The translations under genes were made by a program, and so were the position numbers. Shown in pieces: positions 1-64,000 of a stretch of DNA of 64,000 nt. Below the pieces are notes generated by a model. That model had not been told where the DNA came from and ran no database searches. It saw nothing but the letters and a program-made list of their open reading frames with translations. The stretch's first letter is position 1; every line of letters begins with the position of its first letter. This DNA is from Brachybacterium endophyticum (lineage in GTDB: Bacteria; Actinomycetota; Actinomycetes; Actinomycetales; Dermabacteraceae): NCBI RefSeq assembly GCF_003130585.1, contig NZ_QFKX01000002.1:868001-932000 (forward strand). Direction: 5' to 3'.

Positions 1-421
1 CGAAGCGGGCCCCCACGTGCGGGTCGGCGGGATCGGCGCCCAGGGTCTCCACGGGCAGCGCGTGCACGGTGAACACGTAGCGGTGCGGCGCGCCCGCAGG
101 AGGGTTCGGCCCGTCGTAGCCGGGGCGCCCGAAGTCGTTCGCCGCCTGCTGCAGGGAGTCGTCCTCACGGGAGACCCCCAGCGGCAGGGACGTGGTCTCG
201 GCCGGGATGTCCCAGGCGACCCAGTGCCAGAAGCCCGAGCCGGTCGGGGCATCGGGATCGAAGCAGGTCACGGCGAAGCTGCGGGTTCCCTCGGGGGCGC
301 CGGACCAGCTGAGGTCGGGCGAGGTCGAGGAGCCGTCGAGCTCGGGTGCGAGCTGGTCGCTCGCGACCACGGAGCCGTCGGGCGTGGAGCGGGAGGTGAC
401 GGTGAACGCGTTCTCGGTCAT
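1..421 (-). CDS. YbhB/YbcL-type phosphatidylethanolamine-binding (PEBP) protein, C-terminus cut by window edge
   Basis: Partial: about 140 N-terminal residues are visible and the reading frame runs off the left end. The ATG at 419-421 opens a frame with the PEBP hallmark DPDAPTGSGFWHW at about residues 55-67 and the second motif PPAGAPHRYVF near residue 115-125. Bacterial PEBP/YbhB proteins are small soluble ligand-binding proteins of unclear physiological role; they resemble Raf kinase inhibitor proteins in fold, but a kinase-inhibitor function is not established in bacteria. No Shine-Dalgarno is visible; a TAGCCT hexamer sits 7 nt before the ATG, so the mRNA is probably leaderless. It lies downstream of the two ATP-grasp genes on the same strand but with its own promoter-like signal. 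Confidence 0.85.
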   Translation of the reverse strand, partial: MTENAFTVTSRSTPDGSVVASDQLAPELDGSSTSPDLSWSGAPEGTRSFAVTCFDPDAPTGSGFWHWVAWDIPAETTSLPLGVSREDDSLQQAANDFGRPGYDGPNPPAGAPHRYVFTVHALPVETLGADPADPHVGARF

Positions 422-428
422 GCTCGTC

Positions 429-434
429 AGGCTA
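429..434 (-). promoter_or_regulatory. -10 element (TAGCCT) of leaderless PEBP gene
   Basis: TAGCCT on the minus strand ends 7 nt before the ATG at 421, the TANNNT spacing that recurs before many starts in this window. No convincing -35 was seen. Confidence 0.5.
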
Positions 435-487
435 CGGGATACCCCTCGCCGAGGCCGATCCCTCACGGCTCCGGATCTGGCGGGGCC

Positions 488-1765
488 TCAGAAGCCGTCG
501 GCCGAGGGCCTCGGGTAGTAGGTCAGGAACTTCTTGACCTGGTTCGCGGTGGCGGCGGCGATGTATGCGCGCCGGCGCAGGCCCTCGGGTGGGTACGCCA
601 GCGGGTGCACCGTGGTGCGGGCGCCGATCCGTCGCACCCGACGCCGCAGCGCAGGATCGGTGACGTACCGCCACAGCAGCGTCCGCGGGACGATCGAGTA
701 CAGGATCTCCTCGTCCGGCACCAGGCGCTCGATGCGCTCCTCGTCGATCACGTCGGCCACGACCGCCCGGGCGACGTTCGCCCCGGAGGCGGTCATGTAG
801 TAGTTGTTGCGCCCGATGCGGGGGTTCACCTCGAAGAACTTCGCGACGCCGGTGCGCGGATCGACCTTGACGTCGAAGTTCGCGTAGCCGCGGTACCCGG
901 TGTGCTCGAGGAAGCGCACGGCCTGCTCGGCGATCTCCCCGGGGTCGGTGGTGTACATGGCGGCGGGGTTCCCGAGCGCACCGGGGGTGTGCTCCTCGAG
1001 CAGGACGTTGGCGCCGCCCAGCAGGGTGACCTCGCCCGTGCTGTCGACGTAGGCGGTGATCGAGCGCATCGCCGTGTCGTCGCCCGGCACGGTCTCCTGC
1101 ACGACGAAGCGGTCGGCGTAGCCCGCGGCGTCCAGCCGGCACACCAGGTCCTCGAGCTCGCTCGGCTCGGCCAGGTGGAAGATCTTCTTCTTGCCCTCGA
1201 ACTCGATGTGAGCGTAGGCCGAGGAACGCGCCGTCTTCGCGACGACCGGGTACTCGAAGGGCAGCTCGGGAACGGACGTCGGTCCCTCGCCGGAGAAGTC
1301 CACCACGACGGTCTGCGGGGTGCTGACGCCGATGCTCTCGCAGATCTCGGAGAAGGTGGCCTTGTCCGAGACGTCCCGCAGCGTGCTCTCCGAGAGGACG
1401 GGGAGGATGAAGTACTCCTCCAGCTGCGCGCGACGGCTGCTCAGCAGGGCGATCAGCCAGTCCGCGTTCGCCAGCACGATCGCGGGGACGCCCGGGCGGT
1501 TGCGCGCACGTTCCTGGCCGTGGCGCAGCAGCGCCGCGGCGAGGTCGTCCTCGCTCGCAGAGGCACCCAGCTCCTGGGCGGTCAGGATCCGGGAGTCCGC
1601 GATGGGACCCGAGATGCTGCGGGTGATGATGTGCGAGATCGTCCCGTACTGCTCGTGGAAGGCGCGGGCCAGTGCGTAGACGCCGATGTCCCCGCCGAGC
1701 ATGACCAGGTCGAAGTCGTCACGGGGCTGGTGGGGTCCGCGAGCGCGGGCGGGGGCGAGGGTCAA
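488..1765 (-). CDS. ATP-grasp ligase A, D-aspartate-ligase-like (tandem paralog)
   Basis: 425 aa ATP-grasp enzyme. Visible: N-terminal pre-ATP-grasp fold (VMLGGDIGVYALARAF, about 21-36), ATP lysine in YPVVAK (K177), adenine-contact strand FVVQETVPGDD (220-230), NFDVK (296-300), and the metal-binding motif FFEVNPRIGRNNYY (310-323). The order and spacing of these blocks resemble the Enterococcus faecium D-aspartate ligase Asl_fm, which activates the beta-carboxylate of D-Asp and joins it to the peptidoglycan stem; this is a family-level inference from memory. Start TTG at 1765 is chosen because GGAG stands 5 nt upstream (GAAGGAGACCCC then TTG). It sits 67 nt downstream of its paralog. The amino-acid substrate cannot be read from sequence; other carboxylate-amine ligations are possible. 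Confidence 0.75.
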   Translation of the reverse strand: MTLAPARARGPHQPRDDFDLVMLGGDIGVYALARAFHEQYGTISHIITRSISGPIADSRILTAQELGASASEDDLAAALLRHGQERARNRPGVPAIVLANADWLIALLSSRRAQLEEYFILPVLSESTLRDVSDKATFSEICESIGVSTPQTVVVDFSGEGPTSVPELPFEYPVVAKTARSSAYAHIEFEGKKKIFHLAEPSELEDLVCRLDAAGYADRFVVQETVPGDDTAMRSITAYVDSTGEVTLLGGANVLLEEHTPGALGNPAAMYTTDPGEIAEQAVRFLEHTGYRGYANFDVKVDPRTGVAKFFEVNPRIGRNNYYMTASGANVARAVVADVIDEERIERLVPDEEILYSIVPRTLLWRYVTDPALRRRVRRIGARTTVHPLAYPPEGLRRRAYIAAATANQVKKFLTYYPRPSADGF

Positions 1766-1832
1766 GGGGTCTCCTTCGGGCGCGTGGACGCGGCGGGCGC
1801 GGGACGGTCGGGGCCGGTGCGTGAGCGGCGGA

Positions 1833-3092
1833 TCAGAACCCGGTGTCGGTCGGGCGGGGGTAGATCCGCAGGTACTTGCGCACGAAGTTCAGACCGGACG
1901 CGTGCGCGTAGGCGCGCATCCAGGGCCCCTCCGGACGGTATCGGAAGGGGTTCGCCAGCGCCGTGCGCGCGACGTCCTTCACGCGGACGCGCAGGTGCGG
2001 ATCCCGGATGTAGCGCAGCACCAGCCGCACCGGGAGGATCGAGTACAGGACCGGGCGGGTGACGGTGACCGGCTCGATGTCCTCCCCGCGCACGAGGTCC
2101 TCGACGACGTGGCGGGCCACGGACTCGCCGGCCGCCGTGACGTAGTAGTTGTTCCGTCCGATCCGCGGATTGATCTCGAAGAAGCACTGCTCCCCGGTGC
2201 GCGGATCGACCTTCACGTCGAAGTTCGCGAAGCCCACGTAGTCGACGGCGTCGAGGAAGCGGGCAGCGGCCGCAGTCAGCTCGGGGTGGGACCCGGTGAT
2301 CATCGCCGCGGGGCGACCCAGGGCCTCCGGCGTGTGCTCGCCCAGCAGGACCTGCGCCGCGCACAGCAGCGTCACCCGTCCGCGGCTCGAGCGGTAGGCC
2401 GTGATCGAGCGCTGGGCCGTGTCGTCACCCGGGACGAGATCCTGGAACAGGAAGCGCCCGGTGAAGCCGGCCTGACGGAGGTTGCGCACCAGCTCCAGGC
2501 GTTGCTCCTCGCTCTCGAGGAAGAAGACCTTGCGCTTGCCCGGGAAGGAGACGCGCCCGTACTCGGCCGTGTTCGCCGCCTTGCCGACGCACGGGTAGTT
2601 CCACGGCAGCGGGTCCTCGCCGTCCCACCCGGCCTCGCGGGCACGGGAGAAGTCCACGACGACCGTGGGAGGCGTGGCGATGCCCAGGGACGTGCAGACC
2701 TCCTGGAACTCGGCCTTGTCCGCGAGCCGCTCGAGCTGGGAGGCATCGATCTGCGAGAGCAGGTAGTGCTGCTCGAGCACCTCGCGATGGGTGTCGATGA
2801 ACGCGATCAACGAGTCCGCGTTGCACAGCAGCAGCGCAGGACGACCCGCGGGACGCTGGTGGGCGAGCTCGACCAGGACGTCGCGCATCTCCTCGTCGCT
2901 CGCATCACCGCCGAGGACGATGCTGCGCGCGGTCACGGTGTGCTCGTTCATCGCGACCGGCACACGGACCACGAGGGTGGAGACGATCCCGTACTCGCGG
3001 TGGAAGGCGATCGTGAGGTTCAGGGAGTTCAGACCCGCTCCGAGAACGACGACGTCGAATCCCGGATCGGCCGCCTGGGGGGACGTTGGCAT
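1833..3092 (-). CDS. ATP-grasp ligase B, D-aspartate-ligase-like (tandem paralog)
   Basis: 419 aa paralog of the neighbouring ATP-grasp gene; the two share the whole domain order: nucleotide-binding N-terminus (DVVVLGAGLNSLNLTIAF, 13-30), PCVGK with ATP lysine K171, FLFQDLVPGDD (214-224), NFDVKVDPRTG (290-300), and FFEINPRIGRNNYY (304-317). Both end in a basic helix finishing KYLRIYPRPT or the equivalent. Proposed role, by resemblance to D-aspartate ligases, is addition of a D-amino dicarboxylic acid to the peptidoglycan stem or bridge. The pair is probably co-transcribed from the TAGTAT hexamer 6 nt before this ATG. Sequence divergence between A and B in the 150-165 loop (an insert AGWDGEDPLPW here) may reflect different acceptors. 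Substrate unproven. Confidence 0.75.
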   Translation of the reverse strand: MPTSPQAADPGFDVVVLGAGLNSLNLTIAFHREYGIVSTLVVRVPVAMNEHTVTARSIVLGGDASDEEMRDVLVELAHQRPAGRPALLLCNADSLIAFIDTHREVLEQHYLLSQIDASQLERLADKAEFQEVCTSLGIATPPTVVVDFSRAREAGWDGEDPLPWNYPCVGKAANTAEYGRVSFPGKRKVFFLESEEQRLELVRNLRQAGFTGRFLFQDLVPGDDTAQRSITAYRSSRGRVTLLCAAQVLLGEHTPEALGRPAAMITGSHPELTAAAARFLDAVDYVGFANFDVKVDPRTGEQCFFEINPRIGRNNYYVTAAGESVARHVVEDLVRGEDIEPVTVTRPVLYSILPVRLVLRYIRDPHLRVRVKDVARTALANPFRYRPEGPWMRAYAHASGLNFVRKYLRIYPRPTDTGF

Positions 3093-3098
3093 GGCGCG

Positions 3099-3104
3099 AT
3101 ACTA
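3099..3104 (-). promoter_or_regulatory. -10 element (TAGTAT) of leaderless ATP-grasp operon
   Basis: TAGTAT on the minus strand, 6 nt before the ATG at 3092, with no Shine-Dalgarno in between. It would place the transcription start at or within a few bases of the ATG. Confidence 0.55.
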
Positions 3105-3176
3105 CCGACGGCCGGCCTGCGTGCCGGTCAGCCTCGCCGGGGCCTCGCCGGCCCGTGCGCAATCCCACGCGTCCTC

Positions 3177-4952
3177 TCAGCCGCGGGCCGGCGCCGCCCT
3201 GCGCAGCCAGACGGCGGCGTTCGCCGGCACCGATGCCTGTCGTCGGTCGCCCTCGACACCCTGCGCGTCCTCGGCGGCGGAGCTCAGGAGCACCTCGGCG
3301 TCCGCGGTGGCCTCGATGCCCGCGAGCTCCAGCGCAGCCCCGGTGGTGTTGACGAGGACCAGGAGGTCCCCGCGGGAGATCCCGAGGACTCCCTCGGGAA
3401 AGCCCTCGAGGTACTCGACGGGCCGGTCGTAGCGCCCCAGCGCGAGCTGGTGGCGCAGCTCGAGAGCGGCGCGGTACATCTCCAGCGTCGAGTGCGGGTC
3501 GCCGGACTGGACGTCGGCCGCGAGCGGCCCGAACTCCGCGGGCTGGGGCAGCCAGCTGCGCCCGCTCGGCGAGAAGCCGAACGCCGGGGCGTCCCGGGTC
3601 CAGGGCAGCGGGACCCGGCAGCCGTCGCGCCCGGGCACTCCGGCGCGCTTGTGGGCAGGGTCCTCACGCAGCTCGTCGGGGATGTCCCGGACCTCCGGCA
3701 GTCCCAGCTCCTCGCCCTGGTAGAGGTACGCGGCGCCGGGCAGAGACAGCATCAGCAGGCTCGCGGCGCGGGCCCTGCGCAGACCGAGGTCGGCGTCGGG
3801 CACCTCGTCACGCGCGAGGCCCTCGCCGAAGACGTGGTCGGCGGGGAAGCCGTAACGGCTCGCGTGACGGACCACGTCGTGATTGGAGAGCACCCAGGTG
3901 GTGGGGGAGTCGACCGCTTCGGCCAGTGCCAGCGGCTCCTCGATCGCCGCGCGCATGGCCGCGACGTCCCAGCGGGCCTGCAGGAAGCCGAAGTTGAACG
4001 ACTGGTGGGCCTTCTCGCTGCCGATGTACAGCGGCAGGCGCTTCTCGGGGATCCAGGCCTCGAGCACCATCATCCGCTCACCCTCGTAGGAGTCGAGGAT
4101 CGGGCGCCATTCGCGGTAGATGTCCAGCACGCCGTCGTTGTCGAAGTAGACCGGGACCTCGCCCTCGGGGATGTCGATCAGCCCCTCGGCGTTGACCGTG
4201 GCATCGGGCAGCCCCGCGGGTTTGACCATGCCGTGGGCGACGTCCACCCGGAAGCCGTCGGCGCCGCGGTCCAGCCAGAACCGCAGCACGCCCTGGAACA
4301 TCTCGTGCACCGCCGGGTTCTCCCAGTTCCAGTCGGGCTGGGAGGTGTCGAAGATGTGCAGGTACCACTGGCCGGGGGTGCCGTCGGGCTCCGTGATGCG
4401 GGTCCAGGCCGGTCCGTGGAAGATCGAGGTCCAGTTGTTCGGGGGCAGCTCACCGTGCTCGCCCTTGCCGTCCCGGAAGATGTAGAGATCGCGCTCGGGG
4501 GACCCGGGGGCGGCCTCCAGGGCGCGCCGGAACAGCTCGTGCTGGTCCGAGGAGTGGTTCGGGACGATGTCGACGATGACCTTCAGCCCCAGCTCGTGGG
4601 CGCGGGCGAACAGGGAGTCCGCATCGGCGAGGGTCCCGAAGCGCGGGTCGACGTCGGTGTAGTCGGAGACGTCGTAGCCCGCGTCCTTCTGCGGGGAGGT
4701 GTAGAAGGGCGACAGCCAGATCGCATCGACGCCGAGCTCGGCCAGGTAGGGCAGGCGGGCGGTGATGCCGGGGAGGTCGCCCATGCCGTCGCCATCGGCA
4801 TCGGCGAAGGAGCGCGGGTAGACCTGATAGACCACTGCGTCGCGCCACCACTGGACGGGGGCTGCGTCGGCGTCCGGGCCCTGCAGGACGGTGGTGGAGG
4901 ACATGGGTCCTGACTGCGTGGACCGGGATGCCTTCGGGGAGTGTGGTGACAT
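3177..4952 (-). CDS. GH13 alpha-glucosidase
   Basis: 591 aa, cytoplasmic (no signal peptide). Alpha-amylase-superfamily signature motifs are all present: YQVYPRSFADADGDGMGDL (42-60), VDIVPNHSS (127-135), GFRVDVAH with nucleophile D237, LEAW with acid/base E298, SNHDVVRH with transition-state D359. The N-terminal motif and length fit actinobacterial alpha-1,4-/oligo-1,6-glucosidases acting on maltose and short maltodextrins; the exact linkage preference cannot be told. Start ATG at 4952 is preferred because GGAGGA stands about 8 nt upstream; the frame is open further 5' but that stretch is arginine/proline-rich noise, and a second ATG at codon 17 has a weaker ribosome site. It is the last gene of the maltodextrin import cluster and would finish hydrolysis of imported sugars. 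Confidence 0.9.
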   Translation of the reverse strand: MSPHSPKASRSTQSGPMSSTTVLQGPDADAAPVQWWRDAVVYQVYPRSFADADGDGMGDLPGITARLPYLAELGVDAIWLSPFYTSPQKDAGYDVSDYTDVDPRFGTLADADSLFARAHELGLKVIVDIVPNHSSDQHELFRRALEAAPGSPERDLYIFRDGKGEHGELPPNNWTSIFHGPAWTRITEPDGTPGQWYLHIFDTSQPDWNWENPAVHEMFQGVLRFWLDRGADGFRVDVAHGMVKPAGLPDATVNAEGLIDIPEGEVPVYFDNDGVLDIYREWRPILDSYEGERMMVLEAWIPEKRLPLYIGSEKAHQSFNFGFLQARWDVAAMRAAIEEPLALAEAVDSPTTWVLSNHDVVRHASRYGFPADHVFGEGLARDEVPDADLGLRRARAASLLMLSLPGAAYLYQGEELGLPEVRDIPDELREDPAHKRAGVPGRDGCRVPLPWTRDAPAFGFSPSGRSWLPQPAEFGPLAADVQSGDPHSTLEMYRAALELRHQLALGRYDRPVEYLEGFPEGVLGISRGDLLVLVNTTGAALELAGIEATADAEVLLSSAAEDAQGVEGDRRQASVPANAAVWLRRAAPARG

Positions 4953-5032
4953 GGGGTCGTTCCTCCGGGGAGTGTGTCGAGTGGGAGCGTGTCGAGGGGG
5001 ATGGTGGGGGAGAAGGGGCCGGTGTGTCCGGT

Positions 5033-7075
5033 TCACCGGGAGGCGCTGGGGGCGGCGATCAGGGTCGCGCCGGGGCCCTGAGCGGTCAGGTGCACCGTCG
5101 TCCCCGTGACGCTCGCGTGCGCCGCGCCGATGTCGCGCAGGAGCTGTGGGGCGACGTGGCCCGGCAGACACCCGAGGTCGAGTTCGATCTCGTCGTGGGC
5201 GCTGCGGGCCAGGTGGATCACCGTATCGCCGTCCGGGTGGGTGCGGACGAACACCAGCGCATCCTCGCCCGTGTGAAGCCAGCGCAGGCCCCCTCGGCGC
5301 AGGGCCGGGAGCTCATGGCGCAGACCCATCAGGTCCCGTGTCACGGAGAGGACCTCCGCGTCGATCCGTGTGGGATCACCCGTCGCGATCGCGTCCCAGG
5401 GCATCGGCGTGCGCGAGTGCTCTCCGGTGAGGCCCTCGGCCCCCAGCTCGTCGCCGGCGAAGATCGTGGGCACACCGGGCAGCGTCGCGAGGGCGGCGAT
5501 GGCCGTCAGCTGGCGACCGCGCTCGCCGACGACCGTGCGTGTGCGCGGGGTGTCGTGGCTGGAGAGCTGGTTCTGGGAGTGGATGCGGGAGCTCCACGGC
5601 AGGTGGGCGTTGTACTCGCGCAGCGTGCGGGAGACCGCGCCCCCGCCCAGGTTGGGCAGGGTCATCGGCAGACCGAGCCAGTTCAGAGTGCTGCGCGGGT
5701 CGCCGAGCCATGCCCACAGGGGGCGCGTGAAGCCGGCGTAGTTCATGGTGCCGTGCCAGCCGTCGCCCGACAGGTCGCCGCTCGCGTCGTGCCCGTGCTC
5801 GGCGACCAGCCAGGACTCACGGCCCGTTCCCGCGTCGACCCGGCGCATCGTCGCGCGGATCTCACGGGCGACCTCGTGGGTGACGTCGACCTCGCCGCGC
5901 CGGCCGGTCATGTTGGCCACGTCGATCCGCCAGCCGTCGGCGGCGAACGGGGCATCCAGGTACCGGCCGACGACGCTGCCCGGCCCGCGGGTGAGACGAG
6001 CGCGCAGAGTGGGCGATCTCAGATCGAGGGTCGGCAGGGAGGGGACGTCGAGCCAGCTGACGTAGCGATCGGGATGGTCGAGGAACACGTAGAACCCGGC
6101 CTCGGGGGCGGCAGGATCCGCTTGGGCGGCGCGGAACCACTCGTGGGTCGCGCCCGTGTGGTTGGTGGTGAGGTCGAGGACCAGACGCATCCCGCGCTCG
6201 TGCAGCGCGCGGGAGAGGCGCACGAGCGCCTCGTCGCCGCCCAGCAGCGGATCCACACGGTCGAAGGTCGAGGCGTCGTAGCGGTGCACCGATCCCGCGG
6301 GGAAGACGGGGGTCAGGTAGACGGTGTTCGCGCCCAGCGACGCGACATGGTCCAGGTGCTCGCGGATGCCGTCGAGGTCGCCACCGAACAACTGGCGGCC
6401 GGCGAGGTCGCCGCGCACGGCCGGCTCCTCGTCCCACCGCATCGGCACCGCCCACTGAGGGAGCAGCGGCGGAGCCGGCCTTTCCTCCTCGTCCACGGGC
6501 GCTGCCGAGCCGCGGGCGAAGCGGTCGGGGAAGATCTGGTAGACGACCGCGTCGTTCACCCAGTCCGGTGCGCCCGGGTGCGTCACGAGATGGAAGTCCG
6601 TCGCATCGGCCACGTCCCAGGGGACGAGCCCAGCGGCCGTGAGCCAGGCGTAGGCAGGGATCTCGATCCCATCCGGGGTGCGGGCGCCGGCCTCGGCGAG
6701 CACGCAGAACCGGTACGGCGTCACCGGGTTCCAGGCGGTGAGTGTCACCGACCACCAGGTGCCCGACGGGCCGGCGGAGTCGGAGGTACCAGGGGCGTTG
6801 CGAGGACGGTTCCTAGCCATGACGCCGGCGTCGCGGGAAGGCCCGGACTCGCCCTCGGGCTCGAGGACTGCGGTGCTGATCTCCCCGTCGCGCACCGCCC
6901 GCAGGGCGATGGTGCGCACGGGATAGGCGGTCGGCACCCAGACCCGCAGGAGGGCGTCGGCGCCGGGGCCCGTCGGGCCCACGGTGTACAGCGGGCCCTG
7001 GTCGTGATGCGGCTGATCGGGCAGCGGCACTCCGCTGGGTTCGATGGCGGGATCCGGTGCGGTACGAGGTCCCAC
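5033..7075 (-). CDS. GH13 neopullulanase/cyclomaltodextrinase-like glycosidase
   Basis: 680 aa. The N-terminal 170 residues form a beta-rich accessory region (CBM34-like position), followed by a GH13 barrel that opens with VVYQIFPDRFARG (177-189), a signature of the GH13_20 group (neopullulanase, cyclomaltodextrinase, maltogenic amylase). Catalytic residues: D385 in GWRIDVANMTG, E426 in WLVAEHGHD, D508 in SSHDTPR. No signal peptide, so it acts on imported maltodextrins or cyclodextrins. Start GTG at 7075 lies 6 nt after the malG-like stop, suggesting translational coupling; AAGGG lies about 10 nt upstream. The alpha-glucosidase follows after 80 nt. Exact substrate is inference. Confidence 0.88.
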   Translation of the reverse strand: MGPRTAPDPAIEPSGVPLPDQPHHDQGPLYTVGPTGPGADALLRVWVPTAYPVRTIALRAVRDGEISTAVLEPEGESGPSRDAGVMARNRPRNAPGTSDSAGPSGTWWSVTLTAWNPVTPYRFCVLAEAGARTPDGIEIPAYAWLTAAGLVPWDVADATDFHLVTHPGAPDWVNDAVVYQIFPDRFARGSAAPVDEEERPAPPLLPQWAVPMRWDEEPAVRGDLAGRQLFGGDLDGIREHLDHVASLGANTVYLTPVFPAGSVHRYDASTFDRVDPLLGGDEALVRLSRALHERGMRLVLDLTTNHTGATHEWFRAAQADPAAPEAGFYVFLDHPDRYVSWLDVPSLPTLDLRSPTLRARLTRGPGSVVGRYLDAPFAADGWRIDVANMTGRRGEVDVTHEVAREIRATMRRVDAGTGRESWLVAEHGHDASGDLSGDGWHGTMNYAGFTRPLWAWLGDPRSTLNWLGLPMTLPNLGGGAVSRTLREYNAHLPWSSRIHSQNQLSSHDTPRTRTVVGERGRQLTAIAALATLPGVPTIFAGDELGAEGLTGEHSRTPMPWDAIATGDPTRIDAEVLSVTRDLMGLRHELPALRRGGLRWLHTGEDALVFVRTHPDGDTVIHLARSAHDEIELDLGCLPGHVAPQLLRDIGAAHASVTGTTVHLTAQGPGATLIAAPSASR

Positions 7076-7081
7076 GGCGCG

Positions 7082-7990
7082 TCAGCCCTTGACCGCACCG
7101 GCGGTCGAGCCGCCGACGATGTAGCGCTGGAGGAACTGGTAGAGCACGATCACGGGCACCATGATCATCACCGAGCCCGCGGCGAACACGCCGAGGTTGT
7201 TCGAACGGTCGCCCGAGAGCATCCCGTACAGACCCACGGCGAGCGTCTTGTGGTCGTCCCCGGTCAGGAAGATCGAGCCCAGCAGGAAGTCGCTCATCAC
7301 CCCGACCACGCTCAGCACGAGCGTGGTGGCGAGGATCGGGACCAGGGAGGGCAGCAGAATCCGGCTGAACACCTGCCAGTGGCTCGCGCCGTCGATGATC
7401 GCGGCCTCGTCGAGCTCCCGGGGCACGGTGTCGAAGAAGCCCTTGATCAGCCACACCTGGCCCAGCGAGCCGCCGAGCATCACGATGATGTACCCGGGCA
7501 GCGTGTCCAGGCCCAGCATCGGCGCGATCTTCCCCAGGCCGGAGATCATCGAGTACACGGCGATCATCGACAGGATCGCAGGGAACATCATGATCAGCAG
7601 CAGGGTGAGCATCCCGGCGCGGCGGCCGGTGAAGCGGAAGCGGCTGAATGCGTAGGAAGCCAGCACCGACAGCGCCACCTGCGCGACGGAGACGACGACG
7701 CACACGATGATGGTGTTGAGGTACCAGCGCAGGAAGGGGCCCTTCTCCCCGCTGAGCAGGGTGCGGTAGTGCTCGAGGCTGAACGCCTTGGGGATGATGC
7801 CCGTCGACGAGACGGTGCCCAGCGGGTTCACCGAGGCCGAGAGCACGAACAGGATTGGGAACACCGCGAAGACGACCGCGAGGAAGCCCACCAGGTGGCG
7901 CCATCCGATCTCGGCGAACCAGCGCCCCAGAGGCATCCGTCGGGGTGTGGGCTCGGCCGTGCGGCGAGAAGTGTGCTGGGGAGTGGTCAT
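7082..7990 (-). CDS. Maltodextrin ABC transporter permease, MalG-like
   Basis: 302 aa inner-membrane permease with about six hydrophobic segments. The cytoplasmic EAA loop that docks the ATPase is clear (LDEAAIIDGAS at about 193-203, ending in ILLP). It pairs with the upstream MalF-like permease. The N-terminus (about 30 residues, arginine-rich) is cytoplasmic. Start ATG at 7990 has GGAG 7 nt upstream; 18 nt separate it from the malF-like stop. No ATPase gene is present in this cluster, so the complex must borrow one; the UgpC/MsmK-type ATPase at 60755-61834 is the obvious candidate. Substrate assignment rests on the adjacent GH13 enzymes. Confidence 0.9.
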   Translation of the reverse strand: MTTPQHTSRRTAEPTPRRMPLGRWFAEIGWRHLVGFLAVVFAVFPILFVLSASVNPLGTVSSTGIIPKAFSLEHYRTLLSGEKGPFLRWYLNTIIVCVVVSVAQVALSVLASYAFSRFRFTGRRAGMLTLLLIMMFPAILSMIAVYSMISGLGKIAPMLGLDTLPGYIIVMLGGSLGQVWLIKGFFDTVPRELDEAAIIDGASHWQVFSRILLPSLVPILATTLVLSVVGVMSDFLLGSIFLTGDDHKTLAVGLYGMLSGDRSNNLGVFAAGSVMIMVPVIVLYQFLQRYIVGGSTAGAVKG

Positions 7991-8008
7991 CGGTCGTCTC
8001 CTGCCCGG

Positions 8009-9598
8009 TCAGCTGATGTCTTCGAGGCGTGCGGTGAAGCGGAACTGCACCGCCGCGAGGATCCCGGTGAGCACGAACAGGGCCACGCTCATCGCGGAGG
8101 CGAAGCCGAAGTCCGCACCGGAACCGCCGAAGGCGGCCCGGTAGACCATCGAGATGATGATGTCGGTCGCGCCGCGCGTGTACTGGTCGGCGGGGAAGGG
8201 CCCGCCGCCCGTGAGCAGCTCGATCGCGTTGAAGTTGTTGAAGTTGAAGGCGAAGGAGGCCACCAGCAACGGGGAGACCGCGACCAGCAGCAGCGGCATC
8301 ACGACCTTGAGGGTCGCCTGCAACCGGGAGGCCCCGTCCATGCGGGCCGCCTCCAGGACGTCCTTCGGGATCGACTGCAGGGCGCCGGTGGAGATGATGA
8401 ACATGTAGGGGAAACCCATCCACAGGTTCGTCAGCAGCACCGCGGCCTTGGCGAGCGTCGGGTCGCCGAACCAGTCCAGGTGCAGATGCAGCGTCTGGTT
8501 GATCAGGCCGTAGTCGCGGTTGTAGAAGTTCGACCAGACCAGTAGTGAGATGAAGCCGGGGACCGCATAGGGCATCAGCAGGACCGAGCGGTAGATGCGT
8601 CGACCACGCAGGCGCTCGTCGTTGAGCACCAGGGCGAGGGCGAAGCCCACCAGGAAGGTCAGGAGCACCGATCCCGCCGCGAACACCAGGGTCCAGCCGA
8701 AGGCGCGCAGGAACTGCGACCCGATCGAGGAGTCGGTGAACAGGCGCACGTAGTTGGCTGCGCCGACGCCCTGCAGCCAGGACTGCGGGAGACGGTTGCC
8801 GTCGGCGTCCACGAAGTACTCGCTGGTGCCGACCTTCTTCACGGAGTAGACGGCTCCGGAGATGCTGTCGGTGATGGTGTCGCTCGCGGCGTCGTACCGG
8901 AGGGTCTTGGTGCCCTCGAATGCCTGCGTGGTGCCCTGTGGGCGCAGGGCGGTGGTGTCGGAGGTCTCGACGCCCACGTCCTTGAGGGTCCCGTAGACCT
9001 CGTTGACCTGTTTGGCGGTCAGGATGGTGAAGCCGTCGGCGGCGCTCACCCGCCCGTCGGTGACCGTGATGCTGTCGGGATCCGCCGCGGTCGCGGCCTG
9101 GGTGGAGCTGCCCTCGCGCACGCTGTGGTCATCGGGGTCCACGAAGAAGAAGGTGTAGTCCGCGGGGTCCTCGGAGGCGGTGAAGCCACCGGTCACCCCC
9201 ACCGACAGGGCCTGGCGCCGACTGTTCGCCGTCTGCTGCACCGAGTTCGAGGTGATCGAGGCGATGGCCTCGTCCTTCGTGCCGCGCTTGGCGTCACCGA
9301 AGTTCGTGAACGAGTAGCCGACGGTCAGCACGATCGGCACGATCAGGAAGACCACCAGGAAGAACGTGCCGGGGAAGATGTACTTGCCCGGGACGAGACG
9401 TCGTGTGGAGTAGAGGACGAAGATCCCTAGGGCCGCGAGGACCGTGACGGCGAGCCACAGCCACTGGCGCTGGCCGATCATCACCGGGACGATCCAGACG
9501 GTGACGGCGAGGACGGCGCCGAGCAGCAGGATGCGCAGGACGAGCCCCGGGGCCGTCGAGGAACGGGTGGCGTGACCGGGCGCCTTCGTGGAGGTCAT
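8009..9598 (-). CDS. Maltodextrin ABC transporter permease, MalF-like
   Basis: 529 aa. Two hydrophobic segments near residues 20-60 and a third near 75-95 precede a large hydrophilic region (about 95-275) and then the conserved permease core, with the EAA loop EAARMDGAS at about residue 416. A large extracytoplasmic insert between transmembrane 3 and 4 is the hallmark of MalF (P2 loop, which contacts the binding protein), so a maltose/maltodextrin transporter is favoured over other carbohydrate uptake permeases. Start ATG at 9598. It follows the binding-protein gene after 90 nt that contain a palindrome, a layout typical of malE-malF, where the structure stabilises upstream mRNA. Confidence 0.9.
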   Translation of the reverse strand: MTSTKAPGHATRSSTAPGLVLRILLLGAVLAVTVWIVPVMIGQRQWLWLAVTVLAALGIFVLYSTRRLVPGKYIFPGTFFLVVFLIVPIVLTVGYSFTNFGDAKRGTKDEAIASITSNSVQQTANSRRQALSVGVTGGFTASEDPADYTFFFVDPDDHSVREGSSTQAATAADPDSITVTDGRVSAADGFTILTAKQVNEVYGTLKDVGVETSDTTALRPQGTTQAFEGTKTLRYDAASDTITDSISGAVYSVKKVGTSEYFVDADGNRLPQSWLQGVGAANYVRLFTDSSIGSQFLRAFGWTLVFAAGSVLLTFLVGFALALVLNDERLRGRRIYRSVLLMPYAVPGFISLLVWSNFYNRDYGLINQTLHLHLDWFGDPTLAKAAVLLTNLWMGFPYMFIISTGALQSIPKDVLEAARMDGASRLQATLKVVMPLLLVAVSPLLVASFAFNFNNFNAIELLTGGGPFPADQYTRGATDIIISMVYRAAFGGSGADFGFASAMSVALFVLTGILAAVQFRFTARLEDIS

Positions 9599-9633
9599 GG
9601 CGTCTTCGCCTTTCGCGGGATGGGACGGGCCTA

Positions 9634-9671
9634 CCGGGCGCGCGGGGATGGCCGCCGGACATCGCGCCCGG
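9634..9671. repeat. Intercistronic palindrome between malE-like and malF-like genes
   Basis: Perfect 9-bp arms CCGGGCGCG (9634-9642) and CGCGCCCGG (9663-9671) with a 20-nt GC-rich loop. No T-tract on the minus strand, so more likely an mRNA-stabilising stem or partial terminator that keeps binding-protein levels above permease levels than a full stop. Confidence 0.6.
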
Positions 9672-9688
9672 CGGCCCTCCCGACGCGA

Positions 9689-10972
9689 TCAGGAGACCTT
9701 GGAGGAGATCTGCTTGCCGGCTGACGTCATCGTCTTCTTCGGGTCCGCCCCGCCGATGATGTTCGCCTCGGCCTGGCCCAGCGGTGTCCACACCTCCGCC
9801 ATCGCCGGGATGGCGGGCATCGGATCGGCGTTCTTCTCGGCGAGCTCGGCGACCTTGGCCATCTCGGGGTTGTCGACCGCGAGCTCCTTCTGGAGCTCCT
9901 TGTTCACCGGCGGGAGCTCGTTCTTGGGGAACATCGCCTTGGCGAGGTCGGCGGTGCCGGCGACGTCGCTCAGGAAGGTCTGGGCGTTCCCCGCGTTCTT
10001 GCCGTGAGCGGCGGCGTAGAAGCCGTTGACGCCCGCGAAGGGGACGGCCTTGTCCATGCCCTCGAAGCCGGGCACCGCCGAGAGCGTGAAGTCGATCTTG
10101 GCGGTCTTGATGTCGGCGATCGCCCACGGGCCGGAGATCAGATAGGCGGCCTTGCCGTCGGTGAACAGCGAGATCGCGTTGTCGCCGGTGATCGAGGTCT
10201 TCAGGACGCCCTGCTTACCCAGCTCCTTCATCTTCTCCGCCGCGGCGATCGATCCCTCCTTGCCCACGCCCACGTCCTTGGAGTCGTACTGGCCCTTGGA
10301 GTCCTTGCCGAACAGGTAGCCACCCGCCGAGGTGTACAGGGGTTCCATGTGGTACGCATCGCCCTGCTCGCCGACGGGGAGAGAGAGGACCGCGTCGGCG
10401 CCACCCGCCTTGCCGGCCTCGACGAGCTCCTCGAAGGTCTTCGGCTCCGGGGTGTCGGTCAGCTTCTTGTTGGCGAACAGCACGAGGGTCTCGACGGCGT
10501 AGGGGACGCCGTAGGTCTGACCGTTGTACTGCATGGCGTCGAGCGCGACGGAGAGCGTCGTGTCCTTCGCGTCCGCGGGCAGCTGCACCGTGGAGATCGC
10601 GCCGTTCTGCACGAGGTTCCCGATCCAGTCGTGGGCGCCCATCACGATGTCCGGGCCGTTGCCGGCCTGATCCGCGGTCACGAACGACGTCTGCAGATCG
10701 TTGGCGACGGTCTGGACGGCGACCTTCAGACCGTTCTCGGAACCCCACTTCTCGGCGGGGGCCTTGAGGGCGGTGGCCTTCGCCTCGTCGGCCCAGATCA
10801 CCAGGTCGGCGTTCGCATCGGCCTTGGGGGCGTCGCCACCGCCGTCGGAGCTGCCGCCGGCGTCCGAGGAGTCCGAGGACGAGGAGGAGTCGGAGGAGCT
10901 GCAGGCGGCGAGCAGAGCGGCCGAGGCGCCGACGGCGCCGAGAGCGAGAAAGGACTTGCGACGGATGAGCAC
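9689..10972 (-). CDS. Maltodextrin-binding lipoprotein, MalE-like
   Basis: 427 aa extracellular solute-binding protein (family 1). The start is GTG at 10972, with AGGAG 6 nt upstream; the frame is open for another 169 codons upstream but these cross the regulator region and are not coding. A lipoprotein signal follows: RR near the N-terminus, hydrophobic core, lipobox LAAC with C24 as the lipidated cysteine, then a Ser/Asp/Gly-rich linker to about residue 50. The mature part begins LVIWADE and carries the usual two-lobe pattern, including SGPWAIADI in the hinge region. Function: captures maltose/maltodextrins at the outer face of the membrane. First gene of the operon; divergent from the LacI regulator. 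Confidence 0.92.
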   Translation of the reverse strand: MLIRRKSFLALGAVGASAALLAACSSSDSSSSSDSSDAGGSSDGGGDAPKADANADLVIWADEAKATALKAPAEKWGSENGLKVAVQTVANDLQTSFVTADQAGNGPDIVMGAHDWIGNLVQNGAISTVQLPADAKDTTLSVALDAMQYNGQTYGVPYAVETLVLFANKKLTDTPEPKTFEELVEAGKAGGADAVLSLPVGEQGDAYHMEPLYTSAGGYLFGKDSKGQYDSKDVGVGKEGSIAAAEKMKELGKQGVLKTSITGDNAISLFTDGKAAYLISGPWAIADIKTAKIDFTLSAVPGFEGMDKAVPFAGVNGFYAAAHGKNAGNAQTFLSDVAGTADLAKAMFPKNELPPVNKELQKELAVDNPEMAKVAELAEKNADPMPAIPAMAEVWTPLGQAEANIIGGADPKKTMTSAGKQISSKVS

Positions 10973-11030
10973 CAGGTTCTCCTTCGAATGGTGGTCTAGC
11001 AGAGCGGCCTCAGCGCCACCTGCGGTGATG

Positions 11031-11059
11031 AAGGTACATCGAGCGGAACTCCGGCGCAA
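11031..11059 (-). promoter_or_regulatory. Candidate promoter of the maltodextrin operon
   Basis: On the minus strand: -35 TTGCGC (11059-11054), 17-bp spacer, -10 TACCTT (11036-11031). It would start transcription near 11024, leaving a leader of about 50 nt before the GTG at 10972. The operator palindrome lies just upstream of the -35. Confidence 0.45.
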
Positions 11060-11061
11060 GA

Positions 11062-11090
11062 TTGTGCAAGAATTTGCAATCACGTACAGT
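11062..11090 (+). promoter_or_regulatory. Candidate promoter of the lacI-type regulator gene
   Basis: -35 TTGTGC (11062-11067), exactly 17-bp spacer, -10 TACAGT (11085-11090). The palindromic operator is inside the spacer, which predicts autorepression by the regulator. Confidence 0.5.
11065..11078. promoter_or_regulatory. Palindromic operator for the LacI/MalR-type regulator
   Basis: TGCAA (11065-11069), GAAT, TTGCA (11074-11078): a perfect 5-4-5 inverted repeat in the A/T-richest part of the divergent region. Further GCAAG and GCAATC half-sites flank it (11056-11060, 11076-11081). Streptomyces MalR binds sites rich in CTTGCA/TGCAAG half-sites, so this fits, but binding is inferred. Confidence 0.6.
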
Positions 11091-11162
11091 CTGCAGCCGG
11101 CTGTTCGAGCCGGTCGCGGCGGTGCGATCGCGACAGCGATCACGTGGGGAAGGGGTGGGCGC

Positions 11163-12200
11163 GTGGGCACACGACTGGTCGACATTGCCGCGGAAGCGGG
11201 TGTCAGCGAGGCGACCGTCTCGCGAGTGCTCAACGGGAGGGGCGGTGTCAACGAGGCGACACGTCGCAGCGTCCTCGAGATCGCTCGCCGGCGGGGGCGC
11301 CTCGCACCCAAGGCGCCGGCCGTCTCGGAGGAGACCACCGTCGGGGCGATCGTCCCGGACCTCGAGAACCCGGTCTTCGGGCTCTGGCTGGAGCGGATCG
11401 AGGCAAACCTCCACGAGAACGGAGCCGCCCTGCTGGTCGGCATGCGTGCCCGCACCCCGGAGCGTGAGCGTGAGGCCATCGACCGCCTGCTGCTGGCCGG
11501 GGCGGCAGGCGTGATCGTGGTCAGCGGGTTCCATGCGCGCGATGAAGCCGCCCTGGATGCCTATCGCGATCTCGCCCGGGCGGGCATTCCGCTGGTGCTC
11601 GTCAACGGCGTGCGAGAGGACCTCGAGGCCGCCTTCGTCTCCAGCGACGACGCCCACGCGATCTCCGCTTCCCTGGCCCATCTCCAGGAGCTCGGTCACG
11701 AGACCGTCGGTCTCGCGGTCGGCGACGAACACACCTGGCCCGTGCGTCGGAAGGTCGCCGCCTTCGAGCGCTCGGGGCCCGGCTCCCACCGCCCGATCGC
11801 GTTCACCGACTTCACCTATGCGGGGGGCTTCGAGGCGGCGATCGAACTCGTGCGACAGGGCGCGAGCGCGATCGTCTGCGGTTCCGACGTGATGGCCGCC
11901 GGTGCACTCGAGGGAGTGCGCTCGCTCGGTCTCTCGGTTCCCGCGGACGTCTCCGTGATCGGCTTCGACGACGTGCCCTGGGCGGCTTTGACCGCGCCGG
12001 CCCTGACCACCGTGCGCCAGAGCGTCGACCAGATGGCGCGGGCGGCCGCGCGGGCCGCGCTCAGCGGGGGAGAGGACAGCAGACGCCCGACCCGCACCGA
12101 GCTCGAGGTCAAGCCGCAGCTGATCGTGCGCGCCAGCACCGCCGCCGCTCCCCGGGCCGTGACCGTGGGTGCCCCGCGGACGGCTAGCATGGATCGGTGA
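11163..12200 (+). CDS. LacI-family repressor of the maltodextrin cluster
   Basis: 345 aa. N-terminal LacI HTH (LVDIAAEAGVSEATVSRVLN, residues 5-24), followed by a short hinge and a periplasmic-binding-protein-like ligand domain (TVGAIVPDLENPVFGLWL onward; IGFDDVPWAA near the C-terminal lobe). Start GTG at 11163 is chosen because the HTH begins a few residues later and AAGGGG lies about 9 nt upstream; the open frame upstream is non-coding. It would bind the palindrome at 11065-11078 and release in the presence of a maltodextrin-derived inducer, controlling itself and the divergent import operon. The stop overlaps the trpS start (GTGA), so trpS may be translated from the same message. Confidence 0.9.
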   Translation: MGTRLVDIAAEAGVSEATVSRVLNGRGGVNEATRRSVLEIARRRGRLAPKAPAVSEETTVGAIVPDLENPVFGLWLERIEANLHENGAALLVGMRARTPEREREAIDRLLLAGAAGVIVVSGFHARDEAALDAYRDLARAGIPLVLVNGVREDLEAAFVSSDDAHAISASLAHLQELGHETVGLAVGDEHTWPVRRKVAAFERSGPGSHRPIAFTDFTYAGGFEAAIELVRQGASAIVCGSDVMAAGALEGVRSLGLSVPADVSVIGFDDVPWAALTAPALTTVRQSVDQMARAAARAALSGGEDSRRPTRTELEVKPQLIVRASTAAAPRAVTVGAPRTASMDR

Positions 12201-13291
12201 CCTCCGCAGAACCCACCGACACCGCACCTTCGTCCGACGCCAGCTACGAGGCGTCACGCGTCCGCAGCGACGCCGCCTGGGAGAAGATCCGCACCGACCC
12301 CAGCGGGCTGCGGATGCTCACCGGCGACCGCCCCACCGGCGCCCTCCACATCGGCCACTACTTCGGCTCCCTGCGCAACCGCGTGCGTCTCCAGGACGCC
12401 GGGGTCGAAACATGGTTGATCGTCGCCGACTACCAGGTGATCACCGATCGCGAGGTGCTCGGGGACATCCGGGGGTCGGTGCGCGAGCTGATCACCGACT
12501 ACCTGGCCGCCGGCATCGACCCCGAGAAGTCGACGATCTTCACCCATTCGGCGGTGCCCGCGCTCAACCAGCTGCTGCTGCCCTTCCTGTCGCTGGTCAC
12601 CCAGCCGGAGCTCGAGCGCAACCCCACCGTCAAGGCCGAGCTCGCCGCGGCGGGCAAGTCCGCGATGGGCGGGCTGATGCTCACCTACCCAGTCCACCAG
12701 GCCGCGGACATCCTCTTCTGCCACGGGAACCTCGTGCCCGTGGGCAGGGACCAGCTGCCCCACATCGAGCAGACCCGCGTGGTCGCGCGACGCTTCAACG
12801 AGCGCTACGCGGGCGGCGAGCAGTACTTCCCGATGCCCGATGCGCTGCTCTCCGAGGCGCCGACGATCCTGGGACTCGACGGCAGCCAGAAGATGAGCAA
12901 GTCCCTGGGCAACACCGTCATGCTGCGGATGAGTCCCGAGGAGACCGCCAAGAAGATCAAGAAGGCCAAGACCGACGCGGACCGGCAGATCACCTTCGAC
13001 CCGGAGAACCGCCCGGAGGTCGCCAACCTGCTGACCATCGCCGCCCAGAGCACCGGCCGCAGCCCCGAGGAGATCGCCGAGGAGATCGGCGACAAGGGGG
13101 CGGGCACTCTCAAGGTGATGACCGCCGAGGTCCTCAACGAGCACCTCGCCCCCCTACGCGAGCGCCGCGCGGAGCTCGAGAAGGACCCGGGCTACCTCTT
13201 CTCGGTGCTGCGCGCGGGCAACGAGCGGGCGAACGCGGTGGCCGACGAGACCCTCGCGCACGTGCGCGAGGTGATGGGGATGGTCTACTGA
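12197..13291 (+). CDS. trpS: Tryptophanyl-tRNA synthetase
   Basis: 364 aa class-Ic aminoacyl-tRNA synthetase that charges tRNA-Trp. HIGH motif GALHIGH at residues 49-54 region (MLTGDRPTGALHIGHYFGS) and KMSKS at 232-236 (GLDGSQKMSKSLGN) are intact. Relative to the usual about 330 aa it carries an extra 38-residue N-terminal extension rich in acidic and serine residues. Start GTG at 12197 overlaps the lacI-type stop by 4 nt (GTGA); a later start inside the extension cannot be excluded. Convergent with the DUF5129-like gene, 22 nt away. Confidence 0.96.
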   Translation: MTSAEPTDTAPSSDASYEASRVRSDAAWEKIRTDPSGLRMLTGDRPTGALHIGHYFGSLRNRVRLQDAGVETWLIVADYQVITDREVLGDIRGSVRELITDYLAAGIDPEKSTIFTHSAVPALNQLLLPFLSLVTQPELERNPTVKAELAAAGKSAMGGLMLTYPVHQAADILFCHGNLVPVGRDQLPHIEQTRVVARRFNERYAGGEQYFPMPDALLSEAPTILGLDGSQKMSKSLGNTVMLRMSPEETAKKIKKAKTDADRQITFDPENRPEVANLLTIAAQSTGRSPEEIAEEIGDKGAGTLKVMTAEVLNEHLAPLRERRAELEKDPGYLFSVLRAGNERANAVADETLAHVREVMGMVY

Positions 13292-13313
13292 CGGCCTCGG
13301 GGCCGCGGGCCGC

Positions 13314-14903
13314 TCAGAAGCTGCTCGAGCTGCCCGCCCCGGAGAACCCGCCGGCGGAATAGCCGCTCGTGCTCCCGGCGGTGCCGCTCGGATTCCGGTG
13401 CGCGGTCAGCTCGGTGCCGGCGCCCGCGTACCAGGCGCCGGTCCACAGCACCGGGCTGAGCGAGTACTCGCCCACGTACTCCCCGGGGTGGCGGGCGAAG
13501 CGCCGTCCGCGCACCGAGCCGGGGAAGTCGTCGGTGAAGCCCGAGGGGTCCGCCTCGCGCATCACCTCGGCCTCCTCCTCGTCCTCGGTCTGCGCGTCGA
13601 TCGCCTCCTCGCGCAGACGTGTGCTGGCGACGGCGAGCTGCTCCGTCAGCTCGTCGAGTCGTTCCAGGGCGGCATCCGGGGTGGTCGACCCCTCGAGGTA
13701 GGCCTCGGTGACCTGCTCGAGCTCGGTCGCCACCTCCTGCGCGGTCGCTCGCAGGCCCGCGGCCGCCTGCGAGGACGCGAGAGCGTGCTGCTGCTCGTCC
13801 GTGCCGTCGGGGTCGAGCACGTCGGCGACGGTGGCATCCACCGCGGCGATCGACTCGTCCAACGGGCGGCGCTCCTCCTGCCAGGCGCCCGCGTAGTCGC
13901 CGCTGCGACCCAGCAGAGCGGCGGCCCCGATGATCGTGTCGTCCGCTGTGTCCGCGGTCCCGACGGATCTCTCGTACTCACGGGCGAGGCGGGAGGACCC
14001 GGCGCCGATGCCCCACAGTGGGCCCGGGCGCGCCGGCAGCCGCCCCGCGATCTCCTCGGCCTCGTCGACCGCTCGGCGGTAGTCCTCGACATCGGCGAGG
14101 ACCGCCGCCCCGTAGAGGGAGTCCCGGGGGATCCGGGAGGCCGCCTGGTCCGTCTCCATCCGTCTGGCGCGCACGTCGGCATGACGCTCGGAGGCCCCGC
14201 GCACCCGGCGACGTGCGGACGCACCACGCACGAGTGCTGCGACCGCGACGGCTCCGAGGGCGCCGAGAGCGAGGAACGCGACGATGATCGCCGCGGGGCT
14301 CTGCCACCAGGGCCTGCCGAGCAGGTCGGCGTACTGCTGGGCGCCGGCCACGAAGGCGTCGTCCCAGGCGCCGTCGCCGGCGTCCTCGCGCATCGCCTCC
14401 TGCACGTCCTCGAAGCCGCCGTCGGAGAGCTTCACGTCCTCGCCGGCATAGGTGCCGAGCTTGCGGCCCTCCGGGTCGATCGCGAGGATCACCATGCCGT
14501 CGGCCCATTTCTCGCCGCGGATCCACTCGGGATGCTGTGTGCGGGCGGCGTCGAGCACGGCGTCGTTCAGGCCGGTGTCGGCCGCCGGATCGGCCCCGTG
14601 GTCGGCGATGTCCAGGGTGACCACGGCGACGTCCACCTGCTCGCGGAAGGACACCTGCTGGAGGCGTCCCTCGAGGGCGTCGGGATCGTCGATGACGTGC
14701 TCGCCGTCGTCGATGGCGACCGAGGACGGGGGAGCGGCGAGGGCGGCCGGCGTCGAGATCGGCGCCAGCAGGATCGAGGCCACGACCGCGGCCGCGAGCA
14801 CGGCCAGGAACGGGCCCCGCGAACGTCGGGATGCGAGGGCCGCCGGGCCGGGACGGTGGAGGGGCGGTGCCGCGGCGGGGTGGAGCGGGGTCGGGAGCAG
14901 CAT
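13314..14903 (-). CDS. TPM-domain/DUF5129-like membrane-anchored protein
   Basis: 529 aa. Hydrophobic segment at about 31-52 (signal anchor or signal peptide), an extracytoplasmic TPM-like alpha/beta domain at about 65-195 ([29 protein letters not shown]), a second transmembrane helix at about 203-226, then a long cytoplasmic, charged helical region (230-480) likely coiled coil, and a Gly/Ser-rich C-terminus ending [11 protein letters not shown] domains occur in YgcG/Psb32-like proteins; the long helical tail is the pattern annotated as DUF5129 in actinobacteria. No enzymatic motif was recognised. Start ATG at 14903 is supported by TACCGT 7 nt upstream (leaderless); an upstream in-frame extension covers the cysK promoter region and is rejected. 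Function unknown. Confidence 0.75.
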
Positions 14904-14910
14904 GCAGTTC

Positions 14911-14916
14911 ACGGTA
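14911..14916 (-). promoter_or_regulatory. -10 element (TACCGT) of leaderless DUF5129-like gene
   Basis: TACCGT on the minus strand, 7 nt before the ATG at 14903; no Shine-Dalgarno. Confidence 0.45.
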
Positions 14917-14986
14917 CGAAGCGGCCTCGTGTGTGGGATCCTCCGAAGGTCGAGGGAGCTCCCGACCAGCGACCAGGAAGTCCCCT

Positions 14987-14992
14987 TATAGT
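14987..14992 (+). promoter_or_regulatory. Candidate -10 (TATAGT) of cysK-cysE
   Basis: TATAGT is the best -10 match in the divergent region; it implies a leader of about 63 nt before cysK. No good -35 was found. Confidence 0.4.
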
Positions 14993-15061
14993 TGCCCCAA
15001 GCAGATCTTAGGACCTGGGGTCGGCGCGCAGCCGTCGGCCCTCGCAACGGAAGGGACCCGC

Positions 15062-15991
15062 ATGCCCATCTACGAGAACGTCTCCGAGCTCGTCGGCCGC
15101 ACGCCCCTGGTGCGCCTGAACCACCTGGGCGACGAGGTCGTGGCCGACGTCGTCGCCAAGCTCGAGTTCTACAACCCCGGCAGCTCGGTCAAGGACCGCA
15201 TCGGTGTCGCGATGATCGACGCCGCCGAGAAGTCCGGCGATCTGAAGCCCGGCGGTTCGATCGTCGAGGCGACCAGCGGCAACACGGGTATCGCGCTGGC
15301 CATGATCGGCACCTCGCGCGGCTACAAGGTGATCCTGACGATGCCCGACTCGATGTCCAAGGAGCGTCGCGCCCTGCTGCGCGCCTTCGGGGCCGAGCTC
15401 GTGCTGACCGAGGCCGCCAAGGGTGTCAAGGGCGCGGTCGAGAAGGCCCAGGAGATCTCGGCCGAGACCGGCGCCTTCAAGGTCAACCAGTTCGACAACC
15501 CCGCGAACCCCGAGATCCACCGCCGCACCACCGCGCAGGAGATCCTCGAGGACACCGACGGCAAGGTCGACGCGCTGATCGCCGGCATCGGCACCGGCGG
15601 CACCATCACCGGTGTGGGCCAGGTGCTCCGCGAGCACAACCCCGACCTGAGGATCGTGGGCATCGAGCCCGCCGAGTCCCCGATCCTCAACGGCGGCGAT
15701 CCCGGCCCCCACAAGATCCAGGGACTGGGGGCGAACTTCGTCCCGGGTCTCCTGGACAGGGACATCTACGACGAGGTCCTGGACATCGACGCCGAGACCG
15801 CCATGGAGCGCGCCCGCGCCACGGCCCGCAGCGAGGGCCTGCTGGTGGGCATCTCCTCCGGTGCGGCGATCGAGGCCGCCGTGCGTGTCGGCTCGCGCCC
15901 CGAGATGGCCGGCAAGCGCCTCGTGGTCATCATCCCCTCCTTCGGGGAGCGCTACCTGACCACGCCCCTGTACGCCGAGTACCTGGACTGA
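15062..15991 (+). CDS. cysK: Cysteine synthase A (O-acetylserine sulfhydrylase)
   Basis: 309 aa PLP enzyme converting O-acetyl-L-serine and sulfide to L-cysteine. The PLP lysine is K44 in [11 protein letters not shown]; the phosphate/substrate loop TSGNTG is at 71-76; the glycine-rich PLP phosphate loop [10 protein letters not shown] lies near residue 177. Length is standard. Start ATG at 15062 is preceded by GGAAGGGAC with good spacing; the frame is open upstream but lacks homology. cysE follows after 52 nt, and the two products are the classical cysteine synthase complex. Nothing unusual. Confidence 0.97.
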
Positions 15992-16043
15992 GTCCGCTGA
16001 GCAGGATGCGCGCGGCCGAGCAGCAGGACCGACGAGGAGAGGG

Positions 16044-16643
16044 ATGGGACGGTTGACCCGACGCCTGACCGGTCGCGGGCGCGGGGTGTTCGCCGCTGCG
16101 CGGGAGGACGTCTCGGCCGCCCGACGGCGGGACCCGGCGTCGACCTCCGGTGTCCAGCTCGCCCTGACCTCTCCCGGCTTGCACGCGATCTGGGCGCACC
16201 GGATCGCCCACGACGTCTGGGAGCGCAGGGGCGGGCGTCTGCCCGCCCTGCTGCTCGCCCAGATCGCGCGCACGCTCACGGGCGTGGAGATCCATCCGGG
16301 GGCACGCATCGGCAGACGCTTCTTCATCGACCACGGCATGGGCGTGGTGATCGGCGAGACCGCCGAGATCGGCGACGACGTGATGCTGTACCACGGCGCG
16401 ACCCTGGGCGGTCGGAGCATGGCCCGCATCAAGCGTCATCCCACCCTCGAGGACGGGGTCGTGATCGGTGCCGGAGCGCGCGTTCTCGGTCCCGTGCGGG
16501 TCGGGGAGGGCGCGCAGGTGGGCGCCAACGCGGTGGTGGTGCGGGACGTCCCGCCCCATGCCACCGCGGTGGGCGTGCCCGCGCGGGTGCGCAGCGAGAG
16601 CTCGCACCCCGAGCAGCTCGTGGACCCGGCCATCTGGATCTGA
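16044..16643 (+). CDS. cysE: Serine O-acetyltransferase
   Basis: 199 aa. Acetylates L-serine with acetyl-CoA, supplying CysK. N-terminal helical part (about 1-75), then a left-handed beta-helix of hexapeptide repeats ([20 protein letters not shown], about 88-107, onward to [11 protein letters not shown]). Catalytic His is probably in DHGMG. It is the short form typical of actinobacteria and Firmicutes (EpsC-like) rather than the 270-residue enterobacterial form, and lacks the long C-terminal tail though it ends in isoleucine (AIWI), the residue that inserts into the CysK active site in cysteine synthase complexes. ATG at 16044 has GAGGAGAGGG directly upstream. Second gene of cysKE. Confidence 0.94.
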
Positions 16644-16674
16644 GCGCCGGGTCGGCCGCCGTTCTCCGTCCTCG

Positions 16675-17460
16675 TCAGCCGAACGGGTCCAGGAACGGAT
16701 TGACGGCGCCGCCGGGGCGGGTCCAGTGGCGCTCCCAGTCGGGCAGCACCTGGTGGGCGTCCCCCGTGATCACGTGGTCGAAGGACTCGCGCACGAAGGG
16801 GTCCGACGGCGGCTCGATGTCGATCAGCACCGTGGTCGCCCCGTGCTCGCGAGCGAGCGGGCCGAGGGCTGCCGCGGGGAACACGGTGCCGCTGGTGCCC
16901 ACGACCGCGAACACATCGGCCGAGACCGCCAGCTGCTGAGCCCGTCGCAGCGCCCCCTCGGGCAGCATCTCGTCGAACAGCACCACGTCGGGCCTGGTCG
17001 GGCTCGAGCAGAGCGGGCACTGCGAGGGAACGCCGTGATCCTCCGCGCGCTCCCCGTCCCCGGGGGTCAGCGGGGCCTCCCAGCTGCAGACGGGGTCCAG
17101 GCACACCGCGGTGTAGGCGCGGCCGTGCAGCTCGCTGACGTCGGTCGATCCCGCCGCCTGGTGTAGGCCGTCGACGTTCTGGGTGATCACCGGCGCGCCC
17201 ATCCGGGCGATCGCGTAGTGCCCCGGGGTGGGGCCGTGTCCGCCGGCCACCCGCGCCATCGCACCCCACACCCTCCACAGGGAGGGCAGGGAATCCGGCA
17301 GCGCGCTCGCCTGCATCGCGTGCTCCACCTCCGGCTCGAGCGTCCACAGGCCCCCGGGCCCCCGGAAGGTCCCGAGTCCCGTGCGGGCGCTCAGTCCCGC
17401 ACCGCTGAGGACCACCAGTCGCTGCTGCGGTGAGGGCCGGAAGGGGGCGGGCTCCGTCAC
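16675..17460 (-). CDS. Sirtuin (SIR2-family NAD-dependent protein deacylase)
   Basis: 261 aa. NAD-binding GAGLSARTG (20-28), TQNVDGLH (93-100) and catalytic H112 in ELHG are intact, and four zinc cysteines are visible (C120 and C125, C148 and C151). It removes acyl groups from lysines, releasing O-acyl-ADP-ribose and nicotinamide; a plausible client is the acetyl-CoA synthetase encoded at 49776, which has the conserved acetylatable lysine. Start GTG at 17458-17460 follows the aldo/keto reductase stop by 7 nt, so the pair is likely one transcript. The canonical GAGxS is followed by A-R-T instead of the usual G-I-P, a modest deviation. Confidence 0.92.
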
Positions 17461-17467
17461 CGGGGGC

Positions 17468-18316
17468 TCACCACTCCTCGTGCTCGCGCGAGTCCCACGC
17501 GGTGCCCTCGCCCAGGTCGAGCGTCGCCAGCAGCGCGCGGTCCTCGTCGTCCAGGGCGACGGCGGAGAGGTCGAGGTTGGCGCGCTGGCGCTCGGGGCTG
17601 ACGGACTTGGGGATCACGACGATGTCCTGGTCCACGGCCCAGCGCAGCGCGATCTGCGCGATCGAGGCGTCGTGCTTCTCGGCGATGCGACGGATCGCGA
17701 ACTGCTCGCCGAGGCCCTCGCGCCCACCCAGCGGGCCCCACGCCTCGGTGATGATGTCGTGCTCCTTGTGGAAGGCGACGGCCTCGTGGCGCTGCAGGGC
17801 CGGCGAGAGCTGGATCTGGTTGACCTCGGGCCACTCGCCGGTGGCGTCGAAGAGCTCCAGGAGCTGCTCGGGGCGGAAGTTCGAGACGCCCGCGTGGGCG
17901 ACGAGGCCTTCCTCGCGCAGGTCGAGGAGGGTGCGCCAGGTGTCGAGCGCGAGACCGCGGGAGGGATTGGGCCAGTGGATCAGCACCAGGTCCGCGCGCT
18001 CGAGACCGAGCCGGCGCAGCGACTCCTGGACGCCCGTGCGGGCCGCCTCGCGACCCTGGTCCCCGCCCGCGACCTTGGTGGTCACGACGACCTCGGCCGG
18101 GTCGACGCCGCTGGCGCGCAGGCCCTGGCCGACGGCCGCCTCGTTGCCGTACTGGGCCGCGGTGTCGATCAGCCGGTACCCCTGCTGGAGCGCCCGGGCG
18201 ATCGCCTCGGCGCCCTCGACGCCCTTGGTCGAGGAGGTGCCGAACCCGATCAGCGGCATGGGGGAACCATCGGCGAACGTCGTGGTGGGGACGCTGGGGG
18301 TGTTCTGTGCTGTCAA
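17468..18316 (-). CDS. Aldo/keto reductase
   Basis: 282 aa from the preferred start. NADPH-dependent reductase of carbonyls. Catalytic tetrad visible: D51 and Y56 (LIDTAAQYGNE), K81 (VTTKVAG), H114 (LVLIHWPNP). The C-terminal NADP-binding motif is IPKSVSPERQRANLD. It resembles 2,5-diketo-D-gluconate reductase-like members; the physiological substrate is unknown. Start: TTG at 18316 is preferred because GGGAGG is 5 nt upstream; an in-frame ATG at 18334 lacks a ribosome site and would give 288 aa. Upstream of the sirtuin gene with a 7-nt gap. Confidence 0.92.
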   Translation of the reverse strand: MTAQNTPSVPTTTFADGSPMPLIGFGTSSTKGVEGAEAIARALQQGYRLIDTAAQYGNEAAVGQGLRASGVDPAEVVVTTKVAGGDQGREAARTGVQESLRRLGLERADLVLIHWPNPSRGLALDTWRTLLDLREEGLVAHAGVSNFRPEQLLELFDATGEWPEVNQIQLSPALQRHEAVAFHKEHDIITEAWGPLGGREGLGEQFAIRRIAEKHDASIAQIALRWAVDQDIVVIPKSVSPERQRANLDLSAVALDDEDRALLATLDLGEGTAWDSREHEEW

Positions 18317-18384
18317 GGGATCCTCCCGGATCATCGATGGTGCGGTGGACGCCGCCCGGTCGCGGGCGGCGGGGTCGTCGAGTC

Positions 18385-18960
18385 TCAGCGCCAGGCGGCC
18401 GGGGCGTACGGCGGGGTGAACGCGGCGATCTCCTCGGCGCTGGGCAGAGCGGTCTCCAGGGACCGCTCCATCATCAGCTGCTGGGAGCCGAACTCCTCGA
18501 GACCCCGGCGGACACTGAAGCCCAGTCGCTGGAGCAGGGCCACGCTGCGCTTGTTGCGGGTCTGGGTCACCGCGATCACGTGGTCGTCCTCGAGGTTCTC
18601 CTGCGCCCAGGCGAGCAGCTGCCGGCAGGATGCCGCGGCCAGGCCCTGCCCGGTCGCCTCGGGCAGCAGGGCGTAGGACAGCTCGAGCTCGCCGCGGTCG
18701 TAGTCCAGGGTGATCGAGCCGATCATCCGACTCTCGTCCTCGGCGCGGGCGATCACCCAGTGGCCCCAGCTCAGGCCCAGAGGGGAGAGCTCGAGGGCCT
18801 GGCGGGAGGCGTAGTCGACCGAACCGCCCAGGTACTCACGGGTGATCGGGTCCGTCATCAGCCGGATCAGCTCCGCGCGATCGGGGTCCTCGGGTGCGCG
18901 GATCACGACCCGATCCCCTCGGATCGTGATCGGCCATTCCCATGTACCTTCCCGAGTCAC
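18385..18960 (-). CDS. GNAT-family N-acetyltransferase (RimJ/RimL-like)
   Basis: 191 aa. Acetyl-CoA-dependent transferase fold: strand pattern ESRMIGSITLDYDRGELELSY split around 100-120, followed by the acetyl-CoA loop ATGQGLAAAS (the Q/RxxGxG/A motif) and NKRSVALLQRLGF, typical of the ribosomal-protein-acetyltransferase branch (Acetyltransf_3). The acceptor is unknown. Start GTG at 18960; TAGACT lies 6 nt upstream, so a leaderless transcript is likely. Divergent from gcvT. Confidence 0.85.
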   Translation of the reverse strand: MTREGTWEWPITIRGDRVVIRAPEDPDRAELIRLMTDPITREYLGGSVDYASRQALELSPLGLSWGHWVIARAEDESRMIGSITLDYDRGELELSYALLPEATGQGLAAASCRQLLAWAQENLEDDHVIAVTQTRNKRSVALLQRLGFSVRRGLEEFGSQQLMMERSLETALPSAEEIAAFTPPYAPAAWR

Positions 18961-18966
18961 CGTCCC

Positions 18967-18992
18967 AGTCTACCCGCCCGCCCCGGTACAGT
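18967..18992. promoter_or_regulatory. Divergent -10 elements: GNAT (minus) and gcvT (plus)
   Basis: Minus strand TAGACT (18972-18967) sits 6 nt before the GNAT GTG. Plus strand TACAGT (18987-18992) would start the gcv transcript about 95 nt before gcvT. Weak -35 matches on both strands. Confidence 0.4.
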
Positions 18993-19094
18993 GAGAGCAG
19001 CGCCGCGAGGACGCGGCGAGCGCCCCTGGTCGTCCCCTCCCACCTGCGCGGGGACGGCCCGAGGGTGAGCCGCCCGATCGGATCAGGAGAGCAG

Positions 19095-20219
19095 ATGCCC
19101 GACGCCACGTCCCGCACCACGCCGTTGCAGCCCGTCCACGAGGAGCAGGGGGCGACCTTCACGGACTTCGCGGGATGGCAGATGCCCGTGCGGTACACCT
19201 CGGACCTGGCCGAGCACCGGGCCGTGCGCGAGCACGCGGGGATCTTCGATCTCAGCCACATGGGCGAGATCGAGCTCGTCGGCCCGCAGGCGGGGGAGGC
19301 CCTGGACCATGCGCTGGCCGGCAAGCTCTCCGGGATCTCGGAAGGTCGCGCCAAGTACTCCCTGATGCTCACCGAGGACGGCGGGATCATCGACGACCTG
19401 ATCGTCTACCGCCTGGGCGAGGAGCGCTTCCTGGTGGTCGCCAACGCCTCGAACGCGGAGGTCGTCGCGCAGGAGCTATGCACCCGGAGCGAGGGTCTGG
19501 ACGTGCGCGTCCAGGACCGCTCCACCGAGGTCGCCCTGATCGCCGTGCAGGGACCGTCCAGCGCGGACATCGTCACCCGCGCCATGGTCGCGGGCCGCAC
19601 CGGCATCACCCTCCAGGAGATCGCCGAGTTGAAGTACTACCGGGTCATCACCGGGAGCTTCGAGGACGACGAGCTGCTGGTGGCGCGCACCGGCTACACC
19701 GGGGAGGACGGCTTCGAGCTGTACGTGCCCGCCGAGCGCGCCCTGTCGCTGTGGGCGGTGCTGACCGAGGCCGGGGGAGCCGAGCTGACCTGCTGCGGAC
19801 TCGCCAGCCGCGACACCCTGCGCCTGGAGGCCGGGATGCCGCTGTACGGCCACGAGCTCAGCCGCAGCACCTACCCGGCCCAGGCCGGCATGGGGCGCGT
19901 CGTCGCCCTCACCTCCAAGGGCGACTTCGTGGGCCGGGAGGCCGTCGAGGCCGCCGACGCCGGCGCACTGCCCGTGCTCGTCGGCCTCGCCGCCGAAGGT
20001 CGCCGGGCCGGGCGCGCCGGGGCGGCGATCCGCGATCAGGACGGCCAGGAGATCGGCGAGGTCACCTCCGGCGTGCTCTCCCCGACCCTCGGCCACCCCA
20101 TCGCCCTCGCCTACCTCGATCCCGCCGCGAGCGCGGAGGGGACCGAGGTCGTGATCGACGTCCGCGGCAAGGACCTGCCCGCGACCGTCGTCCCCCTGCC
20201 CTTCTACCGACGCTCCTGA
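19095..20219 (+). CDS. gcvT: Glycine cleavage system T protein (aminomethyltransferase)
   Basis: 374 aa. Transfers the methylene group from the aminomethyl-lipoyl arm of GcvH to tetrahydrofolate, releasing ammonia. Signature features: GATFTDFAGWQMPVRY near residue 20, FDLSHMGEIEL, and the folate-pocket aspartate region KYSLMLTEDGGIIDDLIVYR. The C-terminal GCV_T beta-barrel domain includes AGRAGAAIRDQDG and GVLSPTLGHPIALAYL. Start ATG at 19095 has AGGAGA 4-5 nt upstream; the frame is open further 5' without homology. First of gcvT-gcvH-gcvP. The leader (about 19000-19094) holds GC-rich stems but no recognisable glycine riboswitch. Confidence 0.96.
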   Translation: MPDATSRTTPLQPVHEEQGATFTDFAGWQMPVRYTSDLAEHRAVREHAGIFDLSHMGEIELVGPQAGEALDHALAGKLSGISEGRAKYSLMLTEDGGIIDDLIVYRLGEERFLVVANASNAEVVAQELCTRSEGLDVRVQDRSTEVALIAVQGPSSADIVTRAMVAGRTGITLQEIAELKYYRVITGSFEDDELLVARTGYTGEDGFELYVPAERALSLWAVLTEAGGAELTCCGLASRDTLRLEAGMPLYGHELSRSTYPAQAGMGRVVALTSKGDFVGREAVEAADAGALPVLVGLAAEGRRAGRAGAAIRDQDGQEIGEVTSGVLSPTLGHPIALAYLDPAASAEGTEVVIDVRGKDLPATVVPLPFYRRS

Positions 20220-20325
20220 GGGCTGCCGGTCCGTCATACTCGGTCCCGACCCGCCACGACGTGGCTCCCGGTCCTCGCGACCGGCCATCGCCCCACCGGC
20301 GTCAGCTCCATCGACGTCCGAACCA

Positions 20326-20349
20326 CCCCATCGCCCCATCGCCCCATCG
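20326..20349 (+). repeat. Three perfect tandem copies of CCCCATCG
   Basis: CCCCATCG is repeated head to tail at 20326-20333, 20334-20341 and 20342-20349, directly before the gcvH ribosome site (GGAAGGA, 20349-20355). A fourth partial copy lies near 20286-20295. It occupies the gcvT-gcvH spacer and could expand or contract by slippage. Confidence 0.7.
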
Positions 20350-20362
20350 GAAGGACAGCACC

Positions 20363-20734
20363 ATGAGCGGAGAGCTCCTGTACAGCAGGGACCACGAGTG
20401 GGTCCGCGTCGACGAGGACGGCGTGGCCGTCATCGGCGTCACCGACTTCGCCGCCGGCCAGCTGGGCGACGTGGTCTACGTCGACCTGCCCGAGGTCGGA
20501 GCGAGCATCAGCGCCGGGACGGAGATGGGCGAGATCGAGTCCACCAAGTCCGTCTCCGACCTGTTCTCCCCGCTCGACGGGACCGTCACCGAGGTCAACC
20601 AGGCGGTCGTCGACGAGCCCGAGCTCGTGAACTCCTCGCCCTTCGAGGACGGCTGGCTGGTCAAGGCCTCCTTCCTTTCGCTGCCCCCGGATCTCATGGA
20701 GGCCCAGGAGTACACCGAGTTCACCGGCGAGTGA
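20363..20734 (+). CDS. gcvH: Glycine cleavage system H protein
   Basis: 123 aa lipoyl carrier that shuttles the aminomethyl group between GcvP and GcvT. The lipoylated lysine is K62 in [10 protein letters not shown], in the hairpin of the biotinyl/lipoyl fold; HEWVRV near residue 11 and the C-terminal GWLVKASF are conserved. Start ATG at 20363 with GGAAGGACAGCACC upstream. It is separated from gcvT by a 143-nt spacer with an 8-bp tandem repeat and from gcvP by 43 nt. Confidence 0.97.
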
Positions 20735-20777
20735 CCGAATCACCCATCACCACCACCACGCGAGGCGACCTACGTCG

Positions 20778-23765
<2,988 letters not shown>

Positions 23766-23841
23766 GCCCGGCGGAGGTCGGGGAGAGCCGGCGGTGTGAA
23801 CGCGGATGTCAGGTCGTGTCGCAGATGCGGAGGGAACTTCG

Positions 23842-23847
23842 TAGCCT
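23842..23847 (+). promoter_or_regulatory. -10 element (TAGCCT) of leaderless MetE-like gene
   Basis: TAGCCT ends 6 nt before the ATG at 23854, with no Shine-Dalgarno. Same arrangement as cysS and the holin-like gene. Confidence 0.5.
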
Positions 23848-23853
23848 GCGAGC

Positions 23854-25065
23854 ATGACCGAGATCCTCACGTCCCACGCCGGCTCCCTCCCTCGCACCCC
23901 CGAGCTCATCGAGGCCAACGCCTCCCGTGCGCTCGCCGAGGACGGTGTCACCCCCGTCGTCACCGACGAGTTCCGCGAGATCCTCGCGGACGCGGTCGAC
24001 GACATCGTCGCCCGCCAGCAGCGGGTGGGCATCACCGTCCCCAACGACGGCGAGTACGGCCACGCGATGGGATCGACCTACAACTACGGGACCTGGTGGA
24101 GCTACGTCTTCGACCGGGTGAGCGGCCTCGAGGTCACCGGCGTCGACCATCGCACGCAGGCACCCGTGCGCTCCGCCCCCGGGGACGTGCAGCTCACGAG
24201 CTTCGCCGACCGTCGGGACTGGGTGCGCTTCGCCGACGCCTACGCCGACCCGGCCTCCGGCATCTCGCTGGGGGAGCAGCACGTGTTCCCCGCGGCTACC
24301 GGGGAGGTCGCCTTCACCGATCTGGGCCGCGACCTCGTCGACCAGGACATCCGCAACCTCCGCGGCGCCCTCGACGCCCACGGCATCTCCCAGGGCTTCC
24401 TCAACACGCTCTCGCCGGGATCCGGCAGCCGCATCCAGGACGATCACTACGGCGACGTCGACGCCTTCCTCGACGCCTGGGTCGAGGTCATGCGCCCCGA
24501 GTACCGGGCGATCGCCGACTCCGGCCTGCTGCTGCAGATCGACGATCCCTCGATCGCCGAGAACTTCGACCAGATCAATCCCGAGCCCAGCGTCGAGGAC
24601 TACCTGGCCTTCACGCGCAAGCGCATCGACGCCGTGAACCGCGCGCTCGAGGGGATCCCCGCCGAGCAGGTGCGCTTCCACCTGTGCTGGGGATCCTGGC
24701 ACGGCCCCCACACCACGGACCTCGAGTTCGAGCACCTCGCCCCGACCATGCTCGACATCCACGCGAAGTACTTCAGCTTCGAGGCCGCCAACGTGCGCCA
24801 CGAGCACGAGTGGACCGTGTGGGAGAAGCTCGACCTGCCCGCCGACAAGGTCATCGTCCCCGGTGTCGTCTCCCACTCCACCAACGTCGTGGAGCACCCG
24901 GAACTCGTCGCGCAGCGGCTCGAACGCTTCGCGCGCGCCGTGGGTCCCGAGCGTGTGATCGCCTCCACCGACTGCGGGCTGGGCGGACGCGTCCACCCCG
25001 ACATCGCCTGGGCCAAGCTCGACTCCCTCGTCCAGGGAGCGGCGCTCGCCTCCGCGCGCCTCTGA
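23854..25065 (+). CDS. MetE-like cobalamin-independent methionine synthase C-terminal-domain protein
   Basis: 403 aa single-domain homolog of the catalytic barrel of MetE. Zinc ligands are in place: H276 and C278 in FHLCWGSWHG, and C374 in STDCGLGGR. It lacks the N-terminal half of full MetE (about 750 aa), so it belongs to the stand-alone group that includes archaeal-type methionine synthases and epoxyalkane:CoM-transferase-like proteins; the methyl donor and thiol acceptor are not predictable. Starts SHAGSLPRTPEL, a motif common in this group. Start ATG at 23854 with a -10 directly before it. Located 88 nt after gcvP but with its own promoter signal; a one-carbon link is suggestive only. 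Confidence 0.88.
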   Translation: MTEILTSHAGSLPRTPELIEANASRALAEDGVTPVVTDEFREILADAVDDIVARQQRVGITVPNDGEYGHAMGSTYNYGTWWSYVFDRVSGLEVTGVDHRTQAPVRSAPGDVQLTSFADRRDWVRFADAYADPASGISLGEQHVFPAATGEVAFTDLGRDLVDQDIRNLRGALDAHGISQGFLNTLSPGSGSRIQDDHYGDVDAFLDAWVEVMRPEYRAIADSGLLLQIDDPSIAENFDQINPEPSVEDYLAFTRKRIDAVNRALEGIPAEQVRFHLCWGSWHGPHTTDLEFEHLAPTMLDIHAKYFSFEAANVRHEHEWTVWEKLDLPADKVIVPGVVSHSTNVVEHPELVAQRLERFARAVGPERVIASTDCGLGGRVHPDIAWAKLDSLVQGAALASARL

Positions 25066-25135
25066 GGCCGAGGCCGCCGGGTGGGCGCCGAGGCCCTCCG
25101 GCGAAGCAGACCGCCGTGGAGGGGACGGGGAACGG

Positions 25136-25849
25136 TCAGTCGCCGCGCACGATCCCTGCGAAGGCCGCCAGCAGGCCGTGCCAGGAGGCCCGCGGCCCCT
25201 CGGCCTCCTCCACGGCCGCGGCCTGCTGCTCCGGGGTGGAGCCCACGGGCAGCAGGTCGCTGGTGGCCGCCCAGCGTGCGACCACCTCGGGTGTGACCTC
25301 GGGATGGAACTGGACGCCCCAGGCGATCCCCTCGGTGACGAAGGCCTGGATCGAGCCGTCCGTTCCGGTGGCCAGCAGCCGCGAGGACGGCGGCATCTCC
25401 TCGACCTGGTCCTGGTGCCACTGCAGCACCTGGGGATCGGGGCCCAGCGCCGAGATCAGCGGGTCCTGGGCGCCGTCGTCGGTGGCCCGGACCGGCAGGA
25501 TCCCGACCTCGGCCACCGCTCGTCTGCCCATCCGCCCCTCGAGGGCGAGCGCCAGCTGCTGGGCGCCCAGGCAGATCCCGAGAGTGGGCACCCCGCGATC
25601 ACGCGCGGTGCGGATCAGGGCGCGCACGGTGGGGAACCACGGGTGGGAGGCGTCGTCGTCGGCGTCCATGCCTCCCCCGAGGATCGCCAGCCCCTCGACG
25701 TGGCGCAGGTCCTCGGGGATCGGCTCGCCGCGGTGCGCGCGCACCAGGCGCAGCGTGACCCCCTGCTCGGCCAGCACATCGGCGAGCACGGCGGGCGGGC
25801 AATCGGTCTCGTGCTCGATGACGAGCATCTCGGGCTGGTCCAGCGACAT
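25136..25849 (-). CDS. Class-I glutamine amidotransferase-like protein (GMP-synthase glutaminase type)
   Basis: 237 aa. Triad: nucleophile C93 in GICLGAQQLA, H182 and E184 in QFHPEVTP. Other features are AILGGGMDADDD (oxyanion strand region) and WHQDQVEEMP, as in stand-alone GATase1 proteins of the GuaA-N-terminal/YfeJ group that lack a synthetase partner. Function unknown; such proteins may hydrolyse gamma-glutamyl compounds. ATG at 25849 with AGGA 7 nt upstream. Divergent from the PuuD-like hydrolase, also a class-I amidotransferase fold, so two related hydrolases sit back to back. Confidence 0.85.
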   Translation of the reverse strand: MSLDQPEMLVIEHETDCPPAVLADVLAEQGVTLRLVRAHRGEPIPEDLRHVEGLAILGGGMDADDDASHPWFPTVRALIRTARDRGVPTLGICLGAQQLALALEGRMGRRAVAEVGILPVRATDDGAQDPLISALGPDPQVLQWHQDQVEEMPPSSRLLATGTDGSIQAFVTEGIAWGVQFHPEVTPEVVARWAATSDLLPVGSTPEQQAAAVEEAEGPRASWHGLLAAFAGIVRGD

Positions 25850-26005
25850 GACCGATTCCTATCAGAGGCCGTGCCCGCGACACATTCGGCCACACACGTG
25901 GCGCCCGGTGGCGCCCGCGAGGTCCCATGGATCCCGACGCGCCGACCGGCGACGTCGGATCATCGTTCCCGCTGCGCGGGAGACCACAGGATGGAAGGAC
26001 CTCTC

Positions 26006-26746
26006 ATGGCTGAGCGCACCCGTCGCCCGCTCATCGGCGTGACCGCTGGGACGTCCACCCTGATGTCCGGCGCCTGGGAAGGGCACGAGGCGGTGGTGCT
26101 CACCGAGCACTACGTCGCCGCGATCCGCCGCGCAGGTGCGCGGCCGGTGATCCTCGCGCCGCAGGACGAGTGGACCGACGAGGAGCTGGCCGAGCTCGAC
26201 GGGATCGTCCTCAGCGGCGGCGCCGACCTCGACCCCGCCGGCTACGGCGCCCCGGTGCGGGCCACGGACATGACGCCCGCCCCGGAGCGCGACGCCTTCG
26301 AGACCTCCCTGTACCGCGCCGCGCGACGCGTCGGGCTGCCGGTCCTGGGCATCTGCCGCGGGCTGCAGATCATCACCGTCGCCGAGGGCGGCGACCTCCA
26401 CCAGCACCTGCCCGAGGACCTCCCGGCACACCCCCGCACGGGGGAGCGGCCCACCCGGGTCGAGGTCGACGTGGAGGCCGCGAGCGACGTCGCCCTGGCC
26501 GTCGGTACCCAGCCCGAGGTGACGGCCTTCCACCACCAGGGTGCGCGGAATGTCGGTGCCGGGCTGCGCGTCGTCGGTCGTCATGCCAGTGGTCTGCCGC
26601 TCGCCCTCGAGGCGGTCGACGGGGCCCCCGTGCTGGCCGTGCAGTGGCATCCCGAGCTCGACCGCGAGCAAGACGGGCTGTTCGAGGCGCTCGTCACCGC
26701 GATCCACGCGCTTCCTGCGCGCGCCGACGGGGGCGCGCTGGTCTAG
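26006..26746 (+). CDS. Gamma-glutamyl-gamma-aminobutyrate hydrolase family protein (peptidase C26, PuuD-like)
   Basis: 246 aa. Class-I amidotransferase fold with nucleophile C117 in GICRGLQ, oxyanion region LSGGADLDP (70-78), and C-terminal VQWHPELD carrying the His and Glu of the triad. PuuD-type enzymes cleave gamma-glutamyl-GABA in putrescine catabolism; no other Puu genes are nearby, so the substrate is open. Start ATG at 26006 has AAGGA 6 nt upstream; the frame is open for longer 5' but overlaps the divergent gene. Followed after 37 nt by the small membrane protein. Confidence 0.88.
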   Translation: MAERTRRPLIGVTAGTSTLMSGAWEGHEAVVLTEHYVAAIRRAGARPVILAPQDEWTDEELAELDGIVLSGGADLDPAGYGAPVRATDMTPAPERDAFETSLYRAARRVGLPVLGICRGLQIITVAEGGDLHQHLPEDLPAHPRTGERPTRVEVDVEAASDVALAVGTQPEVTAFHHQGARNVGAGLRVVGRHASGLPLALEAVDGAPVLAVQWHPELDREQDGLFEALVTAIHALPARADGGALV

Positions 26747-26783
26747 GATAAGGGGTGTCCCCGCTGCATTCCCTGGAGGAACG

Positions 26784-27020
26784 ATGAGCTCCACGACCGA
26801 CCCGCACTCCGATCACGCCCGGCAGGAGGCCGATACGCCCTCCGCGCACAACCCCGTGGTGACCTGGGTGCTGTTCATCGTCGTGTTCGGACTGTTCATC
26901 GGCGGGCTGTGGGTCATGAGCCTCTACACCATCGCCTGGTTCCTGTTCGTGGTGGGCCTGGGGATGTGCATCCTGTCCCTGTTCCTCGCCTTCCAGGCGA
27001 TCCCCGCACTGCTGAAATGA
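26784..27020 (+). CDS. Small two-helix membrane protein
   Basis: 78 aa, unrecognised. Hydrophilic N-terminus of about 24 residues, then two transmembrane helices (WVLFIVVFGLFIGGLWVM, about 28-45, and a second at about 50-75). The start ATG at 26784 is well supported by GGAGG 5 nt upstream. A TAGGAT hexamer overlapping the stop of the preceding gene (26744-26749) may be its own -10. Followed by a strong hairpin terminator. Many actinobacteria carry such small hydrophobic proteins next to transport genes; no function can be assigned. Confidence 0.75.
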   Translation: MSSTTDPHSDHARQEADTPSAHNPVVTWVLFIVVFGLFIGGLWVMSLYTIAWFLFVVGLGMCILSLFLAFQAIPALLK

Positions 27021-27057
27021 CGCGCGGCGGCATCTGAGACCGGTGCCGCGCCGTCGC

Positions 27058-27095
27058 GACGGGCCCCGTCCTCCGCACGGAGGGCGGGGCCCGTC
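27058..27095 (+). terminator. Hairpin terminator after small membrane protein
   Basis: 18-bp stem with one G-U pair: 5' arm 27058-27075, 3' arm 27078-27095 (GACGGGCCCCG paired with CGGGGCCCGTC at the base; apex CCTCCGCACGGAGG). There is no T-tract, as is common for actinobacterial terminators. Confidence 0.8.
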
Positions 27096-27131
27096 CACGT
27101 CCCACCCCATGCCCCGGAAGGAACCGACGAC

Positions 27132-28511
27132 GTGTCCTCCCCACGCACGCGGCACGCCCCGATCGCGGCCGACGCCCGTCACGCCCGCTGGGCCGTCTCG
27201 CTGATCTTCTTCCTCAACGGCGCCTCGTTCTGCGCGATCCTCCCGCGTTACCCCCAGCTGGTGGAGTCCATCGGGCTGTCCAACGGCTCCTTCGGACTGG
27301 CGGTCGGGCTCGGGCCCATCGGCGGGCTCGCCGCGGGCCTGCTGGCCGCGCCGCTGATGGCCCGGTGGGGCTCGGCGCGCGTCGCAGTGACCTTCCAGGT
27401 GGTCGCGAGCACCGTCCACCTGCTCGTCTACACCTCGGCCACCTGGCTGTGGCTGGCCGTCGCCCTGTTCCTGGCCGCCGCCAGCGACGCGATCACCGAC
27501 GTCTCGATGAACGCCCACGGGATGCGCGTCGAGCGCCGCTACCGCCGCTCGATCCTGAACAGCTATCACGGCTGGTGGTCGCTCGGTGCCGTCACCGGCG
27601 GGCTCCTCGGCTCGGCCTGCGCGCAGCTCGCCGTGCCGCTGTGGATCCAGGGCCTCGTCGGGCTCGTGGTCTTCGGAGCTCTCGCCGTGGGCAGCAGGCG
27701 CTTCCTGCTCGGCGGTCATGACTCGACCGAGCGTCGTCCGGCCGTCCTCGAGGCAGGAGCGGCGGCGCCCTCCCCGGCCTCGGCCGGTACGGGTGGGGAA
27801 TCAGCGGCGGCAGAGGCCTCGGCCTCCGGCCCCGTCGATCCCGGGACCGCTGAGAAGAGCGAGAGGATCGACGCCGCAGCGCGAGGACGAGGACGGTCGC
27901 GCCACGCCGCGACGCGAGGCCTGCTCGCGATCGCAGCCCTGGGCCTCGTGCTCGTCTTCGCCGGCGCCACCGAGGACGCCGGCAACACCTGGGGCGCGCT
28001 GTTCATGCGCGACACCTTCGCCGCGACCCCGTTCCTCGCCGGTCTCGCCTTCGTCGCTCTGCAGGGGACGCAGACCATCGGCCGCTTCGTGGGCGACGGG
28101 GTCGTGGACCGACTCGGTGACCGGCTGACCGCGCGGCTGGGGGCCCTGCTGAGCGGGGCCGGGATGGCCTTCGCGCTGCTGCTGCCTCACCCGGTCACGG
28201 CCCTGATCGGCTTCGCGTGCGCGGGGTGGGGGATCGCGACGCTGTTCCCCGCGGCCTTCCGCGCGGCCGACGAGATGGAGGGCGTCCCGCACGGGCTCGG
28301 GATCACCGTGGTCGGCTGGTTCGCGCGCATCGGCTTCTTCGTGACACCGCCGATCGTGGGAGCCCTGGCCGACGCGCTGACCCTGCGGTACGCGCTCTGG
28401 CTGGTCCCCGTGTACGCGCTCGGGATCCTCGCGTTCTCCGGGGCTCTCGCCACCTGCGCCGGGGGAGGGGGCCGGGCAGAGGAGAGTGACGGGCCCGCCG
28501 GCGCTCGCTGA
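27132..28511 (+). CDS. Major facilitator superfamily transporter
   Basis: 459 aa, about 12 transmembrane helices. It begins with the N-terminal bundle (SLIFFLNGASFCAILPRYPQ), contains the conserved ALWLVPVY region in the last helices, and carries an acidic, Ala/Ser/Gly-rich central loop at about residues 195-258 between the two bundles. The fold and pattern resemble the YbjJ/fucose-permease-like branch of small exporters (arabinose-efflux-type permease); substrate unknown. Start GTG at 27132, with GGAAGGA about 10 nt upstream. Convergent with yciO-like gene. Confidence 0.85.
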   Translation: MSSPRTRHAPIAADARHARWAVSLIFFLNGASFCAILPRYPQLVESIGLSNGSFGLAVGLGPIGGLAAGLLAAPLMARWGSARVAVTFQVVASTVHLLVYTSATWLWLAVALFLAAASDAITDVSMNAHGMRVERRYRRSILNSYHGWWSLGAVTGGLLGSACAQLAVPLWIQGLVGLVVFGALAVGSRRFLLGGHDSTERRPAVLEAGAAAPSPASAGTGGESAAAEASASGPVDPGTAEKSERIDAAARGRGRSRHAATRGLLAIAALGLVLVFAGATEDAGNTWGALFMRDTFAATPFLAGLAFVALQGTQTIGRFVGDGVVDRLGDRLTARLGALLSGAGMAFALLLPHPVTALIGFACAGWGIATLFPAAFRAADEMEGVPHGLGITVVGWFARIGFFVTPPIVGALADALTLRYALWLVPVYALGILAFSGALATCAGGGGRAEESDGPAGAR

Positions 28512-28567
28512 GGTCGAGGGGCGGCGCTGAGCCCGCGTGGCGTCCCGGTCCGAGGCGCCTTCCCGGA

Positions 28568-29188
28568 TCAGAGGAGCATCGAGAGGTCACCGGAACCTTC
28601 GCGCCGGATCTCGGCGACGTCCCCGGTGAGGTCGATGACGCTCGTCGGCTCGGTGCCCACCTCGCCGGAGTCGATGATCGCCTCGAGCTGATGGTCCAGC
28701 ACGTCCTGGACCTCCCAGCCCTGGGACGGCGGCGTCTCCTGGCCCGGCAGCAGCAATGTCGAGGAGACGATCGGCTCCCCGAGGGCCTCCACCAGGGCAT
28801 GGGTGACCCTGTGCTCGGGGATGCGCACGCCGACGGTCTTCTTGCGAGGGTGCGCCATCCGCCGCGGCACCTCCTTCGTGGCCCGCAGGATGAACGTGTA
28901 CGGCCCCGGGGTGGTGTTCTTGACCAGGCGGAACACGGGGTTCGAGACCAGGACGAACTGCGAGAGCTGCTTGAAGTCGGCGCACACGAGCGTGAAGTCG
29001 TGATCGGCGCCGACCTGTCGGATGCGACGGATCCGGACCAGACCCTGGTGGGCGTCGAGGGTGCAGCCCAGCGCGTAGCAGGAGTCCGTGGGGTAGGCGA
29101 TCAGTCCGCCCTCGTGCAGGATCCTCACCGCCTGGTCGATCAGACGCGGCTGCGGATCGACGGGATGGATGTCCAGGTATCGGGCCAT
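28568..29188 (-). CDS. YciO/Sua5/YrdC-family protein
   Basis: 206 aa single YrdC-like domain. Sua5/TsaC/YciO proteins bind ATP, bicarbonate and threonine in the N6-threonylcarbamoyladenosine (t6A) pathway; this one carries the shared core GGLIAYPTDSCYALGC (about 27-42), a nucleotide-contact region KNTTPGPYTFILRATKEVP and the conserved GVRIPEH. It resembles the YciO branch, which lacks the Sua5 C-terminal domain; whether it makes threonylcarbamoyl-AMP is uncertain. ATG at 29188, preceded at 5 nt by TAGCAT (leaderless). Confidence 0.88.
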   Translation of the reverse strand: MARYLDIHPVDPQPRLIDQAVRILHEGGLIAYPTDSCYALGCTLDAHQGLVRIRRIRQVGADHDFTLVCADFKQLSQFVLVSNPVFRLVKNTTPGPYTFILRATKEVPRRMAHPRKKTVGVRIPEHRVTHALVEALGEPIVSSTLLLPGQETPPSQGWEVQDVLDHQLEAIIDSGEVGTEPTSVIDLTGDVAEIRREGSGDLSMLL

Positions 29189-29193
29189 GCTCG

Positions 29194-29199
29194 ATGCTA
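29194..29199 (-). promoter_or_regulatory. -10 element (TAGCAT) of leaderless yciO-like gene
   Basis: TAGCAT on the minus strand, 5 nt before the ATG at 29188. Confidence 0.4.
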
Positions 29200-29260
29200 C
29201 GTCCGCGGAGGCCGGTGTGACGACGGGGGAGAGGGAGGAGGACGGCGAGCGGGGAGACGC

Positions 29261-29626
29261 TCAGGCCACGACCACGAACTCCCGTCCCAGCCACTTGGTA
29301 CGGCGCAGGCGCACCACGGCGCTGATGGGGACCGGGCCGCGGATGTGCGGGTAGGAGCGGCCCGAGCTCTCCGAGTCCTGCTCGACGTCGACGGCGATGC
29401 CCGCCGCCTCGACGCGCTGCACGTCGATCTCGAGGATGACGAGGTCCGTCGGCCGGTCGGGATAGACCCGCTTGGCGACCATCGAGATCTGCTCGGGCCA
29501 GGACGCGTGGATGTAGCCGACCTCGTCGAGCGTGCGGCCGCGGGTGGAGCACGTGTAGCGGCCGGTGGGCACTGCCGCGTCCCAGGCGGAACGTTCGGTG
29601 ATGTGCCAGATCAGAGGCGCAGGCAT
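29261..29626 (-). CDS. DUF952-family protein
   Basis: 121 aa. The motif set IWHITER, YIHASWPEQ and PHIRGPVPISAVV matches the DUF952 family (small proteins distantly related to the glutathione-S-transferase-like or ADP-ribosyltransferase-type folds; no confirmed activity). The start ATG at 29626 is chosen because TACACT sits 7 nt upstream and homology begins immediately (MPAPLIWHI); longer starts would run into the divergent GNAT gene. Function unknown. Confidence 0.8.
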   Translation of the reverse strand: MPAPLIWHITERSAWDAAVPTGRYTCSTRGRTLDEVGYIHASWPEQISMVAKRVYPDRPTDLVILEIDVQRVEAAGIAVDVEQDSESSGRSYPHIRGPVPISAVVRLRRTKWLGREFVVVA

Positions 29627-29633
29627 GCCCGGC

Positions 29634-29643
29634 AGTGTACCGT
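29634..29643. promoter_or_regulatory. Overlapping divergent -10 elements
   Basis: Minus strand TACACT (29639-29634) is 7 nt before the DUF952 ATG; plus strand TACCGT (29638-29643) is 8 nt before the GNAT ATG at 29652. The two hexamers share two bases. Start codons are only 25 bp apart with no Shine-Dalgarno on either side. Confidence 0.6.
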
Positions 29644-29651
29644 GATGCCCC

Positions 29652-30029
29652 ATGGGCAACAGCGGACGAGGCGCCGAAGGACTGCGCATCACCCATGCGG
29701 CTGATCGGGAGCGATACGAGGCACTCCTGGACGATCACCTGATCGGCGTCCTGCAGTACGGACCCGGCAGCCACGAGGACGCGCGCGACATCCTGTCGAC
29801 CGTCGTCGACCCCGAGCACGGACGTCGCGGAATCGGCACCGCGCTCGTGCGCACCGCGATCGCGGACGCCGAGGAGGCGGGCCTGGACATCGAGGCCACC
29901 TGCTGGTTCGCCCACGGCTATCTCGAGCGCCATCCCGGTCACGGCGCGGGGACGCCGTCCGACGAGCCCTCGCCCGGGGAGCCATCGCCCGACGCCCAGA
30001 CGCCCGACGCCCGGGAGGGCCGTTCGTGA
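29652..30029 (+). CDS. Small GNAT-like N-acetyltransferase (YjdJ type)
   Basis: 125 aa. Resembles the minimal GNAT domain of the YjdJ/NATD1 type: LIGVLQYGPG, then STVVDPEHGRRGIGTALVR with the acetyl-CoA loop RRGIGTA (about 59-65), then CWFAHGYLERHP. A low-complexity tail rich in Pro, Asp, Glu and Ser follows (about 97-125). Acceptor unknown. ATG at 29652 with -10 TACCGT 8 nt upstream. Its stop overlaps the phosphatase start by 4 nt (GTGA), beginning a four-gene overlapping operon. Confidence 0.8.
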   Translation: MGNSGRGAEGLRITHAADRERYEALLDDHLIGVLQYGPGSHEDARDILSTVVDPEHGRRGIGTALVRTAIADAEEAGLDIEATCWFAHGYLERHPGHGAGTPSDEPSPGEPSPDAQTPDAREGRS

Positions 30030-30505
30030 CCTTCAGGATCATCACCGTGTGCACCGGCAACATCTGCCGTTCACCGATGGCCGAGTACATGCTGCGCGGC
30101 GCGTTCGAGGACGAGGGCCTGGGCGAGCGCGTCGAGATCAGCTCCGGCGGCACCACGAGCTGGGAGAGCGGTGAACCGATCGACGCCCGCGCCGGGGCGA
30201 AGCTCCGGGAGCTCGGCTTCGACCCCTCCTCCCATCGCGCGCACCAGGTGACCGCTCAGGAGCTCGCGCAGGCCGACCTCGTGCTCGCCCTCGATCACGA
30301 CCACGTGGGCCCGATCGAGCGGGTCGGGGGCAAGAACCTGGCCGATCGGCTCCACATGCTGCGGGAGTTCGATCCCGATGCGCCCGAGGACCTGGGGATC
30401 CGCGATCCCTGGTACGGCGACAGCACGGACTTCGAGGACACGGCCGACAAGATCGAGGCCGCCTCGCGCGGCATCGTCGAGCACGTGCGCTCCCGCCTGG
30501 CATGA
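30026..30505 (+). CDS. Low-molecular-weight protein-tyrosine phosphatase
   Basis: 159 aa. P-loop CTGNICRS at residues 9-16 (nucleophile C9, R15) and general-acid aspartate in DPWYG near residue 127 define the LMW-PTP family. It dephosphorylates tyrosine-phosphorylated proteins; in actinobacteria related enzymes include PtpA. The DPWYG loop favours a phosphatase over an ArsC-type arsenate reductase. Start GTG at 30026 overlaps the GNAT stop, and its own stop overlaps the amidase ATG (ATGA). Confidence 0.92.
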   Translation: MTFRIITVCTGNICRSPMAEYMLRGAFEDEGLGERVEISSGGTTSWESGEPIDARAGAKLRELGFDPSSHRAHQVTAQELAQADLVLALDHDHVGPIERVGGKNLADRLHMLREFDPDAPEDLGIRDPWYGDSTDFEDTADKIEAASRGIVEHVRSRLA

Positions 30506-32028
30506 CCTCGTCGCACCCGGCCGGCGGACGCGCCCCTCGCCCGGGCGGGGAGGGTGCCGCGGCCGACCGCGCAGAGATCGACCGTGCGGCCCGCTCCGAC
30601 ACGCTCTCCCTGGCCCGCGCCCTGCGCGAGAGCACGATCGACGTGCGCGAGCACACCGAGCACGTCCTCGAGGCCGCTCGCACGGTGGGGCCGCAGGTGG
30701 GCGCCTTCGCCCATCTGCTGCCCGAGCGCAGCCGGGCACAGGCCGAGGCCGCAGCCCGCGAGATCGAGCGGGTGAGCGGAACCTCCGACCGGGAGCGGCT
30801 GGCGCGGGAACGGCCTCTCCTCGGCGTCCCGATGCCGATCAAGGACCTCTCCCGCATCCAGGGGGAGCCCTTCGAGGCCGGCAGCGCCGTGCTGCGGGGG
30901 AACAGGGCGGAGGTCACCGACGGCGTCGCGCAGGACGTGCTCGATGCCGGGACCGTGACGATCGGGAAGACCACCACCCCCGAGTTCGGCCTGCCCTGCT
31001 ACACCGAACCTGCGACCTCCGCTCCGGCCCGCACCCCGTGGGACACCCGCCGCACGGCGGGCGGCTCGAGCGGCGGGGCCGCGGCCGCCGTCGCCAGCGG
31101 CATCGTGCCGATCGCCCACGGGTCCGACGGCGGCGGGTCGATCCGGATCCCCGCCGCCTGCTGCGGAATCGTCGGACTGAAGCCCTCACGGGGGCTGGTC
31201 TCGCCCGGTCCCCACGGCGCCGAGGGACCGGGGCTGGTCACCGACGGTGTGCTGGCCCGCACCGTCCGCGACACCGCCCTCGGCCTGGACCTGCTCGCCC
31301 GTGTGCGGCCCGGCGACGCTTTCCCCCGATCCACGCCCGCCGAGTCCTACCTCGCGCTCACCGAGAGGGCGCCCCGGGGTCTGCGCATCGGCCTGCTGAC
31401 CGACCCTCTCGCCATCGCGACCGATGTGCATCCGGCCGCGCTGCGCGCGAGCGAGCGCGCGGCCGAGGCGCTGCGCGGGCTCGGCCACCGGGTGAGCGCG
31501 GTCCCCGCGCCCTTCGATACCGATCGCTGGCGCACCTTCATGCCGCTGTGGACGGTCGGTGCCGCAGCCATGGATCTCCCCGCGGAGGCTGAGGCCCGGC
31601 TGATGCCGCTCACCCGGTGGCTGCGCGCACGGGGTCGTGAGTACGACGGTCGCGCCCTCGGCGGTGCCCTGACGGGCATGCAGCAGCTCGCCCGGGAGGT
31701 CGGGGAGGCCTTCGAGGACCTCGACGTCGTGCTGACACCCACGCTCGCCGGCCCGCCCGCATTCCCGGCCGACCTCCAGCTCGAGGACCCGGCAGCGGAC
31801 TTCGACGCCCAGTGCGCCTTCACCCCGTGGACCAGCACGTGGAACATGACCGGTCGGGCGGCGATGTCGCTGCCGCTGCACCGGGAATCCATCGAGGGCG
31901 TCGAGCTGCCGTTCGGTGTGCAGCTGGGCGCGGTCCGAGCAGGGGACGACGAGCTGCTGCTCGCCCTCGCGGCCCAGCTCGAGCACGTCGATCCCTGGCC
32001 CGGTGTGCACGAGGTCCCCACACCGTGA
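30502..32028 (+). CDS. Amidase (amidase-signature family)
   Basis: 508 aa amidohydrolase. Ser-cisSer-Lys triad visible: K114 (PMPIKDLS), cis-Ser in GGSSGG (187-192), nucleophile S213 in GGGSIRIPA. A GatA role is unlikely: no GatB or GatC adjoins, and the sequence reads as a stand-alone amidase with an N-terminal hydrophilic stretch of about 30 residues. Substrate unknown. Start ATG at 30502 overlaps the phosphatase stop by 4 nt; its stop overlaps the S4 gene GTG by 4 nt. Confidence 0.9.
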   Translation: MTSSHPAGGRAPRPGGEGAAADRAEIDRAARSDTLSLARALRESTIDVREHTEHVLEAARTVGPQVGAFAHLLPERSRAQAEAAAREIERVSGTSDRERLARERPLLGVPMPIKDLSRIQGEPFEAGSAVLRGNRAEVTDGVAQDVLDAGTVTIGKTTTPEFGLPCYTEPATSAPARTPWDTRRTAGGSSGGAAAAVASGIVPIAHGSDGGGSIRIPAACCGIVGLKPSRGLVSPGPHGAEGPGLVTDGVLARTVRDTALGLDLLARVRPGDAFPRSTPAESYLALTERAPRGLRIGLLTDPLAIATDVHPAALRASERAAEALRGLGHRVSAVPAPFDTDRWRTFMPLWTVGAAAMDLPAEAEARLMPLTRWLRARGREYDGRALGGALTGMQQLAREVGEAFEDLDVVLTPTLAGPPAFPADLQLEDPAADFDAQCAFTPWTSTWNMTGRAAMSLPLHRESIEGVELPFGVQLGAVRAGDDELLLALAAQLEHVDPWPGVHEVPTP

Positions 32029-32414
32029 CGGAGCAGGCCGCCGTGCGCGCGGACGTCTGGCTGTGGAGCGTGCGCCTGTTCCCCACCCGATCGGCGGCGA
32101 CCACTGCCTGCCGCGGCGGGCACGTGCGCCGAGAGGGTGAGGCGATCAAGGCGGCCCAGAGGATCAGCGTGGGCGACGAGCTGCGGATCCGCCGGCCCGG
32201 ACGCGAGCGGGTCGTGGTGGTGACCCGTCTGCTCTCCAAGCGTGTGGGCGCCCCGGTCGCCCGCGAGGCCTACGAGGATCACTCACCCGAGCCCGCACCG
32301 CAGCTGCTGGCCGCCCCTCCGCGCCGTGAGCGCGGCGCGGGCCGCCCCACCAAGAAGGAACGCCGGGAGATGGACCGGCTGCGCAGGCGCGACGAGAGCA
32401 CCGGGGACCACTGA
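32025..32414 (+). CDS. S4-domain RNA-binding protein (Hsp15/HslR-like)
   Basis: 129 aa. N-terminal S4 domain, VRADVWLWSVRLFPTRSAAT (about 7-26) with AAQRISVGDELRIRRPG, and a lysine/arginine-rich C-terminal tail (KKERREMDRLRRR). Hsp15 binds stalled 50S subunits carrying nascent chains in Escherichia coli. Start GTG at 32025 overlaps the amidase stop (GTGA). Last gene of the GNAT-phosphatase-amidase-S4 operon. Convergent with the PrsW gene, 27 nt apart. Confidence 0.9.
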   Translation: MTEQAAVRADVWLWSVRLFPTRSAATTACRGGHVRREGEAIKAAQRISVGDELRIRRPGRERVVVVTRLLSKRVGAPVAREAYEDHSPEPAPQLLAAPPRRERGAGRPTKKERREMDRLRRRDESTGDH

Positions 32415-32441
32415 GCGGACGCGGCCGGCGCAGGTGCGCGA

Positions 32442-33833
32442 TCAGGCGCGGGTCAGCAGCGCGCTGCGGTTGCTCGTCAGTCGTCCCAGCAGGTCGCGTT
32501 CGTGGGTGATCGCCCGCGGTGATGCGCCGTCGGCCAGCAGACGCTGACGCGTCGCGGCGAGCGCCGCAGCCTCCTTGATGAACCTCTTCATCGCCGGCAG
32601 GGCACCGATCGACCGCGCCCACGCCCGGCCCTCGCGGCGGCCCTTCCAGGTGCCCAGCATGGTGACCTCCTCGTGGGTCAGCCAGCCCATGTTGGCGTAC
32701 TCGCCCAGTCGCACGCGCGTCAGCCGCGACTCGTCGAAGACCAGCACGGCGATCAGCCCGAGCCAGAGCGCGGAGAGCGCGAACTCGGCGATCAGCATGA
32801 TCAGCAGCGCGCCGAGCGAAGGGAAGAGCGTCGCGGAGCCGTTCCACGCGAAGTGCAGGAACATCCCCGGCCAGGTGGCGACCAGGAAGATCAGCACGCC
32901 CGGGAGCGTGCCCCACTTGCGGGCGACCAGTCCCATGATCACACCGGTCAGGGAGGTGTAGATGGCGTGCCCGAAGATCCCGATCACGCCCCGGATGACC
33001 ACGCTGGACGCGATGCCTCCGACCTGACCGTTGTTCCAGGCGTCTCCGTAGTACGTGATGTTCTCGGTGAAGGCGAAGCCTTCCCCGATCAGCGCCCCGT
33101 AGACCAGGCCGTCGAGCGGCCCGTTGAAGTACCTGCGCCCCAGCAGGAACAGGACCACCAGCCCCAGGCCCTTCATCGTCTCCTCCACGAAAGGGGCTCC
33201 CAGGACGGCGCCGATCCCCATCGCGATCGACTCGTCACCGACAGCGGAGTAGGCGAGGATCATGATCAGCGAGTTGACGATGTACGCCGTCCCTGCGGCC
33301 ACGGCGGCGCCCCACAGCACGGCGCACAGCAGCAGCGGCAGCGGCTGCGGATCCCACCTGTCCGCCAGCACGATCACACCGACGATCACGAGCAGGGAGA
33401 AGGCGGCCAGGATCGCCTGGAGGATCCAGGCGGCGGGATCGGCGCCGCCGAGCACGTACAGCAGGAACAGCAGGGAGAGCACCACCAGCAGAGCGAACCC
33501 CAGCAGCACCGCGAGGATCCACCCCAGCACCACGGGCACCGGCATGCCGGGCTTCTGCTGCTGGACCTGCTGTATGCGGCGGGTCTGCGTGCTCCAGGCC
33601 GATGCCGGCTGCTGGTCCTGCGGGGCCTGCATCGGGGCGGGGGCATAGCGGGCGCGGGTGAGGGCGCCGGCCGGACGTGCGGAGGTGTCGTACAGACGTG
33701 GCAGCTCGTAGTGCACGAACGGGGCCTGCTGTCCACGCGGGGCCCTGCCCGTCTGCTGTGCCGGTGGGCTCTGCTCGGACGGGACAGGTCGGGGCTGGTG
33801 GGAGGGCGGGGGTGAAGACGGCGGATGCGTCAT
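32442..33833 (-). CDS. PrsW-family intramembrane metalloprotease
   Basis: 463 aa. A proline/glutamine-rich cytoplasmic N-terminus of about 98 residues is followed by about eight transmembrane helices. PrsW motifs: EETMK (217-221), GEGFAFTENI (250-259), GH at 288-289, and a late HFAWN. Family members cleave anti-sigma factors or other membrane proteins; no anti-sigma gene is nearby. The C-terminal 110 residues are cytoplasmic, with an arginine-rich helical region. Start ATG at 33833 has GAGGA 5 nt upstream. Divergent from clpB across a 408-bp intergenic region. Confidence 0.9.
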   Translation of the reverse strand: MTHPPSSPPPSHQPRPVPSEQSPPAQQTGRAPRGQQAPFVHYELPRLYDTSARPAGALTRARYAPAPMQAPQDQQPASAWSTQTRRIQQVQQQKPGMPVPVVLGWILAVLLGFALLVVLSLLFLLYVLGGADPAAWILQAILAAFSLLVIVGVIVLADRWDPQPLPLLLCAVLWGAAVAAGTAYIVNSLIMILAYSAVGDESIAMGIGAVLGAPFVEETMKGLGLVVLFLLGRRYFNGPLDGLVYGALIGEGFAFTENITYYGDAWNNGQVGGIASSVVIRGVIGIFGHAIYTSLTGVIMGLVARKWGTLPGVLIFLVATWPGMFLHFAWNGSATLFPSLGALLIMLIAEFALSALWLGLIAVLVFDESRLTRVRLGEYANMGWLTHEEVTMLGTWKGRREGRAWARSIGALPAMKRFIKEAAALAATRQRLLADGASPRAITHERDLLGRLTSNRSALLTRA

Positions 33834-34241
33834 GAGGTCCTCGCGGAAAGCGGCGATGGCGGGGTGGTGGGATGGCGGGTTGGAGCCGAGGAGGCGCCGG
33901 TGGCGTCGATGCTACCGGGGCAGTCCCGCGCATCCTGGCCGTCCGTGGATCCTGTGGACGACGGGTGGTGCGGCGCCGTCGTGGGATGGACGGACAGAGC
34001 CGCACGCGCGACGATGACGTGGATCGGTCGGGGGCATAGGAGGCGGAGGACGCGAATCGTGCGAGGAGGCGAGACAGCCGGCATCCCACAGGGTTGAGCG
34101 GAATAGACTCAACCCTGCGGGCGTTGTGCTCCATGTCGGACGTCGGCGTCCCCGAGCGCCCGGGCGGGTTCCGTCCCCGCCCCGCCGGGGAGCGCTCCGC
34201 GTTCACACCCATCGACCACCCACGAACCGGAGGCAGCGACC
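33834..34241. other. 408-bp divergent intergenic region prsW-clpB
   Basis: No gene is supported here (several open frames exist but none has conserved features or a ribosome site). It holds the HAIR-type inverted repeat and a candidate -10 of clpB near 34091-34115, plus the prsW upstream region. The clpB mRNA would have a leader of about 125 nt. Confidence 0.7.
34091..34115. promoter_or_regulatory. HAIR-type HspR operator upstream of clpB
   Basis: GGGTTGAG (34091-34098), 9 nt, CTCAACCC (34108-34115): a perfect 8-bp inverted repeat. Read as GTTGAGC-N7-ACTCAAC it matches the HspR-associated inverted repeat layout CTTGAGT-N7-ACTCAAG at the core TTGAG/CTCAA. The -10 hexamer TAGACT (34104-34109) lies inside it, which fits repression by occlusion. 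HspR itself is not in this window. Confidence 0.8.
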
Positions 34242-36959
<2,718 letters not shown>

Positions 36960-36973
36960 CGCCGTGACGAGCA

Positions 36974-37009
36974 GAGCGCGCGTTCCCGCAGCAGGCGGGG
37001 CGCGCGCTC
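36974..37009. terminator. Bidirectional hairpin between clpB and WXG-like gene
   Basis: GAGCGCGCG (36974-36982) pairs with CGCGCGCTC (37001-37009), with an inner CCCGC/GCGGG stem. It separates two convergent genes and overlaps the stop codon of the minus-strand gene. No T-tract. Confidence 0.7.
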
Positions 37010-38222
37010 AGTCGTCCCAGGGCATCGGGGCGTACTGCTTGCGCAGATCCAGCGCGGGCTTCATGTCCGCGATGTTGGTACGCCCGCGCTCCCAGATCTC
37101 CGTGGCGCCGTCCACTGCTGCCTGGGCCCTGCGCAACTGGTCCCCGTTCACGGAGGTCCCTGCGAACACGGGGGAGTCGAGCACGTCCGCACCGGCACCG
37201 AGGTACGAGGAGGCGGCGTCCCCGAGCATGGGGGCGGGAGTGGTGGTCAGGGCGTGCACGCCGATCCCCAGCTGGCGGTAGGCGTTGTTCTCCATCGCCT
37301 GTGCGGCGCCGCCGAGGTCCCCCTGCCCGAGGGCATGGGTGGTCTCCCAGACGGACTGGAGAGAACTTCCCAGGGAGCTGTCGATGTGCGAGGCCGCCTC
37401 GCCCAGCACCGAGTGCTCCCCGAGCACGGCCTCGCCCAGCGCGCCGTGTGCCCGCGCCACGGAGACCACCGGCGCCACCGCCTCCCCGTACCCGCGTTCC
37501 TGGGCCGCCCGCTCGACGGAATCGAGGGCATCGGACACTCGGCCGTGGATATCCATCGCCGTCTGGACCTCCCCGGCGTAGGGGACAGGAGCCGTCAGGA
37601 CGTGTCGCAGGTGAGATCCATGCTTCTCGAAGACTGGGTCGAGGTCGTACTCGTCGTCCCGCGCGCGAACGGGCTCACCCCAGGAGTCGGCGAGGTCGCG
37701 TGCCCGCTCCACCAGCCCGCCCACGACCTCTCCGGCACGGTCGGTCGTGCGACGCACCGCCTCCATCATCTCCTCGTGATCTCGATACCCGAGGGGGACG
37801 GGACGGGCGATCTCCCGCAGCTCCTCGTCCGACAGGCCGAACAGATCGTGGCGGACGGCGTCGCCCCAGTCCTGCTCCGGGTGGCCCCACGGGAGCGGGT
37901 CCCGGAGCGGTGTGCCCAGGCGCTCCGCGAGGTCGGCGAGGCTGGGCGGTGGCGAGTCCTCGGCGCTGCTCGCCCGTTCCTGCTCCTGGGCATGCACGAG
38001 GATCTTTTGTGCGGCGTCGGTGAGGTCCGCGGCGCAGGAGGCGGCCTCTGTGCGAGCGCGGGCGGATCCCTCCCGGAACGCCTCGGCATCGGGTCCCTCC
38101 CAGGACACACCGGCAGCCGCGGTGAGCAGCTCCCCCTGTGCCGCGAGACGGCCCGCCGCGCCGGCTAGCCGTTCGGCGAGCGTGATCATCCGTGCGGTGT
38201 CGCATCCCAGGAATCCCGTCAT
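37008..38222 (-). CDS. WXG100-like/ESX-type helical protein of unknown function
   Basis: 404 aa, alpha-helical and alanine-rich. The N-terminal 80 residues resemble a WXG100 hairpin: an amphipathic helix, then VSWEGPDAEAFRE (about 39-51) with the W-x-G turn, then a second helix. The remainder is helical without recognised motifs; it could be a long ESX-type substrate, an LXG-like protein without toxin domain, or a cell-envelope protein. No signal peptide and no transmembrane segment. Start ATG at 38222 is supported by TAGCGT 7 nt upstream. No ESX secretion genes are in the window. Confidence 0.6.
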   Translation of the reverse strand: MTGFLGCDTARMITLAERLAGAAGRLAAQGELLTAAAGVSWEGPDAEAFREGSARARTEAASCAADLTDAAQKILVHAQEQERASSAEDSPPPSLADLAERLGTPLRDPLPWGHPEQDWGDAVRHDLFGLSDEELREIARPVPLGYRDHEEMMEAVRRTTDRAGEVVGGLVERARDLADSWGEPVRARDDEYDLDPVFEKHGSHLRHVLTAPVPYAGEVQTAMDIHGRVSDALDSVERAAQERGYGEAVAPVVSVARAHGALGEAVLGEHSVLGEAASHIDSSLGSSLQSVWETTHALGQGDLGGAAQAMENNAYRQLGIGVHALTTTPAPMLGDAASSYLGAGADVLDSPVFAGTSVNGDQLRRAQAAVDGATEIWERGRTNIADMKPALDLRKQYAPMPWDD

Positions 38223-38229
38223 GGAAGGC

Positions 38230-38235
38230 ACGCTA
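38230..38235 (-). promoter_or_regulatory. -10 element (TAGCGT) of leaderless WXG-like gene
   Basis: TAGCGT on the minus strand, 7 nt before the ATG at 38222. Confidence 0.4.
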
Positions 38236-38380
38236 CGGAGAGGCGTGACGGCGCGCCTGGGGAGGACCGGCGCTGTGGACAACTCACACGGGAAGGGGTC
38301 GCGAGGGCGGGACACGGGATCCCGCTCGAGAGCGGACGGTGCCACGAGAGGGGGCGACGGCGTGCTTCCCTAGGACGATG

Positions 38381-39781
38381 ATGAGTACCTCCTCGCCCCA
38401 CGGTGCCCAGGCAGCAGGCCCCTCCAGTGCTGCCGCCCCACGGCAGTCGACGCTGAAGACCCTCCTGGGCACAGGCATCGGCAACGCCCTGGAGTGGTAC
38501 GACTGGAACATCTACGCGAGCTTCGCGGTGTACTTCTCCGCCCAGGCCTTCGACTCCAGCGACAAGGCGTCGGCCTTCCTGTCCACGATGGCGATCTTCG
38601 CCGTCGGCTTCGTCGCCCGCCCCTTCGGCGGGGTCGTGTTCGGCTGGATCGGGGACCGCATCGGCCGCAAGCAGGGCCTCACGCTCGCGGTCCTCTGCGC
38701 CTCCGGCGGATCGCTGCTGATCGCCCTGCTGCCCACCTACGAATCCGTCGGGCTGTTCGCCTCGGTCGTGCTGCTGCTCGCCCGGCTCGTCCAGGGCCTG
38801 GCACACGGCGGCGAGCTGCCGAGCGCCCAGACCTACCTGGCCGAGCATGCGCCGCGCGAGCGCCGCGGCTTCTGGGCCAGCTCGATCTACGTCACCGGCA
38901 CCCTCGGCCTGCTCGCGGGTCTGCTCATCGGTCTGTTCCTCTCCAGCGTGCTCACCGAGGCGCAGATGAGCTCGTGGGGCTGGCGCGTCCCGTTCGCCCT
39001 CGGTGCGGTGCTGGGGCTGGTGGCCCTGTGGATCCGCAGCTCCATGGTGGAGTCCGACGTGTTCGAGGAGAACCGCGCGGCGCAGCAGGAGAGCGGCGAG
39101 AAGACCCAGGTGTGGCGGGCGCTGATGCGCAACTGGCGCACGGGGCTCATCGTGATCGGGATGACCATGGGTCTGACCGTGAGCTATTACGTCTGGTCGG
39201 TCTCGATCGCCTCGCTCGCCCAGCAGAACCTGCACTACTCCTCAGAGCACGCCTTCGAGGCCTCGCTGATCGGCAACATCGTCCTGATCATCGCCCTGCC
39301 GCTGTGGGGCGCTGCCTCGGACCGCATCGGCCGCAAGGCCTGCGCGGTGATCGCGCTGATGGGATCCGCGGTCGCCTACATCCCCATGGTGCTGCTGATC
39401 CAGGGAGAGTTCTGGCAGCTGGTCGTCTCGATCAGCGTGCAGCTGGCCCTGCTCGCCGGCTTCATCTCGCATGCGCCCGCGATGTACGCCGAGATGTTCT
39501 CGACGGCCGAGCGCACGAGCGGCTTCGGCATCCCCTACGCGGTGGCGATCGCGCTGTTCGGCGGCACGGCCCCGTACGTGAACACCTTCATCTCCTCGCA
39601 CGCCGGTTCCGGCACCGGGGGACAGGTCCTCTTCGGGGTCTATGCGATCGCTCTGATGGTGATCTCGACCCTCACGATCGTGCTGACGCTGCCGGAGACC
39701 AAGGGCAAGGACCTGCGGGAGACCGGTGCGGCCTCCGAGCCCGGGGCCGCCGGGGTGCCGGCGGCGGGCCGCTCGGCCTGA
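38381..39781 (+). CDS. MFS metabolite:proton symporter (MHS family)
   Basis: 466 aa, 12 transmembrane helices. GNALEWYDWNIYA (about 28-40) and the loop GDRIGRKQGL are the signature of the metabolite:H+ symporter branch (alpha-ketoglutarate, proline/betaine, citrate, shikimate transporters). PETKGKDL in the C-terminal region is also conserved. Substrate cannot be told. Two adjacent ATGs: 38381 is preferred because AGGA is 5 nt upstream; 38378 would add one Met. Followed by a strong hairpin. Confidence 0.9.
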   Translation: MSTSSPHGAQAAGPSSAAAPRQSTLKTLLGTGIGNALEWYDWNIYASFAVYFSAQAFDSSDKASAFLSTMAIFAVGFVARPFGGVVFGWIGDRIGRKQGLTLAVLCASGGSLLIALLPTYESVGLFASVVLLLARLVQGLAHGGELPSAQTYLAEHAPRERRGFWASSIYVTGTLGLLAGLLIGLFLSSVLTEAQMSSWGWRVPFALGAVLGLVALWIRSSMVESDVFEENRAAQQESGEKTQVWRALMRNWRTGLIVIGMTMGLTVSYYVWSVSIASLAQQNLHYSSEHAFEASLIGNIVLIIALPLWGAASDRIGRKACAVIALMGSAVAYIPMVLLIQGEFWQLVVSISVQLALLAGFISHAPAMYAEMFSTAERTSGFGIPYAVAIALFGGTAPYVNTFISSHAGSGTGGQVLFGVYAIALMVISTLTIVLTLPETKGKDLRETGAASEPGAAGVPAAGRSA

Positions 39782-39841
39782 GCCCGCCCCCTCCAGCCCC
39801 GGGCGACGCTCGTCGAGCGACCGGTCGCAGGGCTCCCGGCA

Positions 39842-39880
39842 CAAGAGCCCGGAACCCCTGCAGAGGGTTCCGGGCTCTTG
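39842..39880. terminator. Bidirectional terminator between MFS gene and leuS
   Basis: A perfect 16-bp inverted repeat: CAAGAGCCCGGAACCC (39842-39857), 7-nt loop, GGGTTCCGGGCTCTTG (39865-39880). It lies 60 nt after the symporter stop and 45 nt beyond the leuS stop on the other strand. Confidence 0.88.
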
Positions 39881-39925
39881 TCGTCGGGCGGTGGTCCGCA
39901 GCCCTCCGGCCGTCGGGCGGCCGTC

Positions 39926-42853
39926 TCAGATCACGATGTTCACCAGCTTCGGGGCCCGCACGATCACCTTGCGGATCTCCGCGTCCCCGACCAGCTCTCG
40001 CACCCGCTCCTCGGCCAGCGCCGCCTCCTGCAGTGCGTCCTCGGTGATCTCGGGATCCACCTCGATGCGATGGCGGACCTTGCCCTTGATCTGGATGACG
40101 CAGGTGACGGCCTCGGCCTTCAGCAGATCCGGATCCGCCGCGGGGAAGCGCTCGCGGGTGACGGTGGAGTCGTGGCCCAGACGGGACCACAGCTCCTCGG
40201 CCAGGTGCGGGGCGAGGGGTGCCAGCATGATCACCAGCGGCTCGATCGCCTCGCGCGGCGAGCTGCCGGACTTGGTCAGATGGTTGACCAGCTCGATGAG
40301 CTTCGCGATCGCGGTGTTGAACCCGAAGCCCTCCATGTCGCGGGCCACGCCGTCGATCGTGCGGTGCACGGCCTGCATCGTGGGCCGGTCGGCCGGCTCC
40401 TCGCTCACACGCAGCTCGCCGCTCTCCTCGTCCACGACCAGGCGCCACAGCCGCTGCAGGAAGCGCTGGGAGCCGACCACGGCGCGCGTCTCCCAAGGGC
40501 GGGAGTCCTCCAGGGGCCCCATCGACATCTCGTAGACGCGGAAGGTGTCGGCCCCGTACTCGTCGTACATGTCGTCCGGGGTGACGGCGTTCTTCAGGCT
40601 CTTGCCCATCTTCCCGTACTCCTGGGAGACCGGCTCGCCGTCGTAGGTGAAGGTGCCGTCGTCCTCGGCCACGACCTCCTCGGCCGGCACGTACATGCCC
40701 CGAGCGTCCGTGTAGGCGTAGGCCTGGATGTAGCCCTGGTTGATCAGGCGGTGGAAGGGCTCCTGGCTGCTGACGACGCCGCGGTCGAACAGCACCTTGT
40801 GCCAGAACCTCGCGTACAGCAGGTGCAGCACGGCGTGCTCGACGCCGCCCACGTACAGGTCGACACCGCCCACGTCGCCCTCACGCCGCGGCCCCAGCCA
40901 GTAGCGCTCGTTCTCGGGGTCGACCGCGTGGGCATCGTCGGTCGGGTCGACGTAGCGCAGCTGGTACCAGGAGGACCCTGCCCACTGCGGCATCGTGTTG
41001 GTCTCGCGCAGGTACTCCTTGGGGCCCTCGCCCAGGTCCAGCGTGACGTGCACCCAGTCGCTCGCGCGGGCCAGCGGCGTCTGCGGCTCGGTCTCGGCGT
41101 CCAGCGGGTCGAAGGTCTTCGGCGAGAAGTCGGTGACCTCGGGCAGCTCGACGGGCAGCATGCTCTCGGGCAGGGCGATGGGGGTCAGCGGGTCCGCGGG
41201 GTCGTAGACGACCGGGAACGGCTCGCCCCAGTACCGCTGGCGGGAGAACAGCCAGTCGCGCAGGCGGTAGGTGGTGCGGGCGCGGCCGAAGCCCTTGGCC
41301 GTCGCGTACTCGGTGGCCAGGCGCTTGGCCTCGTCCTTGCTCAGACCGTTCAGGTCCAGCTCGTCGTTGGCCGAGTTGATCTTGGCGCCCTCGCCCGTCC
41401 AGGCCCCGCCCTCGAAGTCGGCGGGCGGCTGGACGGTGCGGATGATGGGCAGCTCGAAGCGCTCGGAGAAGGCGTTGTCGCGCTCGTCCTCGGCGGGCAC
41501 GGCCATGATCGCCCCGGTGCCGTAGCCGGTCAGCACGTAGTCCGCGGTGAACACGGGCAGCAGCCTGCCGTCCATCGGGTTCTCGGCGTACAGGCCGGTG
41601 AACACTCCCGTCTTCTCGCGGTCCTCCGAGGTGCGATCCTCCTGGCCCAGGGCCGCGGCGCGCTCGCGGTAGGCGCGCACGGCCTCCCGAGGATCCGCGG
41701 CCCCGCCCGTCCAGGCGTCGTCGGTGCCCTCCGGCCACGCGGCCGGCAGCGCCTCGACGTCGGCCAGCAGCGTGTGCTCGGGGGCCAGCACGCAGAAGGT
41801 CGCACCGAACAGGGTGTCGGCCCGGGTCGTGAAGACCTCGAAGCCGGTGCTGCCGCTGCCGTCGTCCTGGCGCCCACGGATCCCGAAGCGGATCTCGGCG
41901 CCGTGGGAGCGGCCGATCCAGTTGCGCTGCATCGAGCGCACGGCCTCGGGCCACTGCACGCGGTCCAGATCCTCCAGCAGACGGTCCGCGAAGGTCGTGA
42001 TCCGCATGTTCCACTGGCGCAGGCTGCGCTGGAAGACGGGGAAGTTGCCGCGTTCGGAGCGTCCCTCGGGGGTGACCTCCTCGTTGGCCAGCACGGTCCC
42101 CAGGCCCGGGCACCAGTTCACCGGTGTCTCGGAGATGTAGGCCAGGCGGAAGGACTCGGCCAGCTCCCGGATCTCCGGCTCGGAGGCGGCAGGCACCTGG
42201 TCCGCACCGCGACCCTGCCAGGTCTCGGGCAGCGTGATGTTCTGATGGTCGGCCAGCGCGAAGGGATCGACGGTGCCGGCGCGCAGCTCCTCGACCAGCT
42301 CGCTGATCGGGCGTGCGCGGCCGCGCACGCCGTCGGCGTTGGCGGCGGAGGGGTCGAACCAGGAGTCGAAGACCTGCAGGAAGATCCACTGCGTCCACTT
42401 CACGAACGCCGGGTCGGTGGTCGCGAAGGAGCGGCGCGGATCGTGGCTCAGGCCCAGCCGGTGCAGCTGGCGGCGCATGTTCGCGATGTTCGCCTCGGTG
42501 GTGGTGCGCGGGTGCGTGCCCGTCTGCACCGCGTACTGCTCGGCGGGCAGCCCGAAGGCGTCGTAGCCCATCGTGTACAGCACGTTCTTGCCCAGCGTGC
42601 GCTGGAAGCGGGCGATCACGTCGGTGGCGATGTACCCCAGCGGGTGGCCCACGTGCAGCCCCACCCCGGAGGGGTAGGGGAACATGTCCATGATGTACAT
42701 CTTCTCGGGCAGGTCCGCGGGCTCGGTGCCGTCGCTCAGCGGGCCCACGGGATTGACGGACTCGTAGGTCCCGTCCTCGTCCCAGCGCCGCTGCCAGCGC
42801 GTCTCGATCTCCTGGGCCATTGCGGCCGTGTAGCGGAAGGGTGCCTCGCTCAT
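39926..42853 (-). CDS. leuS: Leucyl-tRNA synthetase
   Basis: 975 aa class-Ia enzyme that charges tRNA-Leu. HIGH-type motif [11 protein letters not shown] near residue 60 and KMGKS (KMSKS variant) in [12 protein letters not shown]; a CP1 editing domain is present between them, including [11 protein letters not shown]. Longer than the Escherichia coli enzyme (860) by inserts in the region of residues 115-190. Start ATG at 42853 with GAGGA about 10 nt upstream; the open frame extends upstream but that region is a structured leader. The leader encodes a short Leu-rich peptide and an intrinsic terminator, implying attenuation control. Confidence 0.96.
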
Positions 42854-42904
42854 GGGGTGGTGTCCTCGGGTAGATGGTCCGCGGGGCGCGCCCGCTCGGG
42901 CATG

Positions 42905-42929
42905 AAAAAACCCCCGCACAGGCGAGGGG
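42905..42929 (-). terminator. Intrinsic terminator (attenuator) in the leuS leader
   Basis: In the leuS transcript sense: CCCC, bulged U, CGC, loop CUGU, GCGGGGG, then six T (42910-42905). It stands 52 nt before the leuS ATG. It is the only run of six T/A next to a stem seen near a gene in this GC-rich window, a strong sign of regulated premature termination. Confidence 0.8.
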
Positions 42930-42954
42930 AGCCGCGACGGTCCTCGATCCTCGC
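42922..42954 (-). promoter_or_regulatory. Candidate antiterminator pairing in the leuS leader
   Basis: GCGAGG (42954-42949, transcript sense) can pair with CCTCGC (42927-42922), which is part of the 5' arm of the terminator. It also overlaps the 3' side of the upstream hairpin (42953-42974), giving mutually exclusive structures. Pairing is inferred by eye. Confidence 0.4.
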
Positions 42955-42974
42955 TCCCGCGGTGGGGCGGGAGC
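42953..42974 (-). promoter_or_regulatory. Upstream leader hairpin (pause/protector stem) of leuS
   Basis: Perfect 8-bp stem GCTCCCGC/GCGGGAGC with a 6-nt loop, starting 6 nt after the stop codon of the leader peptide. Confidence 0.55.
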
Positions 42975-42980
42975 GGCGAG

Positions 42981-43019
42981 TCACCGGCGCGGCTGCGGAA
43001 GCAGGAGCGAACGTGCCAC
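42981..43019 (-). CDS. leuL: leuS leader peptide (12 aa, three consecutive Leu codons)
   Basis: GTG start at 43019; peptide [12 protein letters not shown], stop TGA at 42981-42983. The three consecutive leucine codons are CTC, CTG, CTT; CTT is expected to be rare at this GC. TAGGAT stands 6 nt before the GTG, so the peptide would be translated from the very 5' end of the mRNA. Followed by a hairpin, a possible antiterminator and a U-tract terminator before leuS. This is the textbook layout of ribosome-mediated attenuation. Small size prevents any homology test from sequence alone; the symbol is by analogy. Confidence 0.65.
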
Positions 43020-43025
43020 GGGGTG

Positions 43026-43031
43026 ATCCTA
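43026..43031 (-). promoter_or_regulatory. -10 element (TAGGAT) of the leuL-leuS transcript
   Basis: TAGGAT on the minus strand, 6 nt before the leader-peptide GTG. No clear -35. Confidence 0.5.
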
Positions 43032-43108
43032 CCGCGCAGCGCACGACGGGGCACACCGCGTCCGTGTCCGGCACGGCGCGGGATCCTCCGCGGTCCCGCG
43101 CCGACGCG

Positions 43109-44035
43109 TCAGGTGCCCATGATCCCCGAGAGCGCGAGCAGCGTGACCACGGTGCCCACAGTGGTCAGCAGCACCGTGTCCCGGGCGAGGTTCTCGGCGG
43201 CCTTGTACTGGGAGGCGGCGACGAAGACGTTCTGGGCCGTCGGCAGCGAGGCCATCACCACCACGGCGAACAGGTCGTGACCGCCGAGGCCGAACAGCAG
43301 CCCCAGGCCGAGGGCCAGCAGGGGCATCATCGCGAGCTTGGACACCGTCGCGATCGCGATCAGCCCCCGGTAGCCGTCGTCCTTGGCCAGCGGCGCCGAA
43401 CCGATCAGGGAGATGCCGTAGGCCAGCAGCATGGCCGGGATCGCCATGTCGGCGATGGAGTCGAAGGGGCGCAGCAGCACGGCCGGGAGCTTCACACCGC
43501 ACAGGACGAGCACGATGCCGATCACGGCCGCGACGATCGTGGGGTTCGAGGCGATGTTGCGCAGGACGCCGGCGGGGGATGGGCGCATCTTCGTGGTGAC
43601 CGCGTGCAGGACGAAGAGGTACAGCGGCGTGTAGATCGCCTGCTGGAACAGGATCACCGGCAGGGCGTGGGAGGTGTCCCCCAGCACGTACGCCGCGATC
43701 GGGAAGCCCATGTTGGCCCCGTTCACGACCGACCCGCTGATCGCCGTGACCACGAGATCCGGCCCACGGCGGTGGGTGAACAGGCGCAGGACCCCCAGCA
43801 GCAGGCCGCCGGAGACGAGACCGGACACACCGGCGATGAGCATCGGGATCGACAGCACCTGCTCGAGATCGGACTCGAGCAGGGAGGTGAACACGAGGCA
43901 CGGGGAGGCCAGGAAGAACGTGGTGCGGTTGAGCACGAAGCGGCCGTGCTCGCCCAGGACCCCGGTGCGCCCGATGATCCAGCCGATCGCGATCAGGCAC
44001 CAGACGATGAAGAACCCGGAGAGGACCCCTGCCAC
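43109..44035 (-). CDS. AEC-family (auxin efflux carrier-like) transporter
   Basis: 308 aa, ten transmembrane helices in two five-helix halves. Family pattern: GWIIGRTGVL near the N-terminus, then ANMGFPIAAY and the second-half ASLPTAQNVFVAASQY. AEC proteins move organic anions (malate, malonate and others) across the membrane. Start GTG at 44035 lies 20 nt after the panD stop, so panD-AEC is likely an operon and a carboxylate or beta-alanine/pantothenate-related substrate is conceivable but unproven. The ribosome site is weak. Confidence 0.86.
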   Translation of the reverse strand: MAGVLSGFFIVWCLIAIGWIIGRTGVLGEHGRFVLNRTTFFLASPCLVFTSLLESDLEQVLSIPMLIAGVSGLVSGGLLLGVLRLFTHRRGPDLVVTAISGSVVNGANMGFPIAAYVLGDTSHALPVILFQQAIYTPLYLFVLHAVTTKMRPSPAGVLRNIASNPTIVAAVIGIVLVLCGVKLPAVLLRPFDSIADMAIPAMLLAYGISLIGSAPLAKDDGYRGLIAIATVSKLAMMPLLALGLGLLFGLGGHDLFAVVVMASLPTAQNVFVAASQYKAAENLARDTVLLTTVGTVVTLLALSGIMGT

Positions 44036-44055
44036 GGCTCAGCGCACCCCGACCC

Positions 44056-44463
44056 TCAGCGGCCGGTGCGCTGGTCGGGCATGCCCGGGACCGGCTCGGC
44101 CGGGTCGTCGCCGACCTTGACCACGCGGTTGTGCTCGTCCACGTGGACGACGCAGGGCTTGTGCGCGGCGGCCTCGGTCTCGTCCATCACCCCGTAGGCG
44201 ATCAGGATCACCAGGTCACCGGGGACCACGAGATGGGCGGCGGCACCGTTGATGCCGATCACGCCGCTGTCGCGCTCACCGGTGATCGCGTAGGTCTCCA
44301 GACGCGCACCGTTGGTGACGTCCACGATCGAGACCTGCTCGTTCTCGAGGATCCCCGCGGCGTCCATCAGGGCCGCGTCGATCGTCACCGAGCCGACGTA
44401 GTGCAGATCGGCCTGGGTGACGGTCGCGCGGTGGATCTTCGAGGTCATCAGTGTGCGCATCAT
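44056..44463 (-). CDS. panD: Aspartate 1-decarboxylase (pyruvoyl enzyme)
   Basis: 135 aa. Converts L-aspartate to beta-alanine for pantothenate and CoA. Self-cleavage site Gly-Ser in HYVGSVTID (about residue 24-25), which generates the pyruvoyl group; preceded by [17 protein letters not shown], the standard family N-terminus. ATG at 44463 is preferred (GGA 5-6 nt upstream; typical families begin M-L-R-T-M-L-K-S-K-I-H), with ATGs at 44460 and 44448 as alternatives. C-terminal 15 residues are proline-rich, as in other actinobacterial forms. First gene of panD-AEC. Confidence 0.94.
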
Positions 44464-44629
44464 CGGTGTCCATTCTTCCACGCGGCCCGATGTCCGGGCG
44501 ACGAGAAGTGGCGGGAGTCCTTGCGCACGCGCGGGGCCGTGAGCGCCTCGCGAGAGCGGATCCTGCGCGATGATGGAGGTGCGCCCCATGTACCGAGGGA
44601 GGGGCGCGCCCAGACCCAGGAGGACCCCG

Positions 44630-46270
44630 ATGCCCAAGGCACGACGCCGCAGCGCCCACCGCTCGTCCCGATTCGACGACATGGCGCTCAGTGAGGAGCT
44701 GCTCGACGTCCTCGCCGAGCAGGGCCTCACGCATGCCTTCGAGATCCAGGAGGCGATCCTGCCGGACGCTCTCGCCGGGCGTGACGTGATGGCCCGTGCC
44801 GAGACCGGCTCGGGCAAGACCCTCGCCTTCGTGCTGTCGATGACGGCCCGGTTCCGCGGCCGCAAGGTGCACCGCCGCCGCCCGCTGGGCCTCGTGCTGG
44901 TCCCCACCCGCGAGCTCGCCGTGCAGGTCGTGGACACATTCCATCCGTTCGCCCGCGCCATCGGCGTGAGGGCTCAGCTCGTCGCCGGTGGCATGAACAT
45001 CGACAAGCAGGCGCAGGCCCTCGCGCGCGGCGTCGAGATCATCGTGGCCACCCCCGGCCGGCTGCTCGACCTGATCGACCGCGACGCGGTGTTCCTGGAC
45101 CGCGTGGAGACCACGGTGGTCGACGAGGCGGACCACATGTCCGACCTCGGCTTCCTGCCGCAGGTCGGCGAGATCCTCGCGGCCACCGCGATGGGCAGCC
45201 AGAAGATGCTGTTCTCCGCCACGCTCGACGGGCAGGTCGAGACCATCGTCGACACCTTCCTGGTGGACCCCGTCGAGCACGAGACGACGCCGGTGGCCGC
45301 GGCGGTGAAGACCATGGACCACCACGTCCTCGCGATCGCCCCCAAGGCCAAGCGCCAGGTCATCGCCCAGCTCGCCGCACGCAGCGGACGCACCCTCGTG
45401 TTCACGCGCACCCAGCTGGGGGCCGAGCGCGTGGCCGCGGAGCTCGTCGAGGTCGGTGTGGGAGCCGCGGCCCTGCACGGCAACAAGCAGCAGGGCCTGC
45501 GCACCAACGTGCTCGCCGGTTTCCGCGCGGGCGCATACCCGGTGCTGGTGGCCACGGACGTCGCCGCGCGAGGACTCCACATCGACGACGTCAGCATGGT
45601 CGTGCACGCCGATCCCGCCGACGACGCCAAGGAGTACGTCCACCGCTCGGGCCGCACCGCGCGGGCGGGTGCCTCGGGCAGCGTCGTCACCCTCGCGCTG
45701 CCGCACCAGAAGAAGGCCACGCGCGAGGTGCTCGCCGCCGCCGAGGTGGAGCCGCAGTGGGCGGACGTCGACGGGCCCGACGAGGAGGCGCTCGTCGAGC
45801 TCGGCGGGCGGTCGCCTTCCGGGGAGCCCGTCGAGGACCCGGCGAAGATCAAGCACAAGGGCGCGCCGCGCAAGCTGCGCCTGTCCGGTGGCGGAGCCGG
45901 GGCCAACTCCCAGCGCGCCGAGCAGCGCCGCACCAACGAGGAGCTGCGGGCGGCCTGGGACGAGGACGAGCCCGCGGCGAGCACCGGACAGCGCGGCACG
46001 CGCGGATCCGGCGGCGGTCCCCGCACGTCCTCGAAGGGCGGCGGCCGCACGGGCCGAGGCGGCCAGGGCGCGAAGGCCGGGGGCCGCGGAGCCGTTCGCG
46101 GCGGGAAGCCCTCGGAGGCCGGTGGCAAGGGCGGATCCCGCGGCGGCAAAGGCGGTTCCCGCGGCGGTCCCGCGCCGCGCGGGGGCTCGACCCGCGGGGG
46201 CACTCCCCGCGGCGGCGGCCGGGGCAACGGCGGCCGGGGTGGCAGCGGACCGCGCAGGGGCGGACGATGA
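44630..46270 (+). CDS. DEAD-box RNA helicase with RGG-rich tail
   Basis: 546 aa. Helicase core with Q-motif-like [12 protein letters not shown], Walker [27 protein letters not shown] (LFSATLDG), and C-terminal-lobe [10 protein letters not shown]. The tail from about residue 455 is Gly/Arg/Ser-rich with repeated KGGSRGG and RGGG units, typical of RNA-binding RGG tails. It remodels RNA in ribosome assembly or cold adaptation; the exact RhlE-type role is unclear. Start ATG at 44630 has AGGAGG exactly 6 nt upstream; ATGs further 5' lack such a site. The stop overlaps the sdaA ATG (ATGA). Confidence 0.92.
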
Positions 46271-47661
46271 GCATCAGCCTGTTCGACCTCTTCAGCATCG
46301 GCATCGGGCCCTCCAGCTCCCACACCGTGGGCCCGATGCGGGCGGCCGCCCTGTTCGCCCGGGAGGCCCTCGAGGACCGTGAGGTCGGGCCCCGGGTCGC
46401 CGACGTGGGTGTGCACCTCTACGGCTCCCTGGCCGCCACCGGGCAGGGACACGGGACCCTCGATGCCCTCGTGATGGGTCTGGAGGGCGCGGACCCGGAG
46501 ACCGTCGACCCGGTCGCGGGGCGCGAACGCGTCGCCGCGATCGAGCGCGACGGGGGGCTTCTGCTGGACGGGCGCCTGCCCGTGTCCCTCCGCCCCTCCT
46601 CGATCGTCCTGCATCCGCTCACGTTCCTGCCGCAGCACTCCAACGGCATGACCTTCGAGGCCTACGACGAGAACGGGGAGACCGTCCTCAGTCGGCCCAT
46701 GTTCTCCGTGGGCGGCGGCTTCGTCGTCGACGCGGCCGACATGGACCGTTCGATCGCCGAGGTCGCCTCCGAGGAGGCCGGGCACGCGATCTTCACCACC
46801 GGCGACGAGCTCATGCGCGTGTGCGAGGAGCGGGGCATCTCCGTCTCCTCCGCGATGATGCGTCGCGAGCTGCAGTGGCGCAGCGAGGACGAGGTGCGCG
46901 CGGGCGCGCTGCGGATCTGGGAGGTGATGAGCGAGTGCATCGAGCGCGGGGTGCGCACCCCCGGGGTGCTCCCGGGAGGCCTCGACGTCACCCGCCGTGC
47001 CGACTCCTGGTACGACTCCCTGAGCGCCGAGGACCCAGACCACAGCGCCATCAACGCCCTCGAATGGGTGTCACTGGCAGCGCTCGCCGTCAACGAGGAG
47101 AACGCCGCCGGCGGCCGGGTGGTCACCGCGCCCACCAACGGCGCCGCGGGCATCATCCCGGCCGTCCTGTACTACGCCACGCACTACCTGCCGGACACGG
47201 ATCCCGACGACGTCGCCGTGCGCTTCCTGCTGACCGCCGGTGCGATCGGATCGCTCTACAAGGAGCACGCCTCGATCTCCGGTGCCGAGGTGGGGTGCCA
47301 GGGCGAGGTCGGCTCGGCCTGCTCGATGGCGGCAGCCGCGCTCGCCGAGGTGATGGGCGCCAAGCCGCGCCAGGTGGAGAACGCCGCCGAGATCGCGATG
47401 GAGCACAACCTCGGCCTGACCTGCGATCCCGTCGGCGGTCTCGTCCAGGTCCCCTGCATCGAGCGCAATGCGATGGCGGCCGTGAAGGCGATCACCGCCG
47501 CGCGCTTCGCCCTGCGCGGCACCGGCGAGCACTTCGTCTCCCTCGACACCGTCATCGAGACCATGCGCCAGACCGGCAAGGACATGTCCGAGCGCTACAA
47601 GGAGACCGCCATGGGCGGGCTCGCCGTCACGGCGGTCCCCGTCTCGCTCCCGGAGTGCTGA
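46267..47661 (+). CDS. sdaA: L-serine ammonia-lyase (iron-sulfur, single-chain)
   Basis: 464 aa. Deaminates L-serine to pyruvate. Fused beta-alpha organisation; [13 protein letters not shown] at residues 12-24 is the beta-domain signature. Cluster-type cysteines are visible: C344 and C352 ([12 protein letters not shown]), C386 (TCDPVGG) and C397 (QVPCIERN); three of them bind the [4Fe-4S] cluster. Start ATG at 46267 overlaps the helicase stop by 4 nt (ATGA) with AGGGG 6 nt upstream, implying translational coupling to the helicase, an odd pairing. Serine degradation complements the gcv system in serine/glycine flux. Confidence 0.95.
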
Positions 47662-47690
47662 TCCGCCCGGGCCCGGTGCCCCGCGCTGGA

Positions 47691-47696
47691 TAGAGT
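47691..47696 (+). promoter_or_regulatory. -10 element (TAGAGT) before tandem HTH genes
   Basis: TAGAGT ends 7 nt before the GTG at 47704 with no ribosome site; decides that start over the GTG at 47695, which lies inside the hexamer. Confidence 0.45.
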
Positions 47697-47703
47697 GTCC
47701 GGG

Positions 47704-48747
47704 GTGGGGCCCGGAACCGGCGGGCCGACGGTCGATCCAGGGGCGCAGATGGCTGGAGCAGGGGACATGGGTCCCGGCACCGCCATGCCCGGTGCGACCG
47801 CGCCGCGCACCGCCCCTCCGGAGGCCCGCGCTCGCAGGGCGAGCGCGCCCTCGCCGTCGGCCTCCACCCTCCCCGACGGTGACTTCGGGGCCCGCCTCGA
47901 CGCGGCATTGAGCTCGAGGGGGCTGGCGCTGGAGCGGGTGTGCGAGCGCCTGCGCACGGCCGGCAGCGCGATCTCCCCCTCGACCCTCTCCCTGTGGCGG
48001 CACGGGCGCTCGCGCCCTCGTCGGAACGAGGCGATGCGCGCGGTCGCCGAGCTCGAGGTCGTGCTGCGTGTGCCGCGCGGCTACCTCCTGGACGCCCTGG
48101 TGCGCCAGGCTCCGGCCCGGCACTGGAGCGCCGACCGCATCGCCGAGGACCCCGTGCAGAGAGCACGCGCGGAGATGGGACTCGACGAGGGCGACACCCT
48201 CCAGCGTCTGCTGATCCACCACTGCCTGCACATCGACCGGGCGCACCGCCTGACGCGGGTGGGCGTGCGCCGTGTGCTGCGCGCGACCCGCGAGCGGGTC
48301 TCCAGGATCGGCGTCACCGCCCATGGGGCCTCGGGCACGGCCTTGCGTCTGGTGCCGCGACCGGGCGTGCGCGTGGGTCGGCAGCGCGCGTGGCCGGAGC
48401 GGGGCCTGCTGTTCACCGAGCTGCTCCTGGACGAGCCGATCGTGCCCGGCGGGCTCGGGATCCTCGACTACGCGGTCGAGCCCGTCGACATCGGCGGGCC
48501 GAGCCTGGGTGACCACGGCGGGTACGTCTTCCACACCGAGTTCCCGGTCTCCAGCACGGTCCTCGAGGCCCGCTTCGACCCCTCGGTCCTGCCCGCGGAG
48601 GCCGACTGCCGCGTGCAGTCGCAGGCCGCCCCGCGCTCGCTCGCGCAGTGGCCGGTGAACGTCGGACCGGACGGCGGGGCGACGGTCGTCGTCCATGGCC
48701 TGGACGCGGGGTCCGTTCGGGTGTCGTGGTCGTGGGGCCGGCGATGA
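47704..48747 (+). CDS. HTH protein A of a tandem paralogous pair, unknown function
   Basis: 347 aa. A proline/alanine-rich N-terminus of about 55 residues, then a Cro/C1-type helix-turn-helix at about 60-130 (LERVCERLRTAG, then ISPSTLSLWRHGRSRPRRN as the recognition-helix region). The remaining 210 residues appear beta-rich with no recognised motif (HHCLHIDRAHRL; LLFTELLLDEPIVPGG; a late repeat of short strands). It looks like a DNA-binding protein with a C-terminal ligand or oligomer domain. GTG at 47704 is supported by a -10 at 7 nt. The next gene is a paralog starting at its stop codon. Confidence 0.6.
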   Translation: MGPGTGGPTVDPGAQMAGAGDMGPGTAMPGATAPRTAPPEARARRASAPSPSASTLPDGDFGARLDAALSSRGLALERVCERLRTAGSAISPSTLSLWRHGRSRPRRNEAMRAVAELEVVLRVPRGYLLDALVRQAPARHWSADRIAEDPVQRARAEMGLDEGDTLQRLLIHHCLHIDRAHRLTRVGVRRVLRATRERVSRIGVTAHGASGTALRLVPRPGVRVGRQRAWPERGLLFTELLLDEPIVPGGLGILDYAVEPVDIGGPSLGDHGGYVFHTEFPVSSTVLEARFDPSVLPAEADCRVQSQAAPRSLAQWPVNVGPDGGATVVVHGLDAGSVRVSWSWGRR

Positions 48748-49679
48748 GCGAGAGGACGATGGCGCCGGCAGCTGCCGGTGGTGCCGAGGGGGCGGCGTTC
48801 GCGCGGCGACTGCGCGAGATGATGCTCGCCCGCGGTGTCGGCTTCTCCGAGCTCGCGGGGATGCTCGCGGCCGCCGGGGCCCCCACCTCCTCGACGACCC
48901 TGTCCTACTGGGTGAGCGGACGCTCCAGGCCCCGCCGCCGCTCCAGTCTGGGGGTCGTGCGCGCGATCGAGCAGTGCCTCGCCCTCGAGGACGGCGAGCT
49001 CGTGGACCTGGTGGACATCGACGCTGAGACGTGGAGATACCGCAGCGCGGCCGAGGTCGCCGGCATGCTGCCGTACGGCGACGAGATCGATGCCGTGCGG
49101 CGAGACTGGGGGCTGCGGTGGGATGACGGCATGCGCCGCGAGTGCGTGCACACCGTCCTGGCACTCGATGCCACGACGGGCCAGGAGCGTCTGCACCACG
49201 AGGTCGTGCTGTCGGCCAACCGCAGCGGAGCGGACCGTCTGTTCCTCGTGGTGGGGATCTCGGCCGGGTCGCTCGAGACCGACCTCAGGATCGAGATCGG
49301 CGGGCGGCTCGCGCGCGTCGCGCCCCTCTCGGACGAACTCAGCGCGATCGAGATCGTGCTCCCTCGCCGGCTCGTGGCGGGTGAGGGCGCCGTCGTCCGA
49401 TGGAGTTGTCCGGTGCCTGGCCTGCTGCGACGAGGCCGCTTCCTGACCGTGTACCTCCGACCCGTCGACATCGCCATCGCCGAGATCCACCTGCCATCCG
49501 CCGATGAGCCGTGGACGGTGCGCCGCACGCTCTCGACCGTCGGGCGCGAACGACCTCGCGGCGAGCCGCCCCGCGTGCTCCGTGCCCAGGGGCCGGTGCT
49601 CAAGGCCGTGATGACGGAGGTCGCCGCCGGGACCTGCCTGCACGAATGGGAGCGTCGTCCGGTCGCCGCCGAAGTGTGA
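48744..49679 (+). CDS. HTH protein B of a tandem paralogous pair, unknown function
   Basis: 311 aa. N-terminal helix-turn-helix at about 15-85 with SSTTLSYWVSGRSRPRRRSS, clearly related to the STLSLWRHGRSRPRRN of the upstream gene, and the same C-terminal beta-rich layout (IEIVLPRRLVAGEGAVVRW; YLRPVDIAIAEIHLPS). ATG at 48744 overlaps the upstream stop by 4 nt (ATGA), so the two proteins are co-translated and may form a heteromer. Function unknown; regulator is the simplest reading. Confidence 0.6.
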   Translation: MSERTMAPAAAGGAEGAAFARRLREMMLARGVGFSELAGMLAAAGAPTSSTTLSYWVSGRSRPRRRSSLGVVRAIEQCLALEDGELVDLVDIDAETWRYRSAAEVAGMLPYGDEIDAVRRDWGLRWDDGMRRECVHTVLALDATTGQERLHHEVVLSANRSGADRLFLVVGISAGSLETDLRIEIGGRLARVAPLSDELSAIEIVLPRRLVAGEGAVVRWSCPVPGLLRRGRFLTVYLRPVDIAIAEIHLPSADEPWTVRRTLSTVGRERPRGEPPRVLRAQGPVLKAVMTEVAAGTCLHEWERRPVAAEV

Positions 49680-49775
49680 GCGCGTTCCCGTGACGTGGGT
49701 CTCCTGCGATACGGTGAGAGCGAAGACCGACAAGCCCGCGACCACGGTCGCCGAGCCCCGTACGCAGGAGCAATG

Positions 49776-51752
49776 ATGTCCGACGACGCCACTTCGACCG
49801 GCACCCACACCGCGCAGAACCGCACCTTCCCCCCGAGCTCCGACTTCGTCCAGAACGCGAACGCACGCCCCTCGCTCTACCAGGAGGCCGCGCGCGACCG
49901 ACTGGGCTTCTGGAAGTCGCGTGCCGCCTCGCTGAGCTGGCACAAGAACCCCACCGAGGTCCTCGACTGGTCCGAGGCGCCGTTCGCGAAGTGGTTCGCC
50001 GACGGCGAGCTGAACGCCGCCTACAACTGCGTGGACCGCCACGTGGAGTCCGGGCACGGCGACCAGGTCGCGCTGCTGGCGGAGTACGAGGACGGCGCCG
50101 ACGCCACCTTCACCTACGCCCAGGTGAAGGACGAGATCAGCCGGATGGCCAACGTCCTCGAGGGCTTCGGCGTCACCACCGGCGACCGCGTGGCGATCTA
50201 CCTGCCGATGATCCCCGAGGCCGTCTTCGCGATGCTGGCGTGCGCCCGCATCGGTGCCCCGCACTCGGTCGTCTTCGGCGGCTTCAGCTCCGACGCCCTG
50301 CGCTCGCGCATCGAGGACGCCGAGGCGAAGGTCGTCATCACCGCCGACGGCCAGTTCCGCCGCGGCAAGGCGCTGCCCCTGAAGGATGCCGTGGACGCCG
50401 CCCTCGAGGGCGGGGCGCCGAGCGTCACCAACGTCCTGGTGGTGCGTCGCACGGGCGGTGACGTCGCCTGGAGCGAGGGCCGCGACGTCTGGTGGCACGA
50501 GGCCCGGGACGCCGCCTCCGATCAGCACGAGCCCGTCTGGGTGGAGGCGGAGCACCCGCTGTTCATCCTCTACACCTCCGGCACCACGGGGAAGCCCAAG
50601 GGCATCGTCCACACCACCGGCGGCTACCTCACGCAGGCCAGCTACACCCACCGCGACGTCTTCGACCTCAAGCCCGATCGCGACGTCTACTGGTGCACGG
50701 CCGACGTCGGCTGGGTCACCGGTCACACGTACATCGTCTACGGGCCCATGGCCAACCGCGCCACCCAGGTCATCTACGAGGGCACCCCGGACACCCCGCA
50801 CCAGGGCCGCTGGTGGGAGATCGTCCAGAAGCACGGCGTGAGCATCTTCTACTCCTCGCCCACCGCCATCCGCACGGCGATGAAGTGGGGCGACGACATC
50901 CCCGAGAAGTTCGACCTGTCCTCGCTGCGCCTGCTGGGCAGCGTGGGGGAGTCCATCAATCCCGAGGCCTGGACCTGGTACCGCGGCGTGATCGGCGGGG
51001 ACCGCTGTCCGATCGTGGACACCTGGTGGCAGACCGAGACCGGCGCCATCATGATCTCCCCGCTGCCGGGGATCACCGACGCCAAGCCGGGCTCCGCCCA
51101 GGTGCCGCTGCCCGGCATCAGCGCCGACGTGGTAGGTGATGACGGCGAGAGCGTGACGGACCAGTCCACCGGGTACCTCGTGCTCACCGAGCCGTGGCCC
51201 TCCATGCTGCGCGGTATCTGGGGCGATCCCGAGCGGTTCAAGGAGACCTACTGGTCGCGCTTCTCCGGGAAGTACTTCGCCGGCGACGGCGCCAAGCGCG
51301 ACGAGGACGGCGACATCTGGCTGCTGGGACGCGTGGACGACGTCATGAACGTCTCCGGGCACCGCCTGTCCACGACCGAGATCGAGTCGGCCCTGGTCTC
51401 CCACGACTGGGTCGCCGAGGCGGCCGTGGTCGGCGCGGAGGACGAGACCACCGGCCAGGCCGTGGTGGCGTTCGTGATCCTGCGCGAGGGCACCCAGGAC
51501 GACGTCGAGGCCGCCGGCGGCGAGGAGGAGGCCGCCAAGATCCTGCGCGCCCACGTGGGCAGCGAGATCGGGCCGATCGCCAAGCCCAAGAAGGTGCTGC
51601 TGGTGACCGAGCTGCCCAAGACCCGGTCGGGCAAGATCATGCGTCGCCTGCTGCGGGACGTCGCCGAGCACCGCACGATCGGCGACACCCAGACCCTCGC
51701 CGACTCCTCGGTCATGGACCTGATCCAGGAGGGTCTGAAGGACGGCAAGTGA
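49776..51752 (+). CDS. acsA: Acetyl-CoA synthetase (AMP-forming)
   Basis: 658 aa. Activates acetate to acetyl-CoA via acetyl-AMP. P-loop-type YTSGTTGKPKG and VDTWWQTETG are present (the Trp in TWWQ restricts the pocket to acetate-size acids), GWVTGHTY, and the C-terminal catalytic lysine K620 in PKTRSGKIMRR, the site of regulatory acetylation reversed by sirtuins. Start ATG at 49776 has AGGAG 5 nt upstream (49773 is an adjacent alternative). Followed by a strong terminator. The sirtuin at 16675-17460 is a possible activator. Confidence 0.96.
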   Translation: MSDDATSTGTHTAQNRTFPPSSDFVQNANARPSLYQEAARDRLGFWKSRAASLSWHKNPTEVLDWSEAPFAKWFADGELNAAYNCVDRHVESGHGDQVALLAEYEDGADATFTYAQVKDEISRMANVLEGFGVTTGDRVAIYLPMIPEAVFAMLACARIGAPHSVVFGGFSSDALRSRIEDAEAKVVITADGQFRRGKALPLKDAVDAALEGGAPSVTNVLVVRRTGGDVAWSEGRDVWWHEARDAASDQHEPVWVEAEHPLFILYTSGTTGKPKGIVHTTGGYLTQASYTHRDVFDLKPDRDVYWCTADVGWVTGHTYIVYGPMANRATQVIYEGTPDTPHQGRWWEIVQKHGVSIFYSSPTAIRTAMKWGDDIPEKFDLSSLRLLGSVGESINPEAWTWYRGVIGGDRCPIVDTWWQTETGAIMISPLPGITDAKPGSAQVPLPGISADVVGDDGESVTDQSTGYLVLTEPWPSMLRGIWGDPERFKETYWSRFSGKYFAGDGAKRDEDGDIWLLGRVDDVMNVSGHRLSTTEIESALVSHDWVAEAAVVGAEDETTGQAVVAFVILREGTQDDVEAAGGEEEAAKILRAHVGSEIGPIAKPKKVLLVTELPKTRSGKIMRRLLRDVAEHRTIGDTQTLADSSVMDLIQEGLKDGK

Positions 51753-51777
51753 CCTGAGGGTCTCCTCCGATCCATGA

Positions 51778-51814
51778 GCTGCGCCCCCTCACCGGACAGG
51801 TGAGGGGGCGCAGC
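51778..51814. terminator. Bidirectional terminator after acsA
   Basis: A perfect 16-bp stem: 51778-51793 (GCTGCGCCCCCTCACC) and 51799-51814, loop GGACA. It lies between acsA and the convergent DUF4097-like gene. No T-tract. Confidence 0.88.
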
Positions 51815-51842
51815 GCGTCACGGCAGCCGCGGCATCACCTCG

Positions 51843-52670
51843 TCATCGGCGGACGACCGTCACGTCACCGATGTCGGAATGGGTCCGCAGTGTCTTCTGG
51901 CCACCACGCAGCGAGGGGTCCACGTCGACCGTGCCCACGTCGGAGTCGGCGTCGACCTGCCAGGTCTTGCAGCAGGGCGCCTGCACGGAGATGTCGCCGG
52001 TGCTGGTGGTCGCACGGATGGCGCCCGCTCCGGCGTCGGCCAACGACACGTCGATGTCGCCGACGTCCGTCGCGGCGCGCAGGGTCCCGGTCGTGGAGAC
52101 CTCGGAGGCGGTGATGTCCCCGGTGTCGGCGTGCAGGTCCAGGCCTGCGAAGGAACCGTCGACGTCTATCCCCCCGACCGAGCTGCGCACCCGCAGGGTG
52201 AGGTCCCGGGCCGTGTCGCGAGGCACCGCGATCAGCAGGTCGCGGGACTCGCCTCGGAACCAGGTGGTGGGCCCGTCGAGAAGAGGTCGCTTCACCCTCA
52301 CGCTCTCGCCGCTGTCCTGGTCGCCGCTCCGTATCCAGCGGGCGCGCAGGCGGGCGTCCGCCGCGGGAAGGGTGGTGGTCCCGGGGTCGACGAGAGCGAG
52401 GGTCACCTCGTCGGCCTCGTCCGTCCGGATCACCCGGATGTCGGTGACGTCGGTGGTGACGGTGAGGTCGCGGGGGTCCCCGGCCTCCAGTCGGGAGGAG
52501 ACCACCGGGTAGGTCGAGGCCTCGATGTGCGAGGCGATGCTGCGGGCGGCGATACCGCCGACGCTCAGCAGCACGGCGACCAGCGCGATCACGGTGAGGA
52601 CCACGCGCACGGTGCGGTCCCTGCCGCGGGCGGCGCCGAGCGGACGGGGCGGGAGCAGGGTGGTGGGCAT
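51843..52670 (-). CDS. DUF4097-like putative membrane adhesin, third gene of a two-component operon
   Basis: 275 aa. A cytoplasmic arginine-rich N-terminus, one transmembrane helix (TVRVVLTVIALVAVLLSVGG, about 22-41), then an extracytoplasmic beta-repeat domain: successive strands of the type LRAATDVGDIDVSLADAG, IRATTSTGDISVQAP and DSDVGTVDVDPS, the right-handed beta-solenoid pattern of DUF4097/DUF4098. Contains a CC pair (APCCKTW). ATG at 52670 overlaps the response-regulator stop (TGATG). Likely the envelope-facing output or sensor partner of the kinase/regulator pair; function unproven. Confidence 0.78.
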   Translation of the reverse strand: MPTTLLPPRPLGAARGRDRTVRVVLTVIALVAVLLSVGGIAARSIASHIEASTYPVVSSRLEAGDPRDLTVTTDVTDIRVIRTDEADEVTLALVDPGTTTLPAADARLRARWIRSGDQDSGESVRVKRPLLDGPTTWFRGESRDLLIAVPRDTARDLTLRVRSSVGGIDVDGSFAGLDLHADTGDITASEVSTTGTLRAATDVGDIDVSLADAGAGAIRATTSTGDISVQAPCCKTWQVDADSDVGTVDVDPSLRGGQKTLRTHSDIGDVTVVRR

Positions 52671-53407
52671 CAGCGCTCCTCCGATTCCAGGTAACGCAGG
52701 ACGGCCATCACCCTGCGGTTCTCGCCGTCCACGGGGGTGAGGGCGAGCTTGGCGAACAGGGAGGAGATGTGCTTCTCGACGCTGCCGGCGGAGACGAACA
52801 GGGTCTCGGCGATCGCGGCGTTCGAGCGGCCCTCGGCCATCAGCTGCAGGACCTCGTGCTCGCGGGGCGAGAGGGAGTCCAGCACCGAGCGCTTGCGCGA
52901 GCGCACCAGGATCTGCTGGACCACCTCGGGGTCCAGCGCGGTGCCGCCGGCGCCGACGGTGTGCACGACGCGCAGGAACTCCTCGACGTCGGCCACCCGG
53001 TCCTTCAGCACGTACCCCAGCGCACCGCCGGAGTCGGCGATCAGCTCGGAGGCGTAGCGCTCCTCGACGTACTGGGAGAGCACGAGGAGAGCCACCTGCG
53101 GGTTCTGGGCCCGGATCAGGACGGCCGCGCGGATGCCCTCGTCGGTGAAGGTGGGCGGCATGCGCACGTCCACGATCGCCAGGTCGACCTGGTGACGGGA
53201 GACCGCGTCGAGCAGGCCGGTGGCGTCCTCGACGGCGGCGACGACCGTGTGGCCCGCTGCGGTCAGGAGGCGCTCGAGCCCTGCGCGCAGCAGCACGGAG
53301 TCCTCGGCGATGACGACCCGGAGCCCGTGACCGGCAGAGCCGGACACCTGTGCCGAGGCGCCGGACGTGCGCGTCGGTCGTGGCGGGGAGGCAGCAGGGG
53401 TGCTCAT
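52670..53407 (-). CDS. NarL/LuxR-family response regulator
   Basis: 245 aa. A disordered N-terminus of about 28 residues, a receiver domain (VVIAEDSVLLRAGLERLL, phospho-acceptor D80 in LAIVDVRMPP, conserved K in LKDRV), and a C-terminal LuxR-type HTH (LSPREHEVLQLMAEGRSNAA, about 178-197, with VEKHISSLFAKL). The start ATG at 53407 overlaps the kinase stop (ATGA). Target promoters cannot be predicted; its own operon is a usual target. Confidence 0.93.
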   Translation of the reverse strand: MSTPAASPPRPTRTSGASAQVSGSAGHGLRVVIAEDSVLLRAGLERLLTAAGHTVVAAVEDATGLLDAVSRHQVDLAIVDVRMPPTFTDEGIRAAVLIRAQNPQVALLVLSQYVEERYASELIADSGGALGYVLKDRVADVEEFLRVVHTVGAGGTALDPEVVQQILVRSRKRSVLDSLSPREHEVLQLMAEGRSNAAIAETLFVSAGSVEKHISSLFAKLALTPVDGENRRVMAVLRYLESEER

Positions 53408-54780
53408 CGGGTCGTCTCCTTCGGGGAGTGCTCGTCGTGCGGGGTGTCCCCGGGAAGGGGGATGGAGGCCTCGAGGACCGTCGGGCCTCCGACGGGACTG
53501 GTGACGTCCAGCTGGCCGCCGGTCGCGCGCACCCGGTCCGTGAGCCCTGCCAGGCCCGTGGAGACGCCGTCCCGGCGCACCGTCGCCCCGCCCTCGCCGT
53601 CATCGGCGATCCGCAGGTGCAGCACGCTCCGTCCCGGGCCGGGGTCGTGGCGGACGTCCGCGTCCACGCGCACGGAGCGCGCGCCGGAATGCTTGGCGAC
53701 GTTGGTCAGCGCCTCGGCGACCACGAAGTAGGCCACGGCCTCCTGCTCGCGCCCGATCCTCCCGGGCACGTGGACCTGCAGGTCCACGGGGATCGGGGAG
53801 CGCGCGGCGAGGGCGGAGAGGGCGGGGTCCAGCCCGCGGTCGGTGAGGACGGCGGGGTGGATGCCGCGGGCGAGCTGACGGAGATCGGTGATCACGGCCT
53901 TGGCCTCCTCATGGGCCTCGCCCACCAGCTCGGTGGCGCCGTCGGGGTCGGCCGTGATCCTGGAGCGGGCCATGCCCAGCGTCATCGCGAGCGCGACCAG
54001 GCGCGGCTGGACGCCGTCGTGGAGGTCCCGCTCGATCCGCAGCCGCTCCTGCTCGGCGGCGTCCACGGCGCCCTGTCGGCGCACCGACATCTCGGCGACC
54101 TCCTCGCGCAGGTCGTCGTCGGTGCTCGGGAGCATCACCCGGGCCAGTCCGCGCTCGGCGAGGACCCCGGCCGCGAGCGCCCCCAGGGCGATCGCCAGGG
54201 CGAGCACCGAGCCGATCGCGAGCAGCAGCGGCCCGGGCTGCCATCCGCCCAGGCGCGCGTCCGGCAGCGTGAGCGCGAGCTCGCCGAAGGTCCAGGCCCA
54301 CCACAGGCCCAGGAAGAACACGGTGCAGGGGACGAAGGCGATCAGCATCGTCAGGTGGTGGTGCAGCACGGAGCGCCAGAACGACCAGGAGATCAGGTCG
54401 AGGGCGAGGTTCTGCAGCCGTCCGCCGAACCCGCGGGAGGTCGAGACCCTGCGGGAGGGCACCACGGCGTCCACCCCGTGCACGGCCCGGGCGCGGCGGC
54501 GCTCGCCGGCGGCGGCGACCCGCATCGCGAGCACCCACAGGATGATCAGCAGCACCCCGGTGAGGGCGGCGGCGATCGAGGCGATCCCCATCAGGAGCAC
54601 GCACACGCTGATCCAGAGCCAGCTGATCGACAGCAGACCGGAGACCAGGACGCTCGCGGCGCCGACGAGGAAGTGCGCGCGCGGCACCTCCGCGTCGTCG
54701 GCGGGAGAGGCATGCGCGGCATGCACGGCGCCAGGATCCGGGGACCGAGGGGCGTCGAGAGGGGCGGCGGCGGAGCTCAT
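53404..54780 (-). CDS. Sensor histidine kinase (HisKA_3, DesK/NarX-like)
   Basis: 458 aa. About four or more transmembrane segments within residues 35-205 in two clusters (GAASVLVSGLLSISWLWISV; CTVFFLGLWWAW), no large extracellular sensor domain, then a HisKA_3 dimerisation helix with phospho-acceptor H254 (IERDLHDGVQPR) and a C-terminal HATPase (VAEALTNVAKHSGA; GLAGLTDRV). Intramembrane-sensing style, compatible with cell-envelope stress. Start ATG at 54780 with TACGGT 6 nt upstream (leaderless). First gene of kinase-regulator-DUF4097. Confidence 0.92.
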   Translation of the reverse strand: MSSAAAPLDAPRSPDPGAVHAAHASPADDAEVPRAHFLVGAASVLVSGLLSISWLWISVCVLLMGIASIAAALTGVLLIILWVLAMRVAAAGERRRARAVHGVDAVVPSRRVSTSRGFGGRLQNLALDLISWSFWRSVLHHHLTMLIAFVPCTVFFLGLWWAWTFGELALTLPDARLGGWQPGPLLLAIGSVLALAIALGALAAGVLAERGLARVMLPSTDDDLREEVAEMSVRRQGAVDAAEQERLRIERDLHDGVQPRLVALAMTLGMARSRITADPDGATELVGEAHEEAKAVITDLRQLARGIHPAVLTDRGLDPALSALAARSPIPVDLQVHVPGRIGREQEAVAYFVVAEALTNVAKHSGARSVRVDADVRHDPGPGRSVLHLRIADDGEGGATVRRDGVSTGLAGLTDRVRATGGQLDVTSPVGGPTVLEASIPLPGDTPHDEHSPKETTR

Positions 54781-54786
54781 GGAGCA

Positions 54787-54792
54787 ACCGTA
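54787..54792 (-). promoter_or_regulatory. -10 element (TACGGT) of the kinase operon
   Basis: TACGGT on the minus strand, 6 nt before the ATG at 54780. Confidence 0.45.
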
Positions 54793-54994
54793 GGCGCGGC
54801 ACCGCGGGGGCGCACCGGGGCGGACCGCAGTTCCTGGCGGGGGATAACCCCACCGGGTGAGCGCCCGCTTCCTCCCGCTGTGCCCGCTCCGGGACGGCCG
54901 GTGATGCTGTGAGACCCGTCCCGGCCAGCGTGCTGCTTCGCACCGACGCCCCGACGTGGGGTTCAATGAATCCATGAGCGAAGGAGCGAACGGT

Positions 54995-56161
54995 ATGCAG
55001 GGATCGGACAGCGTCGACCCGCACTCGGACGGTGCCCCGGACGAGGGTGCGACGGACCAGGTCGTCGAGCAGGGCGAGTCCGTCCGCGAATCCGTCGCGT
55101 CGGACCAGGGGCCCACGCGCGGAACATTGCGCGACGTCGCCGACAGCCTGGGGATCTCCAGCGCCGTCGCGCTGCGTGCCCTGCGCGACCTCGACGACAT
55201 CCGTCCCCAGCTGAAGACGCGGGTGCGCGAGGCCGCCGAACGTCTGGACTTCCCCCTCGAGGAGCTCGCGGGGGAGGACGCCCACAAGGGCGTCGTGGCC
55301 GTCCTGGTCAACACCATGCGCAACACCTGGATCTCCGATCTCGTGCGGGCCATCCGCATCGAGCTCTCGGCGACCGGACGTTCGGCCGTGGTGGTGCCCA
55401 CCAGGCGGCGTGTGCCCGAGTACCCGATCGCGGCCGACACCGATGCGGTGCGTTCGCTCGTGGACCTCGGGGTCGACGGCTTCCTGATGGTCTCCGACCT
55501 CCACGACGTGGACAGCGTCATCGAGGCCACCGCGGGACGTCCCTTCGTGGGCATCGGCTGCTCGCGTTCCTTCACGGGCCGCTTCGACACCATCCGCATC
55601 GACGACGAGGTCGGCCAGGGCCTGCTCGTGGACCATCTGGTGAGCCTCGGCCACACCGAGATCGCCCACGTCGGCGGCGTCGGGTCCCAGGTCGCCCGGG
55701 AGCGTGCCGACGCCTTCACTCTCGCGATGCAGCGCAAGAACCTCGAGGACCACGCCCGCGTCGAGCCCGGGGACTTCACCGAGCAGGTCGGGCAGACGGC
55801 AGGGTCGATGCTGCTGCGCGGCAGCCAGGTGCCCACCGCCGTCACCTGCGCGAACGACGTGACGGCGCTCGGTGTGCTCGCCGCCGCGCGTGACGCCGGC
55901 TACGAGGTGCCCACCGAGCTCGCCGTCGCCGGGTACGGCAACACCTCGCTGTCCTCCTCCGGCGTCACCCAGGTGACCAGCGTCGATCCCAACTCCGATC
56001 GACTCGGGGCGCTCGCGGCGCAGTTCCTCGTCGAGCGGGTCTCCGGCCACGAGCAGGAGGTCCGGGACGTCGCCGTGGCCCCCTCCCTGGTCACGCGGCA
56101 GAGCACCGCCGCGGGTCCCCGCCCGGAGGTCGAGCGGCGCGCCCGCGTCCACATCGACTGA
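54995..56161 (+). CDS. LacI-family-like transcriptional regulator with extended N-terminus
   Basis: 388 aa. An acidic disordered extension of about 40 residues, then an HTH of LacI type but divergent (TLRDVADSLGISSAVALRALRDL, split around about 43-65), followed by a ligand-binding domain (GVVAVLVNTMRNTWISDL; HVGGVGSQVARERADAF; AVAGYGNTSLSSSG). The usual SRVLN/hinge residues are replaced (LRALRDL; LEELAGED), so DNA recognition may differ from standard LacI. ATG at 54995 is preferred because GAAGGAG lies 8 nt upstream; ATG at 54974 is an alternative. No sugar genes are adjacent, so targets are unknown. Confidence 0.8.
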   Translation: MQGSDSVDPHSDGAPDEGATDQVVEQGESVRESVASDQGPTRGTLRDVADSLGISSAVALRALRDLDDIRPQLKTRVREAAERLDFPLEELAGEDAHKGVVAVLVNTMRNTWISDLVRAIRIELSATGRSAVVVPTRRRVPEYPIAADTDAVRSLVDLGVDGFLMVSDLHDVDSVIEATAGRPFVGIGCSRSFTGRFDTIRIDDEVGQGLLVDHLVSLGHTEIAHVGGVGSQVARERADAFTLAMQRKNLEDHARVEPGDFTEQVGQTAGSMLLRGSQVPTAVTCANDVTALGVLAAARDAGYEVPTELAVAGYGNTSLSSSGVTQVTSVDPNSDRLGALAAQFLVERVSGHEQEVRDVAVAPSLVTRQSTAAGPRPEVERRARVHID

Positions 56162-56261
56162 CCCCGGCACCCGGCCGCTCCGCCCGCACCTGCGCGGACG
56201 GACAGGCCACATCCCCGCCCGCATCGCGCCCCGACAGCGCGACGTCATCCACCACCTGCGA

Positions 56262-56267
56262 TAGGCT
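56262..56267 (+). promoter_or_regulatory. -10 element (TAGGCT) of leaderless holin-like gene
   Basis: TAGGCT ends 6 nt before the ATG at 56274; no ribosome site. Confidence 0.5.
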
Positions 56268-56273
56268 CCGATC

Positions 56274-56759
56274 ATGATCAACACCACGAACGACCCGACG
56301 ACACCGCCCACCCAGCGGTCGATCGGCGAACTCGTCGCCTCGATCAAGGACGAGGTCCTCGGGGTCGTGCACCACGAGATCGACATCGCCAAGAAGGAGA
56401 TCACCGGGATCGCCATCAAGGCGGGCGTGGTCGCCGCATGCGCGGCCGTGCTGCTCTTCCTGCTGCTCTCCGCCTGGGTGATGCTGCTGTTTGCCGCGGC
56501 CTCCGGCCTGCAGGCCGCCGGGCTGCCCTGGTGGGCCTCCTACCTGATCGTCGCGGGCGTGTTCATCGTCGTCGCGGCGATCGCGGGCCTGGTCGCCTTC
56601 CTGGTCGTCAAGAAGATCCGCGCTCCCGAGACCACGATCGACACCGCCAAGGGCGCCGTCGACGCGGTGCAGGGCAAGCGCCGCTCGAACGCCGTCTCCT
56701 ACGACGACACCTTCGACGAGCTCTACGGCAAGCAGGTCAGCGCCCGCGTCTCCGAGTGA
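56274..56759 (+). CDS. Phage-holin-superfamily-III-type membrane protein (Actinobacteria)
   Basis: 161 aa. Amphipathic N-terminus (IGELVASIKDEVLGVVHHEI), two transmembrane helices at about 48-75 and 84-108, and a basic/acidic cytoplasmic tail. The layout matches the actinobacterial Phage_holin_3_6/DUF1469 family, which is widespread in chromosomes and not evidence of a prophage. Role unknown, possibly envelope-associated. ATG at 56274 with the -10 6 nt upstream. Confidence 0.8.
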   Translation: MINTTNDPTTPPTQRSIGELVASIKDEVLGVVHHEIDIAKKEITGIAIKAGVVAACAAVLLFLLLSAWVMLLFAAASGLQAAGLPWWASYLIVAGVFIVVAAIAGLVAFLVVKKIRAPETTIDTAKGAVDAVQGKRRSNAVSYDDTFDELYGKQVSARVSE

Positions 56760-56859
56760 CCCCTCGGGGCTGCCCGACGGTCGGCGTCCACGCGCCGACC
56801 CGGCCGGCAGACCAGGAGATGCATCTCGCCCGGCGGCGCGCGCAGCGTCCCGAGCCACG

Positions 56860-56865
56860 TACCCT
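56860..56865 (+). promoter_or_regulatory. -10 element (TACCCT) of leaderless cysS
   Basis: TACCCT ends 6 nt before the GTG at 56872. No Shine-Dalgarno between, hence likely leaderless translation of an essential gene. Confidence 0.5.
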
Positions 56866-56871
56866 GGTGCC

Positions 56872-58314
56872 GTGAGCCTGAACCTCTTCGACACCGCCAC
56901 ACGCGACACCGCGCCCTTCCGCCCCGTGCGAGAGGGCGCGGTGTCGCTGTACGCCTGCGGTCCGACGACGCAGGGGGCGCCCCACATCGGGCACCTGCGC
57001 ACCTTCCTCGCCGTCGACGTGCTGGTCCGCTGGCTCGAGCGCAGCGGGTACGCGGTCACCTACGTGCGCAACGTGACCGACATCGAGGACAAGATCCTCG
57101 CGAAGTCGGCCGAGAACGACGTGCCGTGGTGGGCCTGGTCCTACCGCTTCGAGCGCGAGTTCCACGAGATCCTCGACGACCTGGGCTGCCGCACCCCGGA
57201 CTACGAGCCGCGGGCGACCGGTCACGTCACCGAGATGATCGCCTTCATGGAGCGCCTGATCGAGCGCGGCCACGCCTACGCCGACGGCGAGGGCAGCGTC
57301 TACTTCGACGTCCACAGCCTCGAGGACTACGGCTCCCTGACCCACCAGGCCCTCGAGGACATGCAGGACGCGGGGGAGGAGCCCGAGCCGGGCAAGCGCG
57401 ACCCCCGCGACTTCGCGCTCTGGAAGGCCGCCAAGCCCTCTGAGCCGGCGACCGCCGCCTGGGACACGCCCTTCGGACGCGGCCGACCGGGCTGGCATCT
57501 CGAGTGCTCCACGATGGCTCACCGCTACCTCGGGGAGACCTTCGACATCCACGCCGGCGGCCTGGACCTGCGCTTCCCCCACCACGAGAACGAGCAGGCA
57601 CAGTCCCACGGCGCCGGTCACGGCTTCGCGCGCACGTGGATGCACGTCGGCGTGCTCACCGTGGACGGCATGAAGATGGGCAAGAGCCTGGACAACTTCG
57701 TCACCGGCGAGGACGCGCTGGCCGCCCACCCCGCCCCGGCCGTCCGGCTCGCGTTGCTGGGCTCCCACTACCGCGCCACCAGTGAGTACAACGAGACCTC
57801 GCTGCGCGAGGCCGAGGTGGTCTGGGAGCGCTTCGCGGCGACCGTGGGCCGCGCGCGGGAACAGCTCGGAGAGCAGGACGTGCTCGCGCAGGACCTGCGC
57901 GCCGTGGAGCTGCCGGAGGCCTTCGTCGAGGCGATGGACGACGACCTCTCGGTCCCCGAGGCGATGGCCTCGATCCACCGCACACAGGGTGCGCTGAACA
58001 CGGCCCTGGCAGCGGGCAGCCGCGACGACGAGGAGATCCGCCGACTGCTCGCCGAGCTGCGCGCCATGCTCGACGTGATGGGGCTGGACCCCGTCAGCTG
58101 GGAGGAGAACGCGGGCGCCGGCGACGACGCGCACGCCGCTCTCGACGCCCTGGTGAAGGACAGACTCGCCGAGCGCGCCGAGGCCCGCTCGGCCAAGGAC
58201 TACCAACGGGCCGACGCGATCCGCGACGCGCTCGAGAACGCAGGCATCCGGGTCGAGGACGGCGCCGAGGGCGCCCGTTGGAGCCTCGCACCCCGAGATC
58301 GGAAGGACTCCTGA
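56872..58314 (+). CDS. cysS: Cysteinyl-tRNA synthetase
   Basis: 480 aa class-Ia enzyme that charges tRNA-Cys. HIGH-type motif GAPHIGH (35-41), zinc ligands including C29 (YACGPT), the WHLECS cysteine and HHENE, and KMGKS (268-272). Standard length. It is CysS rather than the mycothiol ligase MshC, which is shorter. Start GTG at 56872 with a -10 6 nt upstream. The stop overlaps the rlmB ATG (TGATG). Confidence 0.96.
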   Translation: MSLNLFDTATRDTAPFRPVREGAVSLYACGPTTQGAPHIGHLRTFLAVDVLVRWLERSGYAVTYVRNVTDIEDKILAKSAENDVPWWAWSYRFEREFHEILDDLGCRTPDYEPRATGHVTEMIAFMERLIERGHAYADGEGSVYFDVHSLEDYGSLTHQALEDMQDAGEEPEPGKRDPRDFALWKAAKPSEPATAAWDTPFGRGRPGWHLECSTMAHRYLGETFDIHAGGLDLRFPHHENEQAQSHGAGHGFARTWMHVGVLTVDGMKMGKSLDNFVTGEDALAAHPAPAVRLALLGSHYRATSEYNETSLREAEVVWERFAATVGRAREQLGEQDVLAQDLRAVELPEAFVEAMDDDLSVPEAMASIHRTQGALNTALAAGSRDDEEIRRLLAELRAMLDVMGLDPVSWEENAGAGDDAHAALDALVKDRLAERAEARSAKDYQRADAIRDALENAGIRVEDGAEGARWSLAPRDRKDS

Positions 58315-59309
58315 TGGCAGGCAACAGCTCGCGGCGCGGTGCCACCCGCCGCTCCAAGAAGGGCGCGTCCGTCGGCTCCGGCGGCGTGCGCCGTCGCGGC
58401 CTGGAGGGCAAGGGCCCCACGCCCAAGGCCACGGACCGCCCCGGCCACAAGAACTACCAGGGCGGCTCCGGGGGATCCGGCAGCGGCGGATCCGGGCGCG
58501 GGGGCGCCGGTGGCCGCAAGGGCCGCGGGCCTGCGTCCTCGGCCGAGAACCAGGTCGCCGGACGCAATGCCGTTCTCGAGGCGCTCCAGGAGAGGATCCC
58601 CGCGACCTCGCTGACCATCCTGCAGCGCATCGAGACCGACGAGCGGGTCCGCGAGATCCTGCGCCTGGCCACCGCCCAGGGCCTGCCGATCGCCGAGGCC
58701 ACCCGCACCGACCTGGACCGGATCACCGATCACGCGGTGCACCAGGGCGTCGCCCTGACGATCCCGCCCTACGAGTACGCGAGCGTCGACGAGCTGCTGG
58801 ACATCGCCCACGACTCCTTCGAGCCGCCGCTGCTGATCGCCCTGGACGGGATCACCGATCCGCGCAACCTCGGAGCGATCCTGCGCAGCGCCGGCGCCTT
58901 CGGCGTCCACGGGGTGATCCTCCCGGAGCGTCGCAGCGTCTCGATGACCGCGAGCGTCTGGAAGGTCGCCGCCGGCGCCGCCGGCCGCGTGCGCGTCGCA
59001 CAGGTCACGAACCTCAACCGCAGCCTGGCGGACCTCAAGACCAAGGGTGTGTTCGCCCTGGGCCTGGACGCCGACGGCGACGTCTCCACCCGCGATCTCG
59101 CCTCGCAGGACCGCTCCCTCGGCACCGAGCCCGTGGTGCTGGTGGTCGGCGCGGAGGGCAAGGGGCTCTCGCGTCTGGCGCGCGAGACCTGCGACCAGGT
59201 CGTCTCCATCCCGATGGGTCGGGACACCGAGTCGCTGAACGCCTCCGTCGCCGCGGCGATCGCCCTCTACGAGATCGCGGGGGTCCGGGGAGGCACGGGG
59301 CTGGCCTGA
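58314..59309 (+). CDS. rlmB: 23S rRNA (guanosine-2251-2'-O)-methyltransferase RlmB-like (SpoU family)
   Basis: 331 aa. Basic Gly/Ser/Arg/Lys-rich N-terminal extension (about 1-80, e.g. GGSGSGGSGRGGAGGRKGRG), then the SpoU substrate-binding domain (NQVAGRNAVLEAL) and the trefoil-knot methyltransferase domain: NLGAILRSAGAFG, GAEGKGLSRL, IPMGRDTESLNASVAAAIALYE. The extension is typical of actinobacterial cysS-linked TrmH/RlmB proteins. Target G2251 is inferred by family. Translationally coupled to cysS with GGAAGGA upstream. Confidence 0.9.
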   Translation: MAGNSSRRGATRRSKKGASVGSGGVRRRGLEGKGPTPKATDRPGHKNYQGGSGGSGSGGSGRGGAGGRKGRGPASSAENQVAGRNAVLEALQERIPATSLTILQRIETDERVREILRLATAQGLPIAEATRTDLDRITDHAVHQGVALTIPPYEYASVDELLDIAHDSFEPPLLIALDGITDPRNLGAILRSAGAFGVHGVILPERRSVSMTASVWKVAAGAAGRVRVAQVTNLNRSLADLKTKGVFALGLDADGDVSTRDLASQDRSLGTEPVVLVVGAEGKGLSRLARETCDQVVSIPMGRDTESLNASVAAAIALYEIAGVRGGTGLA

Positions 59310-59347
59310 GGCGACCCGAGCACTCGGCCCCTCCGGTCGGCCCGGGA

Positions 59348-60598
59348 TCAGCTCTCGACGATCGGCAGGGCTGAGGTCTCGGTGGTCACCAGGGACTTCT
59401 CATCCGGCCGGTGGGGCAGGACGGTCTCGACGTAGTCGGCCACGGCCTCGCTCATCGGGACGTCCCGGCCCTGCTTCTCGCTGAGGTACCACTTGTGCTC
59501 GAGGACCTCGTGGAAGAACTCCGGGGGCTGCAGCTTCGAGCGCATGGTGCGGGGGATCGCGCGGACGATCGGCTCGTAGTGCTCCTGCTGCCACTCATGG
59601 GCCACGAACTCCTCCTCCTCGGCCTGCTGGTCGGTGATCGCCCCGTACTGGTCGAGGTCGTTCAGGAGCCGGCGTGCCTGGTTCTCCTGCGCGTCGATCC
59701 CCGTCAGCCGCATCAGACGCCGGGCGTGGTGCCCCGCATCCACGACCTTGGGCTGGATGGAGACGGTGGTGCCGTCCAGGTCGGTGGTCAGCTCGAGCTC
59801 GCCGACGTCGAAGCCCAGCTTGTTGAGCCGCTCGATGCGCGCCGAGACCCGCCAGCGCTCGTCGGCCGCGAAGCTCTCGCGCTCGGTGAGCGCCGACCAC
59901 AGCTCGTCGTAGCGGGCGAGCAGCTGGTCGCCGACGTCCACGGGGTCGGAGTCCTCGTCGATCAGCTCGCCGGCCTGCAGGTCCATCAGCTCACCGATGA
60001 TGTTGGTGCGTGCCAGGTCGAGGTCGTAGGCGCGCTGCCCGTCGGTCAGGCTCTCGTGCAGGGTGCCCGTCTCGACGTCCACGAGGTAGGCCGCGAACGC
60101 TCCCGCATCGCGGCGGAACAGGGTGTTGGACAGCGAGACGTCGCCCCAGAAGAAGCCCTCGAGGTGCAGACGCACCAGCAGCACGGCCAGCGCGTCCAGC
60201 AGACGCCGGGCCGTGTCCTCGTGGGAGATCTGCGAGAACACCGCGCGGTAGGGCAGGGAGAACTGCAGATGACGCGTGATCAGGATGGCGTCCATCGGCT
60301 CACCGGCCGTGTCCGCGCGCCCGCTGATCACCGCGAAGGGCTCCACCGCAGGGATGCCGATCTTCCGCAGCACGCGCAGCATGTCGTACTCGCGCTGGGC
60401 GAGGTCGCGGTTGATCTCCTTCAGGGCGAGCACCCTCCCGGAGACACGCACGAAGCGCACCACGTGGCGGGAGATGCCGCGGGGGAGGGCGGCCAGGATG
60501 GACTCGGGCCAGTCCTCGAGGGGCTTCTCCCAGGGCAGGTCGAGGAGCGCGGGGTCGGGGCGTGACGCCGTGATCTCCAGGGATGCCATGCGGTCCAT
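59348..60598 (-). CDS. DUF4032 protein with kinase-like fold
   Basis: 416 aa. The N-terminal half reads as a Kdo/WaaP-type small-molecule or lipid-sugar kinase: lysine K60 in VLALKEINRD, ITRHLQFSLPYR, then LEGFFWGDVSLSN with D153 and N158, and LVDVETG with D174 as the metal-binding aspartate. The C-terminal half is the DUF4032 region (LMRLTGIDAQENQARRLL; HKWYLSE). The phospho-acceptor is unknown. Start ATG at 60598; ATG at 60589 is an alternative, neither with a strong ribosome site. Confidence 0.8.
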   Translation of the reverse strand: MDRMASLEITASRPDPALLDLPWEKPLEDWPESILAALPRGISRHVVRFVRVSGRVLALKEINRDLAQREYDMLRVLRKIGIPAVEPFAVISGRADTAGEPMDAILITRHLQFSLPYRAVFSQISHEDTARRLLDALAVLLVRLHLEGFFWGDVSLSNTLFRRDAGAFAAYLVDVETGTLHESLTDGQRAYDLDLARTNIIGELMDLQAGELIDEDSDPVDVGDQLLARYDELWSALTERESFAADERWRVSARIERLNKLGFDVGELELTTDLDGTTVSIQPKVVDAGHHARRLMRLTGIDAQENQARRLLNDLDQYGAITDQQAEEEEFVAHEWQQEHYEPIVRAIPRTMRSKLQPPEFFHEVLEHKWYLSEKQGRDVPMSEAVADYVETVLPHRPDEKSLVTTETSALPIVES

Positions 60599-60684
60599 TC
60601 TGCCCTGCCGACGGATCCTCGCGCACGGGGACGAGGGACGCACAGGTCGCAGGCTGCCCGCGGGGTCGCGCAGCGGCCGCCCCC

Positions 60685-60738
60685 GACACAGATCGGCCGC
60701 GGCAGGCCCCCTCGGGACCCGCCGCGGCCGATCGTGTC
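60685..60738 (-). terminator. Terminator after msmK-type ATPase gene
   Basis: Perfect 13-bp arms GATCGGCCGCGGC (60691-60703) and GCCGCGGCCGATC (60721-60733), extended by GACAC/GTGTC around a bulged A (60685-60689, 60734-60738). It lies immediately 3' of the ATPase gene, and bidirectional action is possible. Confidence 0.75.
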
Positions 60739-60754
60739 AGCTGCCGGCCGGGGC

Positions 60755-61834
<1,080 letters not shown>

Positions 61835-61976
61835 GGTGATTCCCTCCACCGGCAGGTACGTGCCGGACGATCCGTTGTGAAGTGTCATGAGTGCCGATGC
61901 AGCAGTGCACCGCCTCGAAGGCATGTGGGCAACATCGCACCGGCGATCGGAAGTGTATCCCAGATCTCAGGGTGCT

Positions 61977-62004
61977 CCGGACAACGCCCCGGCGGGGTGT
62001 CCGG
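61977..62004. repeat. Palindrome in the msmK-def divergent region
   Basis: CCGGACA (61977-61983) and TGTCCGG (61998-62004) are perfect 7-bp arms around CCCC/GGGG inner pairs. It could be an operator or a stem; position between divergent starts favours regulation, but nothing confirms it. Confidence 0.4.
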
Positions 62005-62042
62005 CGTGGCGGTCGGGGCCGCTGCGGATCCGCCCGGGCAGC

Positions 62043-62048
62043 GATACT
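62043..62048 (+). promoter_or_regulatory. Candidate -10 (GATACT) of def
   Basis: GATACT ends 6 nt before the ATG at 62055; deviates from TANNNT at the first two bases. Confidence 0.3.
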
Positions 62049-62054
62049 GGACCG

Positions 62055-62735
62055 ATGGATCTCACCGAGTACGTCCAGCGCCTGCTGTCCCGCCGCTCCC
62101 GCGACGACGAGCCGCTGCGCATCGTCCAGGCGGGCCATCCCGCCCTGCGCGGGCCCATGCGCGAGGCCCGCGGACGCCTCGAGCCGGAGCTCCTGCGCGC
62201 TCTCGTGCAGGCGATGGTGGTGACCATGCGCGATGCGCCCGGCGTGGGTCTGGCCGCTCCCCAGATCGGGGTGCCGCTGCGCCTGTTCGTGGCGGAAGAC
62301 AGGATCGCCGCGGCCGACCGGGACCCCGAGGACGACCTGCTCGAGCGCGTGCCCTTCTCCCTGCGCACGGTGCTCGACCCCTCCTACCGGGCAGTCAGCA
62401 GCGAGACCGTCTTCGCCCACGAGGGCTGCCTCTCCGTCGACGGGCTCAGCTCGATCGTCCCCCGAGCGCGCCGGATCGCCTTCCGCGGCAGTCTGCTGCA
62501 GGAGGACGGGACGCTCGTGGAGGTCGACGAGGAGCATTCGGGCTGGCCGGCCCGGATCCTCCAGCACGAGACCGACCACCTCGACGGCATCCTCTGCCAC
62601 GACCTGTGCGTCCCGCGCTCCCTCGTCGACTCGCGGTACGCCGCGCGGTGGGCCGATCTCTCCGAGGCGATCGAGGGGCTGGGGCTGAGCGGACCGATCA
62701 CGCAGCTCGCGCCCGGCGAGGTCGTCCTGCGCTGA
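62055..62735 (+). CDS. def: Peptide deformylase
   Basis: 226 aa. Removes formyl groups from nascent N-termini. Three motifs: GVGLAAPQIG (63-72), EGCLSV (123-128, metal Cys), and HETDH (171-175, HExxH metal ligands). Longer than the typical 170-190 residues owing to an N-terminal helical extension and a C-terminal tail, as in other actinobacterial copies. Start ATG at 62055; no ribosome site is evident. Confidence 0.94.
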   Translation: MDLTEYVQRLLSRRSRDDEPLRIVQAGHPALRGPMREARGRLEPELLRALVQAMVVTMRDAPGVGLAAPQIGVPLRLFVAEDRIAAADRDPEDDLLERVPFSLRTVLDPSYRAVSSETVFAHEGCLSVDGLSSIVPRARRIAFRGSLLQEDGTLVEVDEEHSGWPARILQHETDHLDGILCHDLCVPRSLVDSRYAARWADLSEAIEGLGLSGPITQLAPGEVVLR

Positions 62736-62844
62736 GCCGTCGGCCGCAGCCGCCGTCCACATGCTCCGCACGGACGGCGACGCTAGGGTGAGGCACGGCC
62801 CCGGGAACACCCGGAGGTGCAGTCCAGCGGAAGGGGAGTCGATC

Positions 62845-63591
62845 GTGGCGAGCAAGGACGCGAAGAACGACAAGGACGCCGCGAAGGACGGCACGGGCAC
62901 CGGAGGTGTCCAGGCCCCCGACGAGAGGGTGCTCGGGCTCGTCGACCATGCCCTGAGGATCCAGCGGCCGGTGGCCGACAAGTACGTGGCCTCGCTGCGC
63001 GGCAAGCACCCGGAGTACTCCGACGACCAGCTCGTCGAGCACGTCGAGAAGCAGTTCCTGCGCCTGCTCACGGTCTCCGGTGCGGGCGTGGGCGGTGCCG
63101 CCGCCCTCCCCGGTGTGGGGACGGCCGCTGCGATCGCGATGACCTCCGGTGAGGGCGCGGCCTTCGCCGAGGCCTGCGCCTTCCTCATGCTCGCGGTCGC
63201 CAAGGTGCGGGGCGTCGACATGGGGGACCAGGGCAGCCGGAAGATGGTCGTCCTCGGCGTCCTGGGCGGCGAGAAGGGCGAGGAGCTGGTCTCCAAGGCC
63301 ATGGGCCGACAGGGACTGCAGTGGGGTGCCGTGCTCAACGGCGTCGCCCCGGACTTCGTCGTCTCCACCGTCAACAAGCAGATCAAGCGCTGGATCCGAC
63401 GCAAGATCGCCGCGCGCATGGGCGGCGTCTGGGCCGGACGCCTGATCCCCTTCGGCGTGGGCGCCGTGGTCGGGGGAGTGGGCAACCGGCTCGTGGCCCG
63501 CGGCATCCTCAAGGCGGAGCGGGAGATCTTCTCGCACGTCGACGACCTCGGTTCGGGCGCGAGCGGGGACCGCGCCCAGCTCGGGTCCTGA
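62845..63591 (+). CDS. EcsC-like hypothetical protein
   Basis: 248 aa. Charged N-terminus, then helical segments, with a Gly/Ala-rich hydrophobic stretch (GAGVGGAAALPGVGTAAAIA, about 87-106), an internal segment AFAEACAFLMLAVAKVRGVD, and a basic region KQIKRWIRRKIAARMGG followed by a second hydrophobic segment LIPFGVGAVVGGVGNRLVAR. The layout resembles EcsC-family proteins of unknown function; assignment is weak. Start GTG at 62845 with AGGGGAG 6 nt upstream. Confidence 0.6.
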   Translation: MASKDAKNDKDAAKDGTGTGGVQAPDERVLGLVDHALRIQRPVADKYVASLRGKHPEYSDDQLVEHVEKQFLRLLTVSGAGVGGAAALPGVGTAAAIAMTSGEGAAFAEACAFLMLAVAKVRGVDMGDQGSRKMVVLGVLGGEKGEELVSKAMGRQGLQWGAVLNGVAPDFVVSTVNKQIKRWIRRKIAARMGGVWAGRLIPFGVGAVVGGVGNRLVARGILKAEREIFSHVDDLGSGASGDRAQLGS

Positions 63592-63617
63592 TCCCGGGCC
63601 ACGCCGCCACAGACGAA

Positions 63618-63670
63618 TCGGGCGCATCCCGACGCGAGGATCCTGGATCCTGGCGCCGGGATGCGCCCGA
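63618..63670. terminator. Bidirectional hairpin between EcsC-like gene and ppa
   Basis: Perfect 14-bp arms TCGGGCGCATCCCG (63618-63631) and CGGGATGCGCCCGA (63657-63670). An inner AGGATCC/GGATCCT palindrome extends the structure to nearly the whole 53 nt. Placed between two convergent genes. Confidence 0.8.
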
Positions 63671-63705
63671 CTCTCGTCCACGGCCGCCCGCGGGCGGCCC
63701 CGGGG

Positions 63706-64000
63706 TCAGACCTCGACCGTGAACTCGTTCTCGTGCTCGGTGCCCTTGGCGCGCTCGTAGGAGCGGCGGATCTCGGCCTCCGCGTCGCTGCGGCCCTCCC
63801 AGTGGGCCCCCTCGACGCTCTTGCCGGGCTCGAGGTCCTTGTAGACCTCGAAGAAGTGCTGGATCTCCAGGCGGTGGAACTCCGAGACGTCGGTCAGCTC
63901 CTGGCGGCGCACCTGGCGCTGATCGCCCACCGGGACGGCGATGATCTTGTCGTCGCCGCCGGACTCGTCGCGCATGCGGAACATGCCCAGCGCGCGGCAG
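63706..64000 (-). CDS. ppa: Inorganic pyrophosphatase (family I), N-terminus cut by window edge
   Basis: Partial: the last about 98 residues, running off the right end. Hydrolyses pyrophosphate. Visible: ALGMFRMRDESGGDDKIIAV with metal-binding acidic cluster DE-x-GGDDK, and HFFEVYKDLEPGK. An internal ATG (63984) is not the true start, since conserved residues continue past 64000 (LPRALGMFRM). Convergent with the EcsC-like gene. Confidence 0.92.
   Translation of the reverse strand, partial: CRALGMFRMRDESGGDDKIIAVPVGDQRQVRRQELTDVSEFHRLEIQHFFEVYKDLEPGKSVEGAHWEGRSDAEAEIRRSYERAKGTEHENEFTVEV

Follow-up and report, generated by a model that had tools for sequence, protein, structure and literature searches.

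A leucine-codon leader and intrinsic terminator upstream of leuS in Brachybacterium endophyticum, with a conserved stem abutting the terminator

What kind of control element precedes the leucyl-tRNA synthetase gene of Brachybacterium endophyticum, and can its parts be arranged into a working switch? The window analysed here, a 64-kb stretch of the genome, carries on its minus strand a gene for a protein of 975 amino acids (39926..42853; ATG at 42853) that by sequence and relatives is leuS, its closest named LeuS relatives being three Brachybacterium proteins with 77, 79 and 76% identity over the best segment. Upstream and on the same strand, a -10 promoter element, TAGGAT (43031-43026), lies 6 nt before a GTG (43019) opening a 12-aa leader frame (42981..43019; TGA at 42983-42981), predicted to be leaderless, which contains three consecutive Leu codons, CTC CTG CTT (43007-42999), as putative sensor codons. 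These are followed by an 8-bp hairpin (42953..42974; GCTCCCGC at 42974-42967 with GCGGGAGC at 42960-42953), an intrinsic terminator stem-loop, CCCTCGC-CTGT-GCGGGGG (42911..42928), a U6 tract (42905-42910) located 51 nt from the leuS ATG, and, by eye, a likely leuS Shine-Dalgarno sequence, GAGGA (42863..42867). The -10 element, GTG frame, Leu codons, 8-bp hairpin and U6 terminator were all present as a first-pass annotation of this DNA had described them. A T-box or riboswitch was considered as an alternative identity and rejected, as Rfam 15 returned no family above its gathering score at this locus; the top of three sub-threshold matches was anti-hemB, at 19 bits against a cut-off of 49.5.

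Searches of the same genome indicated that this combination of features is rare. In 464 kb (the window and a further 400 kb from this genome; both strands, 928,000 strand-bases), a -10 box followed by a leaderless frame with LLL within its first ten codons was found once, at this element. Likewise, a strict scan of both strands of the 464 kb for U-tract terminators (TTTT, stem 6-12 bp, loop 3-8 nt) found this terminator alone, with loops longer than 8 nt, such as that of a terminator before ilvB, missed at these settings. Four consecutive T residues are very rare here, TTTT occurring 14 times and AAAA 10 times on one strand of 400 kb. The predicted fold of 42853-43018 has a z-score of -2.97, and 3 of 200 shuffles were equally stable. 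A candidate second leuS-type copy was rejected: the sole other match to the leuS model, at E 0.92, is a leaderless ILLL leader before a leuA-like gene. This locus (L189; G000:C13:287347-287422) carries the leaderless frame MPGTILLLSRRVEA, its downstream gene being read as leuA-like by eye, and it is possibly the LEU element named in the accessible text of PMC1262725.

Within the genus, the frame, LLL and -10 box were identified in all 37 Brachybacterium leuS upstream regions, this locus included, and the terminator in 36, the exception being L008. These regions comprise 30 and 7 loci from two sets; 37 other genomes are listed in the genus, and a 38th genome (G029), cut near a contig end, was left out. 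The earlier proposal of a Leu-codon leader, predicted to be leaderless, and an intrinsic terminator before leuS is therefore upheld by the genus, and the check suggested with it, conservation of the short frame and U-tract stem in relatives, found both conserved and brought no refutation. Independent recognition came from a covariance model, R2, trained on 17 leaders from outside Brachybacterium, some with the leuL2 peptide described below. Its only match in the window (up to E 1) was 43019-42903, at E 1.3e-4 on a rough calibration, and it also matched 36 of 36 other Brachybacterium loci at E<=3.1e-4. As no Brachybacterium sequence entered the model, these matches strengthen the case for homology, and they point to a sequence and structure common to this element and Streptomyces-type leaders.

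Beyond the genus, a second model, R1, was derived from an alignment of 28 of 31 listed leaders (L125, L042 and L123 were left out) and applied to a class-wide sample, in which a LeuS N-terminus search at E<=1e-30 retained 69 of 148 genomes and set the other 79 aside. From the 68 other matching class genomes, 60 leuS upstream regions were fetched. R1 matched 43 of 75 leuS upstream loci at E<=1e-3 (34 of 60 in the class sample and 9 of 15 in the same family); 16 of the 43 had gone into R1, leaving 27 independent matches, and LL or a longer Leu run was present in 42 of the 43. In the class sample the element is kept in nine families (f1, f3, f4, f6, f13, f21, f22, f29 and f34), and neither method found it in families f8, f17, f20 and f27 (4, 5, 10 and 3 loci). 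Among other genera of the same family its distribution is patchy, with the element present at L123 and L125 and absent at L119, L121, L122, L124, L126 and L127 (G044 left out). Leaders of relatives ahead of leuS read MRAVRLLLSEPR, VRGLLLLIGPR, VRTGLLLTEPR, MRAQPLLLVQPR and similar. In 15 named actinobacterial loci (L033-L046 and L057, out of 80 LeuS loci), 8 carry the element within 230 nt upstream: three Brachybacterium, a Hamadaea MAG, Catellatospora bangladeshensis, Pseudonocardia sp. MH-G8, Paractinoplanes and Actinoplanes. In a phylum-wide sample searched with stricter filters, which make the count a lower bound, R1 found a match at E<=0.01 in at least 21 of 296 genomes. Outside the class, three genomes of one genus (G269, G423 and G435; L204-L206) carry leaders with LLL that end in LLL-x-x-PR, with a LeuS-like start downstream, by eye, in two of them (L205 and L206); G248 and G298 gave weak R1 matches only, with no LLL leader by eye.

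Several variants depart from this common form. In Brachybacterium, L008 retains the Leu frame and the long-range stem described below (stem A) and has lost the terminator U tract. At L182 / L207 (G115), the -10 element, frame, stem A and terminator stem are kept, and the peptide reads VASQQQRLIGPR, in which QQQRL, with Gln codons, replaces the Leu run. Three f29 loci (L154, L157 and L184) keep the frame and stems and have no U tract; a longer hairpin takes the place of the terminator and, judged by eye, its 5' arm may run about two bases into the end of stem A, a layout nearer that of C. glutamicum ilvBNC than are the other leuS leaders. In all, 5 of 81 elements were without a script-detected U-tract terminator (L008, L154, L157, L180 and L184, of which L180 has one by eye), and 6 of 76 were dropped as duplicates, giving 70 distinct elements.

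The start of the leader frame bears on how it would be translated. In 43 of 43 R1 matches, including all 27 independent ones, a start codon occupies model position 1 and TANNNT lies 6-7 nt upstream, a spacing found at 0 of 580 other ATG or GTG codons on the same strand of the same loci. R1 begins at the start codon, so that the -10 box is outside the model; its 28 leaders had been chosen by -10 box. The elements used for the genus reading, geometry and folding were also selected with the -10 box as a condition, and the tests free of this selection are the R2 searches and the count of start codons and -10 boxes among R1 hits (bar the 16 of 43 that built the model). We infer from this spacing that the leader in Brachybacterium would be initiated leaderlessly. 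The constancy of the spacing agrees with the leaderless transcription of leuL2 of Streptomyces lividans reported in the accessible part of PMC8079986; given that report, a leaderless sensor peptide, which the first-pass annotation had thought would be notable, is not new.

Closer inspection of the aligned leaders revealed a conserved structure that had been missed. In the 28-leader alignment, the end of the leader frame (AGCCGCG...) pairs with the bases directly before the terminator (...CGCGGCT), forming stem A. At this locus its 5' arm (42983..42994) lies within the end of the frame and its 3' arm (42930..42941) stops 1 nt upstream of the terminator stem, AGCCGCG (42994-42988) pairing with CGCGGCT (42936-42930) and CGGT (42986-42983) with ACCG (42941-42938), with one C-U mismatch in this species' copy. 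Among aligned cells of stem A, 95.6% are paired compared with 89.2% in shuffles, above every shuffle in both tests, and 30 are changed on both sides, as against 9.8 in shuffles and no more than 5 once the partner strand was slid, again above every shuffle. RNAalifold recovers stem A unaided. The number of its pairs with any two-sided change was not above shuffles (60 of 500 and 126 of 1000 as high), the number of further pair types was below them (498 of 500 as high), and four of the eleven pairs are invariant. The terminator also keeps its pairs with two-sided changes among relatives, and its number of pairs with any such change was not above shuffles (527 of 1000). The loop between the stem A arms varies in length and sequence among relatives, and it is within this loop that the 8-bp hairpin sits. 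The hairpin is thus present, as the tip of stem A in this species, and is not conserved; the switching role once assigned to it lapses, and the conserved structure is stem A.

Stem A begins 4-5 nt past the last Leu codon in 66 of the 70 distinct elements, and the gap between stem A and the terminator is 0-2 nt in 67 of 70 (0-1 nt in 61), with no overlap, in an allowed range of -4 to +44. The Leu run has three codons in 56 elements, four in 11 and two in 3. The 70 elements are related, 37 of them coming from family f1, and these counts are not independent. The stop codon is variable in position: it falls at the start of stem A, inside it, or 37-41 nt past its start, and in Brachybacterium it is a TAG one codon past the Leu run or a TGA at +11, +22 or +37 to +41 from the stem A start, the last of these in 21 of the 36 terminator-bearing genus members. 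The leading edge of a ribosome lies at about +16 from the P site. With this general value, a ribosome holding the first Leu codon in its A site would have its edge at 42995 in this locus, and stem A begins at 42994. As regards chance, a flush contiguous stem of equal strength arose in 2.5% of shuffles of this locus alone and was also found at 7 of 87 other loose terminator-like sites in the genome; flush stems were no commoner than other offsets at those 87 sites, a weak control, since the majority are unlikely to be genuine. In the 464 kb the strict scan yielded no second terminator with which to make this comparison, and the fetched loci supplied only 6 other sites.

To follow the two structures as a ribosome moves along the leader, 68 elements were folded with ribosome positions masked in four states, a structure being scored as formed at a probability >0.5. 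These are the 70 minus L016 and L123, for which no flush stem was detected automatically, although a short stem is visible by eye in L123 and L016 was given a gap of 1 in another reading. Stem A formed in all 68 elements when the A site held the first Leu codon and in none when it held the last; 62 formed it as free RNA, and 18 did so when the ribosome sat at the stop codon. The terminator likewise formed in all 68 in the first-Leu state, against 65 in each of the free, last-Leu and stop-codon states, and it persisted throughout the four states in 63 of 68. In the folding model, stem A therefore reports the position of the ribosome, and no removal of the terminator by stem A is predicted; given that the two stems share no bases and the terminator persists, base pairing alone would give no switch. 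The frame, -10 element, Leu run, terminator, spacings and covariation of stem A belong to the sequence itself, and the dependence of stem A on the ribosome comes from folding. The doubt raised in the first-pass annotation about the order of switching was justified, mutual exclusion being absent from the predictions.

We propose, with a probability of roughly two in three, that the element is a ribosome-dependent transcription attenuator that tunes leuS to the supply of charged tRNA-Leu, with stem A blocking the terminator by abutment. RNA polymerase would start at or beside the GTG, and a 70S ribosome would begin the leader without a Shine-Dalgarno sequence. When Leu-tRNA is plentiful, the ribosome would pass CTC CTG CTT and enter the 5' arm of stem A, preventing stem A; the terminator would then fold and transcription would end before leuS. 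When Leu-tRNA is short, the ribosome would stall as the first Leu codon occupies its A site, placing its edge where stem A begins, so that stem A could fold. The GC-rich stem A, abutting the base of the terminator, could not enter the RNA exit channel, the lowest terminator pairs would stay open, and polymerase would read past the unclosed terminator into leuS. The conserved 0-2 nt abutment suggests that stem A acts by position; the stall, the sign of regulation, the response to leucine and the manner in which stem A would stop the terminator are the parts of this scheme that we infer. More specifically, an attenuator whose antiterminator contains no terminator bases and which blocks by exit-channel abutment, between the edge of the stalled ribosome and the terminator, is put forward tentatively and is open to considerable doubt. 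In the 21 of 36 genus members whose stop codon lies beyond the stem A 5' arm, a ribosome at the stop would leave that arm uncovered, so that the ribosome would have to act in passing rather than while sitting at the stop. Counted against the proposal are the persistence of the terminator in folding, the formation of stem A in free RNA (62 of 68), L008 with its lost U tract and L182 with its Gln codons, together with the report, in the accessible text of PMC1262725, that substitution of the regulatory codons ahead of ilvBNC in S. coelicolor had no effect.

A different way of connecting the parts would be a classical trp-type attenuator, in which a segment of the loop or leader pairs with a terminator arm as an overlapping antiterminator, and PMC1262725, in its accessible text, does describe the leuS leaders of Streptomyces as classical, comprising an antiterminator and a terminator hairpin. 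At this locus GCGAGG can pair with CCTCGC, the terminator probability drops to 0.54 once the ribosome has reached the stop codon, and the Leu segment could pair with the terminator 3' arm at -10.9 kcal/mol compared with -11.9 for the terminator; further, 6 of 68 elements have a loop pairing that equals the terminator in strength. The sign at this locus is nevertheless wrong for such a switch, with less termination once the ribosome finishes, and across the family the median for the Leu segment is only -5.7 kcal/mol. Set against shuffled loops, the loop pairs with the terminator 5' arm no better than expected by chance, reaching p<=0.05 in 1 of 68 elements, and with the 3' arm slightly better (8 of 68), so that the alternative pairing mentioned in the first-pass annotation stays at or near the shuffled level. 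A common strand with mutual exclusion was tested in this leuS family and not found, the terminator survives all four states in 63 of 68 elements, and the loop of stem A is not conserved. We therefore consider a classical overlap quite unlikely.

The compatibility of stem A and the terminator in folding would also suit a pause or timing hairpin, with stem A holding polymerase until the leaderless ribosome loads and coupling then setting termination, without an antiterminator. A pausing role is assigned to the first ilvBNC hairpin in the accessible portion of PMC11857589, but a mere pause hairpin needs no 0-2 nt gap to the terminator, and yet 67 of 70 elements have one, which makes this reading unlikely as well. 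The same closeness, 0-1 nt between the stems in 61 of 70, would permit coaxial stacking, by which stem A might promote termination and stalling lower leuS. A synthetase gene turned off when charged tRNA-Leu is short would make little physiological sense, however, and this direction is opposite to the ilvB1 result in the accessible text of PMC13236596; such stacking is very improbable. Attenuation by abutment remains our preferred reading.

With regard to known systems, which we compare through the accessible portions of the cited papers, the leuS leader is most likely a known actinobacterial kind of leader-peptide attenuator, that of leuL2. Described in 2021 with transcript data, leuL2 of Streptomyces lividans is a leaderless 12-aa leader before leuS (PMC8079986). 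Both leaders have a leaderless (predicted here) peptide of 12 aa with three consecutive Leu (MRAVRLLLSEPR in leuL2), a hairpin, a U stretch and leuS, and peptides identical to that of leuL2 occur in the sampled genomes, where their leaders align with this locus. Unlike leuL2, the peptide here differs from MRAVRLLLSEPR and the stop codon shifts among Brachybacterium; stem A and its spacing are not described for leuL2 in the accessible text of PMC8079986. A 2005 study had already put forward candidate leuS attenuators in S. avermitilis and S. coelicolor (PMC1262725); these share the Leu-codon frame and the antiterminator and terminator hairpins before leuS. They are termed classical in the accessible text of that paper, whereas hairpin overlap was tested here and not found, a comparison made by description rather than base by base.

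The nearest experimental parallel to the abutment is C. glutamicum ilvBNC, in which antiterminator and terminator bases adjoin (PMC11857589). Corynebacterium ilvBNC and ilvB-II have, as here, a uORF with branched-chain codons and two hairpins, the second a U-tract terminator (PMC11857589, PMC10272879). In contrast to the leuS stems, which share no bases, the ilvBNC hairpins share GCC (PMC11857589), and in ilvB-II the P2 shoulder pairs with the P1 loop (PMC10272879). M. tuberculosis ilvB1 similarly combines a uORF with sensor codons, a terminator and an anti-terminator, and changing its LVVI codons to Ala abolished induction; it differs in gene and codons, and its two structures are mutually exclusive (PMC13236596). 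The main text of a 50-genome RNA survey (PMC11109978) mentions neither leuS nor Brachybacterium. In the openly licensed literature, as far as it is accessible, we found no earlier mention of a leuS leader for Brachybacterium and no earlier account of the stem A spacing, the latter being weak evidence of absence.

The layout may extend to other leaders. Two Streptomyces-like ilvB leaders (L211 and L212), with the peptide MRTRILVLGKRVG printed in the accessible part of PMC8079986, fold as a stem with a directly adjoining terminator. The ilvB leader of this genome (MQTIILVLPERG) has this order too when inspected by eye, its stem measuring 6 bp, but its predicted fold lacks that stem. This leader (L213), about 200 nt upstream of an ilvB-like gene on contig C13 of G000, has TACAGT before its leaderless MQTIILVLPERG frame and a long-loop U-tract terminator after it. 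The two Streptomyces-like leaders have the layout of the leuS element, which may be a common actinobacterial design.

Taken together, the leuS leader is real and widely conserved, and the feature that merits experiment is the conserved abutment between stem A and the terminator. An attenuator reported in a few Streptomyces is here identified in nine families of the class sample and, beyond the class, in a single genus represented by three genomes, and it gains exact, testable spacings. If abutment does operate, programs that seek overlapping terminator and antiterminator strands would miss attenuators of this kind.

Two further features of the window were observed. The known cis-regulatory RNA family msiK (RF01747) is matched at 61834-61892 on the minus strand with 59.3 bits. 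Just past the leuS stop codon lies a strong inverted repeat, GAGCCCGGAACCC...GGGTTCCGGGCTC (39845-39877), readable on both strands and without a long U tract, which is perhaps a two-way end signal between leuS and a convergent transporter-like gene.
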